From: Rugalucina vietnamica
Lineage: Eukaryota; Mollusca; Bivalvia; Lucinida; Lucinidae
Direction of reading: 5' to 3'
Length of the DNA stretch: 64,000 nucleotides
NCBI GenBank assembly: GCA_964017185.1
Contig: OZ024878.1
Span: forward strand, 17,301,851-17,365,850
In this document: piece by piece, positions 1 through 64,000 of the stretch
How the letters are laid out: each line of letters opens with the position of its first letter
Position numbering within the stretch: position 1 is the first letter of the stretch
The notes under the pieces: generated by a model
Seen by the model: the letters and a program-made list of their open reading frames with translations, nothing else
What the model was told of the DNA's origin: nothing
Databases searched by the model: none
Position numbers and translations under genes: made by a program

Positions 1-627
1 GATAATTAACTTAAGTATCATCGCCGGTCAAGTCAAGTAAGGTAAAATTCATATAACGTTGGTTTGGGACTAACATTTGTAACACAAGCTCATAGGATCT
101 TTTTACACCGACTATGAAAAAGAGTCACTGATGAGGGTTCGGTGCCCGAAATTGCGCGGTTTGGCACATACTACCTCCATTTGAATGTTCTTTTTTTTTG
201 GTACAGATTGTATGTACATGTGTGAGGGCATAAAATGTATTGGCAGACACATGAGCAGGCTTGCACGCTGCTTGTTTAAGCATCCCGTATGTGTATATAT
301 ATGACTGTATGTATGTATGTATTTATGTATATGTGTATATAATTGTTTAGAATGAGAGACAATTTTGATATATGAAACGCTTGAAGTATGTACGGAAAAC
401 AGAACCGAAATTTCAAAATTTTCAGTTTAAATATGTATATATATATTCAGTTTGTTTAAATATGTTCATTAATATTATATATAAAATTTATGGTGTGTAT
501 ATGGGGTCGGGTAGGGGCGGAGGTGCCGACCAAAAAAAAAAAAAAAAGAAAAAGAAAAAAAAAAAGAAGAAAGAAAAAAAAAACAAAACAAAAAAAACAA
601 AAAAAAAAAAAAAAAACTATCTTAGTA
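1..627. other. Non-coding, low-complexity stretch
   Basis: No gene seen. It holds TATG/TATA-rich sequence around 287-345 and an A-rich tract at about 530-616 broken by single G and C bases. A Lys-rich reading frame through the A tract is a composition artefact. Confidence 0.6.
531..616. repeat. A-rich simple repeat
   Basis: Nearly uninterrupted A with scattered G and C over about 86 bases. It lies immediately upstream of the TIR element that starts at 628 and may be an old poly(A) tail or a microsatellite. Confidence 0.8.
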
Positions 628-690
628 TAGTTCCAAGACGATTGGAGTAGACATACGTCACATGCTTACCGTTATACATATGAGTGAAAT

Positions 691-1253
691 AGAGGATATT
701 TGCTTTTTTGAGGTGAATACCAAATATATTTCATCGAGTGAGTTGAAAACATCAGAATTTTCACGAGTGCGCAGCACGAGTGAAAATTATTATGTTTTCA
801 ACTCACGAGATGAAATATATTTGGTATTCACCGAAAAAAAGCAAATTTTCTTTTTATTTTATACAATGCACAGGCATTTTCCAATGCACAAGGTAGGCGG
901 TGAAAATGCAAAAACAAAAAATTTTTGAAAACACGAATAATTTTGGTACCACATTGTTCCTTATGTTCTAACTAAGAAAATGAATACCCACACTTTATGT
1001 TTTCGTTCATAAATAACGGAGTTATAGGCGTTTGAATTTCTGAAGTGAGACACATTTAATGACGTCAAGTAAATGGAAACGTCAGAAGTAATCCAAACAA
1101 TCTGACGTCATTACAGTGACGATATAGGCTGATATCAGTCACTAGTGACTTTTGATATCAGTGAGATTTGATATCAGTGAAATTTCATATCAATGAAAAT
1201 ACCAATTTTATCAAGTTTTGATATACATTGGGTTTCACTGTAACGTATAAAAT
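691..1253. mobile_element. Palindrome-headed non-autonomous element, copy 1
   Basis: The first 150 bases (about 699-848) form a long imperfect hairpin around a CACGAGTG/GCACGAGTG centre. Related sequence occurs at 34975-35520 (nearly full), 29750-29890 (hairpin part) and 31880-32220 (inverted, lacking the hairpin). Against the intact MITE at 62906 the insert is flanked by AAAT (687-690 and 1254-1257), a possible 4-bp target duplication. It has a GATATCAGTG-rich right half and no coding potential. Confidence 0.7.
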
Positions 1254-1307
1254 AAATGAATATATTTGACCAATAGGAACAGACCTGTCATTCATATTTA
1301 TAACGGT

Positions 1308-1478
1308 AAAGAAGCATCCGTGGTGCAGTGGGTATGTTACTCGCCTTGTAAACCAGGGGGTCGCAGGTTCGATCCCGGGCTTCTTCAGTCCTTTGGATGG
1401 GACTATAAACCGAGGTCCTGTCTCCATATGACCTTAGCTGTTGGTGGGACGTTAAACATTAATCAACCAACCAACCAT
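1308..1478 (+). mobile_element. SINE with tRNA-Thr(TGT)-like head and AACC tail
   Basis: The 5' part matches a tRNA with a CTTGTAAACCAGG anticodon region and the B-box GGTTCGATCC. It is followed by a conserved body (CAGTCCTTTGGATGGGACTA) and a CCAACC-type tail. A perfect 9-bp target duplication, TATAACGGT, flanks it at 1299-1307 and 1479-1487, and the site is empty in the MITE relative at 62906. A second, older copy lies inverted near 12500-12642. The layout resembles the Meta-type SINEs of bivalves; that name is inference. Confidence 0.85.
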
Positions 1479-1653
1479 TATAACGGTGAAACTGTGATGA
1501 AAGTCTACTACGATCGTCCGGGAACTATACCAAACTCGATGTACCTTAATAGTTGAACAAAACAAATGATAAACATAAAACATTTGGAAATACTTCAAAC
1601 TTACATTATTCAGGCAATTCTAGCTAAAACAGTGTTTCTGAGATAAAATTTCA

Positions 1654-1830
1654 AATGAGCCGCTACATGAGAAAACCAACAATCTGGGTTTCCGACCAGG
1701 CCTGACACAAACCGGCCTGTACAGTCACAGAAGAAAGCTAAAAGCTTGAAAGTGTGAATAGAAATAGAAGAGGAATTGCACTATCTGTGTGGCGAAAACA
1801 AAAGCGCTGATCAGCTGATCATATTAATGA
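1654..1830. mobile_element. GAGCCGC-ended MITE, truncated copy
   Basis: Starts with GAGCCGC...ATGAGAAAACCA and continues through the internal AAAACAAA.GCGCTGATCAG motif shared by the seven other copies in the window (6067, 6490, 25506, 26071, 28690, 31605 and 63085). The right TIR is not visible here. Confidence 0.6.
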
Positions 1831-2188
1831 TACGTCATTGTTTGAGTAAAAAATACGTATGGGCTTTTACGTAGAAACCTTTTTTCGATGCTTGAATTAA
1901 TTACATTACATCTACCTTTAATAGCATGCATTGAATGTCTCAGTGCAAAGTAGAATTTTATATCGGAATCTGTTTGATTTTATCAATTGCATGTACATTT
2001 ATCCTTGAAAACCACGCTTAAAAATTCTCTAAAAAATAAAACAATTTAAATTTAGCAGGTGTCCATGCTTTCGTCAAATTTATATCGAAATACTAAGAAA
2101 AAATAACAAAAGAAAAGACCGAAGGTATTAAAATATACATGTACATATCTAAGTAATGAATAGATATCACATATTGAAAAGTACTCTG

Positions 2189-2256
2189 TCATTGAGCGCA
2201 AACATTATACATGAATGTTGTTATAAGAAGCAATGTTAAAGTGGTGGTGCTTATTA
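2189..2256 (-). pseudogene. Partial duplicate of the terminal membrane-tail exon
   Basis: On the minus strand a TTTCAG acceptor at 2258-2257 is followed by 22 codons and a TGA at 2191-2189, in the phase (1) the gene's sushi exons require. The peptide contains LTLLLITTFM, close to MLVLLLITIIM of the real last exon at 2530-2714, and the surrounding DNA (TTGTTATAAGAAGC) is shared. It ends in a polar YNVCAQ and lacks the Thr-rich stalk and cleavage region, so it is most likely a decayed copy. Use as an alternative last exon cannot be excluded. Confidence 0.55.
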
Positions 2257-2529
2257 CTGAAATGAATGTACTACGTGTATCTACATCAAATAGAAAGTCT
2301 GATTTACAGAAATATGTAATAAAATATCTAGATTCTTTAAAAATTGAAATAACACAAAATATCACAGTTTGAAGTGCGCGACCATCTGAGCAAGAGCGTG
2401 AAAATGCTAGGAAAAGGTAATACAATAGATAAAAAAATCTTAAAGAAAACAAAATTATAAAAATATATATCACAGATATAAATGTTCGATCATCGTATTT
2501 TGTCATTTTGAGCATAAACATATTCACTG

Positions 2530-2714
2530 TCACATGATTATTGTTATAAGAAGCAGCACAAGCATTGTGACAATGCCGGGCATAACAACTGATCCTGTGG
2601 ATCCTCCCAGGTTATCCGGCCAGTCTGTAGTGGTGGTCGGGTCGTCGGCTTGTGTAGTTACCGATCCTCCTGGAGTCGTTTGTTTCTTGGTTGCTGTACT
2701 GGTGGTGGTTGTTT
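2530..2714 (-). CDS. Terminal exon: Thr-rich stalk and GPI-type C-terminal signal
   Basis: The minus strand reads GTTTCAG at the acceptor, then 60 codons and a TGA. The two bases before the first full codon join the last G of exon 3876-4055 to give Glu, so phase fits exactly. The peptide begins with a Thr/Ser/Pro-rich, mucin-like stalk (TTTTSTATKKQTT, later DDPTTTTDW), then a small-residue stretch (DNLGGSTGS) and ends with VVMPGIVTMLVLLLITIIM directly before the stop. Small residues, short spacer, hydrophobic end and no cytoplasmic tail are the hallmarks of a GPI-attachment signal. A tail-ending transmembrane helix is the alternative. The exon places the sushi repeats outside the cell. No convincing polyadenylation signal was identified downstream. 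Confidence 0.82.
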
Positions 2715-3875
2715 CTGAAACAGAATGCGCTATGTCGATAGAAAGCTTGACTTCATTACGGCTTCGACGAATTCAATAGTACATTTAACCAGTGACGGAC
2801 TTTAATAACGCAGAACCTTACATCGGTTATCACTAAGGTATCATTTGCTTAAAACTGGTTTAAAGCTGAAGTGAAGCATAAAATAAACATAGTATCGTGA
2901 TTTATAACACCATAAACAATATTTAATTATTTATCCATAAAAATGTTCCCTGAATTCTTTGCTAAAGCTGCTTTCTTTAACGCCTTTCTGAAGGACACCT
3001 AAAAGTGACTACAAGAAAGGAATTTTGTGAAAGAAAACCACCTTTCTTTCAAGGTCGTTTAAGGCGCTAGCGTTTTTCACTAACTACATAGGTCAAACGC
3101 AAAGTGCTCAAAACATATAATAGAGACATTAGTTTACAGCGCCAAAAGTGTTAGTCCCGTGCCTACATATTAGTGTTCGAAAAGGTTTGAATTTGCTTCA
3201 ATTTTACTAGCAAAAATTAAGTTTTCTTAATAAACGTTAAACTCACGTAATTATCACGTTTTTAATGCAAATGAAAGCCAACCAACAGCATTCGTTTGGG
3301 TTTTGTTGTTTCTGTCCAGAAATTATGTTGTACATGAATATTGTTTCGTCCTCGTTGACCTATTATGCATTTTCTGTTGATTTCTGGGTAACGCTTGAAA
3401 ACATACTGTATGGCGTTAATCACGGACACTGACATTTCGTTTTTAGTATTGCAGTTAAGCAGATTGATTGTACTTTTTAGTTCAACAAATAGTTTTCGGA
3501 AAAATCTTGTATTCTGAGAAAGAATTGATGATAAAGCAAGTGTTGCGTCTTAAGTCCGTGAATACAGGTATATTACGATATTAGATCCCGATAATACAGG
3601 ACCAGCGAAAGTGAAAATCAGTTAAAAGCGTTTTTGCCAACACATCTTTGCAAATTACAATCCGAACTCAAGACTCAAAGCTTTATATAAACCATATTTA
3701 ATATAAGTTGGAAAGTATTTAAAACCAATAATGAGAATAGAGAAACTAAAGAAAACATTGAATCTGCGTAAATAAAAAGACGTTGAAATACAAAGAAAGT
3801 TTATAGAGACAATGAGAGAAACAATAGAGAGACCAAGAGGGATAGAGACAATTAAACAATCCAAACTAATCCTAC
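2715..3875 (-). other. Last intron
   Basis: A 1.16-kb intron between the last sushi exon and the terminal exon, GT at 3875-3874 and AG at 2716-2715. I see no coding sequence and no recognisable repeat in it. Confidence 0.6.
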
Positions 3876-4055
3876 CAATTCGTTCACAAACTGGGAAAAC
3901 TGCACTCCATGTTTTGTTAGCCTGGCATCTTAAGAAATGAGTCTGGTCACCAAGTGTGAAGCCTGATTCGCATGTAACCGTTGCATTGGATCCAAAATTG
4001 TTTCCGTCCGTAGTCTGCACTGAGCCGTGAACAATATCCGGGATCTCAGGGCATT
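3876..4055 (-). CDS. Sushi domain exon, last before the stalk
   Basis: 180 nt, 60 codons, acceptor ACACAG, donor GGTAGG. The peptide starts ECPEIPDIVHGSV, has TVTCESGFTL around Cys2, FLRC at Cys3 and TWSAVFPVC at Cys4, a complete four-cysteine sushi domain with the conserved Trp. Two N-glycosylation sequons (NAT and NKT) are present. It is a few codons longer between Cys2 and Cys3 than the array exons. It is the membrane-proximal domain. Confidence 0.9.
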
Positions 4056-4261
4056 CTGTGTAAATTACAGAAAAAATATGGATTTCACAATAGGAAATCA
4101 TGCCTATACAGCTGTTAAAAGGTATTTTAAATCTGTACTTCCATTTGCAGTATCAAAACAGCACAAACAGAAATAATGACACACTATAGATGTACTATAT
4201 ATTTGAAACTTTAAGCCATATAAGTGATCATTAGGAATGCAAAGAAGAAAAGAAAACTTAC

Positions 4262-4435
4262 GGATCGGGTTACAACTTGGCTTTTTGGTCCATTTACCAT
4301 TCGACTGGCATGTAGCAGTGTTTTCACCAATCAGATCATATCCCGGATTACATGAGTATTGAATTTCTGTTTCGAAAACAGGGGGGTCTGGAATGTCTGC
4401 ATGTCCATTTTCTAGTGTTGGTCTCTTTTCGCATT
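4262..4435 (-). CDS. Sushi domain exon (LENG subgroup)
   Basis: 174 nt, 58 codons, acceptor CTATAG, donor GTAAGT. The peptide reads ECEKRPTLENGHADIPDPPV and has SCNPGYDL, ATCQ and KWTKKPSC. The LENG...PDPPV motif is shared with exons 5750-5926 and 6263-6439, so these three form an older tandem set distinct from the array. Confidence 0.9.
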
Positions 4436-4462
4436 CTATGGAAAATATTTGATAGAAATGAA

Positions 4463-4780
4463 ACTTAGATCCTTTAAGAGCATTGAACATATAGGAATGG
4501 GGATGGGCCATGCAGCGGTTTCGGCTACTCAAGCCTCTTCAGTGACCCTATCGATTTGGCAACATGGAGCCAATGAGAATTTCTGTAATTTTGCATCTTT
4601 CAACAGGGTAGTAAATACAAAGACTACTATAATCCAAATGTGGTCAAATATATTAAACATTGGTTAGAAAATGAATCTAAACCGATAAGAATTTTCTGAT
4701 TCTTCAGAGTACCCTCACTGATCTCAAAGGACCAAATGGAAAATATAATCTGCACTATGGATGATGTACTAATGATGTAT
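4463..4780 (+). repeat. Dispersed repeat, copy 1
   Basis: Contains the stretch GATCCTTTAAGAGCA...GGGGATGGGCCAT...CAGTGACCCT...TTTGGCAACATG. The same sequence occurs at 57296-57620 and 57662-57828 on this strand, and shorter inverted pieces at 23505-23612, 35882-35995 and 43921-44035. Type unknown; no TIR or tail identified. Confidence 0.7.
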
Positions 4781-5195
4781 CTAAATAAAAAAAAACGTGA
4801 CCGTGTATTTTTGGGAAATTAAAACCCCGGCACATCCCCGGCACTGCCGGGACTCATCAGAGATACAAATCTGGCGCTTTAGACCTGCTCTGTTCCCGCT
4901 ATCCCCGGCCCTAGGGGTACCGGGGATACCAATGATTAAGTCGAGTATAAAATGGGATCATGCCATAGGCTTATTGCAGTTGGGCAGAAGGGCTATTTAT
5001 TTCCATAGATATGGGGATCACTTGCAATTGATTAGAACAGCTGGGGGCAAAATGAAAAATGGTGCGTTTATTAAGCGATTCAGCACACTGTGTGTTTTAC
5101 ATTGAAGACAAAACAGTGCTTCTATCCTCATTCTCCATGTATTGCTGTCAGTATACGTGCTATTTTTATTAGTTTGTTATTTATTTTATTTATTC

Positions 5196-5290
5196 TTTTT
5201 TTGGATTGAGTCTTAACGTCCCAGTCAACAATTTTTCAGCCGTGCCGGGACGGAGCCAACGCTTCCTGGGTTTAACCTTAATAAAAATTA
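5196..5290 (+). repeat. CAGTCAACAATTTTTCAG repeat, fragment
   Basis: The stretch TCAACAATTTTTCAG followed by GCCGGGACGG matches longer copies starting near 26862 and 32535. It lies just before a tRNA-headed SINE and may be the tail or body of another SINE. Confidence 0.5.
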
Positions 5291-5293
5291 AAT

Positions 5294-5440
5294 CAGCGGT
5301 GGTGTAATGCATATCGCATTCGCTTAGCAATCAAGAGGTTGTGGGTTCGAAACCCGGCTGGTACATATGCCTGTCATGTTGGTGACAAATGTTCACCCTG
5401 ACGTAATAAAGGCAAACCGCCCTTAGGGTTTAACATTTTT
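5294..5440 (+). mobile_element. SINE with tRNA-Ala-like head
   Basis: The head has an A-box-like GGTGTAATGC, an anticodon region CGCTTAGCAATCAAGAGG and the B-box GGTTCGAAACC, closest by eye to tRNA-Ala(AGC), then about 70 bases of body. The arms do not pair as a functional tRNA would. It lies in the intron between exons 5750 and 4435. Confidence 0.6.
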
Positions 5441-5461
5441 GTGGGTTTAACCAGTAGTGTA

Positions 5462-5577
5462 GGGAGTTAATTAGTCTTGCTAAAGGTTACAACACGGAGC
5501 CGCCTGCGGGGATCGAACCCAGGACCTCTCGATTTTGAGTCTGACGCTCTAACACTACGCCACCGCGCTCCCTACGT
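5462..5577 (-). mobile_element. tRNA-headed SINE fragment
   Basis: Read on the minus strand it starts GGGAGCGCGGTGGCGTAG, with CTCAAAATCGAGAGGTCC in the anticodon position and B-box GGGTTCGATCCCC. The anticodon stem does not pair, so this is a tRNA-derived repeat, not a tRNA gene. Confidence 0.6.
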
Positions 5578-5749
5578 GTTATTTTGGCATCGTAGTGTCT
5601 GAAAAAAGTTATCGGAATGCTGCCACTGATAACAAATATGGATTTGTGTTATTTACTATAATATGACGGTATTTCCTCTTGTCATTGACCGTTGATAAAG
5701 CACTATTGAAATCAAAATTAAACGTCCTTAGTCGAGAAAGTATACTCAC

Positions 5750-5926
5750 CGATCGGTTTACACCTTGTCATTGTTTCAGCCCAAGTACCATCAGACGTAC
5801 AGGCAGCAGATTCTGGACCGTCCAGAACATATCCAGAGTCGCATGAAAAGTGAACTTCTGATTCGAATATAGGCGTATCAGGCAATTCTACTTGTCCATT
5901 TTCTAGCGCTAGTTTCTCGTTACATT
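5750..5926 (-). CDS. Sushi domain exon (LENG subgroup)
   Basis: 177 nt, 59 codons, acceptor TCGCAG, donor GGTGAGT. The peptide has ECNEKLALENGQVELPDTPI, FSCDSGYVL, AACTSDGTW and a Cys4 in MTRC. Complete domain, open through both borders in phase 1. Confidence 0.9.
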
Positions 5927-6066
5927 CTGCGAAAGATACGTGCATATACGTTTAGCATTGACTTTTTTTTCATCAAAAGAGACCTGACGGTTAAAAATCT
6001 TTTATGTTTCCAGTTTTAAAAGTGAATTACAGCCCAGAAATTAGGACTGATCGGGAGTTTAAGAAG

Positions 6067-6247
6067 AATAATTGAGCAGCTCCACAGCTGATCAGCGCCT
6101 TTGTTTTCGCTTCACAGATAGTACAACCCCTCTTCTACTTCAATTCGAAATTTTAAACTTTTAACTTGCTTATGTGACTGTACAGGCCAGTTTGTGTCAG
6201 ACTTGGTCGGAAATCCAAATTGTTTGTTTTCTCATGCGATGACTCAA
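6067..6247. mobile_element. GAGCCGC-ended MITE, inverted copy
   Basis: Holds GCTGATCAGCGCCTTTGTTT, the CTTATGTGACTGTACAGGCC motif and a degraded right end TTTTCTCATGCGATGACTCA. It lies about 15 bases downstream of the donor of exon 6263-6439. Confidence 0.65.
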
Positions 6248-6262
6248 TTTTGTTACACTTAC

Positions 6263-6439
6263 GGATTCGATCACAAGTTGGCCGCTCATAAGTCCAATTG
6301 CCGTGCCATTCACAAGTTGCAGAAGCTGGGCCATTGATAATAAATCCTGATTCACAATGGAATTCAGCTTCTGATGCGTATACTGGAGGGTCGGGCATAA
6401 CCACAAATCCATTTTCTAAACTAAGTCCATCGAGACACG
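6263..6439 (-). CDS. Sushi domain exon (LENG subgroup)
   Basis: 177 nt, 59 codons, acceptor CTTGTAG, donor GTAAGTG. The peptide starts ACLDGLSLENGFVVMPDPPV, has FHCESGFII, ATCEWHGNW and RPTC. One N-glycosylation sequon (NWT) sits at the conserved Trp. In transcript order it is the first of the four diverged C-terminal sushi exons after the array. Confidence 0.9.
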
Positions 6440-6489
6440 CTACAAGAAAAAAAAGAATATGAGGCGCGTCATGGAAAAAACAAACATTT

Positions 6490-6687
6490 TTGCATATGCG
6501 AAAACAAAGGCACAGTAACTGCGAAGCTGATCAGCGCCTTTGCTTTCGCTACACGGATTGTACAGTTCCTCTACTTTCTAAATCCGAACTTTCCAGCCTC
6601 TAGCCATCTTCTGCGATTGTACAGCTTTGTTTATGTCGGACCTGTTCGAAAACCACATTGTTGGTTTTCTCATGTCACGGCTCAATT
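6490..6687. mobile_element. GAGCCGC-ended MITE
   Basis: Contains GCGAAAACAAAGGC, GCTGATCAGCGCCTTTG and, at the right, GTTGGTTTTCTCATG followed by ACGGCTCA, the family TIR. Same family as the copy 250 bases away. Confidence 0.7.
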
Positions 6688-7458
6688 ATGAGCTCAAAAT
6701 TATGCAACCAGCTCGGTATAAACGTGGGCTCTTGAAGTCCATAACCAAAACAGTAGGGTTCCTATTGGACATCTCAAATAATGTAATAAGGTCAAATTTT
6801 AACACTCAATTTTAATATACCCTTCAATACAGAAACACAGTTAAATGTCAAATCTGTACACATGTACAGTGTATGGAAATAGCAGTTTTACAAGAGGTTA
6901 GCACATTTTGCAGGCGTTTTATAGATACTGTCTCCTAGAAAATTGGCGTTTAACATTGTGTTTCCGATTACAAGTTGCAAAAACGATAAGTTTGGATAAT
7001 TTGCCACGTCCTCGGGGCTTACTCATGTCCCTCTGACTGTAAAAAGACATTTGGATAATAGTGAACCATAACAATTAGTAACAAACAATGTTCACCATTT
7101 TGTGCGGGTTGTTAGGCTTATAAGGTTTATCTACAGTATGCAATGGGTGTCCCGTTGGTATTTCGACAAGGACTACCGAGCGCTTCAGACCTGTACATAC
7201 ACAAAAATGACCATCATTTCAAAGGGTAAGTGTCTTTGTATATTTTATTCTACTGAGAAGATTCCAATTGCGTATACCAATTACTCAGTTGAACACTATG
7301 AATGTAGAAATATGCGTTTGTAAAACACTATGCTCCCAACCTTATTTTTGCCACTAACCTATTGCAGTTTTATGCTCAGTTTGTTTCATTTATTGTTTAC
7401 AGACACATCAACATTTCAGCAAGCTATTATAAATCATTGTATTAATAAAAAGACTTAC
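6688..7458 (-). other. Intron remainder without recognised content
   Basis: Between the MITE and array exon 7459-7635 I see no exon, tRNA or repeat shared with the rest of the window. The short reading frames here have no family signature. Confidence 0.5.
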
Positions 7459-7635
7459 AGATACGGAGACATTCAGGTTGTGGTGAACTCCATGTGCGAT
7501 CGGCTTGACACGTAGCAATAGCTTCACCCTCAAGTTCAAAGCCACTCTCACAGGAATATGTAGCCTTTGCCTCAAATACGATGCCGTCAGGTGTGCTGAC
7601 GGAACCATGTAACGGATTGTCCAATGGATCACATG
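7459..7635 (-). CDS. Array sushi exon 21 (last of the array)
   Basis: 177 nt with the array's ATATTACAG acceptor; the donor is GTAAGT rather than the usual GTAAGC. The peptide differs from the array consensus at CDPLDNPLHG, EAKATYSC, GEAIATC and ends RTWSSPQPEC. The reading frame is open. In transcript order it is followed by the diverged exon 6263-6439. Confidence 0.88.
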
Positions 7636-8084
7636 CTGTAATATTTTGATCAATTAAATACAGTGCCTTTGTTACTGGTCATGATGGTCTCCAAGTTATT
7701 AATATAAAAACGATGACTTCTTAGCTCAATTAAATTAATTGGAAATAAAGAAAAATGTTAATTATGATATTTACATAAAAAATCAGAAACGTTACTTTGG
7801 ATGAGAAGGTTCAAACATGCACATGCTTAAAAATTAAAATGATGTAGTAGCACGACACGTTTTTTTTTAATATGCTTTCGTAGGGTCGCCACCTTATGTG
7901 AACATGTATTTTAAAAAAAAAATCATTCTTGTAATTTTGAAAACGCATGCTTTGTCCAGATTAAAAACTGTTATCAGTCGAATGCTTCTACAACACATTC
8001 TACACATATCAAAGACTTTAACCACTGAAATAATAAAATAGTTTCTGAATGACAACCTGCGTACTGTTGAATAAGAATGCTTAC

Positions 8085-8261
8085 AGATTCGGAGACATGC
8101 AGGCGGTGGTGAACTCCATGTGCCATCGGCTTGACACGTAGCAGTAGCTTCACCCTCAAGTTCAAAGCCACTCTCACAGGAATATGTAGCCTTTGCCTCA
8201 AATACGATGCCGTCAGGTGTGCTGACGAAACCATGTAACGGATCGTTCAATTGGTCACATG
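8085..8261 (-). CDS. Array sushi exon 20
   Basis: 177 nt, open, donor GTAAGC. Distinguishing residues: HGFVSTPDG and EAKATYSC (the Lys is shared only with exon 7459-7635, 626 bp away) and the ending GTWSSPPPAC. The pair probably duplicated together. Confidence 0.9.
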
Positions 8262-8517
8262 CTGTAATATTTTGATCAATGAAATACAAATTGCCATTGT
8301 TACTGGTCATGATGGTCTCATTCTTCATGTAATTAATGTAATATAAAAATCCATGACTTCTCAGCTCAGTTGAATTAATTTGAAATAAAGAAAAATGTTA
8401 AATACAATATTTATATAAAAGAGATCAGATACTTTACTCTGGATGAGAAGGTTTCTTTGGTTTTAACCATACACATGTTTAGAACTTAGTAATGCTGTAG
8501 TAGCACGGCACGTTTTT

Positions 8518-10036
8518 AGCTCATCTGAGCCGAAGGCTCACAGGTGAGCTTATAGTATACCCATGCTCCGGCGTCCGTCCGTCGTCGTCCGTCCGTCGTC
8601 CACAATTTCAAAGGTCTTCTCCTCTGAAACCGCTTGGCCAATCAAAGCCAAACTTCATCTGCAGCATCCTTAGGAATGGGGAACGAAAGTTTATATAAAT
8701 GGTCTAGGTCACATGACCAAGATGGCCGCCATGGCTATAAATAGCAAAAACCTTTAAAAATCTTCTTCTCCAGGACCAGCCGATTTCCACGAAACTTGGT
8801 ATGTAGCATCGGGGACGCGGTCCCATCATAGTTTATATAAATCATGACCCTAGGATGACCTTGACCTATTTTACGGCAAGGTCAACTTTGGTCGCCAATA
8901 CATTTGAATGGGAAAAAATGGTAAAATGCTATTTAATGGGTAAAACTTACTGGGAATAGGCAAATGGACAGAAGATTTATGTTAATGGAAAATTTTAGCC
9001 CCTTGGGGGTTGTCTGCCCCTGCCCCGGGGCTATATACATGTATATGACCATAATATTCAAACATCTTCTTCTCTGAAACCGCTAGGCCAATCAAAGCCA
9101 AACTTCATGTGGAGCATCCTTGGGAAGGGGAAATGAAAGTTTATATAAATGGTCAAGGTCACATGACCAAGATGGCCGACATGGCTATAAATAGCAAAAA
9201 CGTTTAAAAAACTTCTTCTTCAGAACCAGAAAGCCAATGATTGTGAAACTTGGTGTGAAGCATCTGGGAATGAAGTTCTACAAAGTTTATATAAATCATA
9301 ACCCTGGGATGACCTTGACCTATTTTACGGCAAGGTCAATTAGGTCGCCCATGCATTTGAATAAGAAAAAATAGGAAAATGTCATGTAATGGCAGAAAAC
9401 TTGCTAGGAATGAGCAAATGGACAGAAAATGTATGCTTATGAAAATATTTTAAGCCCAGAGGTTGTCTGCCCCTGCCCCGGAGCTATAAACATGTAGATG
9501 ACCATAATATTCAAACAGCTTTTTCTCAGAAACTGCAAAGCCAATCAAAGCCAAACTTTATGTGGAGCATCCTTAGGAAGAGGAAATGAAAGTTTATATA
9601 AATGGTCAAGGTCACATGACCAAGATGGCAGCCATGGCTATAAATAGCAATATTGTTCTTCTTCTTCAGAACCAGAAGGCCTATGATTTTGAAACTTGGC
9701 ATGAAGCATAAAGGAACAGAGGTCTAAAATATTTGTATAAATCATGACACTGGAATGACCTTGACCTATTTCACGGCAAGGTCAACTTAGATCGCCCATG
9801 CATTTGAATGGAGAAAATTGTTAACATGTCATTTGAAGGACAAAACTTGCAGTTAATTGGCAAATGGACTGAATTTTTATGATTTGAAAAAAAAAAAGAC
9901 ATTGACTCCAGGAGTTATTCTGACCCTGCCCTAAGGTTATATACATGTATTGTACCATTCTAGTCTAACAAGTTTATTGGTACATGTATATATCTCAGGT
10001 TTCAGGTTAGCGTTTACAGGACCATTGGTCCTCTGG
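8518..10036 (-). mobile_element. Hairpin-ended tandem-repeat element (family A), inverted copy
   Basis: Read on the minus strand it runs from ACCAGAGGACCAATGGTCC to a hairpin end with GAGCCTTCGGCTC and a GAGCT terminus. The interior is diverged units with GACCTTGACCTATTTTACGG and TCACATGACCAAGATGGC. The host intron reads CGTTTTT before and TCTAATATGC after it, continuous in uninterrupted array introns, so insertion was between two T bases with little or no duplication. T|T insertion, a 3' hairpin, subterminal inverted repeats and internal tandem repeats fit non-autonomous Helentron/'pearl'-type elements; that class is inference. No Rep/helicase frame. Confidence 0.75.
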
Positions 10037-10236
10037 TTCTAATATGCTTTCGTCGGGTAGCCGCCTTGTGTAAACATGCATATTAAACCATTTTTATTAT
10101 TTAGAAAATTCATTTGCCCAGAATAATAGAAACTTCTATTTGTAAAATGCTTCTACAGAGCATTCTACACATATCAAAGACTTCAACCACTGAAATAATC
10201 AGATAGTTTCTGAATGACAACCTGCGTACGGTTGAA

Positions 10237-10920
10237 TAAGGTACAAGTAGGCAAAGATCAGGAAAAGGAGCAACCAGAAAGAGATGTACACTTCTAAAAC
10301 CGAGGTGGGACAAAACTAAATTAACAATCAGGTACTTATACCATGAAAACATATCGTTAGCCGAATGAGCAGCTATTTTCCCAATAGGTGGCCACTCAGT
10401 TACCTTAACTTAACTAAAATATGAAAACATACATAAGGCGACAACAGCACAATCTTTTATAAACAACAAGACTTAAAACAAAAAGAACCACCCCAGAAGT
10501 ATCGCCTTGGAGCGATCAGTAACATAAAATTACTGGCGGGCTTAAATCGATTTTACATGGCCATAACCTCACCCTCAGCTTCTGCAGTGGTTCATAACAT
10601 TTAGTTAGTTATTCGGTCCTCGTGGTGAATGTCTAACTAGTCAATGAATCATAAAGAACAAATAAATAAATCATGATAAACATCTTGATGAATCAAAAAC
10701 GAGGACTCACAGATAAAGTAAGCTGCCCAACAATGGAGATACCTGGGCACCGAATAACTTACTAACTCCAGAGAGAAACATCAGTTGGACCCCGTTGGGC
10801 CAAGCAACAGACAAGAAGCTCTGGCCCCAACCAACTAAAATAAATAGCTGTAAGTCGGGGCCATCATATAGTCTGACGCCCGACCCACCGGCGTGCAATT
10901 AAAGAAGGCAGCATAGTTAT
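10237..10920 (-). mobile_element. 3' untranslated part of an RT retroelement
   Basis: Matches 41308-41995 closely. It carries landmark blocks GGTACAAGTAGGCAAAGATC, CCGAGGTGGGA, TTACTGGCGGGCTTAAATCG and ACCCACCGGCGTGCAATTAA. It begins directly after GTTGAATAAG of the array intron. The coding part of the same copy resumes at 14837, after the 3.9-kb insertion. Confidence 0.75.
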
Positions 10921-12499
10921 TAGTCAAGGCCGCTGTGTCGAGATTTGAGCTCCCGTGGCAAATGTTTGCTAAAAGTGATTCCTGTCCATTTCATGTAGAG
11001 AAATATATGCCCTTCCAGGAAAACGATGTTTCCAATTTTTCCTTGGCGTATTAACGTCACAATGACGTCACAAAGTGACGTACCAACTTTTTTTTAGAAA
11101 TGAACATTGTATCTTTGCTTGCACATAAAATAAGCAAATTTGTATGTTTTATTTGGTCGTGAAGTGGTTTGAAACATTTTGATAAGATATATATATTGTT
11201 AATGCAATTCTAGCATTCATGTAACGTAAAAATGACATCATTTTGACGTTAATTCGATAAAATTTAAATTATGTGCGAAAACAATTCTAAATTACTAATA
11301 GTTTGACCGTGCCATGTACATTTAAAAAACACAATATGTTCAAAGGAAAAACCAATACTAACGGCGTTTAGCTACCCATCTTGCTAAGAAATCCAGCGCA
11401 CATACTGATAGGAATCGGCACCGCTGAACAAACATTAGTTAAGGCCGCTGTGTCTAAATTTTGGCTCCCGTGGCAAATGTTTGGTTAAAGTGTATCCTTT
11501 GGATTTTTATACAGAGCTATATATGCCATTTAAAATAAAAGATGTTGTTCCAATTTTTATTCCAAATATTAACGTCAAAATGACGTAACAAAATGACGTA
11601 AGCTCTTTTCTTATCAAATTAGGTGGATTTTATTTATTTTTTTCGAAGCGCTGATAGTGGCATTAAATGCTTACTTTTAAAGCAGAGTGGTTAAATATGC
11701 CTATGGCAAAACTAAAATGCAATTTTGATTCTATGTAGGCTCAACTGCTACGTGAAAGTGACGTTGGTTTGACGTCTTTGTGTTAGAATAAGAAATATAC
11801 TACAGAAGAAAATACTTGAACACATAAGAACAAATGTTCATCACCTATTTGACGAAAATACAGCAGACATGTTTCTGACTAAATGATCGCCTCATAAATG
11901 GTACAATTGGTGGAAAACATTTAATTACAGCAGTGTATTGACGTTGCATTAACCACAAAAGCTTTATACTGTGAAAATAATGTTTATTTTTCCAGTGTTT
12001 TGCCAATTTTGGTAAAGGAATACCACGAATTATTTCGACATTAAAGTACTGCTCTGCGTTCATTATGTTTGATTTCGGAACTATACGTGAAATGATATTC
12101 ATTATAGTAGTATTCTGGTCCCTTTAGCTTCATTTGCGTTACGAAAATTTACCATCATGGCGGGCTTCTTCCAAATGACTTAATAAAATTTTCACCGCCA
12201 TTTTACTAGATTATCATTATATAAAGTTTATAAGGTATGGTGATATTCAAAATGCAAGGTATTTGGTTACAAAATTGACAGTAAAGTAATCGACAAGACT
12301 ACTGGAATGCCATATACTACACAATACATCGTTCTCTTGCTCGTGGAAATTTCTGTCATCGATGTGTTAACTCGTGCGTACTTCAAGGGGGTGGTATCGT
12401 ATGTGTGAGTACAGTTTTGAAAATAAGTCAGGTCTGAGGACTAAATCCATTGGAATTAACAATTAGGCACAACATAGTCTCCAGCCTCATCACGGTATG

Positions 12500-12642
12500 T
12501 CATTGTTTTGAAAGTTGTCACGGGATCTCAGGTTGTAGTCTCAATCCGAAGGACTGGAGAAGCCTGAGATCGGACTTGTGACTTCTGGTTTACAAGGAAA
12601 GTGGCTTAACCACTGTGCCAAAGAGGGCTACGGTATCGCATA
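12500..12642 (-). mobile_element. SINE with tRNA-Thr-like head, degraded copy
   Basis: On the minus strand it reads GGCACAGTGGTTAAGCC, CCTTGTAAACCAGAAGTC, then CTTCTCCAGTCCTTCGGATT and GAGACTACAACCTGAGATCC, matching the SINE at 1308-1478 through head and body. The B-box is damaged, so it is older. Confidence 0.7.
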
Positions 12643-13368
12643 CATCCTCTTGGCCTTTCGTATCATAAATGATTCTCTGTTATTGATCTTCGGATATGTA
12701 TATTAGCTGTGCAATGACTATAGAAAAGTCTGGGTGTATACTTCCAACTTTATCAATTATATGAAAGGCCCGTGCGATGAATGAGATATAATTCGCTTTA
12801 TCGTAAAATTGGCATTCATTTGCCTCATTGACCATCTTAAATTATCACGATGAAAACGATAAAACTAGCATCTTAAGAGATGCTTCATATATATAGTATC
12901 CAGCCACGCATCGCCTTTACGACTTCATGCAATTCCAATGCTAATCTTGCTTTCTCCAGCGCCTGCTGCATTATTTGCTTTTGCTGTAGGTACAAGAAAA
13001 ATTCAGTGATGTGGTGCATACATGGTGACATGCATGCACTTGTTCAGACTGACACATTCTCTGATCCTTTTTCAGTGACACTGGGGTTATAACAGGGCCA
13101 TGCTATATATGCTTATCTGGGCTTTGATACTGGCTTCCAGAAGAAGAAATGAATTGGTGACAAATTATTCAACCTACGAAAATTCCAGGCGTAAGCAAGT
13201 AACAAACAATTGTGCTAGATTACGTAAAAGATATCAACTGCGATAATAAATTACAAGGCACTATGCATCAAGTTCAGCAGTCATGTGACAGCTATGACCT
13301 TAATATAGTATAAAAGAGACAAAAAAGATCTGAAAACCTTCGATTAAATGAAGTATCACTCACTGTTA

Positions 13369-13508
13369 ATGAGTGAATTATGGATTTATTTATCACTGTT
13401 TGTCGGTCAGCTGTACGCAGATAAATCACTCACGCTGCGCACTCGTGATTTGCTCTGCTTTACAACTGACCTACAAACAGTGATATATTACTCAACAATT
13501 CACTTCTA
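13369..13508. repeat. Long imperfect palindrome
   Basis: GAGTGAATTATGG...TTTATCACTGTTTGTCGGTCAG on the left is mirrored by CTGACCTACAAACAGTGATAT...CAATTCACTT on the right around a CACTCACGCTGCGCACTCGTG centre. Likely a foldback MITE nested in the 3.9-kb element. Confidence 0.65.
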
Positions 13509-14867
13509 GAGCTGATCTATTTCTTAATTAAAGACGCGATTTCCTTAAATATAAACAATCAGGCTGGTTTGGTCATACATAATGGCCAACTGTTTGAGTC
13601 ATATTTGGTCTGGTCAATGTCTCTCCTCTGTATTTTACCAGTACTGTGTGGAGCTGAAAGTGCCTTGCTCAATGTCACTACACAGAAATGATAAGTATTG
13701 AACATAATTTGCAAATGAAGTACAAAAACACACATATCGGTGACAGAAGACCATAAAAAAGAAGAACAACATAGTGTTCTTGAATGCGATGATACCGTAC
13801 TCTGGTCTAAAAAGATTATTTACCATTAATGTGAAACATACCTGCAAATTCGAATTTAATTAGGTTCACTATATCAGTTAGTTGAAGTTCAAGAAACTTA
13901 AGTACATTTACTACTAACTAGTTTACAAATTGTCATGTAAATAGTATATATATTTTACGTGAAATGGTTAACGACCAGCAGCAGTTTTTGTTTCATTTAA
14001 AAAGAAGTACGCATGCGTCGCTTAGGCATTAATACGAAATATTCTTCTAAGGTCATTTAGTGCACATTATATGAACATAGGCACTAGTTGCACAAACCTT
14101 ATTTTTCACATGAATTATTAATCTTAGACACAACCTATGACTGAAATATCGCCCCCTACAAAACGGTATACCTTTGGCATTTGAACTTCCAAAATAATCC
14201 ACCGTTTATACTTATGTGACGTCATTTTTCAAACACTGAGATCATTATGACGTTATTGTTACGAATAATTTATATTCAAAACCAGCATATTAATGTTATT
14301 TTCAAATGTGTTGTTTTTATTAATATAACAGCTACTCGAACTATTCACGGTTATTATAATCAAGTAAATAACCCTAAGTAAATAACTTTGGTATACGACA
14401 AAATAACTGCACACGTCACTTTATGACGGAACGTCGCGTTAACGTCAAAACAATTTTAAAAATTAGAAACATTTTTTTTCTGATAGGGAATATATATTTT
14501 CTACAAGAAATAGCTTGTTTGCAACCGTTTACCAAAAATACAAACAAGACTACACAGTGACATACATGATGCAATCTTTATAATATTAGCTCAACTGATC
14601 AAAATATACAATTTATGTCCAATATGTACTTTTAATGGGTTCATTTAACTCTATTTATAGACATTTTACTAAGGAAAATGTGTACCATCTTATGTGACGT
14701 CACTATGACGTTAAAACGTCATGAAAAAATTGGAAACATCTTTTTTTCTTAAATAGAATATATTTTTCTACAAGAAAATGCATGTTTCCCACTTTAAGCA
14801 AAAATTTGCCACGGGATTACACAGCGGCCTTGACTATATCAACCATGATTGGGTTAAAAATTAAGCA

Positions 14868-15600
14868 CGTATACACCGCAGCCGTGGACATTGGTGACCA
14901 GTGTAGGGGTCATAGGGCGAAATAAATGTATTGTTACTATGTATTTCCCGCTGCCTTTGTTGTCAATTATTCCCACAACATTTTCAGTTTCCTATAAACT
15001 CCCTACCCATAGCCATCCTTTACTTCTGTAGTGTTACCCATTTTAGGTAGGCATAGCTTTATTTTGGTACTGTTCGCTATCTGGTGTAACCTTGTATCGC
15101 TTCGGTACACTTGGCATATTATCATCCGCCATTATCATCCACCTGTTTATTATTGTCACGATGTAGATCAGAAAATATATGTTGTTGTACCATATATTTA
15201 CAGGTTAGTGATGCTATTATTCATTTTAGTCATTAATACATTAGACAAAAGCTTTTATATGTATTTTGAAGAAGCTTTAATCACTTTAAATTAGGATTAT
15301 TCAGAGGCAAGATAGAATGACGCATCGATAATTGGGTCATGTGTATTGTTTACATTTGTTTACTTTTTGCATTAGGATTGTCTTAATGCTTTGATTGTAT
15401 TTGATTGTCTTTGATTGTAATTGACACTTGGCATATTATCATCCGCCATTATCATCCACCTGTTTATTATTGTCACGATGTAGATCAGAAAATATATGTT
15501 GTTGTACCATATATTTACAGGCTTTCTAGTCCTTTGAAACCCACGACATTTAGCGTTGTGCACGATAGTTATGGGGCACGTATACACCGCAGCCGTGGAA
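14868..15600. mobile_element. Insertion bounded by 24-bp direct repeats
   Basis: GCACGTATACACCGCAGC plus CGTGGA occurs at 14865-14889 and again at 15576-15599, and everything between is missing from the matching retroelement copy at about 42020. Inside, a block of about 88 bases (TTGGCATATTATCATCCGCC onward) is duplicated at 15112 and 15426. Class unknown. Confidence 0.55.
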
Positions 15601-16029
15601 ACACATGCAGACTGTCGCATAACATTCAAGTTATACGTCTGTTACGTGTTATGATTTTTCTGAACTGAAAAGAAATACCATTCCTTCCTATAAGTTTCTT
15701 TAATTTGTATACCAAGTCACCATAAAATTATTGTTCCGAAAGGCCTTCACTTAAAAGCTTCTTTTACCCAACATTATAAACATTAGAACATTTTTCCAAC
15801 GTTTATGATACCGATAGCCCTGTTGGGGAAGTTTGGCCCTCAAACATTCATTTCGAGCGTTGAAGTCCGTGACATGATTGCAGACACTAGCAAACGTAAT
15901 AAGTTGCGAAATGTATACACCATAAGAAGCATGACGAGGAATGTCACCATCCAAAAACGTAACATTTACTATATCAAAATCAAATTTCAGAAGAAACAAA
16001 TCTATTTGCATCAGAAAGATGTAAATCTA

Positions 16030-16450
16030 CAGGTGCGTTCACTTAATAATATACCCCCGCGATATTCAGAATAAAAATTGACAACTTTTCTTGTTTTTGA
16101 AAAATCGTCACTGGCAAGAAATAGACATGTGGATGAATTTGCTTATATAATATGTTAAGTATGTCTATAAATATTTACTTTGTATATAAAACTTCCAGAT
16201 CCTGTGATGTTGTATGCCTCAATTGATTACATAACATATGGAGCCAATTTTTTCACTAAAATTTCTCTGATATTCGAGTTTCAAAGATTCCACAAGGAAC
16301 CATGGTTAATGATTTGTAATTGTGTTTGTAAATTATGAAAGAATAGCCATTTTTGTACTACGGCTGAAAATTTGGTGTTTTTATGAGCACTATTTACAGA
16401 GTTCTGATTTCTGAATATCGCGGGGGTATATTAATAAGTGAACGCACCTG
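16030..16450. mobile_element. 421-bp MITE with TA target duplication
   Basis: The ends are near-perfect inverted repeats of about 42 bases, starting CAGGTGCGTTCACTTA and including TACCCCCGCGATATTCAGAA. TA flanks both sides (16028-16029, 16451-16452). The RT copy at 42.5 kb lacks it. No coding capacity. Confidence 0.88.
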
Positions 16451-16724
16451 TAAAAATGGGGTTTTGGGTTTCGGTATTGGTGGTATTGGCTTTGTTCAAC
16501 TGTTGTTCAGGTCGATAAAAATTTGATTGAGCATACCTTCAAAATAAGGGTTGTCAATGTTCAAAAGGTCATCGAGGTACCTGGAAGTCGAATTAAAAGC
16601 CTCGATAACATCAGCTTGATTATCATGATTAAAAGAATCCATGAAATCCCTTTCGTAGCAGTATAAAAATAAATCAGCGCAATTTGTACCCATCGGAATT
16701 CCAACAATTTGTCTGTATGCTTAC

Positions 16725-16901
16725 ATATTCGGAGACATTGAGGTTGTAGTGAGCTCCATGTGCCATCGGCTTGACACGTAGCAGTAGATTCACCCTCAAG
16801 TTCAAAGCCACTCTCACAGGAATATGTAGCCGTTGCCTCAAATACGATGCCGTCAGGTGTGCTGACGGAACCATGTAACGGATCGTCCAATTGGTCACAT
16901 G
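16725..16901 (-). CDS. Array sushi exon 19
   Basis: 177 nt, open. Distinguishing residues: CDQLDDPLHG and LEGESTATC; ending GTWSSLQPQC. The penultimate codon is ATA rather than ATC, just before the GTAAGC donor. Its upstream intron (GGCCATGGTGGTCTCCGTG) matches that of exon 22323-22499, so these two are sister copies. Confidence 0.9.
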
Positions 16902-17368
16902 CTGTAATATTTTGATCAATGAAATACAATGCCTTTCTTACTGGCCATGGTGGTCTCCGTGTAATTAATATAAAAATCATGACTTCTCAGCTCAACTGAA
17001 TCAATTTGAAATAAAGAAAAATGATACATACAATATTTACATAAAAACACAAAGTCATCAGAAAACATTACTAAGGATGAGAAGGTTTTCTTTGGTTTAA
17101 AGCATACACATGCTTAGAACTTAATAATGCTGTAGTAGCACGATATGTTTTTGTAATATACTTTCATCGGGTCGCCACCTTATGTAAACATGCATTTTAA
17201 ACCATTTTTATTATTTAGAAAACGCATAATTTGCCCAGATTAAAAACCTTTATCAGTCGAATGCTTCTACAGAACATTCTACACTAAGTCTATCAAAGTT
17301 TTTAACCACTGAAATAATCAGACAGTTTCTGAATGACAACTTGCGTACTGTTGAACAATAATGCTTAC

Positions 17369-17545
17369 AGATTCGGAGACATGCAGGTGGTTGTGAACTC
17401 CATGTGCGATCGGCTTGACACGTAGCAGTAGCTTTACCCTCAAGTTCAAAGCCACTCTCACAGGAATATGTAGCCGTTGCCTCAAATACGATGCCGTCAG
17501 GTGTGCTGACGGAACCATGTGACGGAACATTCAATTGGTCACATG
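17369..17545 (-). CDS. Array sushi exon 18
   Basis: 177 nt, open. Distinguishing residues: CDQLNVPSHG, LEGKATATC and RTWSSQPPAC. The Lys in LEGK is shared only with exon 50161-50337, its counterpart in the duplicated block. Confidence 0.9.
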
Positions 17546-17993
17546 CTGTAATATTTTGATCAATTAAATACAATGCCTTTGTTACGGGTAATGATGGTCT
17601 CCAAGTTATAAATATAAAAAAACGAAGATATCTCAGCTCAATTGAATTAATTTCAAATAAAAAAATATTAAATATGATATTTACATAAAATAATCAGAAA
17701 CGTTACTTTGGTTGAGAAAGTTTTCTTTGGTTTTAACCATACACATGCTTAGAACTTAATAATGCTGTAGTACCACGAAACGTTTTTCTAATATGTTTTC
17801 GTAAGATCGCCGCCTTAAGTACACATGCATTTGAACCCATTTTCATTATTATGTTGAAAACGCACTTGCTCAGAATAAAAACTTTTATTGGTCGAATGCT
17901 TCTACAGAACATTCTACAGATACCATTTAACCACTGAAATAATCAGATAGTTTCAGAATGACAACCTGCGTACTGTTGAATAAGAATGCTTAC

Positions 17994-18170
17994 AGATTCG
18001 AAGACATTCAGGTTGTGGTGAACTCCATGTGCGATCGGCTTGACACGTAGCAGTAGCTTCACCCTCAAGTTCAAAGCCAATCTCACATGAATATGTAGCA
18101 GTTGCCTCAAATACAATGCCGCCAGGTGTGCTGACGGAACCATGTGACGGATTGTTCAATTGGTCACATG
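17994..18170 (-). CDS. Array sushi exon 17
   Basis: 177 nt, open. Distinguishing residues: NNPSHGSVSTPGG, YSCEIGFEL and RTWSSPQPEC. The CEIG change is shared only with exon 50788-50964. Spacing to the exon downstream in the transcript is 625 bp, the array unit length. Confidence 0.9.
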
Positions 18171-18289
18171 CTGTAATATTTTGATCAATTAAATACAATG
18201 CCTTTGTTACTGGTCATGATGGTCTCCAAGTTATTAATATAAAAAAACGATGACTTCTCAGCCCAATTAAAATAATTTGAAATAAAGAA

Positions 18290-20110
18290 CAAGTAGCCCA
18301 AGGGCAACGATCGCTCACCTGAGAGTCAACATGTACAGTCACTGGACAAAGTAGTCTTTTTTTTTTTTGAAAATCTGATCAAAATTGAAGATGCTGGAGT
18401 GGCCCCAACACTTAAAATTGATTTTTCAAACATTCAAGGGCAGCTAACTCCGCAGTACAGGGTCGAATCTGGCTCAAATTCGAACTCATCCAAGATGTTA
18501 TGGTTATCCTTGTTTCTTCCAAGAATGAAGAAGATCCGATCAAAATTGAAGGCGCCAGAGTGGCCACAATACAAAATATTGATTTTTCAAACACTAAAGG
18601 GCAGCTAACTCCGCAGTCAGAGGTCAGATCTGGCCGAAATTCGAACTCATCCGAGATATTGTAGTTATTCTTGTTACCTGCAAGAATGAAGAAGATCCAC
18701 TGAAAAACAAAGATGCTAGAGTGGCCACAACACAAAATATTGATTTTTCAAACACTAAAGGGCAGCTAACTCCGCAGTCAGAGGTCGGATCTGGTCGAAA
18801 TTCGAACTCATCCGAGATATTGTAGTTATCCTTGTTACAGGCATGAAGAAGATCCACTGAAAAACAAAGATGCTAGAGTGGCCACAACACAAATTATGGA
18901 TTTTTCAAACACTCAAGGGTGGATAACTCTGCAGTCAGAGGTCCGATCTGGTCGAAATTTGAACTCATCCGAGATGTTATGGATGTCCTTGTTACTTCCA
19001 AGAGTAGAGAAGATCCGAATAAAAATATACGCGCTAGAGTGGCCACAACACTAAATATTGTTTTTTCACACAGTCAAGGGCAGATAACTCTGCAGTCAAG
19101 GGTCCGAGCTGGCTGAAATTCGAACTCATCCAAGATGTTATGGCTGTCCTTGTTACTTCCAAGTATGAAGAAGTTCCGATCAAAATTGAAAGCGCTAGAG
19201 TGGCCACAACACTAAATATTGATTTTTAAACACTCAAGGGCAGATAACTCCGCGGTCAGAGGTCGGATCAGGTCGAAATTGGAACTCATCCGAGATGTTA
19301 CGAATGTCCTTGTTACTTCCAAGAATAAAGAAGATCCGAATAAAAATGAAGGCGCTAGAGTGGCCACAACACTAAATATTGATTTTTCACATAGTCAAGG
19401 GCAGATGACTCTGCAGTCAAGGGTCGAATCTGGCTGAAATTCGAACTCATCCGAGATGTTATGGCTATCCTTGTTACTTCTAAGTATGAAGAAGATCTGA
19501 TCAAAATTGAAGTCGCTAGAGTGGCCACAACACAAAATAATGATTTTTCAAACACTCATGGGCAGCTAATCCACAGTCAGAGGTCGGATCTGGCTGAAAT
19601 TCGAAGCCATTCGAGATATTATGGTTGTCCTTGTTACCTGCAAGAATGAAAAAGATCAAAAAAAAAAAAAGACGCTAGAGTGGCCACAACATTTTTCTAT
19701 GGGGATTTTTCCAGACGCTCAAGGGCAGCTAACTCCGCAATCTGAGTGCGAACCTGGCCAAAATTCGAACTCATCCGAGATGTTATGGTTGTCCTTGTTA
19801 CCTGCAAGAATGAAGAAGATCCAATCAAAAATGAAGTTGCTAGAGTGGCCACAACATTTTCCCCATTATAACTCAATAGGAGCTATCTGTTGCTATGGAA
19901 ACCAGAGTTCCGATCCGATCTGCTTAAAAACCTATGGCAGACAATCCCCCACCACAATGGTGCTTCATGTAAAATCTGACTGCAATCGGCCAGCTAGTCT
20001 CAGAGATATTCAAGATTGTAAGTGTGAACGCACGGACGGACGCACGGACGGACGACGGCTCGACTACCATACTACAAGCTCACCTTGTGAGCCTCCGGCT
20101 CAGGTGAGCT
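18290..20110 (+). mobile_element. Pearl-like tandem-repeat element (family B)
   Basis: Begins CAAGTAGCCCAAGGGCAACG with GCTCACCTGAG and ends with a GGCTC/GAGCC hairpin and CTCAGGTGAGCT, so the ends are subterminal inverted repeats. The interior is about ten diverged copies of a 155-163-bp unit, each with CTAGAGTGGCCACAACAC and GGGCAG.TAACTC. The intron reads AATAAAGAA before and AAATGTTAAAT after, continuous in other array introns (A|A insertion). The design matches the bivalve pearl elements as I know them. Family naming is inference. Confidence 0.78.
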
Positions 20111-20307
20111 AAAAATGTTAAATATGATATTTACATAAAAACACATCAGAAAACGTTACTATGGATTAGAAGGTTTTCTTTGGTTTTTATCCATACACAT
20201 GCTTAGAACTTAATAAGGCTGTAGTAGCATAATACGTTTTTCTAATATGCTTTCGTCGGGGCCCCACTTTATGTACACATGCATTTTAAACCATTTGTAT
20301 TATTTGA

Positions 20308-21312
20308 CAAGTATTAGCTTTTTCAAAAAGCTTGCGGGCGTTTAGCCCTAGTTATAGGATGAAAGCTGACCCTATTCAACATATGTGCTTTAATTCCTGG
20401 TTCCTGGTGTGCAGAAAAAATGGATAGTCAAATATTAGAACAAGTAAAAAAGAGAGCACAGGAATGGACGCAATTAAATTTAAAATCCCAACCCAGACAC
20501 CAAGCGGGAAAGATGTAGACTTAATAAGGGCAAACATAATAGTTCAAAAGAAGGTTCAGGATGCCTGAACATGAAAATGTGACAACACACACGAAGAGCA
20601 AGATGACTAGCTCTTTCCCAGGAAGGTAGCCATCCGGCTTGCTTCAACTAAAAACAAATTAAGCGTATACAACAGAAGTCGACATACCAAACATACAACA
20701 TAAAGAATCACAGTTCAGTCTGAGTTGACTCAGGAGCCGACTTGGTATCAGGCCGAGTTGACCCGCTTTCGCTAACTTCATCTTCGCAGCATAGATAGAC
20801 CTTACTTTGCTTCGCTTTTAATATCATCAGAAAAACTCCAAATAAATAAGTATCATTTTATCAAAATATATTGGGCTTCAAGATAGCAATGGTTTTCTGA
20901 CCATTCAAAATAAAACTTTTAAATGGCCTTTTTAAAATCAAAACAGTAATTTTGGATTATTCTTTTATCATCTTTCACAATAATAATGTTAACATATGGA
21001 ATCAATTGCAATTATGTTCAATTCTGGGAACAGCTGATTTGGTTCCCCACTCATTATTCGCCATCTGTGGACTTGTGGATGAAGACGCGGAAACAATGAT
21101 GGGTTCGGTCTAATTCCGAAATAATTCGTTCACGATCTTATTTTTTTTCTTAGCATGTATCATTATGGTTGGTTCCCTACTCGTTTTTCGCCAGGTACTG
21201 ACTTATAATGATGCGGGAGCAACAGTGGGATCGGTCTAATTGCCGTCATTTCCGGATTGATGTGTGTTTGCATCAACGTATATATATGCGGGCGTTCGTG
21301 AACGCCCGCAAA
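20308..21312. mobile_element. 1-kb insertion with GCGGGCGTT ends
   Basis: The array intron runs to TTGTATTATTT and resumes at AACACACTTGCTCAG, continuous in the sister intron at 51.26 kb. The left end has TTGCGGGCGTTTAGCCC; the right end has GCGGGCGTTCGTGAACGCCCGC, itself a hairpin. Sequence inside is unrelated to the rest of the window; no long frame. Confidence 0.65.
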
Positions 21313-21452
21313 AACACACTTGCTCAGAACAAAAACTTTTATTGGTCGAATGCTTCTACAACACATTCTACACATATCAAAGGCTTTAACCACTGAAATA
21401 ATTAGATAGTTTCTGAATGACAACCTGCGTAATGTTGAATAAGAATGCTTAC

Positions 21453-21629
21453 AGATTCGGAGACATTCAGGTGGTGGTGAACTCCATGCGCGATCGGCTT
21501 GACACGTAGCAGTAGCTTCACCCTCAAGTTCAAAGCCACTCTCACATGAATATGTAGCCGTTGCCTCAAACACGATGCCGTCAGGTGTGCTGACGGAACC
21601 ATATGACGGGTCGTTCAATTGGTCACAAG
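21453..21629 (-). CDS. Array sushi exon 16
   Basis: 177 nt, open. Distinguishing residues: NDPSYG (Tyr for His), QADRAWSSPPPEC (Ala before the conserved Trp). The acceptor region is one T shorter (AAATATTACAG) than in neighbours. Counterpart of exon 51409-51585 by position in the duplicated block. Confidence 0.9.
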
Positions 21630-21772
21630 CTGTAATATTTGATCAATTACATGTAAATACAATGCTTTTGTAAAGGTCATTATCGTGTCCGTGTAATTTA
21701 TATAAAAAACGATGACTTCTCAGCTCAATTAAATTAATTAGAAATAGAGAAAAAATGTTAAGTACGATATTA

Positions 21773-22000
21773 ACCCATATTTGACGAATGGATTTTCCCA
21801 TCACTAACATTAGTGTGAGTCCACTTTCATTTTTAGGGGCGTTAGGAGTGATTTTTAAATTTTATTCAATTTTTCGATGAAAATTCTCCAAGCAAACATA
21901 ATAGACTCAGATGGGACGCCGCGTTTTGCGGCGTCACATCTGATGCTGTTCTGTTTGCCTACGTCCCATAAAAGGGACACCAGGCTTAAATTAGTTAATA
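21773..22000. mobile_element. Short intron insertion with GC hairpin
   Basis: About 230 bases that interrupt the array intron between GATATTAAC and ATAAAAGAAATC. It contains a compact hairpin, CAGATGGGACGCCGCG mirrored by CGGCGTCACATCTG, near 21909-21943. Ends not clearly inverted. Confidence 0.45.
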
Positions 22001-22322
22001 TAAAAGAAATCATAAACGTTACTGTGGATGTGATGGTTTTCTTTGGTTTTAACCATACACATGCTTAAAACTTAATAATTATGTAGTAGCAAGAGAAGTT
22101 TTTTTCTAATATGCTTTCGTCGGGTCGCCACCGTATGTAAAGTTTAACATGCATTTTAAATAATTTTTATTATTTTGAAATCTCATATTTTGCCCAGATT
22201 AAAAACTTGTATTGGTTGAATGCTTCTACAGATCATTCTACACATATCAAAGACTTTAACCACTGAATTAATCAGATAGTTACTGAATGACAACCTGCGT
22301 ACTGTTGAATAAGAATGCTTAC

Positions 22323-22499
22323 AGATTCGGAGACATTGAGGTTGTAGTGAGCTCCATGTGCCATCGGCTTGACACGTAGCAGTAGCTTCACCCTCAAGTT
22401 CAAAGCCACTCTCACAGGAATATGTAGCCGTTGCCTCAAATACGATGCCGTCAGGTGTGCTGACGGAACCATGTAACGGATCGTTCAATTGGTCACATG
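22323..22499 (-). CDS. Array sushi exon 15
   Basis: 177 nt, open. The peptide matches the array consensus with NDPLHG and GTWSSLQPQC. Sister copy of exon 16725-16901 by intron sequence. Spacing to exon 22956-23132 is 633 bp. Confidence 0.9.
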
Positions 22500-22955
22500 C
22501 TGTAATATTTTGATCAATGAAATACAATGCCTTTCTTACTGGCCATGGTGGTCTCCGTGTAATTAATATAAAAATCATGACTTCTCAGCTCAACTGAATT
22601 AATTTGAAATAAAGAAAAATGATACATACGATATCTACATAAAAACACATCAGAAAACATTACTATGGATGAGAAGGTTTTCTTTGGTTTAAAGCATACA
22701 CATGCTTAGAACTTAATAATGCTGTAGTAGCACGATATGTTTTTGTAATATACTTTCATCGGGTCGCCACCTTATGTAAACATGCATTTTAAACCATTTT
22801 TATTATTTAGAAAACGTATAATTTGCCCAGAAGAAAAACTTTTATTGGTCGAATGCTTCTACAGAACATTCTACACATATCAAATACTTCAACCACTAAA
22901 ATAATAAAATAGTTTCTGAATGACAACCTGCGTACAGTTGAATAAGATTGCTTAC

Positions 22956-23132
22956 AGATTCGGAGACATTGAGGTTGTAGTGAGCTCCATGTGCCATCGG
23001 TTTGACACGTAGCAGTAGCTTCACCCTTAAGTTCAAAGCCACTCTCACATGAGTATGTAGCCGTTGCCTCAAATACGACGCCGTCAGGTGTGCTGACGGA
23101 ACCATGTAACGGATTGTTCAATTGGTCACATG
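22956..23132 (-). CDS. Array sushi exon 14
   Basis: 177 nt, open. Distinguishing residues: NNPLHG, TPDGVVFEA, FELKGEATATCQTDG. Its upstream intron (CCGTTTTATTAATGTAAAAA) is shared with exons 34763-34939 and 43370-43546, which form one subfamily. Confidence 0.9.
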
Positions 23133-23504
23133 CTGTAATATTTTGATCAATGAAATACAAATTGCCTTTGTTACTGGTCATGATGGTCTCCGTTTTATTA
23201 ATGTAAAAACGATGACTAATCAGCGCAATTTTATTAATTTGAAATATAGAAAAATGTTAAATACGATATTTACATGTACATACAATAAATCAGAAACGTT
23301 ACTATGGATGCGAAGGGATTTTTTTTTGTTTTAAACATAATGCAGTAGTAGCACGATTCCATTTTTCTAATATGCTTTCGTCGGGTCGCCATCTTATGTG
23401 AACATGCATTATGATCCATTTTTATTATTTTGAAAACGCATTTGCTAAGAATGAAAACTTCTATTGGCCAAATGCTTCTACAGAACATTCTACACATATC
23501 AAAG

Positions 23505-23612
23505 ACTGTTTGGCTCCATGTTGCCTAATCTATACGGTCACTGAAGAGGCTTTAGTAGCCGTAACCGCGGTAAGACCCACCCCTTTCTCATTAATGCGTT
23601 CACTGCTCTTAC
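23505..23612 (-). repeat. Inverted fragment of the 4463/57296 repeat
   Basis: Contains the inverted GGCTCCATGTTGCC...GGTCACTGAAGAGGC...GTTCACTGCTCTTA stretch. The same fragment sits at the same intron position at 35882-35995 and 43921-44035, so it was inserted before that unit was copied. Confidence 0.75.
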
Positions 23613-23701
23613 AGGATCACAATTTTATTTTTATTTAACCAAAGAAATAATCAGATAGTTTTTGAATGTCAACCTGTGTACTGTTGAAAAAGAATGCTTA
23701 C

Positions 23702-23878
23702 AGATTCGGAGACATTGAGGCTGTAGTGAGCTCCATGTGCCATCGGCTTGACACGTAGCAGTAGCTTCACCCTCAAGTTCAAAGCCACTCTCACAGGAAT
23801 ATGTAGCCGTCGCCTCAAATACGATGCCGTCAGGTGTGTTGACGGAACCTTGTACCGGATCATTCAGTTGGTCACAAG
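23702..23878 (-). CDS. Array sushi exon 13
   Basis: 177 nt, open. Distinguishing residues: NDPVQGSVNTPDG. The Val after NDP is shared with exons 36079-36255 and 44116-44292, which carry the same inverted repeat fragment just 3' of the exon in transcript order. Confidence 0.9.
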
Positions 23879-24338
23879 CTGTAATAATTTGATCAATGAA
23901 ACGCAAATTGCCTTTGTTACTGGTCATGATGGTCTACAAGTTATTAATATAAAAACGACGGGATCTCAGCTCAATTAAATAAATTTTAAATAAAGACAAA
24001 TGTTAAATGTGATATTTATATAAAAGCAATCTGAACCGTTTTTGTGGATTAGAAGGTTTTCTTTGGTTTCGACCATACACATGCTGAGAACTTAATAATG
24101 CTGTAGTAGCACTTAACGTGTTTCTAATATGCTTTCGTCGGGTCCCACTATGTACACATGAATTTTAAGCCTTTTTTATTATTTTGCAAACGCATTAATT
24201 TTGCTCGGAATAAAAAAAAAACTTAAATTGGTCAAATGCTGCTACAGAACATTCTACACATATCAAAGACTTTAACCACTGAAATAATCAGATAGTTTCT
24301 GAATGAAAACCTGCGTACTGTTGAATAAGAATGCTTAC

Positions 24339-24515
24339 AGATTCGGAGACATTCAGGTTGTAGTGAGCTCCATGTGCCATCGGCTTGACACGTAGCAGTA
24401 GCTTCACCCTCAAGTTCAAAGCCACTCTCGCAGGAATATGTAGCCGTTGCCTCAAATACGATGCCGTCAGGTGTGCTAACGGAACCATGTGACGGATGAT
24501 TCAATTGGTCACAAG
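24339..24515 (-). CDS. Array sushi exon 12
   Basis: 177 nt, open. Distinguishing residues: NHPSHG and GTWSSLQPEC. Its downstream intron stops matching the array at about 24798, where a 9.5-kb foreign block begins. Confidence 0.9.
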
Positions 24516-24832
24516 CTGTAATATTTTGATCAATGAAATACAAATTTCCTTTGTTACTGGTCATGATGGTCTCCGTGTAATTAATTAAAAAAAGATGACT
24601 TCTCATCTCAAGTAAATTAATTTGAAATAAAGAAAAATGTTTAATATGATGTTTACATGAAATAAATCAGAACAGTTATTGTGGATGAGAAGGTTTTCTT
24701 TGGTTTTAACCGTAGTAGCACGATACGCTTTTCTAATATGCTTTCTGCTTTCGTGGGGTCGCCACCGTATGTAAACATGAATTTTAATCCATTTTTATAG
24801 CCTCAACCCTTCAATGTATTATTCTATAGCTA

Positions 24833-25075
24833 TTACAGTACAGTCCAGGGGGATTTTCACCAGCCCGCCCACCCCCGCGGAGAGGGGGCTGCAAGAAAAA
24901 GGATTAAAATTTTAATATCCACCGCGGAAACGCCCTAGTCGGCGGGATTGCGGAGTTTCCGCGGCGGGGTAAAGAAATAGAAATTTTATCGTCCGAGCTT
25001 ACCTGTATTTTTTGTCTCTAACTTTCCACCGCGGACCCGCGGTGGAATGAGGATGAATAAGGTAAGTGGGCGGGG
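24833..25075 (+). mobile_element. GC-rich palindromic element, left copy
   Basis: Starts TTACAGTACAGTCCAGGGGG followed by GCCCGCCCACCCCCGCGG, with internal hairpins such as CCACCGCGG/CCGCGGTGG. GC content jumps far above the surroundings. An inverted relative with the same terminal sequence ends at 30103; the two could also be the ends of one 5.3-kb element. Confidence 0.65.
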
Positions 25076-25300
25076 CTTGTTTCCAATTTATTGTAATGCA
25101 TACTTGTACTTAGACCCGAGTTTAAATCTAATTCGATTATTATTTTGGTTTCATGTATCTTAATTAAAAATACATGTTTTACGATCATAAAGTGTAAATG
25201 CATTTCTATCACGAAAATCCCAGATTGTGCATGGTTGTAGAATCACTTCAGTGAAAGATATAAGATATGGTACGACGCACACACACCTAAAGGCAAACAG

Positions 25301-25321
25301 AGAGAGAGAGAGAGAGAGAGA
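25301..25321. repeat. (GA)n microsatellite
   Basis: About ten uninterrupted GA units. Confidence 0.9.
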
Positions 25322-25505
25322 AATCTTATTTTCATGTGACAATAACAGACACAAGGTTAACATAGGTAAAAGCTTACGTTGAATCTTTTTTTTTCTTTCA
25401 TGGAAACATTTTCTTACACAAAGTAAACTTCATACTGGTACACAATAAAAAAATTATTATTTTTATAAACCGATGATTTTAATTGTTATCTGAAGCTACT
25501 GATAT

Positions 25506-25741
25506 GAGCCGTGTCATGAGAAAACCAAAACTGTGCATATACAAAAACAAAGGCGCAGATCAGCTTCGCAGTTACTGCAAAGCTGATGAATCCCTTTGTT
25601 TTCGCTTAACAGATAGTACAATTCCTCTACTTTCTAAATCCGAAATTTCCAGTCTCTAGCCTGCTTCTGTGACTGTACAGCTCGGTTTGTGTCGAATCTG
25701 TTCTGAAACCACATTGTTGGTATTCTGATGATGTGGCTCGA
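25506..25741. mobile_element. GAGCCGC-ended MITE
   Basis: Left end ATGAGCCGTGTCATGAGAAA, internal GGCGCAGATCAGCTTCGCAG and TTTGTTTTCGCTTAACAG, right end diverged (GGTATTCTGATG...GGCTC). About 235 bases. Confidence 0.7.
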
Positions 25742-26070
25742 AGGCTTGACTTTACTGTCAATAGAAAGTCAAAAAAAGATTTTACAACACTTCTTAAATC
25801 ACCATTTACAATCAAAAGGAAACATACAAAGACACATAAAAAAAAATTTGTGAAAAATATGTATCATCGTTGAATCTGAAACATGACGGCTAGTCAACAG
25901 AGTGTATGGTTACACTGTCTCTCTCTCTTTCTCTCTGCTCCTCTACCCTACACTAATTTACTATGTGTTCGGCGCACAGTCTGATCCAATTTGGCGGCCT
26001 AGCATATCTCAAATTCTTCAGCCATCTTATGCTGGGACAATCCGTATTCAGATTTTAGAAAGTAATATGG

Positions 26071-26270
26071 GCCCCCTCATGAGAAAACCAACAATCTGCA
26101 TATGCGAAACCAAATGCGCAGCTCAGTTCGCAGTAACTGCGAAGCCGATCATCGTCCTTGTTTTCGTTACACGGATAGTACAATTTCTCTTTTTTCTAAA
26201 TCTAAAATTTACAGCCTCCTGTCATCGTCTGTGCCTGCACAGCTCAGTTTGCATTTGTGTAGAAACCCTT
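26071..26270. mobile_element. GAGCCGC-ended MITE, degraded copy
   Basis: CTCATGAGAAAACCAACAATC near the left, GCAGTAACTGCGAAGCCGAT in the middle and the CTGTGCCTGCACAGC block near the right. Both TIRs are worn. Confidence 0.6.
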
Positions 26271-26678
26271 GTGGTGTAGATCTTTTGCCAAGTCATGTCC
26301 AGTAATATTGTCATAGAGGCACACGTTTGACACCTTAGGGGTATTACCTGTTATAATGACACCATTCATTGATAAGTTTTATTGCTCAGGGCCCAGAATT
26401 ACAATGCTTCCTTAACTCTTAAGGTAGACCTTAACTTAAGATTTTCCTTAAATTCGACAAAAGTGCATTACAATCGATTTTTTCACTTTAAGGTAGACCT
26501 TAACTTGAGGAAATACTTAAATATTTAAGGTTACTCGATAGCTACCTTAAGTTAAGATTTTACTTATGCAATACAAAAAAATGCCCAGTTTATGCATTAT
26601 TCACGGAGTTTTGACAATATGTTTATGCACCTTATGTAACTGGGCAACGCTACGTAACATACGTATCACATTTTCGCC

Positions 26679-26679
<1 letters not shown>

Positions 26680-26722
<43 letters not shown>
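26680..26722. repeat. Poly(T) tract
   Basis: About 43 uninterrupted T bases; either a microsatellite or the poly(A) tail of a minus-strand retrotransposed copy. Confidence 0.9.
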
Positions 26723-26861
26723 CATGAAGGAAGACGGTAGTGTCTGTGCACGCAAGAGTGAGAGTCTATTTCACTTCCTAATTTTGTTTTATTTTAATTC
26801 TATTTTTAAATGAAGCATCTCTCAAACATCAGAGATATTACTTGTACGATGTGGCTAACCA

Positions 26862-27330
26862 CTCAGTCAACAATTTTCAGTCATGTCGGGATATTAGCAT
26901 TGCTTCCATGGAAAATTTGCCGTTTGTTTGATTATTTGACATGTTGTTTTACGCCCCTCTCAACATGCTCAACAAATATGTTTATGTTGGTACGTTGCTT
27001 CAGTTTTATGGAATTTCTATACCTAACATTTGAATGTCATGACTGGCGAGATGTGCTTTAAAATATAACCACCCAAATAAATGACTAAAGCTTATATATA
27101 TGGACCACTTTTTTCTGGGCAGGCCCAGATCTACTTACATGCAGCAATTAACCAGTCATCGGATGGTCAGTTAGTCAGTTAACGAGCAGCCCATCTATTT
27201 CTCACGGCCCCACTTGAATGTACGGGGTCCCGTACTGAATGTGTCTGGTTTCAAAACCAATACGGCGGGTTCTTAATCAATGGCCTTTCGCCACAGACTA
27301 CGGCAATCAATGCACTCGGGCTACCCGGGC
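26862..27330 (+). repeat. TCAACAATTTTCAG repeat, long copy
   Basis: Shares AGTCAACAATTTTCAGTCATG, TGCTTTAAAATATAACCACC, GGCAGGCCCAGA and ATTAACCAGTCATCGGATGG with 32535-32830, plus the opening with 5196-5290. Likely a SINE or non-autonomous element; class unresolved. Confidence 0.6.
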
Positions 27331-27628
27331 GCGCGTTCTCAAAATCACAGTTGCAAAATAAGAATCTGAGAGAATATATAACATTGTCTCGCTCCTTACC
27401 ACCAGCCTGTCTACATGCCCACATGGCTAGGAAATGTTTATCATAAAGAAAGAAAGGAAAAATATATCGAACTTTATAGCCTTGTTTGGATTTCGTTGTC
27501 GGTAATATAAAGCGTCACTAATGATGGTTAATTACCCGAAATAGCGCAATATAGCCCTTACTACCTCTCTTTTTGAGTGTTTCGCTGCTTTTCAAAGGAT
27601 CTTACCTTTTTATTTTATTTGCAGTCAT

Positions 27629-27652
27629 TATTATTATTATTATTATTATTAT
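27629..27652. repeat. (ATT)n microsatellite
   Basis: About eight ATT units. Confidence 0.85.
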
Positions 27653-27884
27653 TAAATCATGTTTCCTTGGATTATTTCCATCACCACATTTGTCTTCGAG
27701 AGGCTATGACATTACACCTATGAACATGTATGTGTGTGTTGCTATGATGTATTTTCACTGCAGGGCACAAGTACGGCTCGAAAATTACTCAATTTAAAAG
27801 AAGAAAAGAAAACAAAACAAAGCATAAACAATGTAAAATGATAATAAAGTAACAAAAATAAAAAATGACAAGAAAAAAAATGAA

Positions 27885-27978
27885 CACCTGCAGGTTTCGA
27901 ACTCAGAAACCACGTTGCAAGTTGCATTTGCGAGGTGTGCGAGGTGTGCGTGTTATCCACTGCACCACGGAGTCTAAC
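27885..27978 (-). mobile_element. tRNA-Arg-like SINE head
   Basis: On the minus strand: GACTCCGTGGTGCAGTGGAT, an anticodon region with a duplicated ACACCTCGC segment, and B-box GAGTTCGAAACC. The head resembles metazoan tRNA-Arg; the duplication in the anticodon arm rules out a functional tRNA. Confidence 0.6.
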
Positions 27979-28689
27979 GTGGGATATACAATAAACCAAT
28001 GTTGATATTCAAAATCTTATATCTATGTATTATGCCGCTTACGCGATATAGAATTATTAAATTTTCGTGTTGGTCCGGTAAGCTTTTCGACTGTTCCCGG
28101 TACGGTTCGTTAAGTTTTTACGGAAACTTCTCCTTAGTAAAGGACGGTCATAAAGTGTATTACAAATGCACTTTTTAAGGAAAATCCTAGCTAAGGTATA
28201 AACTTAACTTAAACCGCTAAGGAGGCCTTAAAGACCTACTTCTGAAGAAGCTAAAAGGGGTACCCCTGTTTATTCGGTTAATGACCCCTAATGGTGCAAT
28301 ATGGTCCTTAGATCAAAGGACTGTCATAATGAGGTGATTATCACATCTCTGCAGGGGGTCATAAAGAGGCACATAAAGGAGAATACCTGTATTTCTACTG
28401 TTTATTGATTTTATTGTCCCTGATAACATATGCAATAAAACTGCCTCCCTCTGCAATCAATATTGATTTTTCCTGTTTTGGCCCCTACCTGTATTCTGAG
28501 TCAATGCCAAGGAACTAGGTTTTCTAATGCCCTGTCCCTTATCTAATGACCCTCAATAGACATGGAAATAGGTCTTTAACTTAAGGAATGATTGTAATTC
28601 TGGGCCCAGGTACAGTAAGTTGCTAATCCCCTGTAAATCACATTGTTGATGAAATAGTTGAAGCATAAAACGAAGAGAATAGAAAAGAA

Positions 28690-28905
28690 ATGAGTCTGCA
28701 CATGAGAAAACCAACAAACAATATATCCGAACCGGTCCGACAAAAACCAACCTGTACAGTCACATAAACAGACTAGAAGCATGAATAGTCGAAGTTTTGT
28801 ACTATCCATGTAGCGAAAACAAAAAGGCTCTGAACACCTGCGCTGATCTGCGCCTTTGTTTTCGCTTATGCAGATTGTTAGTTTTCTGATGTGGCGGCTC
28901 AAATT
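28690..28905. mobile_element. GAGCCGC-ended MITE
   Basis: CATGAGAAAACCAACAAAC at the left, GCTGATCTGCGCCTTTG in the middle and GTTTTCTGATGTGGCGGCTC at the right. Confidence 0.7.
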
Positions 28906-29059
28906 TTAATGTCACAGTCAACAAATTTTCATAAATTTTGGGACGAATTCCGACATTGCAATCATTTTGTTTTACCAATTTTATATCTTTTAAGGCTTGT
29001 GTCTGTATTACCCTGTTTGTGTCAAAATGTATACTTGCACCAGGAAAAAATAAACATTA

Positions 29060-29245
29060 AATGTTTGCCCCGTATACCCCACTTTTATAGCAAAACTTGG
29101 GTATACAGGGGTTTACATTTTTTTCTCCAAAACAGATTGTTGGTACTCTTTGGAACCGCCTCGGCGACGGAGACGGTTCTCACGTGTATCCACAATTTGT
29201 GCGTTAGGTCTTTTGACAGTATGCTCCATGGTGAGAAATGTGATC
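29060..29245. repeat. Palindromic repeat with CGTATACCCCACTTTTATA
   Basis: The run CCCACTTTTATAGCAAAACT followed by GGGTATACAGGGG and GGAACCGCCTCGG is shared with 61125-61303. The palindromic arm is more degraded here. Confidence 0.6.
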
Positions 29246-29747
29246 TTGACTAATTAACTTTAAACGAACTGGTTTTGATTCTAGAAATTAATATTTAAAT
29301 GATGCTAAAATATTAAGTGCATTATATAGCTAATTGACAGAGAAGCCATAAATTGGCATGTCCTTATAAGTATTACCTGTTAAATTAACAGGTGGCAAAT
29401 GTGTGGTCAGCAATGAGTTATTATTGGACACGACAAGCAATAAAAAAGTTTCTTCACTTGCAATCATGTATATTAGAATGGAAAACAAATTTTTCACATC
29501 AAAGCCCAACTTCATATATTTTGCAGAAACAATAACTAAAGAAAAAGAGAGGCAAAGATGCTAAATATTTTGATTTGAACATTGAATGTACATAGAAAGA
29601 ACAAACAAATGGATGAATACGAAAGCAAGAATGAACGAATGAATGAATGAATGTTTCAATTTTGCTACTGACTGTCAAATTTGTGTCTTCTTTTGAATGA
29701 CAGCATGACTGAAAGCAAGAAAGAAGAGACAAAAGAAATTTACTTTT

Positions 29748-29890
29748 TCAAGATGAATACCAAACATATTTCATCGAGTGAGTTGAAAACATCAAATTTT
29801 CACGAGTGCGTAGCACGAGTGAAAATTTAGATGTTTTCAAATCACGAGATGTGTGAGATAACTGTACCTGTCAATCATTATGACGTCATT
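29748..29890. mobile_element. Palindrome-headed element, hairpin fragment
   Basis: GATGAATACC.AA.ATATTTCATCGAG with the CACGAGTGCG...GCACGAGTG centre matches the hairpin of the element at 691. The right part diverges after TCACGAGATG. Confidence 0.65.
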
Positions 29891-30103
29891 ACTTTTCATT
29901 TGAAATCCTCCGCAAACCCGCGGTGGAATTATACAGGTAACGGGAGGATCCTCCGCGGATCCGCCGCAATCCGCGGTAGGATTAAAATATTCCGCGGTGG
30001 GATCATAAGCGGACAGGTGAGCGGGATTGCGGGGGGCTCAGAGAAATCGTCCGCGGGGGTGGGCGGGCTGGTGAAAATCCCCCTGGACTGTACTGTACTG
30101 TAA
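29889..30103 (-). mobile_element. GC-rich palindromic element, right copy
   Basis: Ends GGGCGGGCTGGTGAAAATCC...CTGGACTGTACTGTA, the inverse of the start at 24833. Inside are several CCGCGG-centred hairpins (CCTCCGCGGATCCGCCG and similar). Confidence 0.65.
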
Positions 30104-31300
30104 TGGAAAAGGTCCATATAGATATTCATCCGAGAAAAAAAAAGTCCGGTTTTAAAAGATTGTTTATAATTCGTCAATATGATTATTTTAGAATGTAAAG
30201 TTGTAGACATACAAAAAGTAAATCGATTGTTTTGTCAACTGGGACACTTAAAAGTTTGAAAGTTACTAACGTTTCAAATTAAAAAGAATGCTTAGAGGCC
30301 ATGGGTAGTGATTCGGTCGGCGGTCATCAGTCTGCGGTCTTTGCAAGCCTTAGGCATATTCGTCCCCAATTATTTGGATACAAATTGTTATTTCGGTTTC
30401 TAATCTATAAACGACATGCTTAAGACATGATTTCTATCATTGATTATGCCTGTAGTGCCTGTCTGTTCTTCATAATAATAATAGTTCATCGCGGTTTGTA
30501 TTTAGCGCTACACTGCCGTGGTCACTTCAATAGTTTTTTATGATAACCTCGAACTAGTAATCAAGGACGGGAAAATGATTCGGTATCAATTATGCATGGC
30601 ACTGGTTCCTATTTAGAATATATTTACATACAACATAAACCTGATAACGGGAAACCAGCCGATAATGGCAACTATTTTTAGATTATTATTTATTGTCTAC
30701 GCGCCAGCGCGTAGACTACTCTAAGGTTTGAGATTGACCTACTTACAAGACAACTCATACACCTCTCTACAACTGCAACTGCACGGTTTGAGTCTAGTGG
30801 CTTGACCATCGTGTTAGTAGGATTCCGGGTCGTTTCGCCAATTGCAAGGACCGTGTAAACACCCCCAAACACCCATGCAAACCTCCCTTTGGTTGGTAAC
30901 ATTTGTAACAATGATGCAGTAGGTACCAAAAATGGAGCAAATTGTTAAATTCGTGGAACTGGTGCATGATTGCATTCTATCTAAGCAACAACGGAATGAA
31001 ATGAACCGACGGTATTGTGACACTATATGGTCAGGTATGAAAGCTTCCGTGTAGCCAATTACATTCTATCCAAGCCACAACGGAATGTAATGAACCGACA
31101 GTATCGTGACGGTCGATTGTCAGGTATGAATGCTTTCACCGCACAGCGTTTTATTTCTGTTCAGTCAAATGCACCACGATGAAATGGGAGTACGGTCAGA
31201 TTCTTTGACATTCTAGTTTATTTAATGCGAAGCGTAGACCAAGCTTTTTGTTAAAGCTTATACTTGTAGACCATAAATGTTAATAATAACATGAGTAATG
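30104..31300. other. No gene; includes a dimeric direct repeat
   Basis: A short perfect hairpin GTCTACGCGC/GCGCGTAGAC lies near 30697-30718. About 30968-31035 is repeated once at about 31060-31130 (ATTCTATC.AAGC.ACAACGGAATG, AATGAACCGAC, TATTGTGAC, TCAGGTATGAA.GCTT), a two-copy tandem repeat of roughly 94 bases. I recognise nothing coding. Confidence 0.55.
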
Positions 31301-31315
31301 CCGTTAAAAGTCTGT

Positions 31316-31390
31316 CGGCCCCATTAGCTCAATGTCTTCAGCATCGGTCTTTTAATCAGACTCTTACAGGTTCGAATCTCGCCGCATATC
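31316..31390 (+). repeat. tRNA-Lys-like fragment
   Basis: ATTAGCTCAATG as A-box, GGTCTTTTAATCAGACTC with a TTT anticodon position, and B-box AGGTTCGAATC. The acceptor stem does not close and a T-rich tract (31403-31462) follows, so it looks like a SINE head or tRNA pseudogene. Confidence 0.45.
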
Positions 31391-31420
31391 CGCTATTCAA
31401 TTTTTTTTATTTTATTTTAT

Positions 31421-31423
31421 TAT

Positions 31424-31462
<39 letters not shown>
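31421..31462. repeat. Poly(T) tract
   Basis: About 40 T bases following a short TTTTATTTTATTATTC stretch. Confidence 0.85.
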
Positions 31463-31604
31463 CGTTATCATAATAAGTTTCTTTTCTTTCTTCATTCGTT
31501 TTTATTATTCCTTTTTTATGGAGTCTATTTAGCAATACGATGAAAAAAGTTGTTCAGTACTGGCGATAACTGGTAGGCCCAGACAGATGAATGTTTCATT
31601 TTCA

Positions 31605-31827
31605 AATGAGCCGCGTCACAAGAAAACCAGATTTTTGCCTATGCGAAAACAAGCGAAGCTGATCAGCGCCTTTGTTTTCGCTACACGGATAGTACACTTT
31701 CTCTTCTTATTAAATCCGAAATTTCAAGTTTCTATGCTGCTTCTGGGACTGTATCAGACTGTATTCTGGTTTGTGTCAGACTTGGTCGGAAACCCCGAAG
31801 ACCGGTTTTCTCGCGTCGCGGCTCATT
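31605..31827. mobile_element. GAGCCGC-ended MITE, best-preserved copy
   Basis: Both TIRs are clear: AATGAGCCGCGTCACAAG at the left and its inverse CTCGCGTCGCGGCTCATT at the right. Interior has GCTGATCAGCGCC. Useful as the family reference. Confidence 0.8.
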
Positions 31828-31879
31828 AATATTGAATTTTGAAATGATGTATAACCGTATCTTCAATGGCAAAAAAGAT

Positions 31880-32220
31880 AAATGTATTACATAGGTGTAA
31901 ATTATGTAAAGTGTATGTTGAGATATCTGATGATTTTCAGTTTTTCACAAGTGATTGATATCAGCCGATATTTTAACTGTAAATTTCTGATAACTTCTGA
32001 CGTTTCCATTCACTTGACGTCATTAAAAAGTGTTTCACGTCAGAAATTCTAACGCCTTTAACTCAGTTATTTAATAAATAACATAAAGTATTGGTGTTCA
32101 TGTTCTTAAATTTTTTATTTAGAACGTAAGGAAGATTGTACCAAAAATATTTGTGTTTTCAATATTTTTTTTGTTTTGCATTTTCACCGCCTGCCTCTTC
32201 AATGGGAAAATTTACAAAAT
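31880..32220. mobile_element. Palindrome-headed element, inverted right half
   Basis: Inverse of 860-1200: GATATCAGCCGATAT, TTCTGACGTTTCCATTCACT, TGACGTCATTAAA, TTTTGCATTTTCACCGCCTG. The hairpin end is missing. Confidence 0.65.
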
Positions 32221-32534
32221 CAACACACTAGATTAAATATATTTGCTATTCAATTCAAAAAAGTAAAATATGCTCTAAGTATATACCATACCCATACATA
32301 CACGTCAATCTTGAAAAGTCAGTCGCACATTAACGTACAAGACAAACGCGACCCTGGCGTATGAAAAAATCTCAACACGCTGAATAATAAATTTGCTTCT
32401 TAAACTTTAGTTACCTATAGTATAGGACTTACGGCTTATCAATTACTAGAATCTAGTAAAACCACAACATGGAAGTATGGAGAAATCTCCGACCACTTTT
32501 GCAACCTCTTGGCGTGATTTGTATGTTTGAATTG

Positions 32535-32830
32535 ATGCTTTACGTTCCAGTCAACAGCTAAGGTCATGTTGGGATGTTGCCTCCATTTTACAGGACTTTT
32601 ACCCAAAATGAGGATGTCATCACATCCAACAAGTGCTTAAAATATAACTATCCAACTAAGACCCAAAAGGCTTATGGATGGATGGTTTCCTCGGCAGGCT
32701 CAGACAAGCGCGGTTAACCAGTAATCAGACGGTCAGTCAGCAGTGTATTTAGCTTTACCTGGAGGCACAAGCAGCCTATATCTATTTCTATAGGCCCCAA
32801 TGGGAGGAGGGCCCATAGTCTCTATGCTGT
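32535..32830 (+). repeat. TCAACAATTTTCAG repeat, second long copy
   Basis: Shares GTGCTTAAAATATAACTATC, GGCAGGCTCAGA and TTAACCAGTAATCAGACGGT with 26862-27330. Confidence 0.55.
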
Positions 32831-34262
32831 AATTAGCAGTCACAAATGATTAGCGTGTGTCTAAGGTGTGTACAGGTCGTATAATAATCTCAGCATGCTG
32901 AAAATTTTGGATTGCATGTACTTTTATACAGTTATGTTAAGCACACAATACAGTATCGGCGCGTATCAAACGTTTAATGTAACGCGTGTTGAACTTATTC
33001 GTATAAGACACATACCCGAGACACGTCGAGCTTTAAGCATGCTGCATGCTTAAAATACTTTAACGTACACCAAGCGTACAGAACGCACATGTACGAGGTT
33101 TGTGGACACCTTGGCTAGCAGGAAAAGTAAAGTGCTGTTGTTTAAGTTTTTTTTTGTTTTTGTATAAATATAAGCAGCAATATCTTATGAGCATATTTGA
33201 GGAAATTGTTTCAATTTGAAGTATCAACACGTTAAATATGACATATTTTCTACTTAAGCGTACGTAGGGCCACACGGGACAGGTGCCAAAACGTCAACAA
33301 AATGTGACGATTTTCATATTGTGTTTTTTCCCTGTCAAACGGCACTTAAATATGTTATAACATTAAGATATTTCGTCCTAAAACCATATAACACTGACTT
33401 CAGTTTCAGAAAGATTCCGACTTGGCGGCAGTGTAGTTTGATTTATGTGAAAAAAAAAATCAGAAGCAGACCGAAAAATCTGTTTGAAATAATGGCGTAA
33501 TTTGACGTCGGAGAACAGCCGACGCCGATTGTATGTTTCGTTAAGGAAATCACCCACAGATACGATGAAAATGTTACGTCATCGGTCTGTCAGTTACTAT
33601 TTAGTTCACAGTAGTTGTGGCACAGTCGATTTTCAGCTGCTCAGAAGTCCATCTATGAGGATAAACGGAATATCACCTGTCTGGCATGCTCGCCGCAAGA
33701 AATTGTTACACATGGTCAACAGATGGACGAACAATTTTGCGAGAATTGGTACGGCGTATCTGCATTTGACAGCTGGATACAAAGACATAAAAGTTGATAG
33801 CCAAGGATCTTTTGTTAAAATAAAACACCCTGAAACAAATGTATAACGCGCTGGCGGCTTAAAATGTCAAGTAACGTCATATAGAGACGTTGACCTTTGC
33901 CCCGCACTCGGTTCGGAAGTGCAGGGAAAAGGCTGTAGATGACGTGTTTTTTGTCTGATTTCAATAAAATTTCTTGTATATTTGCTTATAAAATACTTTT
34001 GCAAAAGCAGATATATTCATTTTTCTGTTGAAAATATAAATGGTGTACACGAACTTTTCTGACAAACCATGTATGTATTAAACGCATTTGTTACGTGTCT
34101 CCGACGTGCTTCTGATGTTTGTTGAATCAAGGTATCTCTATGTCTATGGAACTACATTGGTTGAATTTGCGGCATATTTTTCCACACGCTCGGTGCGCGG
34201 TTTGTCTTATACGTTATTGACTGCGATAGAAAATTGAGGCTATTGATATGACACTTGTGTCA
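32831..34262. other. No recognised gene
   Basis: A plus-strand frame at 33502-33846 (114 codons, ATG start) and an overlapping one at 33615-33797 exist, but neither shows a family motif I trust. The second has a CLAC motif that could be a relic of a zinc-binding transposase. No repeat shared with the rest of the window was seen here. Confidence 0.4.
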
Positions 34263-34418
34263 TATCTTTTCTTGTTATTATTTTGAAAACGCTTTTGCTC
34301 AGAATAAAATCTTTTATTGGTCGAATGCTTCTACAGAACATTCTATACACATCAAGGACTTTAACCACTGAAATAATTAGATAGTTTCTGAATGACAACC
34401 TGCGTACTGTTGAATAAA

Positions 34419-34735
34419 AAGGTACAAGTAAGCAAATATCAGGAAAAGGTGCAATCAGAAAAAGATACCCACTCCAAAACCCGAGGTGGGAAAAAACCAA
34501 ACCAACAATCAGGTATTGATACCAAGAAAACATTTCGTAAGCCGAATGAGCAGCTATTTTCCCAATAGGTGGCCACTCAGTTACCTTAACTAAAAATATG
34601 AAAACACACATAAGGCGCCAACAGCACAAAAATTTCAAACACAAAGACATAAAACAAAAAGCACAACCACAGAAGTTTCAACTTGGAACGATCAGTAACA
34701 CACATTTACTGGCGGGCTTAAATCGATTTTACAGA
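34419..34735 (-). mobile_element. Retroelement 3' fragment beside an exon
   Basis: Same blocks as 41308-41635 (GGTACAAGTAAGCAAATATC, CCGAGGTGGGA, TTACTGGCGGGCTTAAATCG) with the coding part absent. It starts after GTTGAATAA of the array intron and ends at the donor flank of exon 34763-34939, the position also used at 10.2-16.7 and 41.3-42.7 kb. Confidence 0.75.
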
Positions 34736-34762
34736 ATGCTTACAGATTCGGAGAATGCTTAC

Positions 34763-34939
34763 AGACTCGGAGACATTGAGGTTGTAGTGAGCTCCATGTG
34801 CCATCGGCTTGACACGTAGCAGTAGCTTCACCCATAAGTTCAAAGCCACTCTCACAGGAATATGTAGCCGTTGCCTCAAATACGATGCCGACAGGTGTGC
34901 TGACGGAACCATGTAACGGACCGTTCAATTGGTCACATG
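34763..34939 (-). CDS. Array sushi exon 11
   Basis: 177 nt, open. Distinguishing residues: NGPLHG, TPVGIVF, FELMGEATATC and CLRVC (Val for Ile). The donor region is duplicated: a second ATGCTTACAGATTCGGAG copy at about 34737-34754 offers a second GT 22 bases downstream of the real donor. Confidence 0.88.
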
Positions 34940-34971
34940 CTGTAATAGTTTGATCAATGGCATACATAGAA

Positions 34972-35522
34972 GATATTTGCTTTTTTGAGGTGAATACCAA
35001 ATATATTTCATCGAGTGAGTTGAAAACATCAGAATTTTTTACAAGTGTGCAGCACGAGTGAAAATTTTTATGTTTTCAACTCACAAGATGAAATGTATTT
35101 GGTATTCACAGAAAAAGCAAATTTTCTTTTTATTTTATACAATACACGGGCATTTTCCAATTCACAAGGCAGGCGGTGAAAATGCAAAAACCAAACATTT
35201 TTGAAAACACAAATAAATTTGGTACCACATTGTTCCTTACGTTCTAACTAAGAAAATGAATACCCACACTTTATGTTTTCGTTCATAAATAACGGAGTCA
35301 TTGGCATTTGAATTTCTGAAGTGAGACACATTTAATGACATCAAGTAAATGCAAACGTCAGAAGTAATCCAAAATCTACAGTGAAGATATAGGCTGATAT
35401 CATCACTAGTGACTTTTGATATCAGTGAGATTTGATATCAGTGAAATTTCATATCAATTTTATTTTATCAAGTTTTGATATACATATGTACATTGGTTTT
35501 CACTGTAAAGTATAAAATAAAA
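34972..35522. mobile_element. Palindrome-headed element, copy 2
   Basis: Nearly full-length match to 691-1253, including the 150-base hairpin and the GATATCAGTGAGATTTGATA region. It splits the array intron just upstream of exon 34763-34939; the intron resumes at CCTTTGTTACTGGTTATG. Confidence 0.8.
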
Positions 35523-35881
35523 TTCCTTTGTTACTGGTTATGATGGTCTCCGTTTTATTAATGTAAAAACCATGACTCATCAGCGCAATTTTATTAATTT
35601 GAAATAACGAAAATGTTAAATACGATATTTACATGTACATACATGTAGAATAAATCAGGAACGTTACTGTGGATGCGAAGGTTTTTTTTCTTGTTTTAAA
35701 CATACACTTGCTTAATAATGCAGTAGTAGCACGATGCGTTTTTGTAATATGCTTTCGTCGGGTCGCCATCTTATGTGAAAATGCATTATGATCCATTTTT
35801 ATTATTTTGAAAACGCATTTGCTCAGAATGAAAACTTCTATTGATCAAATGCTTCTACAGAACATTCTACACATATCAAAG

Positions 35882-35995
35882 ACTGTTTGGCTCCATGTTG
35901 CCTAATCTATAGGGTCACTGAAGAGGCTTCAGTAGCCGTAACCGCGGCATGGCCCATCCCCTTTCTCATTAATGCGTTCACTGCTCTTACAGGAT
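35882..35995 (-). repeat. Inverted fragment of the 4463/57296 repeat
   Basis: Same fragment and same intron position as 23505-23612 and 43921-44035. Confidence 0.75.
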
Positions 35996-36078
35996 CTCAG
36001 TTTTATTTTTATTTAGCCAAAGAAATAATCAGATAGTTTTGAATGACAACTTGCGCACTGATGAATAAGAATGCTTAC

Positions 36079-36255
36079 AGATTCGGAGACATTGAGGCTG
36101 TAGTGAGCTCCATGTGCCATCGGCTTGACACGTAGCAGTAGCTTCACCCTCAAGTACAAAGCCACTCTCACAGGAATATGTAGCCGTTGCCTCAAATACG
36201 ATGCCGTCAGGTGTGCTGACGGAACCATGTACCGGATCATTCAATTGGTCACAAG
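36079..36255 (-). CDS. Array sushi exon 10
   Basis: 177 nt, open. Distinguishing residues: NDPVHG and SGFVLEGEATATC (Val for Glu). Nearly identical to exon 44116-44292. A TIR element inserted upstream (36330 on) is present at the same place in that copy. Confidence 0.9.
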
Positions 36256-36329
36256 CTGTAATATTTTGACCAATGAAATACATATTGCCTTTGTTACTGG
36301 TCATGATGGTCTCCGTGTAATTTATACTT

Positions 36330-38745
36330 ATCCACAAAAGAAACGCGAAAATATTAAACTCACCATTTTCTTGAAAAGAATCATTGTGATGTAATTTTCA
36401 GTGATATAACTTATGAGTATTTTCAGTGAGCAATAACCAATCAAAATTAAACTTTTGTAGCATGCTTCATTAAGATGTTACAATTACGTTTGTGTACGAT
36501 CTCGTGGATAACGAAATTGAATCTAAAACATTCACGATTAAAGCGATTTGAAAACATATGCTGTGAAGTAGTAGCCGGGCGTCTAATCAATAGAAATCGT
36601 ACAAAAAGATTGGGAAAATACTGCTTGTCAACGCTCCCAAGGGTCGCGTTTTTCTGTTGACGTCAGCCTATTGTTTAGAGATCGTCATTATTGTTCACTA
36701 CAGACACACTATGGGCTTTCAAAGTGTGATTTTGTAAGTGTCTGTTCAGAGTGTTAACAGCTATCTTATGGCACTGAAAGATTTTGTGTACGTCCATTCG
36801 CTTGATAGAAAACGCCAATTTACGTCAAAAAAATAAAAACGACGTCACGTAAAAGAAAAAGGCGTTGAAAAAGACATAAAATTTTCCAATTTGATTTTGT
36901 TTCAACCATGACATTCGAATATTGATATCGGTTCGGAAACTTTTGCAAGGCAATTAAAGGTATCCTAACCCTGTAGCTATGGAAATGGGGCATAGAAAGA
37001 AAAAACCAGAGGACCAATGGTCCTGTAAACGCTCACCTGAGTTCTGCTTCATATACCAATAAATATATTTGAATATTATGGCATTTAACCCCAGTACAGG
37101 GGCAGATGAAGCCCTTGGGCCATTTTCTTTTTTCAGAATAAGCAATATTCTGTCCATTTGCAAATTTCTTTCCTGCTGATTTTCCCCGTCAAATAACATT
37201 TTAAAAGCAGATGTGCCCCTGGGGTCTATTTTTTTCAGAATCATTAAATTTCAGTCCTACTGCCCATTTCCTGCAAGACTTTCACTTACAATGACATTTT
37301 AAAAGTTTTCCCCATTCAAATGCATTGACGACCTATGTTGACCTTGCCATAAAATAGGTCAAGGTCACTACAGGGTCATGTTTTATATATACATTGTAGT
37401 ACTTGAATCATCCATACTTCATGCAAAGTTTCGTTGAAATCGGTTCACCGGTTCTGGAGAAAAAGATATTTTAAGGGTTTTACCATATATGGGCATGGCG
37501 GCCATCTTGGTCATGTGATCTGGATTATTTATAAACAAATTGGTTCCCACTTCCAATAGATGCTTCATATAAAATTTGGCTTTGATTGGCCAAGTGGTTT
37601 CAGAGAAAAACATCTTTGAAAAGTGTGTATGGACGACAGACCGGCCAAGGTCAAGAGATGACCTTGACCTAAATTAATCATATACCTTCATCTAATCCAT
37701 TAGTTGTTTGCATCTACCACTTTTCAGCTCTCAGGCTGCAATAGTTTTCAAAAAATAGCTAATTTCCACTTTTCCCATTATAAGTCTATGGAAACTTAAA
37801 GTTACCATAGCAACCAGAGTTCTTATCCGACTGGAATAAAAAACACAAATTATGTAGAGGCTACTGTCAGGAACATGTATACAAAGTACAGGATTCATCC
37901 ACTTGACAGTTTCTGAGGAGAAGATTTTTTAATGTTTGTTTTTTTTTTTTTGGCAAAATTATGCCCTTTATGGGGCCCCAGCAACCACTCAAAATAAAGG
38001 ATTAGGACAAAACTCGCAAGAAATATCAAACACTACTCAATAAACATTTCTGCAAAAACAAAATTCAAATGTCTGCAATTTTAGCGGAAAAATAGCCGAT
38101 TTCCACTTTTCCCATTATAAGTCTATGGAAACTTTAAGTTGCCATAGCAACCAGAGTTCTTATCCGCCTGGAATAAAAAACATAAACTATGTAGAGGCCA
38201 CTGTCAGAAACATGTATACAAAGTATAGGCTTCATCCCCTTGACAGTTTCTGAGAAGAAAATTTTTGAATGTTTTTCGAAATTTTGCCCTATATGGGGCC
38301 CCTGCAACCAATCAAAATGAAGCATTATGATAAAAGTCACATGAAACGTAGAGGACTACTCAGTAAACATTTCTGCAAAAACAAAATTCAAATATCTCCA
38401 ACAAGACAGCAAAAAATGGCAATTTTCACTTTTGTCATTATAAGTCTATGGGAAGCATAAGTTGCCATAGCAACCAGAGTCCTTTTCTGATCAAAACAAA
38501 AAAAAAACAATTATTCTTTCCCCCTACCTGTAGATGGTGTATGTGTAATATGAGAACAAGCGGCCCAGCGGTTTCAGAGAAGAAGATCTTTGAAATTGTG
38601 GACGACGACAGACGACGGACGGACGACGGACGGACGGACGGACGCCGGAGCATGGGTATACTATAAGCTCACCTAGGCTCAGGTGAGCTAAAAATCAAGC
38701 GTATTAGTTATTTTCGCGCTTCTTTTGCGGATAAGTATATTTAAA
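36330..38745. mobile_element. ACTTATCCGCAAAAG TIR element, interrupted copy
   Basis: Starts TATACTTATCCACAAAAG and ends CTTTTGCGGATAAGTATA. Same element as 44359-45235, but with the tandem-repeat element 37006-38689 inserted near its right end. No coding capacity recognised. Confidence 0.75.
37006..38689 (+). mobile_element. Hairpin-ended tandem-repeat element (family A)
   Basis: From CCAGAGGACCAATGGTCC to CTCAGGTGAGCT. Contains GACCTTGCC.TAAAATAGGTC and TTTGATTGGCCAAG.GGTTTC units, then a second repeat kind (CATTATAAGTCTATGG...TTGCCATAGCAACCAGAG), and ends with GACGGAC-rich sequence before the hairpin. The empty site is the A run at about 45170 in the sister TIR element (A|A insertion). Confidence 0.78.
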
Positions 38746-38844
38746 AACTCAGCTCAATTAAATTTATTTGAAATTCAGAAACAATGTTAAATACGATATT
38801 TACATAAAACACATCAGAAAACGTTTTTGTGGATAAGAAGGTCT

Positions 38845-41034
38845 GCCAATATGCAAAATGTTAAAATGTTGTAATAACATTTTAACATTTTGCGTAGATC
38901 AGTCACAACGCAATATGTTAAAAATGTTGTACTAACATTTTTAACATTTTGCGTAGATCAGTCACAACGCAACATGTTAAAAATGTTAAAACTTCATCCT
39001 CGATCTTCGACTATAAATAAGTCAAAGCTATACCCTCTCTGAACCATTTCCTGGTTTTCTGATACCTGAGATAATATAAATTTTAACTTTTTGGCATTTC
39101 GAGACCCTAATTCTACCTTTTAATGCCGTTTGTGCCTTATTTCAGCATTCACGCAGACTTTCAGGATTCAGGTGCCAATGTACATAAACTCTGTTTTAAA
39201 CTTTTTTCTTTGCCTAGCTGGATCTTTATGACTATCTGGATACCTGAGATGATACAATTTTAACTTTTTGACACTCTGATACCCTAATTCTACCTTTTGG
39301 AGCCGTCTGTGACTTATTTTAGCATTCTCGCAGACTTTCAGAATTCCGGTGCCAATGTACAAAAACTCTGTTTTTACCTTTTAATTCCCCCAAAAGACCT
39401 TTTGGATCTATCTGCAATACTTTCTGACAATTCTCAGACTTCCAGAATAAGTTTAGTTTTTCACATTTTATAACATTTTGCGTTGATCGCTGGCAACGCA
39501 ATATGTTAAAATGTTAAAACATTTTTTATTGCCTAGCTGGATCTTTATGACTATCTGGATACCTGAGATGATAAAATTTTAATTTTTTGGCATTCTGATA
39601 CCCTTATTCTACCTTTTGGAGCCGTCTGTGACTTATTGTAGCATTCTCGCAGACTTTCAGAATTCCGTCGCCAATGTACAAAAACTCTGTTTTTACCTTT
39701 TAATACCCCCAAAAGACCTTTTGGATCGCTTTGAAATACTTTCTGACCATTCGCAGACTTCTAGAATAAGTTTAGGGGTTTTTAACATTTTTAACATTTT
39801 GCGTAGATCAGTCACAACGCAATATGTTAAAAATGTTGTAATAACATTTTTAACATTTTGCGTAGATCAGCCACAACGCAATATGTTAAAAATGTTAATT
39901 TAAAAACTTCATCCTCGATCTTTGACTATAAGACAAAGCTATACCCTCTCTGAACCATTTCCTGGTTTTCTGATACCTGAGATAATAAAAATTTTAACTT
40001 TTTGGCATTCCGAGACCCTAATTCTACCTTTTAAAGCCGTTTGTGCCTTATTTCAGCATTCACGCAGACTTTCAGGATTCAGGTGCCAATGTACAAAAAC
40101 TCTGTTTTTACCTTCAAATACCCTCAAAAGACCTTTTGGATCGTTCTGCAATACTATCTGACCATTCTCAGACTTCCAGAATAAGTTAAGGAGTTTTTAA
40201 CATTTTTATAACATTTTGCGTTGATCGCTGGCAACGCAAAATGTCAAATTGTTAAAACTTTTTTTTCTGCCTAGCTGGATCTTTATGACTATCTGGATTT
40301 TAACATTTTGACATTTTGATACCCTAATTTTAACTTTTGGAGCCGTCTGTGACTTATTTTAGCATTAAAGCAGACTTTCAGAATTCCGGTGCCAATGTAC
40401 AAAAACTCTGTTTTTACCTTTTAATACCCCCAAAAGACCTTTTGGATATATCTGCAATACTTTCTGACCATTCTCAGACTTCCAGAATAAGTTTAGGAGT
40501 TTTTAACATTTTTATAACATTTTGCGTTGATCGCTGGCAACGCAAAATGTTAACACATTTTTAACATATTGCGTTGCCAGCAATAAACTCCTAACCTCCT
40601 AAACTTATTCTGGAAGTCTGAGAATGGTCAGAGAGTATTGTAAAACGATCCAAAAGGTCTTTTGAAGGTATTTGAAGGTAAAAACAAAGTTTATGTACAT
40701 TTTCACCTGAATCCTGAAAGTCTGCGTGAATGCTGAAATAAGGCACAAACGGCTTTAAAAGGTAGAATTAGGGTCTCGGAATGCCAAAAAGTTAAAATTG
40801 TTATTATCTCAGGTATCAGAAAATCAGGAAATGGTTCAGAGAAGGTATAGCTTTGTCTTATTTATAGTCGAAGATCGAGGATAAAGTATTAACATTTCTA
40901 ACATATTGCGTTGCGACTGATCTACGCAAAATGTTAAAAATGTTATTAAAACATTTTTAACATATTGCGTTGTGACTGGTCTACGCAACATGTTAAAATG
41001 TTATTATAACATTTTAACATTTTACGTTGTGACA
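38845..41034. mobile_element. 2.2-kb foldback element with repeated palindromic ends
   Basis: Inserted into the array intron with AAGGTCT on both sides (38838-38844, 41035-41041); uninterrupted units read GAAGGTTTTCTTTGG. The ends are inverted repeats built of ATGTTAAAATGTT...AACATTTTAACATTTTGCG blocks. The interior repeats a longer unit (GTGCCAATGTACAAAAACTC, CCAAAAGACCTTTTGGATC) several times in direct and, after about 40560, inverted order. Frames inside follow the repeats and look non-coding. Confidence 0.75.
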
Positions 41035-41307
41035 AAGGTCTTCTTTGGTTTTAACCATACAATGCTTAGAACTTAATAATGCTGTAGAAGCACGATGCGT
41101 TTTTCTAATATGCTTTCTAGGGTTCCACTTTATGTACACATGAATTTAAAACCATTTTTATTATTTTGCAAACGCACTTGCTCAGAATAAAAAGTTTTAT
41201 TTGTCGAATGCTTCTACAGAACATTCTACACATACATGTATCAAAGACTTTAACCACTGAAATAATCAGATAGTTTCTGAATGACAACCCCTGCATACTG
41301 TTGAATA

Positions 41308-41926
41308 AGGAACAAGTAGGCAAAGATCAGGAAAAGGCGCAATCAGAAAAAGATTCCCACTCCAAAAACCGAGGTGGGAAAAAACCAAACTAACAATCAG
41401 GTACTTATACCATAAAAACATTTCGTAAGCCGGATTAGCAGCTATTTTCCCAATAGGTGGCCACTCAGTTACCTTAATTTAACTAAAAATATGAAAACAT
41501 ACATAAGGCGCCAACAGCACAAAAATATTTTAAACACCAAGACATAAAACAAAAAGCACCACCACAGAAGTATCGACTTGGAACGATCAGTAACACAAAG
41601 TTACTGGCGGGTTTAAATCGATTTTACATGGCCATAACCTCACCCTCAGCTTCTGCAGTGGTTCATAACATTTAGTAAGTTCTTCGGTCCTCGTGGTGAA
41701 TCTTTAACTAGTCAATGAATCATCAAGAACAAACAAATAAATCATGATAAACATCCTGATGAATCAAAAACCAGGACTCACAGACTGAGTAAGCTGCCCG
41801 ACGATGGAGAGCCCTGGGCGCCGAATAACGTACTAACTCCGGAGCAAAAGAAAAATATCAGTTGGACCCCGGTGGGCCAAGCAACAGACAAGAAGCTCCG
41901 GCCCCAACCAACTAAAATGAATAGCT
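41308..41926 (-). mobile_element. Retroelement 3' untranslated region
   Basis: Downstream of the RT frames, ending at GGAACAAGTAGGCAAAG next to GTTGAATAAG of the array intron. It carries the landmark blocks found in all dispersed fragments of this element (10237, 34419, 51640, 53068, 53700, 57995, 60022). Confidence 0.75.
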
Positions 41927-42726
41927 TTAAGTCGGGGCCATCATAGAGTCTGACGCCCGACCCACCGGCGTGCAATTAAAGAAGGCAGCATAGTTATCAA
42001 CCGTGATTGGGTTAAAAACTAAGCATGCAGACTGTCGCATAACATTCAAGTTATAACCTATACGTCTGTAACGTGTTATGATTTTTCTAAACTGAAAAGA
42101 AAAATCATTACTTCCTATAAGTTTCTTAAATTTGTAAACCAAGTCACCATAAAATTCTGGTTCCGAAAGGCCCTCACTTAAAAGCGTCTTTAACCCAACA
42201 TTATATTTGGAAATCAATTCATAGTGTCAACGATAAAATTTAGAAAAGGTTTTTCGAAGTTTATGATACCGATAGCCCTGTTGGAGAAGTTTGGCCGTTA
42301 AACATTTATTTCGAGCGTTGAAGTCTGTAACATGATTGCAGACTCTAGCAAACCTAATAAGTTGCGAAATGTATACACCATAAGAAGCACGACGAGGAAC
42401 GTCACCATCCAAAAACGGAAAATTTACTATATCAAAATCAAAGTCATCGCGCTTATCATAAATTTTAGAAGAAACAAATCCATTTGCAACAGAAAGATGT
42501 AGATCTAAAAAGGGGGCTTCGGTATCCGAGATATTGGCTTTGTTCAACTGTAGTTCAGATGGATAAATTTGATTGACCATACCTTCAAAATAAGGGTTGT
42601 CAATGTTCAAAAGGTCATCAAGGTACCTAGAAGTGGAATTAAAAGCCTCGATAACATCAGCTTGATTATCATGGTTAAGAGAATCCATGAAATATCTTTC
42701 GTAGCAGTATAAAAATAAATCAGCTA
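41927..42726 (-). pseudogene. Reverse-transcriptase C-terminal fragment, copy 2
   Basis: Minus-strand frame with DLFLYCYER, RYLDDLLNIDNPYFEGMVNQ (YLDD catalytic motif C), DTEAPFLDLHLSVANGFVSS, YDKRDDFDFDIVNFPFLDGD, PRRASYGVYISQLIRFARVC, then a TGA stop at about 42224, and in the same frame SKYNVGLKTLL, EFYGDLVYKFKK and a C-terminal FNCTPVGRASDS before the natural stop at 41927. A Trp-like or Arg codon changed to stop is the only break seen; the N-terminal fingers and palm are missing because the copy is 5'-truncated. It abuts the donor side of exon 42735-42911. Retroelement family unresolved. Confidence 0.85.
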
Positions 42727-42734
42727 ATGCTTAC

Positions 42735-42911
42735 AGATTCGGAGACATCGAGGTTGTAGTGAGCTCCATGTGCCATCGGCTTGACACGTAGCAGTAGCTT
42801 CACCCTCAAGTTCAAAGCCACTCTCACAGGAATATGTAGCCGTTGCTTCAAATACAATGCCGTCAGGTGTGCTGACGGAACCATGTGACGGATCATTCAA
42901 TTGGTCACAAG
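42735..42911 (-). CDS. Array sushi exon 9
   Basis: 177 nt, open. Distinguishing residues: NDPSHG and LQPRC. The intron just after its GTAAGC donor is replaced within a few bases by the RT fragment. Confidence 0.88.
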
Positions 42912-43369
42912 CTGTAATATTTTGATCAATGAAACGCAAATTGCCTTTGTTACTGGTCATGATGTCTACAAGTTATTATATAAAAACGACGGGATCTCAG
43001 CTGAATGAAATTAATTTGAAGTAAAGACAAATGTTAAATGTAATATTTATATAAAAGAAATCTGAACCGTTTTTGTGGATTAGAAGGTTTTCTTTGGTTT
43101 AGACCATACACATGCTGAGAACTTAATAATGCTGTAGTAGCACTTTTACGTTTTTCTAATATGCTTTCGTCGGGTCGCCACCTTATGTAAACATGCAATT
43201 TTAAACCATTTTATTGTTTTGGAAACGCACTTGCTTACAACAAAAACTTTTATTGGTCGAATGCTTCTACAGAACATTCTACACATACATGTATCAAAGA
43301 CTTTAACCACTGAAATAATCAGATAGTTTCTGAATGACAACCTGCGTACTGTTGAATAAGAATGCTTAC

Positions 43370-43546
43370 AGATTCGGAGACATTCAGGTGGTGGTGAACT
43401 CCATGTGCGATCGGCTTGACACGTAGCAGTAGCTTCACCCTCAAGTTCAAAGCCACTCTCACATGAATATGTAGCCGTTGCCTCAAATACGATGCCGTCA
43501 GGTGTGCTGACGGAACCATGTAACGGATTGTTCAATTGGTCACATG
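43370..43546 (-). CDS. Array sushi exon 8
   Basis: 177 nt, open. Distinguishing residues: NNPLHG and RTWSSPPPEC. Subfamily of exons 22956-23132 and 34763-34939. Confidence 0.9.
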
Positions 43547-43920
43547 CTGTAATATTTTGATCAATGAAATACAAATTGCCTTTGTTACTGGTCATGATGG
43601 TCTCCGTTTTATTAATGTAAAAACGATGACTAATCAGCGCAATTTTATTAATTTGAAATATAGAAAAATGGTAAATACGATATTTACATGTACATAGAAT
43701 AAATCAGAAACGTTACTATGGATGCGAAGGGATTTTTTTTTGTTTTAAACATAATGCAGTAGTAGCACGATTCCATTTTTCTAATATGCTTTCGTCGGGT
43801 CGCCATCTTATGTGAACATGCATTATGATCCAGTTTTATTATTTTGAAAACGCATTTGCTCAGAATGAAAACTTCTATTGATCAAATGCTTCTACAGAAC
43901 ATTCTACACATATCAAAGAC

Positions 43921-44035
43921 TGTTTGGCTCCATGTTGCCTAATCTATAGGGTCACTGAAGAGGCTTTAGTAGCCGTAATCGCGGTAAGACCCACCCGTTT
44001 CTCATTAATGCGTTCACTGCTCTTACAGGATCACA
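43921..44035 (-). repeat. Inverted fragment of the 4463/57296 repeat
   Basis: Third copy at the same position in its intron. Confidence 0.75.
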
Positions 44036-44115
44036 AATTTATTTTTATTTAACCAAAGAAATAATCAGATAGTTTTTGAATGACAACCTGCGCACTGATA
44101 AATAAGAATGCTTAC

Positions 44116-44292
44116 AGATTCGGAGACATTGAGGCTGTAGTGAGCTCCATGTGCCATCGGCTTGACACGCAGCAGTAGCTTCACCCTCAAGTACAAAGCC
44201 ACTCTCACAGGAATATGTAGCCGTTGCCTCAAATACGATGCCGTCAGGTGTGCTGACGGAACCATGTACCGGATCATTCAATTGGTCACAAG
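44116..44292 (-). CDS. Array sushi exon 7
   Basis: 177 nt, open. Distinguishing residues: NDPVHG, SGFVLEGEATAACQ (Ala before Cys3). Sister of exon 36079-36255. Confidence 0.9.
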
Positions 44293-44358
44293 CTGTAATA
44301 TTTTGACCAATGAAATACATATTGCCTTTGTTACTGGTCATTATGGTCTCCGTGTAAT

Positions 44359-45235
44359 TTATACTTATCCGCAAAAGAAACGCGAAAATATTAAACTCAC
44401 CATTTTCTTGAAAAGAATCATTGTGATGGAATTTTCAGTGATATAACTTATGAGTATTTTCAGTGAGCAATAATCAATCAAAATTAAACTTTTGTAGCAT
44501 GCTTAATTAAGATGTTACAATTACGTTTGTGTACGATCTCGTGTATAACGAAATTGAATCTAAAACATTCACGATTAAAGCGATTTGAAAACATATGCCG
44601 TGAAGTAGTAGCCGGGTGTCTAATCCATAGAAGTCGTACAAAAAGATTGGGAAAATACTGCTAGTCAACGCTCCCAAGGGTCGCGTTTTTCTGTTGACGT
44701 CAGCCTATTGTTTAGAGATCGTCATTATTGTTCACTACAGACACACTATGGGCTTTCAAATTGTGATTCTGTAAGTGTCTGTTCAGTGTGTCAACAGCTA
44801 TCTTATGGCACTGAAAGATTTCGTGTACGTCCATTCGCTTGATAGAAAACGCCAATTTACGTCAAAAAGTAAAAACGACGTCACGTAAAAGAAAAAGGCG
44901 TCGAAAAAGACATACAATTTTCCGATTTGATTTGGATTCAACCATGACTTTCGAATATACATATCGGTTCGGAAACTTTTGCAAGGCAATTAAAGGTATC
45001 CTAACCATGTAGCTATGGAAATGGGAAATAACTCTTCTTTTTTTTCGCGGCAACGCGACAAGCGTAGATCTAAGTCTTAACGTCATGATTTTCTAATTGT
45101 GTGAAAGAGAATTAACGGGACTATCGATATTTATATCACTTAAATACATTTTGACGACATAGAAAGAAAAAAAAAAAAACAAAAAACAAGCGTATTATTT
45201 ATTTTTTCGCGTTTCTTTTGCGGATAAGTATAAAT
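44359..45235. mobile_element. ACTTATCCGCAAAAG TIR element, intact copy
   Basis: About 877 bases between TATACTTATCCGCAAAAG and its inverse CTTTTGCGGATAAGTATA, with further symmetry (GAAACGCG at both ends). It lies in the intron between exons 45611 and 44292. The target was probably a TA in GTAATTAATA. Confidence 0.78.
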
Positions 45236-45610
45236 ATAAAACTCAGCTCAATTAAATTTATTTGAAATACAGAAAAAATGTAAAATACGATATTTACATA
45301 AAACACATCAGAAAACGTTTTTTGTGGATAAGAAGGTTTTCTTTGGTTTTAACCATACACATGCTTAGAACTTAATAATGCTGTAGAAGCACGATACGTT
45401 TTTCTAATATGCTTTCTAGGGTTCCCACTTTATGTAAACATGCATTTTAAACCATTTTTATTATTTTGCAAACGCACTTGCTCAGAATAAAAACTTTTAT
45501 TGGTCGAATGCTTCTACAGAACATTCTACACATATCAAAGACTTTAACCACTGATATAATCCGATAGTTTCTGAATGAAAACCTGCTTACTGTTGAATAA
45601 TAATGCTTAC

Positions 45611-45787
45611 AGATTCGGAGACATTGAGGTTGTAGTGAGCTCCATGTGCCATCGGCTTGACACGTAGCAGTAGCTTCACCCTCAAGTTCAAAGCCTCTCT
45701 CACAGGAATATGTAGCCGTTGCCTCAAATACGATGCCGTCAGGTGTGCTGACGGAACCATGTGACGGATCATTCAATTGGTCACAAG
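45611..45787 (-). CDS. Array sushi exon 6
   Basis: 177 nt, open. Distinguishing residue: CERGFEL (Arg for Ser after Cys2). Upstream intron is interrupted after about 140 bases by the element at 45932. Confidence 0.9.
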
Positions 45788-45931
45788 CTGTAATATTATG
45801 ATCAATACAAAATGCCTTTGTTACTGGTCATTATGGTCTCCGTGTAGTAAATATAAAAACAATGACTTCTCAGCTCAATTAAATTTATTTGAAAGACAGA
45901 AAAAAATGTTAAATACGATACGTATAAAACA

Positions 45932-47875
45932 CCAGAGGACCAATGGTCCTGTAAGCGCTCACCTGAGATCTGCTGTATATACGAATGTTATAGAAAATAG
46001 CCCCAGTATAGGGGCAGATGAAGCCCTTGGGCCATTTTTTTCAGAATAATCAATATACTGTCCATATAAGTTTTTCCCTTCAAATGACATTTTAACAGTT
46101 TACCCATTCAAATACATAGGCAACCCATGTTGACCTTGCCTTAAAATAGGTCAAGGTCATTACAGGGTCATGATTTATATATACATTGTAGTACTTGAGT
46201 CATTGATGCTTCATGCCAAGTTTCTTCGAAATCGGTCCACCGGTTTCGGAGAAGATGTTTGAAGAGTTTATACCATATATGAGCATGGCGGCCACTTTGG
46301 TCATGTGACCTTGATTATTTATATACACACTGATTCTTCTATTCTATAGATGCTTCATATGAAATTTGGCTTTGATTGGCCAAGCGGTTTCAGAGGAGAA
46401 GATGTTTGAATATTATGGTAATATACATGTATAATGCCGGGGCTGGGGCAAATGAGCCCCTGGGGTCCATTTTTTTCAGAATCATTAATATTCAGTCCTA
46501 CTGCCCATTTCCTGCAAGACTTTCACTTTAAATGACATTTTAAAAGTTTTCCCCATTCAAATGCATTGGCATCCTATGTTGACCTTGCTGTAAAATAGGT
46601 CAAGATCATTCAAAGGTCATAAATTATATACACAATGTAATACTTCAGTCCTCAATGCTTCATGCCAAGTTTTGTTGAAATCGGTCCATTGATTCAGGAG
46701 AAGAAGAATTTTAAAGTTTTTTTTTCCATTTTATGGGCATGGCGGCCATCTTGGTCATGTGTACTGGATTATTTATATACACATTGATTCCCCCTTCCCG
46801 TAGATGCTTCCTATAAAATTGGGCTTTGATTGGCCAAGTGGTTTCAGAGAAGAAGATCTTTGAATATTTTTGTAATATACATGTATATTGCCTCGGGGTG
46901 GGGGCAGACCAAACCCTGGGGTCCAAATTTTTTTCAGAATTACCTACCTTCAGTCCATTTGCCCATTATCTGCAAGATTTGCCTTTCAAATGACATTTTA
47001 ACAACTTTCCCCATTCAAATGCATGGGCGACCTATGTTGACCTTGCCGTAAAATAGGTCAAGGTCATCCAAAGGTCATAATTTATAAAAATATTGTAGTA
47101 CTCTAGTCCCCAATGCTTCATGCCAAGTTTCGTTGAAATCGGTCCAGTGGTTCAGGAGAAGAAGACTTTTAAAGGGTTTTTACCATATATGGGCATGGTG
47201 GCCATCTTGGTCATGTGACCTGGATTATTTATAAACACATTGATTCCCCCTACCCATAGATGCTTCCTAAAAATTGGGATTTGATTGGCCAAGTGGTTTC
47301 AGAGAAGAAGATCTTTGAATATTTTTGTAATATACATGTATATTGCCCCGCCGTGGGGGCAGGCCAACCCCTGGGGTCCAAATGTTTTTTTCAGAATTAC
47401 CTACATGTACCTTCAGTCCATTTGCCAATTTCCTGCAAGATTTGCCTTTGAAATGACATTTTAACAATTTTCCCCATTCAAATGCATGGGCGACCTATGT
47501 TGACCTTGCCATAAAATAAGTCAAGGTCATCCAAAGGTCATGATTTATATACACATTGTAGTACTCCAGTCCCCAATGCTTCATGCCAAGTTTCGTTGAA
47601 ATCAGTCCAGTGGTTCCGGAGAAGAAGAATTTTGAAGGGTTTTTACCATATATGGGCATGGCGGCCATCTTGGTCAAGTGGCCTGGATTATTTATAAACA
47701 CATTGGTTCCCCCTTCCTATAGATGCTTCATATAAAATTTGGCTCTGATTGGCCAAGCGGTTTCATAGAAGAACATCTTTGAAAATGGTGGACGACGACG
47801 GACGCCGGACGGACGGACGCCGGATCATGGCCATCCTATAAGCTCACCTTGTGAGCCTAACGGCTCAGATGAGCT
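45932..47875 (+). mobile_element. Hairpin-ended tandem-repeat element (family A), largest copy
   Basis: CCAGAGGACCAATGGTCC start, GAGCCTAACGGCTC hairpin and GAGCT end. About four units of roughly 450-460 bases, each with TTGACCTTGCCGTAAAATAG, GGCATGGCGGCCATCTTGG and TTTGATTGGCCAAG (for example near 46373, 46823, 47281 and 47745). Inserted in the TAAAAC run of the array intron. Confidence 0.8.
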
Positions 47876-48190
47876 AATAAAAACACTTCAGAAAACGTTA
47901 TTGTGGATAAGAAGGTTTTCTTTGGTTTTAACCATACACATGCTTAGAACTTAATAATGCTGTAGTAGCACGAGACGTTTTTCTAATATGCTTTCGTGGG
48001 GTCCCACTTTATGTACACATGAATTTTAAACCATTTTTATTATTTTACAAACGTACTTGCTCAGAATAAAAAACTTTTATTGGTCGAATGCTTTCACAGG
48101 GCATTCTACACATATCAAAGACTTTAACCGCTGAAATAATCAGATAGTTTCAGAATGACAACCTGCGTACTGTTGAATAAGAATGCTTAC

Positions 48191-48367
48191 AGATTCGGAG
48201 ACATTGGGGTTGTAGTGAGCTCCATGTACCATCGGCTTGACACGTAGCAGTAGCTTCACCCTCAAGTTCAAAGCCACTCTCACAGGAATATGTAGCCGTT
48301 GCCTCAAATACAATGCCGTCAGGTGTGCTGACGGAACCATGTGACGGATCATTCAATTGGTCACAAG
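48191..48367 (-). CDS. Array sushi exon 5
   Basis: 177 nt, open. Protein identical to exon 48828-49004 (NDPSHG...LQPQC), with only silent differences such as GGT/GGC and CCC/CCT codons. Confidence 0.9.
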
Positions 48368-48827
48368 CTGTAATAATTTGATCAATGAAACGCAAATTGC
48401 CTTTGTTACTGGTCATGATGGTCTACAAGTAATTAATATAAAACGATGAGATCTCAGCTCAATAAAATTAATTTGAAATAAAGACAAATGTTAAATGTGA
48501 TATTTATATAAAAGAAATCTGAACCGTTTTTGTGGATTAGAAGGTTTTCTTTGGTTTTGACCATACACATGCTGAGAACTTAATAATGCTGTAGTAGCAC
48601 TTTACGTTTTTTCTAATATGCTTTCGTCGGGTTCCACTTTATGTACACATGAATTTTAAGCCATTTTTATTATTTTGCAAACGCATTTGCTCGGAATAAA
48701 AAAAACAACAACTTTAATTGGTCAAATGCTTCTACAGAACATTCTGCACATATCAAATATTTAACCACTGAAATAATCAGATAGTTACTGCATGACAACC
48801 TGTGTACTGTTGAATATGAATGCTTAC

Positions 48828-49004
48828 AGATTCGGAGACATTGAGGTTGTAGTGAGCTCCATGTGCCATCGGCTTGACACGTAGCAGTAGCTTCACCCTC
48901 AAGTTCAAAGCCACTCTCACAGGAATATGTAGCCGTTGCCTCAAATACAATGCCGTCAGGTGTGCTGACGGAACCATGTGACGGATCATTCAATTGGTCA
49001 CAAG
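48828..49004 (-). CDS. Array sushi exon 4
   Basis: 177 nt, open; matches the array consensus. 637 bp from exon 48191-48367. A TTAA element sits just upstream in the intron. Confidence 0.9.
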
Positions 49005-49104
49005 CTGTAATAATTTGATCAATGGAATACAAACTGCCTTAGTTAATGGTCATGATGGTCTCCAAATGATCAATATAAAAACGACGACTTCTCAACTCAA
49101 TTAA

Positions 49105-49824
49105 GGACTTATGGGTGGTCACCGTATATACATAATTGAAGATTTACCTGTATAAAAAAGCATTGTTTATATTGTCAACAATGCTACATGCTTTAGCATG
49201 CTTTATCATGGGACTATTGAATATGTTGCAAATACATGGATTTGTGTATACATGATTGTGGAATGAGTGTTCAGCTCAGAGCAAGTGAGTCATTTTTCAG
49301 TTACTTCCGGGTTGAAATCGTCGGACCCATTTTTCTTAGCTTTTTGAAAAAAATAAGACAGATTTTTCGATGTAGTCATTGACTTCAGTCATATAAGAAC
49401 CTGAAACAAAAGGCATGTCATCTTTCAGCAAACAAAAAGCACACACGAGCCGCCCCAAGTTACCCACTTTCAGAATTTTCCAGAAAAATATGTTTACACT
49501 AACTTTTCCCAGAGAAATATATTTCCATGACCCCAAAATAACCCATAATTTGTTAGATTATATATCCTAGACATTTAGGCTTTGCGTAATTTTTATTCAA
49601 ATGCATTCCATTTTCCAGGAAATGGGTCCCACGAAAACCAGTTACATTTCCAATTTTACACCAAGCTATTTAAAATTTTAAAATAATAACTATATTGAGT
49701 CATTCCTAGTATCAGTGACGTCTATTAGCAATAAATACACATCATCATTTGATTGACAGATTCAAGAAAACAGTAGATTTCTGTTTTACATACAACACCC
49801 ACTCATGTCAATATTGATAAATCC
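49105..49824. mobile_element. 720-bp insertion at a TTAA site
   Basis: Flanked by TTAA on both sides (49101-49104, 49825-49828); other array introns have a single CAATTAAATT here. Ends are GGACTTATGGG and ATAAATCC, with weak inversion (GGA.TTAT). TTAA duplication is the signature of piggyBac-type elements. No transposase. Confidence 0.65.
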
Positions 49825-50160
49825 TTAAATTCATTTGAAATAAAGAGAAATGTAAAATACGATATTTACAGAAACAGAAATCAGAATACGTTACTGTGAA
49901 TGAGGTTTTCTTTGGTTTTGAACCATACACATGCTTAGAAATTCATAATGCTGTATTAGCACGATACGTTTTTCTAATATGCTTTCGCAGGGTCGCCACT
50001 TAATGTTAACATGCATTTTAAATCATTTTTATTATTTTGATAACGCATATTGTGCCCAGATTAAACACTTTTATCAGTCGAATGCTTCTACAATATATTC
50101 TACAAAAAATCAGATAGTTTCTGAATGACAACTTGCGTACTGTTGAACAAGAATGCTTAC

Positions 50161-50337
50161 AGATTCGGAGACATGCAGGTGGTGGTGAACTCCATGTGCG
50201 ATCGGCTTGACACGTAGCAGTAGCTTTACCCTCAAGTTCAAAGCCACTCTCACAGGAATATGTAGCCGTTGCCTCAAATACGATGCCGTCAGGTGTGCTG
50301 ACGGAACCATGTGACGGATCATTCAATTGGTCACATG
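50161..50337 (-). CDS. Array sushi exon 3
   Basis: 177 nt, open. Distinguishing residues: LEGKATATC and RTWSSPPPAC. Counterpart of exon 17369-17545. Confidence 0.9.
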
Positions 50338-50787
50338 CTGTAATATTTTGATCAATTAAATACAATGCCTTTGTTACGGGTAATGATGATCTCAAAGTTA
50401 TAAATATAACAAAACGAAGATTTCTCAGCTCAATTAAATTAATTTGAAATAAAGAAAAATGTTAAATATGATATTTACATAAAATAATCAGAAACGTTAC
50501 TTTGGTTGAGAAGGTTTTCTTTGGTTTTAACCATACACATTGCTTAGAACTTAATAATGCTGTAGTACCACGACACGTTTTTCTAATATGTTTTCGTAAG
50601 GTCGCCGCCTTAAGTACACATGCATTTTAACCCATTTTCATTATTATTTTGAAAACGCACTTGCTCAGAATAAAAACTTTTATTGGTCGAATGCTTCTAC
50701 AGATCATTCTACAGATACCATTTAACCACTGAAATAATCAGATAGTTCTGAATGACAACCTGCGTACTGTTGAATAAGAATGCTTAC

Positions 50788-50964
50788 AGATTCGGAGACA
50801 TTCAGGTTGTGGTGAACTCCATGTGCGATCGGCTTGACACGTAGCAGTAGCTTCACCCTCAAGTTCAAAGCCAATCTCACAGGAATATGTAGCAGTTGCC
50901 TCAAATACGATGCCGCCAGGTGTGCTGACGAAACCATGTGACAGATAATTCAATTGGTCACATG
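50788..50964 (-). CDS. Array sushi exon 2
   Basis: 177 nt, open. Distinguishing residues: NYLSHGFVSTPGG, YSCEIGFEL and RTWSSPQPEC. Counterpart of exon 17994-18170. Confidence 0.9.
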
Positions 50965-51408
50965 CTGTAATATTTTGATCAATTAAATACAATGCCTTTG
51001 TTACTGGTCATGATGGTCTCCAAGTTATTAATATAAAAAAACGATGACTTCTCAGCCCAATTAAATTAATTTGAAATAAAGAAAAATGTTAAATATGATA
51101 TTTACATAAAAACACATCAGAAAACGTTACTGTGGATGAGAAGGTTTTCTTTGGTTTTTTATACATACACATGCTTAGAACTTAATAATGCTGTAGTAGC
51201 ATAAATGCTTCCCTCGGGGTCCCACTTTATGTACACATGCATTTTAAACCATTTTATATTGTTTTGAAAACACACTTGCTCAGAACAAAAACTTTTATTG
51301 GTCGAATGCTTCTACAAAACATTCTACACATATCAAAGGCTTTAACCACTAAAATAATTAGATAGTTTATGAATGACAACCTGCGTAATGTTGAATAAGA
51401 ATGCTTAC

Positions 51409-51585
51409 AGATTCGGAGACATTCAGGTTGTGGTGAACTCCATGTGCCATCGGCTTGGCACATTGCAGTAGCTTCACCCTCAAGTTCAAAGCCACTCTCA
51501 CAGGAATATGTAGCCGTTGCCTCAAATACGATGCCGCCAGGTGCGCTGACGGAACCATGCGACGGATCGTTCAATTGGTCACAAG
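51409..51585 (-). CDS. Array sushi exon 1 (first of the array)
   Basis: 177 nt, open. Distinguishing residues: SVSAPGG and EATAMCQADG. Its upstream intron leaves the array sequence at about 51610 and joins a retroelement fragment. Counterpart by position of exon 21453-21629. Confidence 0.9.
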
Positions 51586-51639
51586 CTGTAATATTTTGAT
51601 CAACGTCATTCCATCCGTTTGTTACAAGTCAAAAATAGG

Positions 51640-51745
51640 AAAAAGTCACAAATAGGCAATGGTCAGGAAAAGGCGCAATCAGTAAGAGATTCCTTCTCCA
51701 AAAACCGAGGTGGGAAAAACTAAATTGACAATTAGGTAATTCTCT
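51640..51745 (-). mobile_element. Retroelement 3' fragment
   Basis: CAAATAGGCAATGGTCAGG, AAAAGGCGCAATCAG and CCGAGGTGGGA blocks in the same order as at 41310. Confidence 0.7.
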
Positions 51746-52177
51746 ATCAAATTGTTTGAGTTCGGATGGGGCTATATCCGCGGTTATAGCCGCTGTTCCA
51801 TTATTTGCTATTCTTCTTCGATAAACTCAACCAATCAGCAATGTTGTATCAAAACAAGTCGCGGAAATCTGAGGGAGCCTTGTCGCCATTTAATTGGTCA
51901 ATACTCTTCATCCGAGCATTTCTTGGCTATAGCTGCGGAAGTGCTTCTTAGCTTAGTTGCGGCTATAGCGGCTATAGTTCGAGCCACAGGCGTTCGGATA
52001 GGGCTATAGCCGGGGCTATATCTATAAGCGAACTCAGCCATTATCATCAAATAATAAAGGCTATATACACAGTTCAAGTGAACATTTTTAGATAAACTCA
52101 AATGTTAAACCTAGCTTTTAACATTAGATTTATCAAAATCCAATTGGAACATGCTGCAATGATTAATTGATGTAAGA
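51746..52177 (-). other. Intron; short palindromic GC patch
   Basis: CGGATGGGGCTATATCCGCG near 51765 and its mirror TCGGATAGGGCTATAGCCGG near 51993 are inverted relatives about 230 bases apart, possibly the ends of a small element (about 51762-52030). No coding. Confidence 0.4.
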
Positions 52178-52341
52178 AATAATTTTACTTTACGGTGAAT
52201 TATCGTGATTAACGCGGGATGTTGGAGGGCAGATTGCAATGTATTAATTCACGACGGCGCAGCCGGAGTGAATTAAATATCGCATCTGCCCGACAACATC
52301 GCGCTATATCAAAGATAATTCACCGTATAGTAAAATTATTT
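52178..52341. repeat. 164-bp imperfect palindrome
   Basis: AATAATTTTACTTTACGG and GTGAATTATC on the left are mirrored by GATAATTCACCGTATAG and TAAAATTATT on the right, with TTAATTCAC/GTGAATTAA around a GGCGCAGCCG centre. Typical of a foldback MITE. Confidence 0.75.
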
Positions 52342-52788
52342 CGATTCTAGCACGACATATAAGTAAATGCGTACATTTCAAAATGTTTTCCACTGGACTT
52401 ATTCTCGGCGGACATAAATTTTTATGTGCGACGTCACAAAAACGCCACCTTACGCGCGTAATTTTGTTTGCAGTGAATTATTGTTTATTTGCAAACGGTG
52501 ACGTTTCCATTAGGTTCAATGGGAAAGACGATAACGTCGTGTTAGAATACATTGATCATCAATGTTATTCAATACGGTTGTTTCTGGTTATAATGGGATC
52601 ATCTCCGTATAAATATCTTCAAATATTCACTTCCCTTAGACTCAATTTGAAATGAAGTCTAAATATTTACCCCAACCCCCCACCCCCGAATGCAACTTCA
52701 GAGAAATCATTATTTATTTCAAAATATTACACTGTATAGTCTTTGACACTGACGTCAACTGATTATTGCTAAAGGCTAAAGTACTTAC

Positions 52789-52965
52789 TGATTCTATTGC
52801 ACAAAGGCGGTATTGAGCTCCATGCACCAACAGCTGTGCATGTAGCAGTATCATCACCCGCAAGATCAAATCCCATCTCACACGTATAAGTAGCTACTGC
52901 CCCGAATTCGATGCCACCAGTTGTGCTGACAAAGCCATGTTCAGGATTGAACACTTGGCTGCATT
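52789..52965 (-). CDS. Sushi exon related to the array
   Basis: 177 nt, 59 codons, acceptor ATTATAG, donor GTAAGTAC, open. The peptide has ECSQVFNPEHGFVSTTGGIE, ATYTCEMGFDL, ATCTAVGAW and PPLC. It keeps the HGFVST.GGI and ATY.C landmarks of the array exons but is clearly diverged, so it is the natural outgroup or progenitor-like copy. It lies next to the array on its 5' side. Confidence 0.9.
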
Positions 52966-53067
52966 CTATAATATTAATTAAAACATTGTTGTCCCTCTTA
53001 TTTTGTTGATTATCTCCATATAAAGTTTAACATAAAATAAAAATGACTACTCAGTTCCCTTTGTGCT

Positions 53068-53205
53068 ATTTCCCAATAGGCGGCTACTCAGTTACCCAAA
53101 CCTTACTAAAATATGAAAACGCACACAAGATGCAAACAGCACAAACATTCGACATCAAGACATAAAAACAATAAGAACCACAACAGAAGCATCGCCTTGG
53201 AACGA
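53068..53205 (-). mobile_element. Retroelement 3' fragment
   Basis: TTTCCCAATAGGCGGCTACT, CAGTTACC and CATCGCCTTGGAACGA match the element's untranslated region; both ends are missing. Confidence 0.65.
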
Positions 53206-53695
53206 ACAATAATATACTGAAAGGAAATAAAAACTTAAGTCTTGTCTTTTGGAAGATCCTGCGTTTAACAAATGAAAACATTTTGTTTCTTGCTATAAAA
53301 TTTCCGTAGAGAACGTGTCTGCTGCAAAATTGGTGCGTCAAAATTGAAGAAATTTGCTTAGGGGACTGTCTACGGTCAGTTTTTTGATGCAATGGTCAAA
53401 ATCAGAGTGTTCAAGTTTATTCATCAAATCTAAGCATTTGGTGTATGATGCATCAACGAACCATAAATCTGTATGATTTGCCTCAGTCAACTGCACTAGA
53501 AAAAAAGCTGTCCACAGATAACCTCATGCGTCGAAAAATCACACTTAAGTTTCCTCCGGCGTTTTTAAACTGACGTCATTAACGTGGCCCGTTTGTTTTG
53601 CTTCTTTTACGGTTTTTGTAAAATTATTCTTGGATTTGGTTTTAAAAGTGGTGATACGGTATCGAGTTTTGTATTGAAAGCAGTTTTTACAGGTG
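53206..53695 (-). other. Intron, nothing recognised
   Basis: Short frames only; no exon or repeat match seen. Confidence 0.4.
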
Positions 53696-53699
53696 AGGT

Positions 53700-54032
53700 T
53701 AGGTACCTGTAAAATCGGTTTAAGCCCGCCAGTAACTTTGTGTTACTGATCGTTCCAAGTCGATACTTCTGTGGTGATTCTTTTTGTTTTATGTCTTGGT
53801 GTTTAAAAATTGTTTGTGCTGTTGGCGCCTTATGTATGTTTTAATATTTTAGTTAAGTTAAGGTAACTGAGTGGCCACCTATTGGGAAAATAGCTGCTCA
53901 TTCGGCTTGCGATATGTTTCATGGTATAAGTACCTGATTGTTAGTTTGGTTTTTTCCCACCTCGGTTTTTGGAGTGGGAATCTTTTTCTGATTGCGCCTT
54001 TTCCTGATCTTTGCCTACTTGTACCTTTTCAT
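53700..54032 (+). mobile_element. Retroelement 3' end, plus orientation
   Basis: Runs from GTACCTGTAAAATCGG through TTTAAGCCCGCCAGTAAC to TTGCCTACTTGTACCTTTT, the inverse orientation of the other copies, giving the element's 3' terminus. Confidence 0.7.
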
Positions 54033-54725
54033 AAACGTAAACGTGCACTCAGCTGTGTGTGACGTGACGCTGACGTTTTAAATAAAGGCGATTCATGCTT
54101 TCCCATGAAAAGAAAATAATTCAAATGATCATTTAATTAATGGGTATATCATTTTTTATCTTATGAAAAGTCTGTATGCAAAAATTGGGACCTCATTTCT
54201 CGACGTTTATGTGACGCTCTCAATAAAAAGATAAACAGTTAAAACACCGGAAACAGATTGAGAATCTCAATGTCGATAAAACAAATGCTTCTTTTGAGTT
54301 ACCATAAACATGAACTTTAGTGAAAACCTTTTCCCAGCGTTAGAAAACGTCGAAAATGCACTTGCGTGTTGGACGTTAAAAACTAAACGTTACGTTTTTC
54401 AGGATAAAATCTCAAATTATCAATGCGTTGAGGGTATTCTAACAACTTTGATCACAAACGCTTATGCTCAGCAGCTTACATCAGCGAAACCGGCTCTAAT
54501 CATGGTCTTGCATGCGAATCGGGGTGAAAACGTCTGAATGACGTAACTCAATTTCGTTCGACGAAATGCAATTTTTAAGTGCAACATGTGAAGCAAAAAT
54601 TACACACTGTCACAATTAGAATATACCAACTGGTTATATTTTAAATTGATTTAAAAATAAGTAAACAATAAGTAATGATGAAAACTTAAGTTTCTAATTC
54701 CTCTCAGTATATAAAATTACTGGCG
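54033..54725 (-). other. Intron, nothing recognised
   Basis: A 75-codon plus-strand frame at 54310-54537 has no family signature. The last 25 bases (AAAATTACTGGCG) are retroelement sequence broken by the next insertion. Confidence 0.4.
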
Positions 54726-55582
54726 TAGTGGAGCAAATATCAGGGGCTATCTTTCAAGGGGGTGGTCTACGGAGTACCACATTTGTTTCTATATACCAAA
54801 ATGTTCGTATTGGTCTGTAGTTTAAAAATCCAGCGTTTGCCACCTTGGCAAACCTTGCATAATTCCAGTATTCAAGATGGCGTCCAAGATGGCTGCCATT
54901 TCTTAAAATCAACCCCTATACAAGAATGCATCATGATTTTCATGTGTTTGCATTGTAATGGTATTTTAATGCCCCATTTCATGTAAGAATGATGTATTTG
55001 TCTATTTCAAGTAAAAAACCTGACAGTTTAGGTAAAACAGTTGTAAAAATTATATTTAAATTCACAAATGCACGTGCCCAAGGTTTTTCACCTCGGAACG
55101 TTTGTTTAATGGCTCATTATTTATGATAAGATAGTTATGGCTGCTATTTTACTTCTTTTCTATCAAATATAATATCTGTAAAGATTTTATAGAAACAGAA
55201 ATTGTTTCTATATATAATATTCATGCTTAAAAACAGGTTTTAGACATCCAACCCAACACGGAAAAAACAACAAAAAGTACATGTTTTCCTATACAAAGTA
55301 CGCTCTAAAATCTAATTAGTTATTGATTCTATATACCATAGTGTTTGTGTTGATCTTGGTTTGTACCATAAAAATACAGTGTCTGCCACCTCTGTAAAAC
55401 ACAAGATAGCTCCAGTATTCAAGATGGCATCCAAGAAGGCCGTCAAAATTTACAATTCTGGAAAAATGAGACACATATGTCCCTTGACTTTTGTTTAGAA
55501 ACAAATATGCTTAAATTGAGCTATAAACACTTAGAGTTATCTTATTATTGTTATTTTCATGTGTTTTCCATTGTTAAAACTA

Positions 55583-55735
<153 letters not shown>

Positions 55736-57295
55736 ATATTAAGGGAGTAAGGTCTCACTGACAAGGCAAAAAAGAAGAAAAAATACATATTTTCCTATAC
55801 ATTATAGGCTCTTGAATCGTGATTGTTATTGATTCTATATACCAAATATTTTGTCTTGCAAGCTTATGAAGGTTTGAATCTTTTAAATCCAGCGTTGGCC
55901 GCCTCTGCAAACCCAGCATAACTCCGGTTTTCAAAAGGGCATCCAAGAAGGCCGTCAAAATAAAACATTTCGAAAAATAAGCCGCATGTGTCCTTTAACC
56001 TTTGTTTACTAACAAAACAGTTAAAAATCAAGCTAAAACACTTAGATCTATCTTTTTAAAAATATTTTCATGTATATATTTCTTTTTCAATATTACATTA
56101 TGCATACAAATCTAGAAATGCATGGGGTAAGGGCTGGAGTATGTTTGAAAAGATGCTACTTAAATTCCTTTTAATAATCTGAATCACTGCAATTTTCCTC
56201 TGTCAACATGCCTGAAAAGATAGTATGCACATTTGTGTATATAACTACATGCACATTAATTTCCACAGTGTATGGTTGTCGACACATAGAGCTTGTGCAG
56301 TATTCATCACTCATTTCTTTACGTTAGCAAACAGTGTCATTCAATAGCTCTGGAGCTGCAACTGACAGTGTTACCAATAATACTAAGCATTTTATTTGAT
56401 CATTCATTGTCCTATTCAAATCTAAAGTCTGATGGTGATTTCAGTTCTTGAACATAGTGCAACCCATTCCGCCAAATATGCAGTTGATAGGCACACCTCA
56501 GGCAATGAAACCCGAAACTTTTATCTGTCGAGGTAGCTTTTTAGCCGTCAACAATATTGCCTTCTCTGCGCACAGTGAGTTTAAAGACAAATTGTTTTTG
56601 TTACGAACTTAGACCACCTATGATCCTCCGAGTGTTCTAAATCTTCACCTAGATGGTGCCGATCTATATTCGTTTCAGGACCCTGCATAATGTGATAACA
56701 AAGCTAAATGAAAATAATAATCAGGAAATGGCGCAATCAGAACGATAGAGGTCATTGCATGTTTGGTAAGTTTACATCTACTGCCTTTTCGTTATTGTCA
56801 AAGTTATCGGTAACTCCCAGTATAAGCATACCCCCTGATTTCTGACATAATTTCTGAGGGGACGGTTCCACTGAGGGAGTGTTAGCTTGTGTGCTGATGA
56901 TAAAATTCGCCTCATTTCAGGGTATGTAATCGTATATCGAAGATAAGCTATTTGTAAAATCAAAGAGTCTACTCCAGATTTGATCATGAACAACAAGACC
57001 TACATGTTTTGGGTATGCAATAGAAATTGCTGCTTTGTAATATTACAAGCAACTTAAAGACAGTGCAAGTCTATTGAAGCTCAGCCTATATGTCTGAAGC
57101 ATTAGCAAATCTTTCATCGCTTACACTTGAAGCCGACCATTTGTCTAGTACAGTAAAATATCTTGAAAGGCTTGCAATGGTGGCATATTGATCCATTACA
57201 ATTTCAATGTTTCTAAGAATACCATTTATAAACATACCGATATGATTTATCGTGTCTTCTGCTATTATTTACAAGAAAAAAAAAATAAAAATTAA

Positions 57296-57620
57296 AACTG
57301 AGATCCTTTAAGAGCAGTGAACACATTAATAAGAAAGGGGATGGGCCATACCGCGGTTTCGACTATTGAAGTCTCGTCAGTGACCCTTTAGATTTGGCAA
57401 CATGCAGCCAAAGAGAATTACTGAAAATTTGCAACTTTCAACAGGGTAGTCGATACAAAGACTAGTATTATCTAAATGGGGCCAAGTATATTAAACATTG
57501 GTTAGAAAATGAATCTTAACCGATAATAAATTTCTAGAGTTCTGAATATCCTCGCTGATCTCAAAGGAACAAAAAGAAAATATAGCCTGCACTATGGATG
57601 ATGTACGGGGAGACTTTTTA
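57296..57620 (+). repeat. Dispersed repeat, copy 2
   Basis: Matches 4463-4780 nearly end to end, from AAACTGAGATCCTTTAAGAG to CACTATGGATGATGTAC. Confidence 0.75.
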
Positions 57621-57655
57621 GGGCCGCCACACGGCACAACACCAGCTGCAGTAAT

Positions 57656-57828
57656 AGCAAATAAAAATTAAAACTGAGATCCTTTAAGAGCAGTGAACAC
57701 ATTAATAAGAAAGGGGATGGGCCATACCGCGGTTTCGACTATTGAAGTCTCGTCAGTGACCCTTTAGATTTGGCAACATGCAGCCAAAGAGAATTACTGA
57801 AAATTTGCAACTTTCAACAGGGTAGTCG
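57656..57828 (+). repeat. Dispersed repeat, copy 3 (recent duplicate)
   Basis: Essentially identical to the first 170 bases of the copy at 57296, starting with the shared AATAAAAATTAAAACTGAG, so it is a very recent local duplication. Confidence 0.85.
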
Positions 57829-57994
57829 CACAAGAAGCCTGTGTGTATAATCAGCTGAAATGGTTTGGTTTAATTTTCATACTAAAATTAGTTGATCAAA
57901 CATATTCAGCGCTTCAGCCACACTGATTCGTACCAAATCAATCTCAATACGTAAATGATAATTTGGACCATAACTAAATAAAAAGGCTCTTTTT

Positions 57995-58102
57995 ATAAGT
58001 ACCTAATTGTCAATTTAGTTTTCCCACCTCGGCTTTTTTAGTGGAAATTTCTTTCTGATTGCTCATTTTCCTGATCATTGGCTACTTGTACCTTTTCTAT
58101 AT
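57995..58102 (+). mobile_element. Retroelement 3' end fragment, plus orientation
   Basis: AGTACCTAATTGTCAATTTA, TTTTCCCACCTCGG and GGCTACTTGTACCTTTTC match 53930-54032. Confidence 0.65.
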
Positions 58103-58309
58103 TGTTTGTTTTAGAACATTCTATGTCACATAACCCAGCTTTCTATTAAGTGGATAACTATGTAAAGGATAATTCTGACCTTATTTAATTAAAAGGCTCT
58201 TTATATGGATTGTTTTTATAACATTCTATGTTATATAACCCAGCTTTCTAACTCCAGGTGTTTAAATTTGTCTATTAATTGGATAACTCTACAACTTGAA
58301 TTTCGTTCA

Positions 58310-58513
58310 TTATTGAACTTTCATACTCAGTGCCATTGAGCAAACAACTCTTTTTGCTGCACAATATATTGCTCCAGCTGCAACTAAGTCACCATTTGGA
58401 AGGTCCATTAGTACATGTATGTATAGCACTTTGAAAAAATTGCCTTTCCCTGTTGCTTCAACAACTCTTATAAATACATCAATGTTACAATCACCAAATG
58501 CGCATGCTAACAT
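58310..58513 (-). other. Unassigned 67-codon frame in the 5.3-kb element
   Basis: ATG-started minus-strand frame with ACAFGDCNIDVFIRVVEATG and VLMDLPNGDLVAAGAIYC. The composition looks protein-like, but I recognise no family and see no convincing splice sites tying it to the sushi gene. It may be a relic of element coding sequence or chance. Confidence 0.2.
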
Positions 58514-60021
58514 CGACCAGCTTCCACTTACTTTACTTTCATTTGTAACAGGTCACAAATCTCGCCACAAATAAGCAATTATTCTTCCAATAAAAATACT
58601 TTGTAAATGATATGGTACTTCTAGGGTTAGTCTAATCATTTCTTATGTTTGACTCTACCTCTCTACTGTTTTTGCTTTAATTCTCTGATAAGTGGATTTA
58701 CAATTCTTATGGCACCACAGTTTGCATAAACCTTGTACATAAATACTCAAAGCATAATCAGTAAATGAGGAATTAGAAGCTACATATGATTATAGTGTCG
58801 AATCAAAACATGGTTTGGCATTATTTTATTTTATATAGTGCCATATCGTACATCCATGTCTGCACCAAGATTTTATTAATTGTAAGATTAATACTGCACC
58901 AAAGTTATATTAAGAATTGCAGAGCCAGAATTTGTGAACAACATTTGTAATAAGATTGCGGAGCTAATGATGTACAAGAAAATAAGTTTTCTTTGTTGAT
59001 CTTTTTCTTGCTGGTCAAGACAATTCCACTCATTTCTAGAATAAATACATCTGGACCTTCCTATAACTCGATTCAAGAAACATAGTTTTGGATATAGCAC
59101 TGATCATAGCTGGACTCCAAATGGTCATTTCATACTACCTTTGGTATATGTCTATATACTTTGTTTTAACAATGAAAAACACACATGAAGATAACAGTAA
59201 GGAAATGTTCTATTAAGTAGTAAGTGTTTTCAACTTGATTTTAGCTTTTTATTACTTAATGAAAGTCAAGGGACATATCTGGCTCATTTTTTGACGGCCT
59301 TCCTGGATGCCACCTTCAATACTAGAACTATCCTGTGCTTTGCTAAGGTGGCAAACACTTGATTTTATGCTATAAACTAGGACTGAGACAAACACTATGG
59401 TATATAGAATCAAAAACAAATACGATTGAAGAGCATATTTTATATAAGAAAATATGTACTTTTTGTTGTTTTTGTCGTGTTAGATTAGATGTCTAAAACC
59501 TGTTTTTAGCACGAAGCTTCATATATAGAAACAATTTCTGTTTCTCTAAAATCTTTACAGATATTATATTTGATAGAAAAGAAGTAAAAAAGCAGCCATA
59601 ACTATCTGGTCATAAATTATGAGCCATTAAACAAACATTCCTATGTGAAAAACCTTGGGCACGTGCATTTGTGAATTTAAACATGATTTTTACAACTGTT
59701 TTACCTAAATTGTCAGGTTTTTTACTTGAAATATACAAATATATCATTCTTACATGAAATGGGACTGTAAAATACCATTACAATGCAAACACATGAAAAA
59801 TATGATGCATTTTTGGAGTAGGGGTTAGTTTTAGGAAACGGCAGCCATCTTGGACGCCATCTTGAATACTGGAGATATGCAAGGTTTGCCAAGGTGGCAA
59901 ACGCTGGATTTCAAAACTACAGACCAAGACGAACATTTTGGTATATAGAAACAAATGTGGTACTCCGTAGACCACCTACTCCTATTTCTTAGCTACTTTT
60001 TGAACCATATTTGCTTCACTA

Positions 60022-60095
60022 GCGGGCTTAAACTACTTTTACATGGCCATAACCTCACCCTCAGCTTCTGTAGTGGTTCACGACATTTACAATCA
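60022..60095 (-). mobile_element. Retroelement 3' fragment, right of the insertion
   Basis: GCGGGCTTAAACTACTTTTACATGG-type sequence and CATAACCTCACCCTCAGC continue the fragment broken at 54725. Confidence 0.75.
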
Positions 60096-60325
60096 TGAAG
60101 TTAGTTGAACCATCTGAAAACCCCACTGCGTACATTTTTTCCAATTAAAATGCCTATGTCTTCATCTACTTCTGCTAGTATTTCTTTTGCTATTTATTTG
60201 AAGTTTTCAGGATCAGTTTACTTTGTTATAATTTGTGAACAACATAAAATGTTAAAAATAACGACTTTTAACGAAGCCACAAATGGCAGAAATTGTAATC
60301 TACAAATAGATAAAACTAGCCATAC

Positions 60326-60502
60326 CTATTTTCTTGCAAGTAGGCGTTGTGCCTTCCCATTGCCCATTTATGGAGCACATTCTCTTAGGTGCTCCAACAA
60401 GAATATAACCATTGCTGCATGTGTATTCTGCCATTTTCAAGTACGTTTTACCATGGGGTGTGGTTACTAGGCCATTTTCAGGTGCAGAAGGTTCGCCGCA
60501 CT
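60326..60502 (-). CDS. Sushi domain exon
   Basis: 177 nt, 59 codons, acceptor TTTCAG, donor GGTATGG, open. The peptide has CGEPSAPENGLVTTPHGKTY, YTCSNGYILV, RMCSINGQW and TPTCKKI, a textbook sushi domain with NG before the first beta segment. The donor is weaker (GTATGG) than others in the gene. It is not part of the array subfamily. Confidence 0.9.
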
Positions 60503-61037
60503 CTGAAACATATAGCTAGATAGGTTTAATATCAGTTTATGTGATATCTATTTATGTTGCTGGTATTTTGACGAGGGGCAAACGTTTTTGACATCTAAAA
60601 GTGGTTGTTCTCTCGGTTAATATATGTTTCTTTTATCATGTCCATTTGTTACTTCTAACCCGTATGTCAGGGACATGCGTATCTTTACGATTATGTTAAT
60701 TCCTGGTGACTGCCTGTATGTTTTACTTTCATATCAACTTTTGCCTTCATATTATGCTATGTATAACAGCAAATAGACGTGGTACAGAACCATATACAAC
60801 TTGTCATAAGATATAGACAGTAAACGCTAAAAACGTTTTAAACATAGGTGTCAATATTTTATAGGGTTCTCCGATTTATTCATTCATTGGCAATTGTCTG
60901 ATATAATTATAAATTTCAGACATTTTGAGATAGTCAAGTGATATTATTGCACCTATAGTATTTGAGGAGAAGCAAATGCATGCGTCACAACACAAAACGC
61001 TTTGCATGGTAGCTAATGCCCACATTTTACCTCCTTT

Positions 61038-61105
61038 ACTATAGCGCGACCGGGATTCGAACCCGCGATCTCCAGATCTCGGACCCTCAATCACTTGATT
61101 TACTC
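61038..61105 (-). repeat. tRNA-like SINE head fragment
   Basis: Minus strand reads GATTGAGGGTCCGAGATCTG, then B-box GCGGGTTCGAATCCCGG. The remaining tRNA arms do not fold, so it is a tRNA-derived repeat. Confidence 0.5.
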
Positions 61106-61124
61106 ATCAGGAAAACAAGTCCGT

Positions 61125-61303
61125 GAGATAAATACCCCCTTATACCCCACTTTTATACAGTAAAACTGGGGTATGCAGGGATATACCTATTTTTCTTATT
61201 TTTGCTCCAAAACATAGATTGTGGGTACTCGTTAGAACCGCCTCGCCGAGGCGGGTCTAACGTGTACCCACAATCTATGTTTTGAGCGAAAATAAGAAAA
61301 ATA
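61125..61303. repeat. Near-perfect palindrome beside an exon
   Basis: TTTTTCTTATTTT.GCTCAAAACATAGATTGTGGGTAC mirrors itself around CCGCCTCGCCGAGGCGG over 61191-61303. It is preceded by ACCCCACTTTTATACAG. Related to 29060-29245. It lies about 90 bases downstream of the donor of exon 61392-61565. Confidence 0.8.
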
Positions 61304-61391
61304 TCAAATTTTAATTTTACAACTTTAAAAATCACTGCTCGTATATTGCATAAATAAGTTTTCGTAATGCTGGCAAATACAGACGCCTTAC

Positions 61392-61565
61392 CTATGCTGT
61401 CACAGACAGTATTGCTATTACTCCAAACTCCGTCTCCACATTTTCTTGACACTTCACTCCTGACTTTATAACCAATATTACACTTGAAGCTTGCTTCAGA
61501 GCCGTGTTTGTTACCCCGAGTCAAGGTAATTGTGCCATTACCCAGGGATGGTAGAGCGGAACAAT
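61392..61565 (-). CDS. Sushi domain exon beside the exon-derived minisatellite
   Basis: 174 nt, 58 codons, acceptor ATTTCAG, donor GGTAAGG, open. The peptide has DCSALPSLGNGTITLTRGNK, FKCNIGYKV, RKCGDGVW and TVC. One sequon (NGT). Its first 58 nt and its acceptor are repeated about eleven times immediately upstream (61566-62475); only this copy continues into a full domain. Confidence 0.88.
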
Positions 61566-62475
61566 CTGAAATTATATAAAAAATTCAAAGTTGTTACCCC
61601 GAGTTAAGGCAATTTGTGCCATTACCCAGGGATGGTAGGGCGGAACAATCTGGAAACATATAGAAATTTCAAAGTTGTTACTCCGAATCAATGCAATTGT
61701 GCCATTACCCAGGATTGGTAGGGCGGAACAATCTGGAAACATATAGAAATTTCAAAGTTGTTACTCCGAATCAATGCAATTGTGCCATTACCCAGGATTG
61801 GTAGGGCGGAACAATCTGGAAATATACAGACATTTCAAAGTTGTTTCTCCTAGTCAAGGCCATTTTGCCATTACCCAGTGATGGTGGGGCAGAACAATCT
61901 GAAAATATGTAGAAATTTCAAAGTTGTTACTCCAAGTCAAGGCCATTGTGCCATTACCCAGGGACGGCAAGGCGAAATAATCTGAAAATATATAGAAATT
62001 TCAAAGTTGTTACTCCTAGTCAAGGCCATTGTGCCATTACCCAGGATTGGTAGGGCGGAACAATCTGACAATATATAGAAATTTCAAAGTTGTTACTCCG
62101 AGTCAAACCATGGTAGGGCAGAACAATCTGAAAATATATAGAAATTTCAAAGTTGTTACTCAGAGTCAAGGCCATTGTGCCATTACCCAGTGATGGTAGG
62201 GCAGAACAATCTGAAAATATATGGAAATTTCAAAGTTGTTACTCCGAGTCAAGACCATTGTGTCATTACCGAGGGACGGTAAGGCTGAGCAATCTGAAAA
62301 TATATAGAAAATTCAAAGTTGTTGCTCCGATCAAGGCCATTGTGCCATTACCCAGTGATGGTAGGGCAGAACAATCTGAAAATATATAGAAATTTCAAAG
62401 TTGTTACTCCGAGTTAAGGCCATTGTGCCATTACCCAGTGATGGTTGGGCAGAACAATCTGAAAATATATATAGA
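61566..62475 (-). repeat. Minisatellite of exon 5' ends with splice acceptors
   Basis: About eleven units of 82-84 bases (one about 63). On the minus strand each has a pyrimidine-rich tract and TTTCAG, then ATTGTTC.GCC...CCATC.CTGGGTAATGG and GAGTAACAACTTTG, i.e. the intron end and about 19 codons of exon 61392-61565. AG junctions fall near 61648, 61730, 61812, 61895, 61978, 62060, 62123, 62206, 62290, 62371 and 62455. Unit-to-unit variation is a few bases. Confidence 0.9.
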
Positions 62476-62905
62476 AATATCAAAGTGTTGATGACCAAAG
62501 TGAAAAGTTAAGCGACTCATTGACCGGTACTCAGTATACTAAATCGGTCGTCAGATAATAAATTGAAACATCCTGGCCTGGTGTTGGTGCCATCTCGGAC
62601 ATGTAAGGCATGAAAGTTTACTGGTTAAATCATCACTGAGCAATGTGTTTTCGCAGACGTGTAGATGGTTAACTGTAGCATAAACCTCTTTTGTGTAATT
62701 ATCTGTTGTGTTTTGTAAGTGAAGAAGATATAGTATTGCTTTCAGGACTCCGATCTAAACTTGTTTGCTTTGCTCTATTTTAAGGAGCGAAAACGGTTCA
62801 AAAATAGTAATTTTGCTTGTAAAACTATTTTGTACATTTATGTAGTGGCTCATTGTGTTGTTGTTCAAGGAGAGAAAATGATATGCGCAAAACATGAATC
62901 TGTTA
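62476..62905 (-). other. Intron, nothing recognised
   Basis: No exon, repeat or RNA signature seen. Confidence 0.4.
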
Positions 62906-63044
62906 TAGCTCCCGGACGATTGGAGTAGACTTACGTCACAGGTTTTCCGTTATACATATGAATGAAATGAATGTATTTGACCAATAGGAACAGGCGTGTC
63001 ATTCATATCTGTGACGAAAGTCTACTTCAATCGTCCGGGAGCTA
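62906..63044. mobile_element. Intact 139-bp MITE with TA target duplication
   Basis: TAGCTCCCGGACGATTGG with GAGTAGAC at the left and its inverse at the right, flanked by TA (62904-62905, 63045-63046). It is the reference that exposes the nested insertions in the copy at 628-1527. Confidence 0.88.
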
Positions 63045-63084
63045 TATTACTGTAGTCTGTTGTGTCTTATTTACGATAAAATAT

Positions 63085-63285
63085 GGGCCGTGATACGAGA
63101 ATTTCAGAAAACAGGTCTTGGTGGTTTCCTAACAGGTCTGACACAAATCGGTCTGTATGGTCACAAAAAAGAGCTAGAATCTTGAAATTTTGGGTATAAG
63201 TAGCGGAGGAATGGTAGTCTCCGTGAAAGGAAAACAAAGGCGCCTATGTTTTTGCTTAGGTAAAAATCCGGTTTTCTCATGGTAA
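63085..63285. mobile_element. GAGCCGC-family MITE, degraded copy
   Basis: Contains GGTCTGACACAAATCGG, GTCACAAAAAAGAGCTAGAA, GGAAAACAAAGGCGCC and CCGGTTTTCTCATGG in the family order. It ends about 25 bases from the donor of exon 63309-63473. Confidence 0.6.
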
Positions 63286-63308
63286 TCCTATTATTTGCAA
63301 AAACTCAC

Positions 63309-63473
63309 CTTTTCTGCAGTTGTTTGTTGTATTCCATGCTCCATTTACACACTGTATTTTGTCCAGGACTGAGGAATAACCACCGTTACACACAGTCTCG
63401 CATTCATCCCCATCGTGCTTCAGACAAGTGTCCGAGATTTTCCCATTCGAAACATCACCACCACAAAGAACAG
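63309..63473 (-). CDS. Sushi-like exon with six cysteines (5'-most in window)
   Basis: 165 nt, 55 codons, acceptor CTTGCAG, donor GGTGAGT, phase 1-1, open. The peptide has LCGGDVSNGKISDTC, DECETVCNGGYSSVL, IQCVNGAWNTT and NNCRK. The sushi landmarks (Cys1, C-NGGY at Cys2, C.NG.W at Cys3) are clear, with two extra cysteines, presumably a third disulphide. One sequon (NTT). The gene continues upstream beyond 64000. Confidence 0.82.
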
Positions 63474-63540
63474 CTGCAAGTTAAAAACATATATGTGAAA
63501 CGGATACTTTTGTTCGCATTCTCTCTTGCCTCTAAACTTA

Positions 63541-63838
63541 ATTGGGTGATATATAAGGCACATTTTCCCATTCGATACGTACTTGATTAGATTATGATAT
63601 ATAAGGCGCATTTTCCTATTCGACACATACTTAATTGGATGATATGATATATAAGGCGCGTTTTCCCATTCGACACTTACTTAATTGGATGATATATAAG
63701 GCGCGTTTTCCTATTCGACACATACTTAATTGGATGATATATAAGGCGCGTTTTCCCATTTGATACATACTTAATTGGATGATACACAAGGTGCGTTTTC
63801 CCATTCGATACATCATGACCGCATAGAACAGCTGCAGG
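63541..63838 (-). repeat. 49-bp minisatellite and relic exon start
   Basis: About six units of roughly 49 bases, each with GATATATAAGGCGCGTTTTC and CCATTCGA.AC. On the minus strand the CGAATGGGAAAA part matches the start of exon 63309-63473. The upstream end (63791-63838) still has ACCTGCAG followed by CTGTTCTATGCGGTCATGAT, a decayed copy of that exon's acceptor and first codons. Confidence 0.8.
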
Positions 63839-63887
63839 TAAACACAACATGTTCGAACATTGAAAATAATTAAGTGTGAATCTGATG

Positions 63888-63890
<3 letters not shown>

Positions 63891-63921
<31 letters not shown>
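63891..63921. repeat. (CT)n microsatellite
   Basis: About 15 CT units. Confidence 0.95.
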
Positions 63922-63923
<2 letters not shown>

Positions 63924-64000
63924 AATATAAATCGATTAGTCGTTAGTCGATATTACAAATAAGGGACACCAATCTCCCCGTAAGTATAATGTAATACAAG

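Follow-up and report, generated by a model that had tools for sequence, protein, structure and literature searches.

A mirage-type minisatellite that repeats an intron–exon boundary beside a sushi exon of Rugalucina vietnamica

In the lucinid bivalve Rugalucina vietnamica, a minisatellite repeats the 3′ end of an intron together with the beginning of the following sushi exon. By its sequence, this array is a member of the mirage class of tandemly repeated intron–exon boundaries: the repeat unit spans the authentic boundary, eleven units stand head to tail beside an intact exon and the acceptor CAG recurs in all twelve copies. Very probably, it is a neutral mirage-type minisatellite that was born by slippage and is tolerated because its 3′-most copy is intact. 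We infer the slippage origin, the choice of acceptor and the neutrality from the features described below.

Anatomy of the repeated boundary

The window, that is, the whole stretch of DNA analyzed, comprises 64,000 nt. The array and its immediate surroundings contain the following features.

61392-61565, minus strand: authentic complete sushi exon of 174 nt, phase 1-1, with donor GTAAGG after 61392 (Pfam PF00084, AG/GT, phase)
61566-61589, minus strand: intron tail that ends in the authentic acceptor TTTCAG and makes up the intronic portion of the last repeat copy (sequence, acceptor score 13.64)
61590-62484, minus strand: minisatellite of 11 partial units, each an intron tail plus an exon head (TRF, alignment, BLAST)
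62089-62151, minus strand: short unit of 63 bp with a 20-bp deletion in its exon-head part (unit alignment)
62485-62500, minus strand: left intron flank of the array, TCATCAACAC(TTTGA...), with short homology to the exon at GGTAACAAACACGG (junction strings, by eye)
62458, 62375, 62293, 62210, 62127, 62064, 61981, 61898, 61815, 61732, 61649 and 61565 (authentic), minus strand: first exon-like base after each acceptor

The partial units lie in tandem directly upstream of the complete exon, each combining the last ~25 nt of the intron with the first ~58 nt of the exon. Twelve acceptors of the form YYCAGATT were identified. The first eleven each precede an exon head that is cut short where the next intron tail directly begins, and the twelfth precedes the full exon (61565-61392). 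From first to last, the units measure 85, 82, 83, 83, 63, 83, 83, 83, 83, 83 and 84 bp. The initial annotation, which described about eleven units of 82–84 bp, was therefore right in number but not in uniform size, as ten units span 82-85 bp and one is shortened to 63 bp; it also located the array correctly but set its start at 62475, which lies instead at about 62484-62486.

TRF covered the array from 61508 to 62486 in two period-83 rows, 61508-62106 (89% matches, score 881) and 62110-62486 (89% matches, score 624). When the authentic boundary was compared to its own intron, BLAST returned 11 pieces with E values of 6e-32 to 9e-17 and one 17-nt piece at E 0.003, so that the resemblance is not due to chance. 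The copied region corresponds to exon positions of about -39 to +57, in agreement with the 58 nt or 19 codons of exon head given initially. The original observation is real. Any two units share 77-96% identity. Apart from the 20-bp deletion, two single-base indels are present among the copied exon heads, and in one unit the conserved Cys is lost (its head reads DYFALPSL). A DNA search with the boundary against the whole 1.09-Gb genome, which skips simple repeats and very common words, gave six matches, all within the array and its exon.

Gene context and strength of the acceptors

The exon beside the array scores 32.2 bits for Pfam Sushi PF00084 (cut-off 20.7) and has many neighbors of the same type, one member of the large exon array reaching 60.6 bits. 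In the window and 60 kb of adjoining contig, we delimited 29 minus-strand sushi exons by phase-1 AG and GT; every length is a multiple of three and together they provide 1,705 codons without a stop. On the basis of strand, phase and domain type, these exons probably form one gene. Since its frame stays open over all 29 exons, the gene looks functional and, therefore, the last acceptor of the array would be used at least in part. The two exons adjacent to that of the array are as follows.

63309-63473, minus strand: preceding sushi exon of 165 nt, the splice partner, with an acceptor score of 3.26 of its own (Pfam Sushi 19.2 bits, slightly below the cut-off of 20.7)
60326-60502, minus strand: next downstream sushi exon of 177 nt, in the open 29-exon frame (Pfam Sushi 44.8 bits)

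An EGF-like stretch lies 747-986 bases past the window end, with FXa_inhibition as its best Pfam match (24.1 bits, below the cut-off of 33.4). Among the 29 exons, 21 are nearly alike and start with CDQL or CDPL, many of them ~620-750 bp apart (window 7459-51585, minus strand); judged by sequence, they arose by recent tandem multiplication of exons within one gene. A 1188-aa open frame with the look, by eye, of a retrotransposon endonuclease and reverse transcriptase is located upstream of the sushi exons, 15022-18585 bases past the window end on the minus strand (L008 region). Visual inspection also revealed a near-perfect inverted repeat in the downstream intron (CAAAACATAGATTGTGGGTA... and its complement, window 61200-61300), resembling a hairpin or short inverted-repeat element, and a short MITE-like element with inverted ends (ATAGCTCCCGGACGATTG...) in the intron of the array (window 62900-63050).

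The twelve competing acceptors suggested initially all look competent. Their CAG is conserved throughout (0 changes in 36 cells), although at ~8% change per cell this is not far from chance. Scores were computed with a simple matrix built from 63 acceptors of exons outside the gene (leave-one-out median 8.6); a matrix from the gene’s own exons was discarded as uninformative, as these are mostly near-identical. The eleven upstream acceptors scored 9.97-13.58 and the authentic one, highest of the twelve, 13.64, placing all twelve at the 68th to 95th percentile of the 63 real acceptors and in the top 1% of 5,752 intronic AGs, array copies included (99th percentile 9.5). At position -29, nine of the twelve acceptors, among them the authentic one, feature a TAAC, which we take to be a plausible branch site. 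For the authentic acceptor, this TAAC is provided by the exon head copied in the neighboring upstream unit, and the upstream part of this acceptor is, thus, repeat sequence. A donor-like GTAATG follows the AG in frame after 24 nt in 11 of the 12 copies (authentic counted) and also occurs inside the authentic exon.

In silico splicing of exon 63473-63309 to the eleven upstream acceptors led to a stop in every case, within 11-63 codons, and the last acceptor alone leaves the frame open. The idea considered initially that the array diversifies splicing is, as far as protein diversity is concerned, consequently not supported, and among the twelve acceptors we found no second one that keeps the frame open, the mark of regulated tandem acceptors with coding products.

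Origin of the units and background rate of boundary copies

By eye, a few bases around AACA recur in the flank to the left of the first unit (TCATCAACACTTTGA), in the exon immediately beyond its copied part (GGTAACAAACACGG) and at the junctions between units (GTAACAACTTTGA). Such short homology at the edges is what slippage or unequal exchange between short direct repeats would leave, and the match between left flank and exon is probably the slippage junction. Nearer units are more alike (separation versus divergence, r = 0.39; permutation p 0.0032, 5,000 permutations): the neighboring units 9 and 10 are 96% identical and the outermost copies 80%, with the outermost copy the most divergent on average. 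This is the pattern that local turnover gives.

The array probably began when a segment running from within the intron (left edge) into the exon head (right edge) was duplicated in tandem, with short homology around AACA at its edges, and the duplicated unit would then have been amplified and homogenized by slippage or unequal exchange. Because the 3′-most copy is still continuous with the remainder of the exon, the coding exon would stay intact whatever the copy number and all other copies would turn into intron, as long as splicing uses the last acceptor. Exon definition, in which the last acceptor pairs with the exon’s own donor 174 nt away, probably ensures this choice in productive mRNA. 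Any use of an upstream acceptor would lead to an early stop and non-productive mRNA.

Coding constraint on the copies appeared as a hint in cell counts, with 27 of 221 third-position cells variable versus 25 of 442 at first and second positions. On a maximum-likelihood tree it was not significant: 15 of 36 exon changes fell at third positions (15 versus 21, p 0.19) and 14 of 31 derived states were synonymous, versus 32% expected (p 0.095). We, therefore, do not claim such constraint. A weak synonymous or third-position excess would be expected if new copies were sometimes taken from the coding head.

To place the array among other boundaries, we surveyed sushi exons in the gene region and 52 loci outside it (12 of the first 30, the other 18 being in the gene, then 20 + 20). 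The sample consists of sushi exons only and, because the Pfam sushi search scored 150 of 1,808 candidates, is not a genome-wide count. Exons were dropped if their frames were <35 or >220 aa, if the domain match started after model position 12, if a phase-1 YAG was missing, if the donor was missing or weak, or if they had <3 Cys. This left 93 exons (30 in the gene region versus the 29 delimited above), 85 of them with at least 250 nt of upstream and 58 with downstream sequence; these counts replace those of earlier, looser surveys, which covered 58 exon starts at 32 loci and 26 tails.

Incomplete copies of the exon’s own boundary were found at 4 of the 85 heads, namely the array (61565), the preceding exon (63473) and the loci L041 and L039. 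Upstream of the preceding exon stand two adjoining features, neither of which the initial annotation mentioned.

63796-63846, minus strand: second, decayed boundary copy with acceptor and first ~35 nt of exon 63309-63473 (84.6% identity, weak acceptor score of 0.22)
63536-63813, minus strand: 45-bp minisatellite, repeated about 6 times, parts of which resemble positions ~18-36 of exon 63309-63473 (TRF, BLAST)

No acceptor-like site was seen by eye in the 45-bp unit. L041, upstream of a sushi exon elsewhere on the same contig, contains a two-copy boundary duplication (plus strand, 2161-2568) that takes in the acceptor and the first ~63 nt of the exon, at 87% identity. In L039, the weakest of the four cases, a decayed copy is split by an inserted stretch. 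Four further head matches out of eight (L043, L058, L066 and L067) were not counted owing to whole-exon likeness or short matches inside the exon. Tails showed a boundary copy in 1 of 58 cases: in L035 (~1630-1825, reverse complement), exon tail and donor are copied once downstream with ~90% identity over 49 nt, by sequence a donor-side counterpart of a mirage. The other two of three tail matches (L058 and L066) were set aside on the same grounds as the rejected heads. For the gene’s 29 exons, no tail or donor copies were found within 5 kb downstream.

The sampled boundaries show no excess of copies. We applied one criterion throughout, counting a copy if it crossed the boundary or the centre of the window, had an E value of at most 1e-4 and lay within 1.5 kb upstream. 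By this criterion, a local copy was present in 5 of 85 boundary windows, including one whole-exon copy (L066), versus 22 of 296 windows drawn at random from these introns; the random windows are not independent, as three come from one satellite-like intron and two lie inside the array. Likewise, ten TRF arrays, hand-picked from rows with periods of 45 bp and more, spanned an acceptor 2.2 times on average when placed at random on the window; one such case is seen. In this sample, boundary copies are, thus, about as frequent as other local intronic copies, which supports neutrality, speaks against a dedicated mechanism and argues that such copies need no function. Together with the local turnover pattern and the lack of significant constraint, this makes neutral slippage, raised as a possibility at the outset, probably the best account.

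Known mirages, alternative readings and meaning

The initial annotation knew of no named class for such a structure, but one exists: it is described from amphioxus under the name of mirages (PMC3087553, PMC3902484). The BflGb6 mirage combines the 3′ end of intron B12.2 with the 5′ part of exon 2, in 6 and 3 units in two haplotypes, with units of 150-160 bp that are 81-100% identical (PMC3087553). In amphioxus, splice signals persist in many of the units, either boundary can be involved, RT-PCR suggests regular splicing, and an Adh3 case is cited (PMC3087553); PMC3902484 adds PGBD5, where the copies are imperfect, and also mentions Adh and TnC. As in amphioxus, the clam array consists of tandem units of intron end and exon start beside the authentic exon, and head as well as tail copies occur in the sampled genome. 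It differs in belonging to a sushi-exon gene and in having more units (11 extra), lengths mostly of 82-85 bp and all 12 acceptors intact; its sequence represents one haplotype. The mitochondrial COX1 of this genome, in which nine TGA codons are read through, translates well under code table 5 and seems to resemble that of bivalves; its relatives in the PDB are the usual cytochrome oxidases, which do not place the animal. In the open-access literature retrieved with our chosen terms, a scope that does not imply absence from print, boundary arrays in the present sense were recognized only in PMC3087553 and PMC3902484.

Other systems share parts of this architecture. The human gene IFI6 (6-16) contains a minisatellite with multiple splice donor sites, a tandem repeat that, like the array, multiplies a splice site, there donors rather than acceptors and with a much shorter unit.

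Intron gain by internal tandem duplication (Rogers model; PMC2812944) similarly involves duplication across splice signals with the added material becoming intron, whereas the array lengthens an old intron without forming a new one; human tandem repeats at exon–intron boundaries are related cases (PMC2812944). Polyubiquitin UBC, with its tandem dual-specific splice sites (PMC10809524), also repeats splice sites within one gene, but there whole coding monomers are spliced stochastically, in contrast to the incomplete exon heads leading to stops found here.

These data bear on three readings other than neutrality. The array could act as a regulatory decoy, its upstream acceptors competing with the last one to yield early-stop mRNA that decays, so that expression is tuned or delayed. 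The strength of all eleven upstream sites against the external matrix, the frequent TAAC and the stop behind every upstream acceptor are compatible with this reading, which equally predicts the twelve conserved CAGs and high scores, and intronic minisatellites have been tied to splicing elsewhere, with CeRep25B of Caenorhabditis elegans over-represented near multiple alternative splicing decisions (PMC4039745). We nevertheless regard it as unlikely, given that copies are in no excess at boundaries and drift without significant constraint, that published mirages are said not to disturb splicing (PMC3087553) and that stops arise without selection because an 83-bp unit is not a multiple of three.

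Short exons from the copies are formally possible, and the copies might supply alternative protein pieces, either as 24-nt exons from AG to the in-frame GTAATG, most of which translate to DCSALPSL-like peptides, or as truncated heads. This seems highly improbable, as the same GTAATG lies within the authentic exon, read-through from all upstream acceptors terminates and one copy has lost the conserved Cys. Least credible is an assembly artefact: although tandem repeats are a usual place for assembly errors and the sequence represents one individual, the units differ by 4-23%, which rules out stuttering within a single read, the assembly comprises 1.09 Gb in 47 contigs and the same structure recurs at lower copy number in other loci.

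As a mirage-type minisatellite, the array probably extends this class beyond lancelets, and the sushi-exon sample gives a rate for boundary copies. If used, the upstream acceptors would lower output rather than add protein diversity. More speculatively, and with low probability as a whole, tandem duplication in repeat-rich animal genomes may generally give rise to boundary-spanning minisatellites as a tolerated side product, with the array as a natural test of exon definition in which leakage to eleven similarly strong, earlier-transcribed acceptors would set a heritable, copy-number-dependent level of non-productive mRNA. Its eleven strong extra acceptors would provide a ready natural experiment on how the spliceosome picks the last of many similar acceptors.
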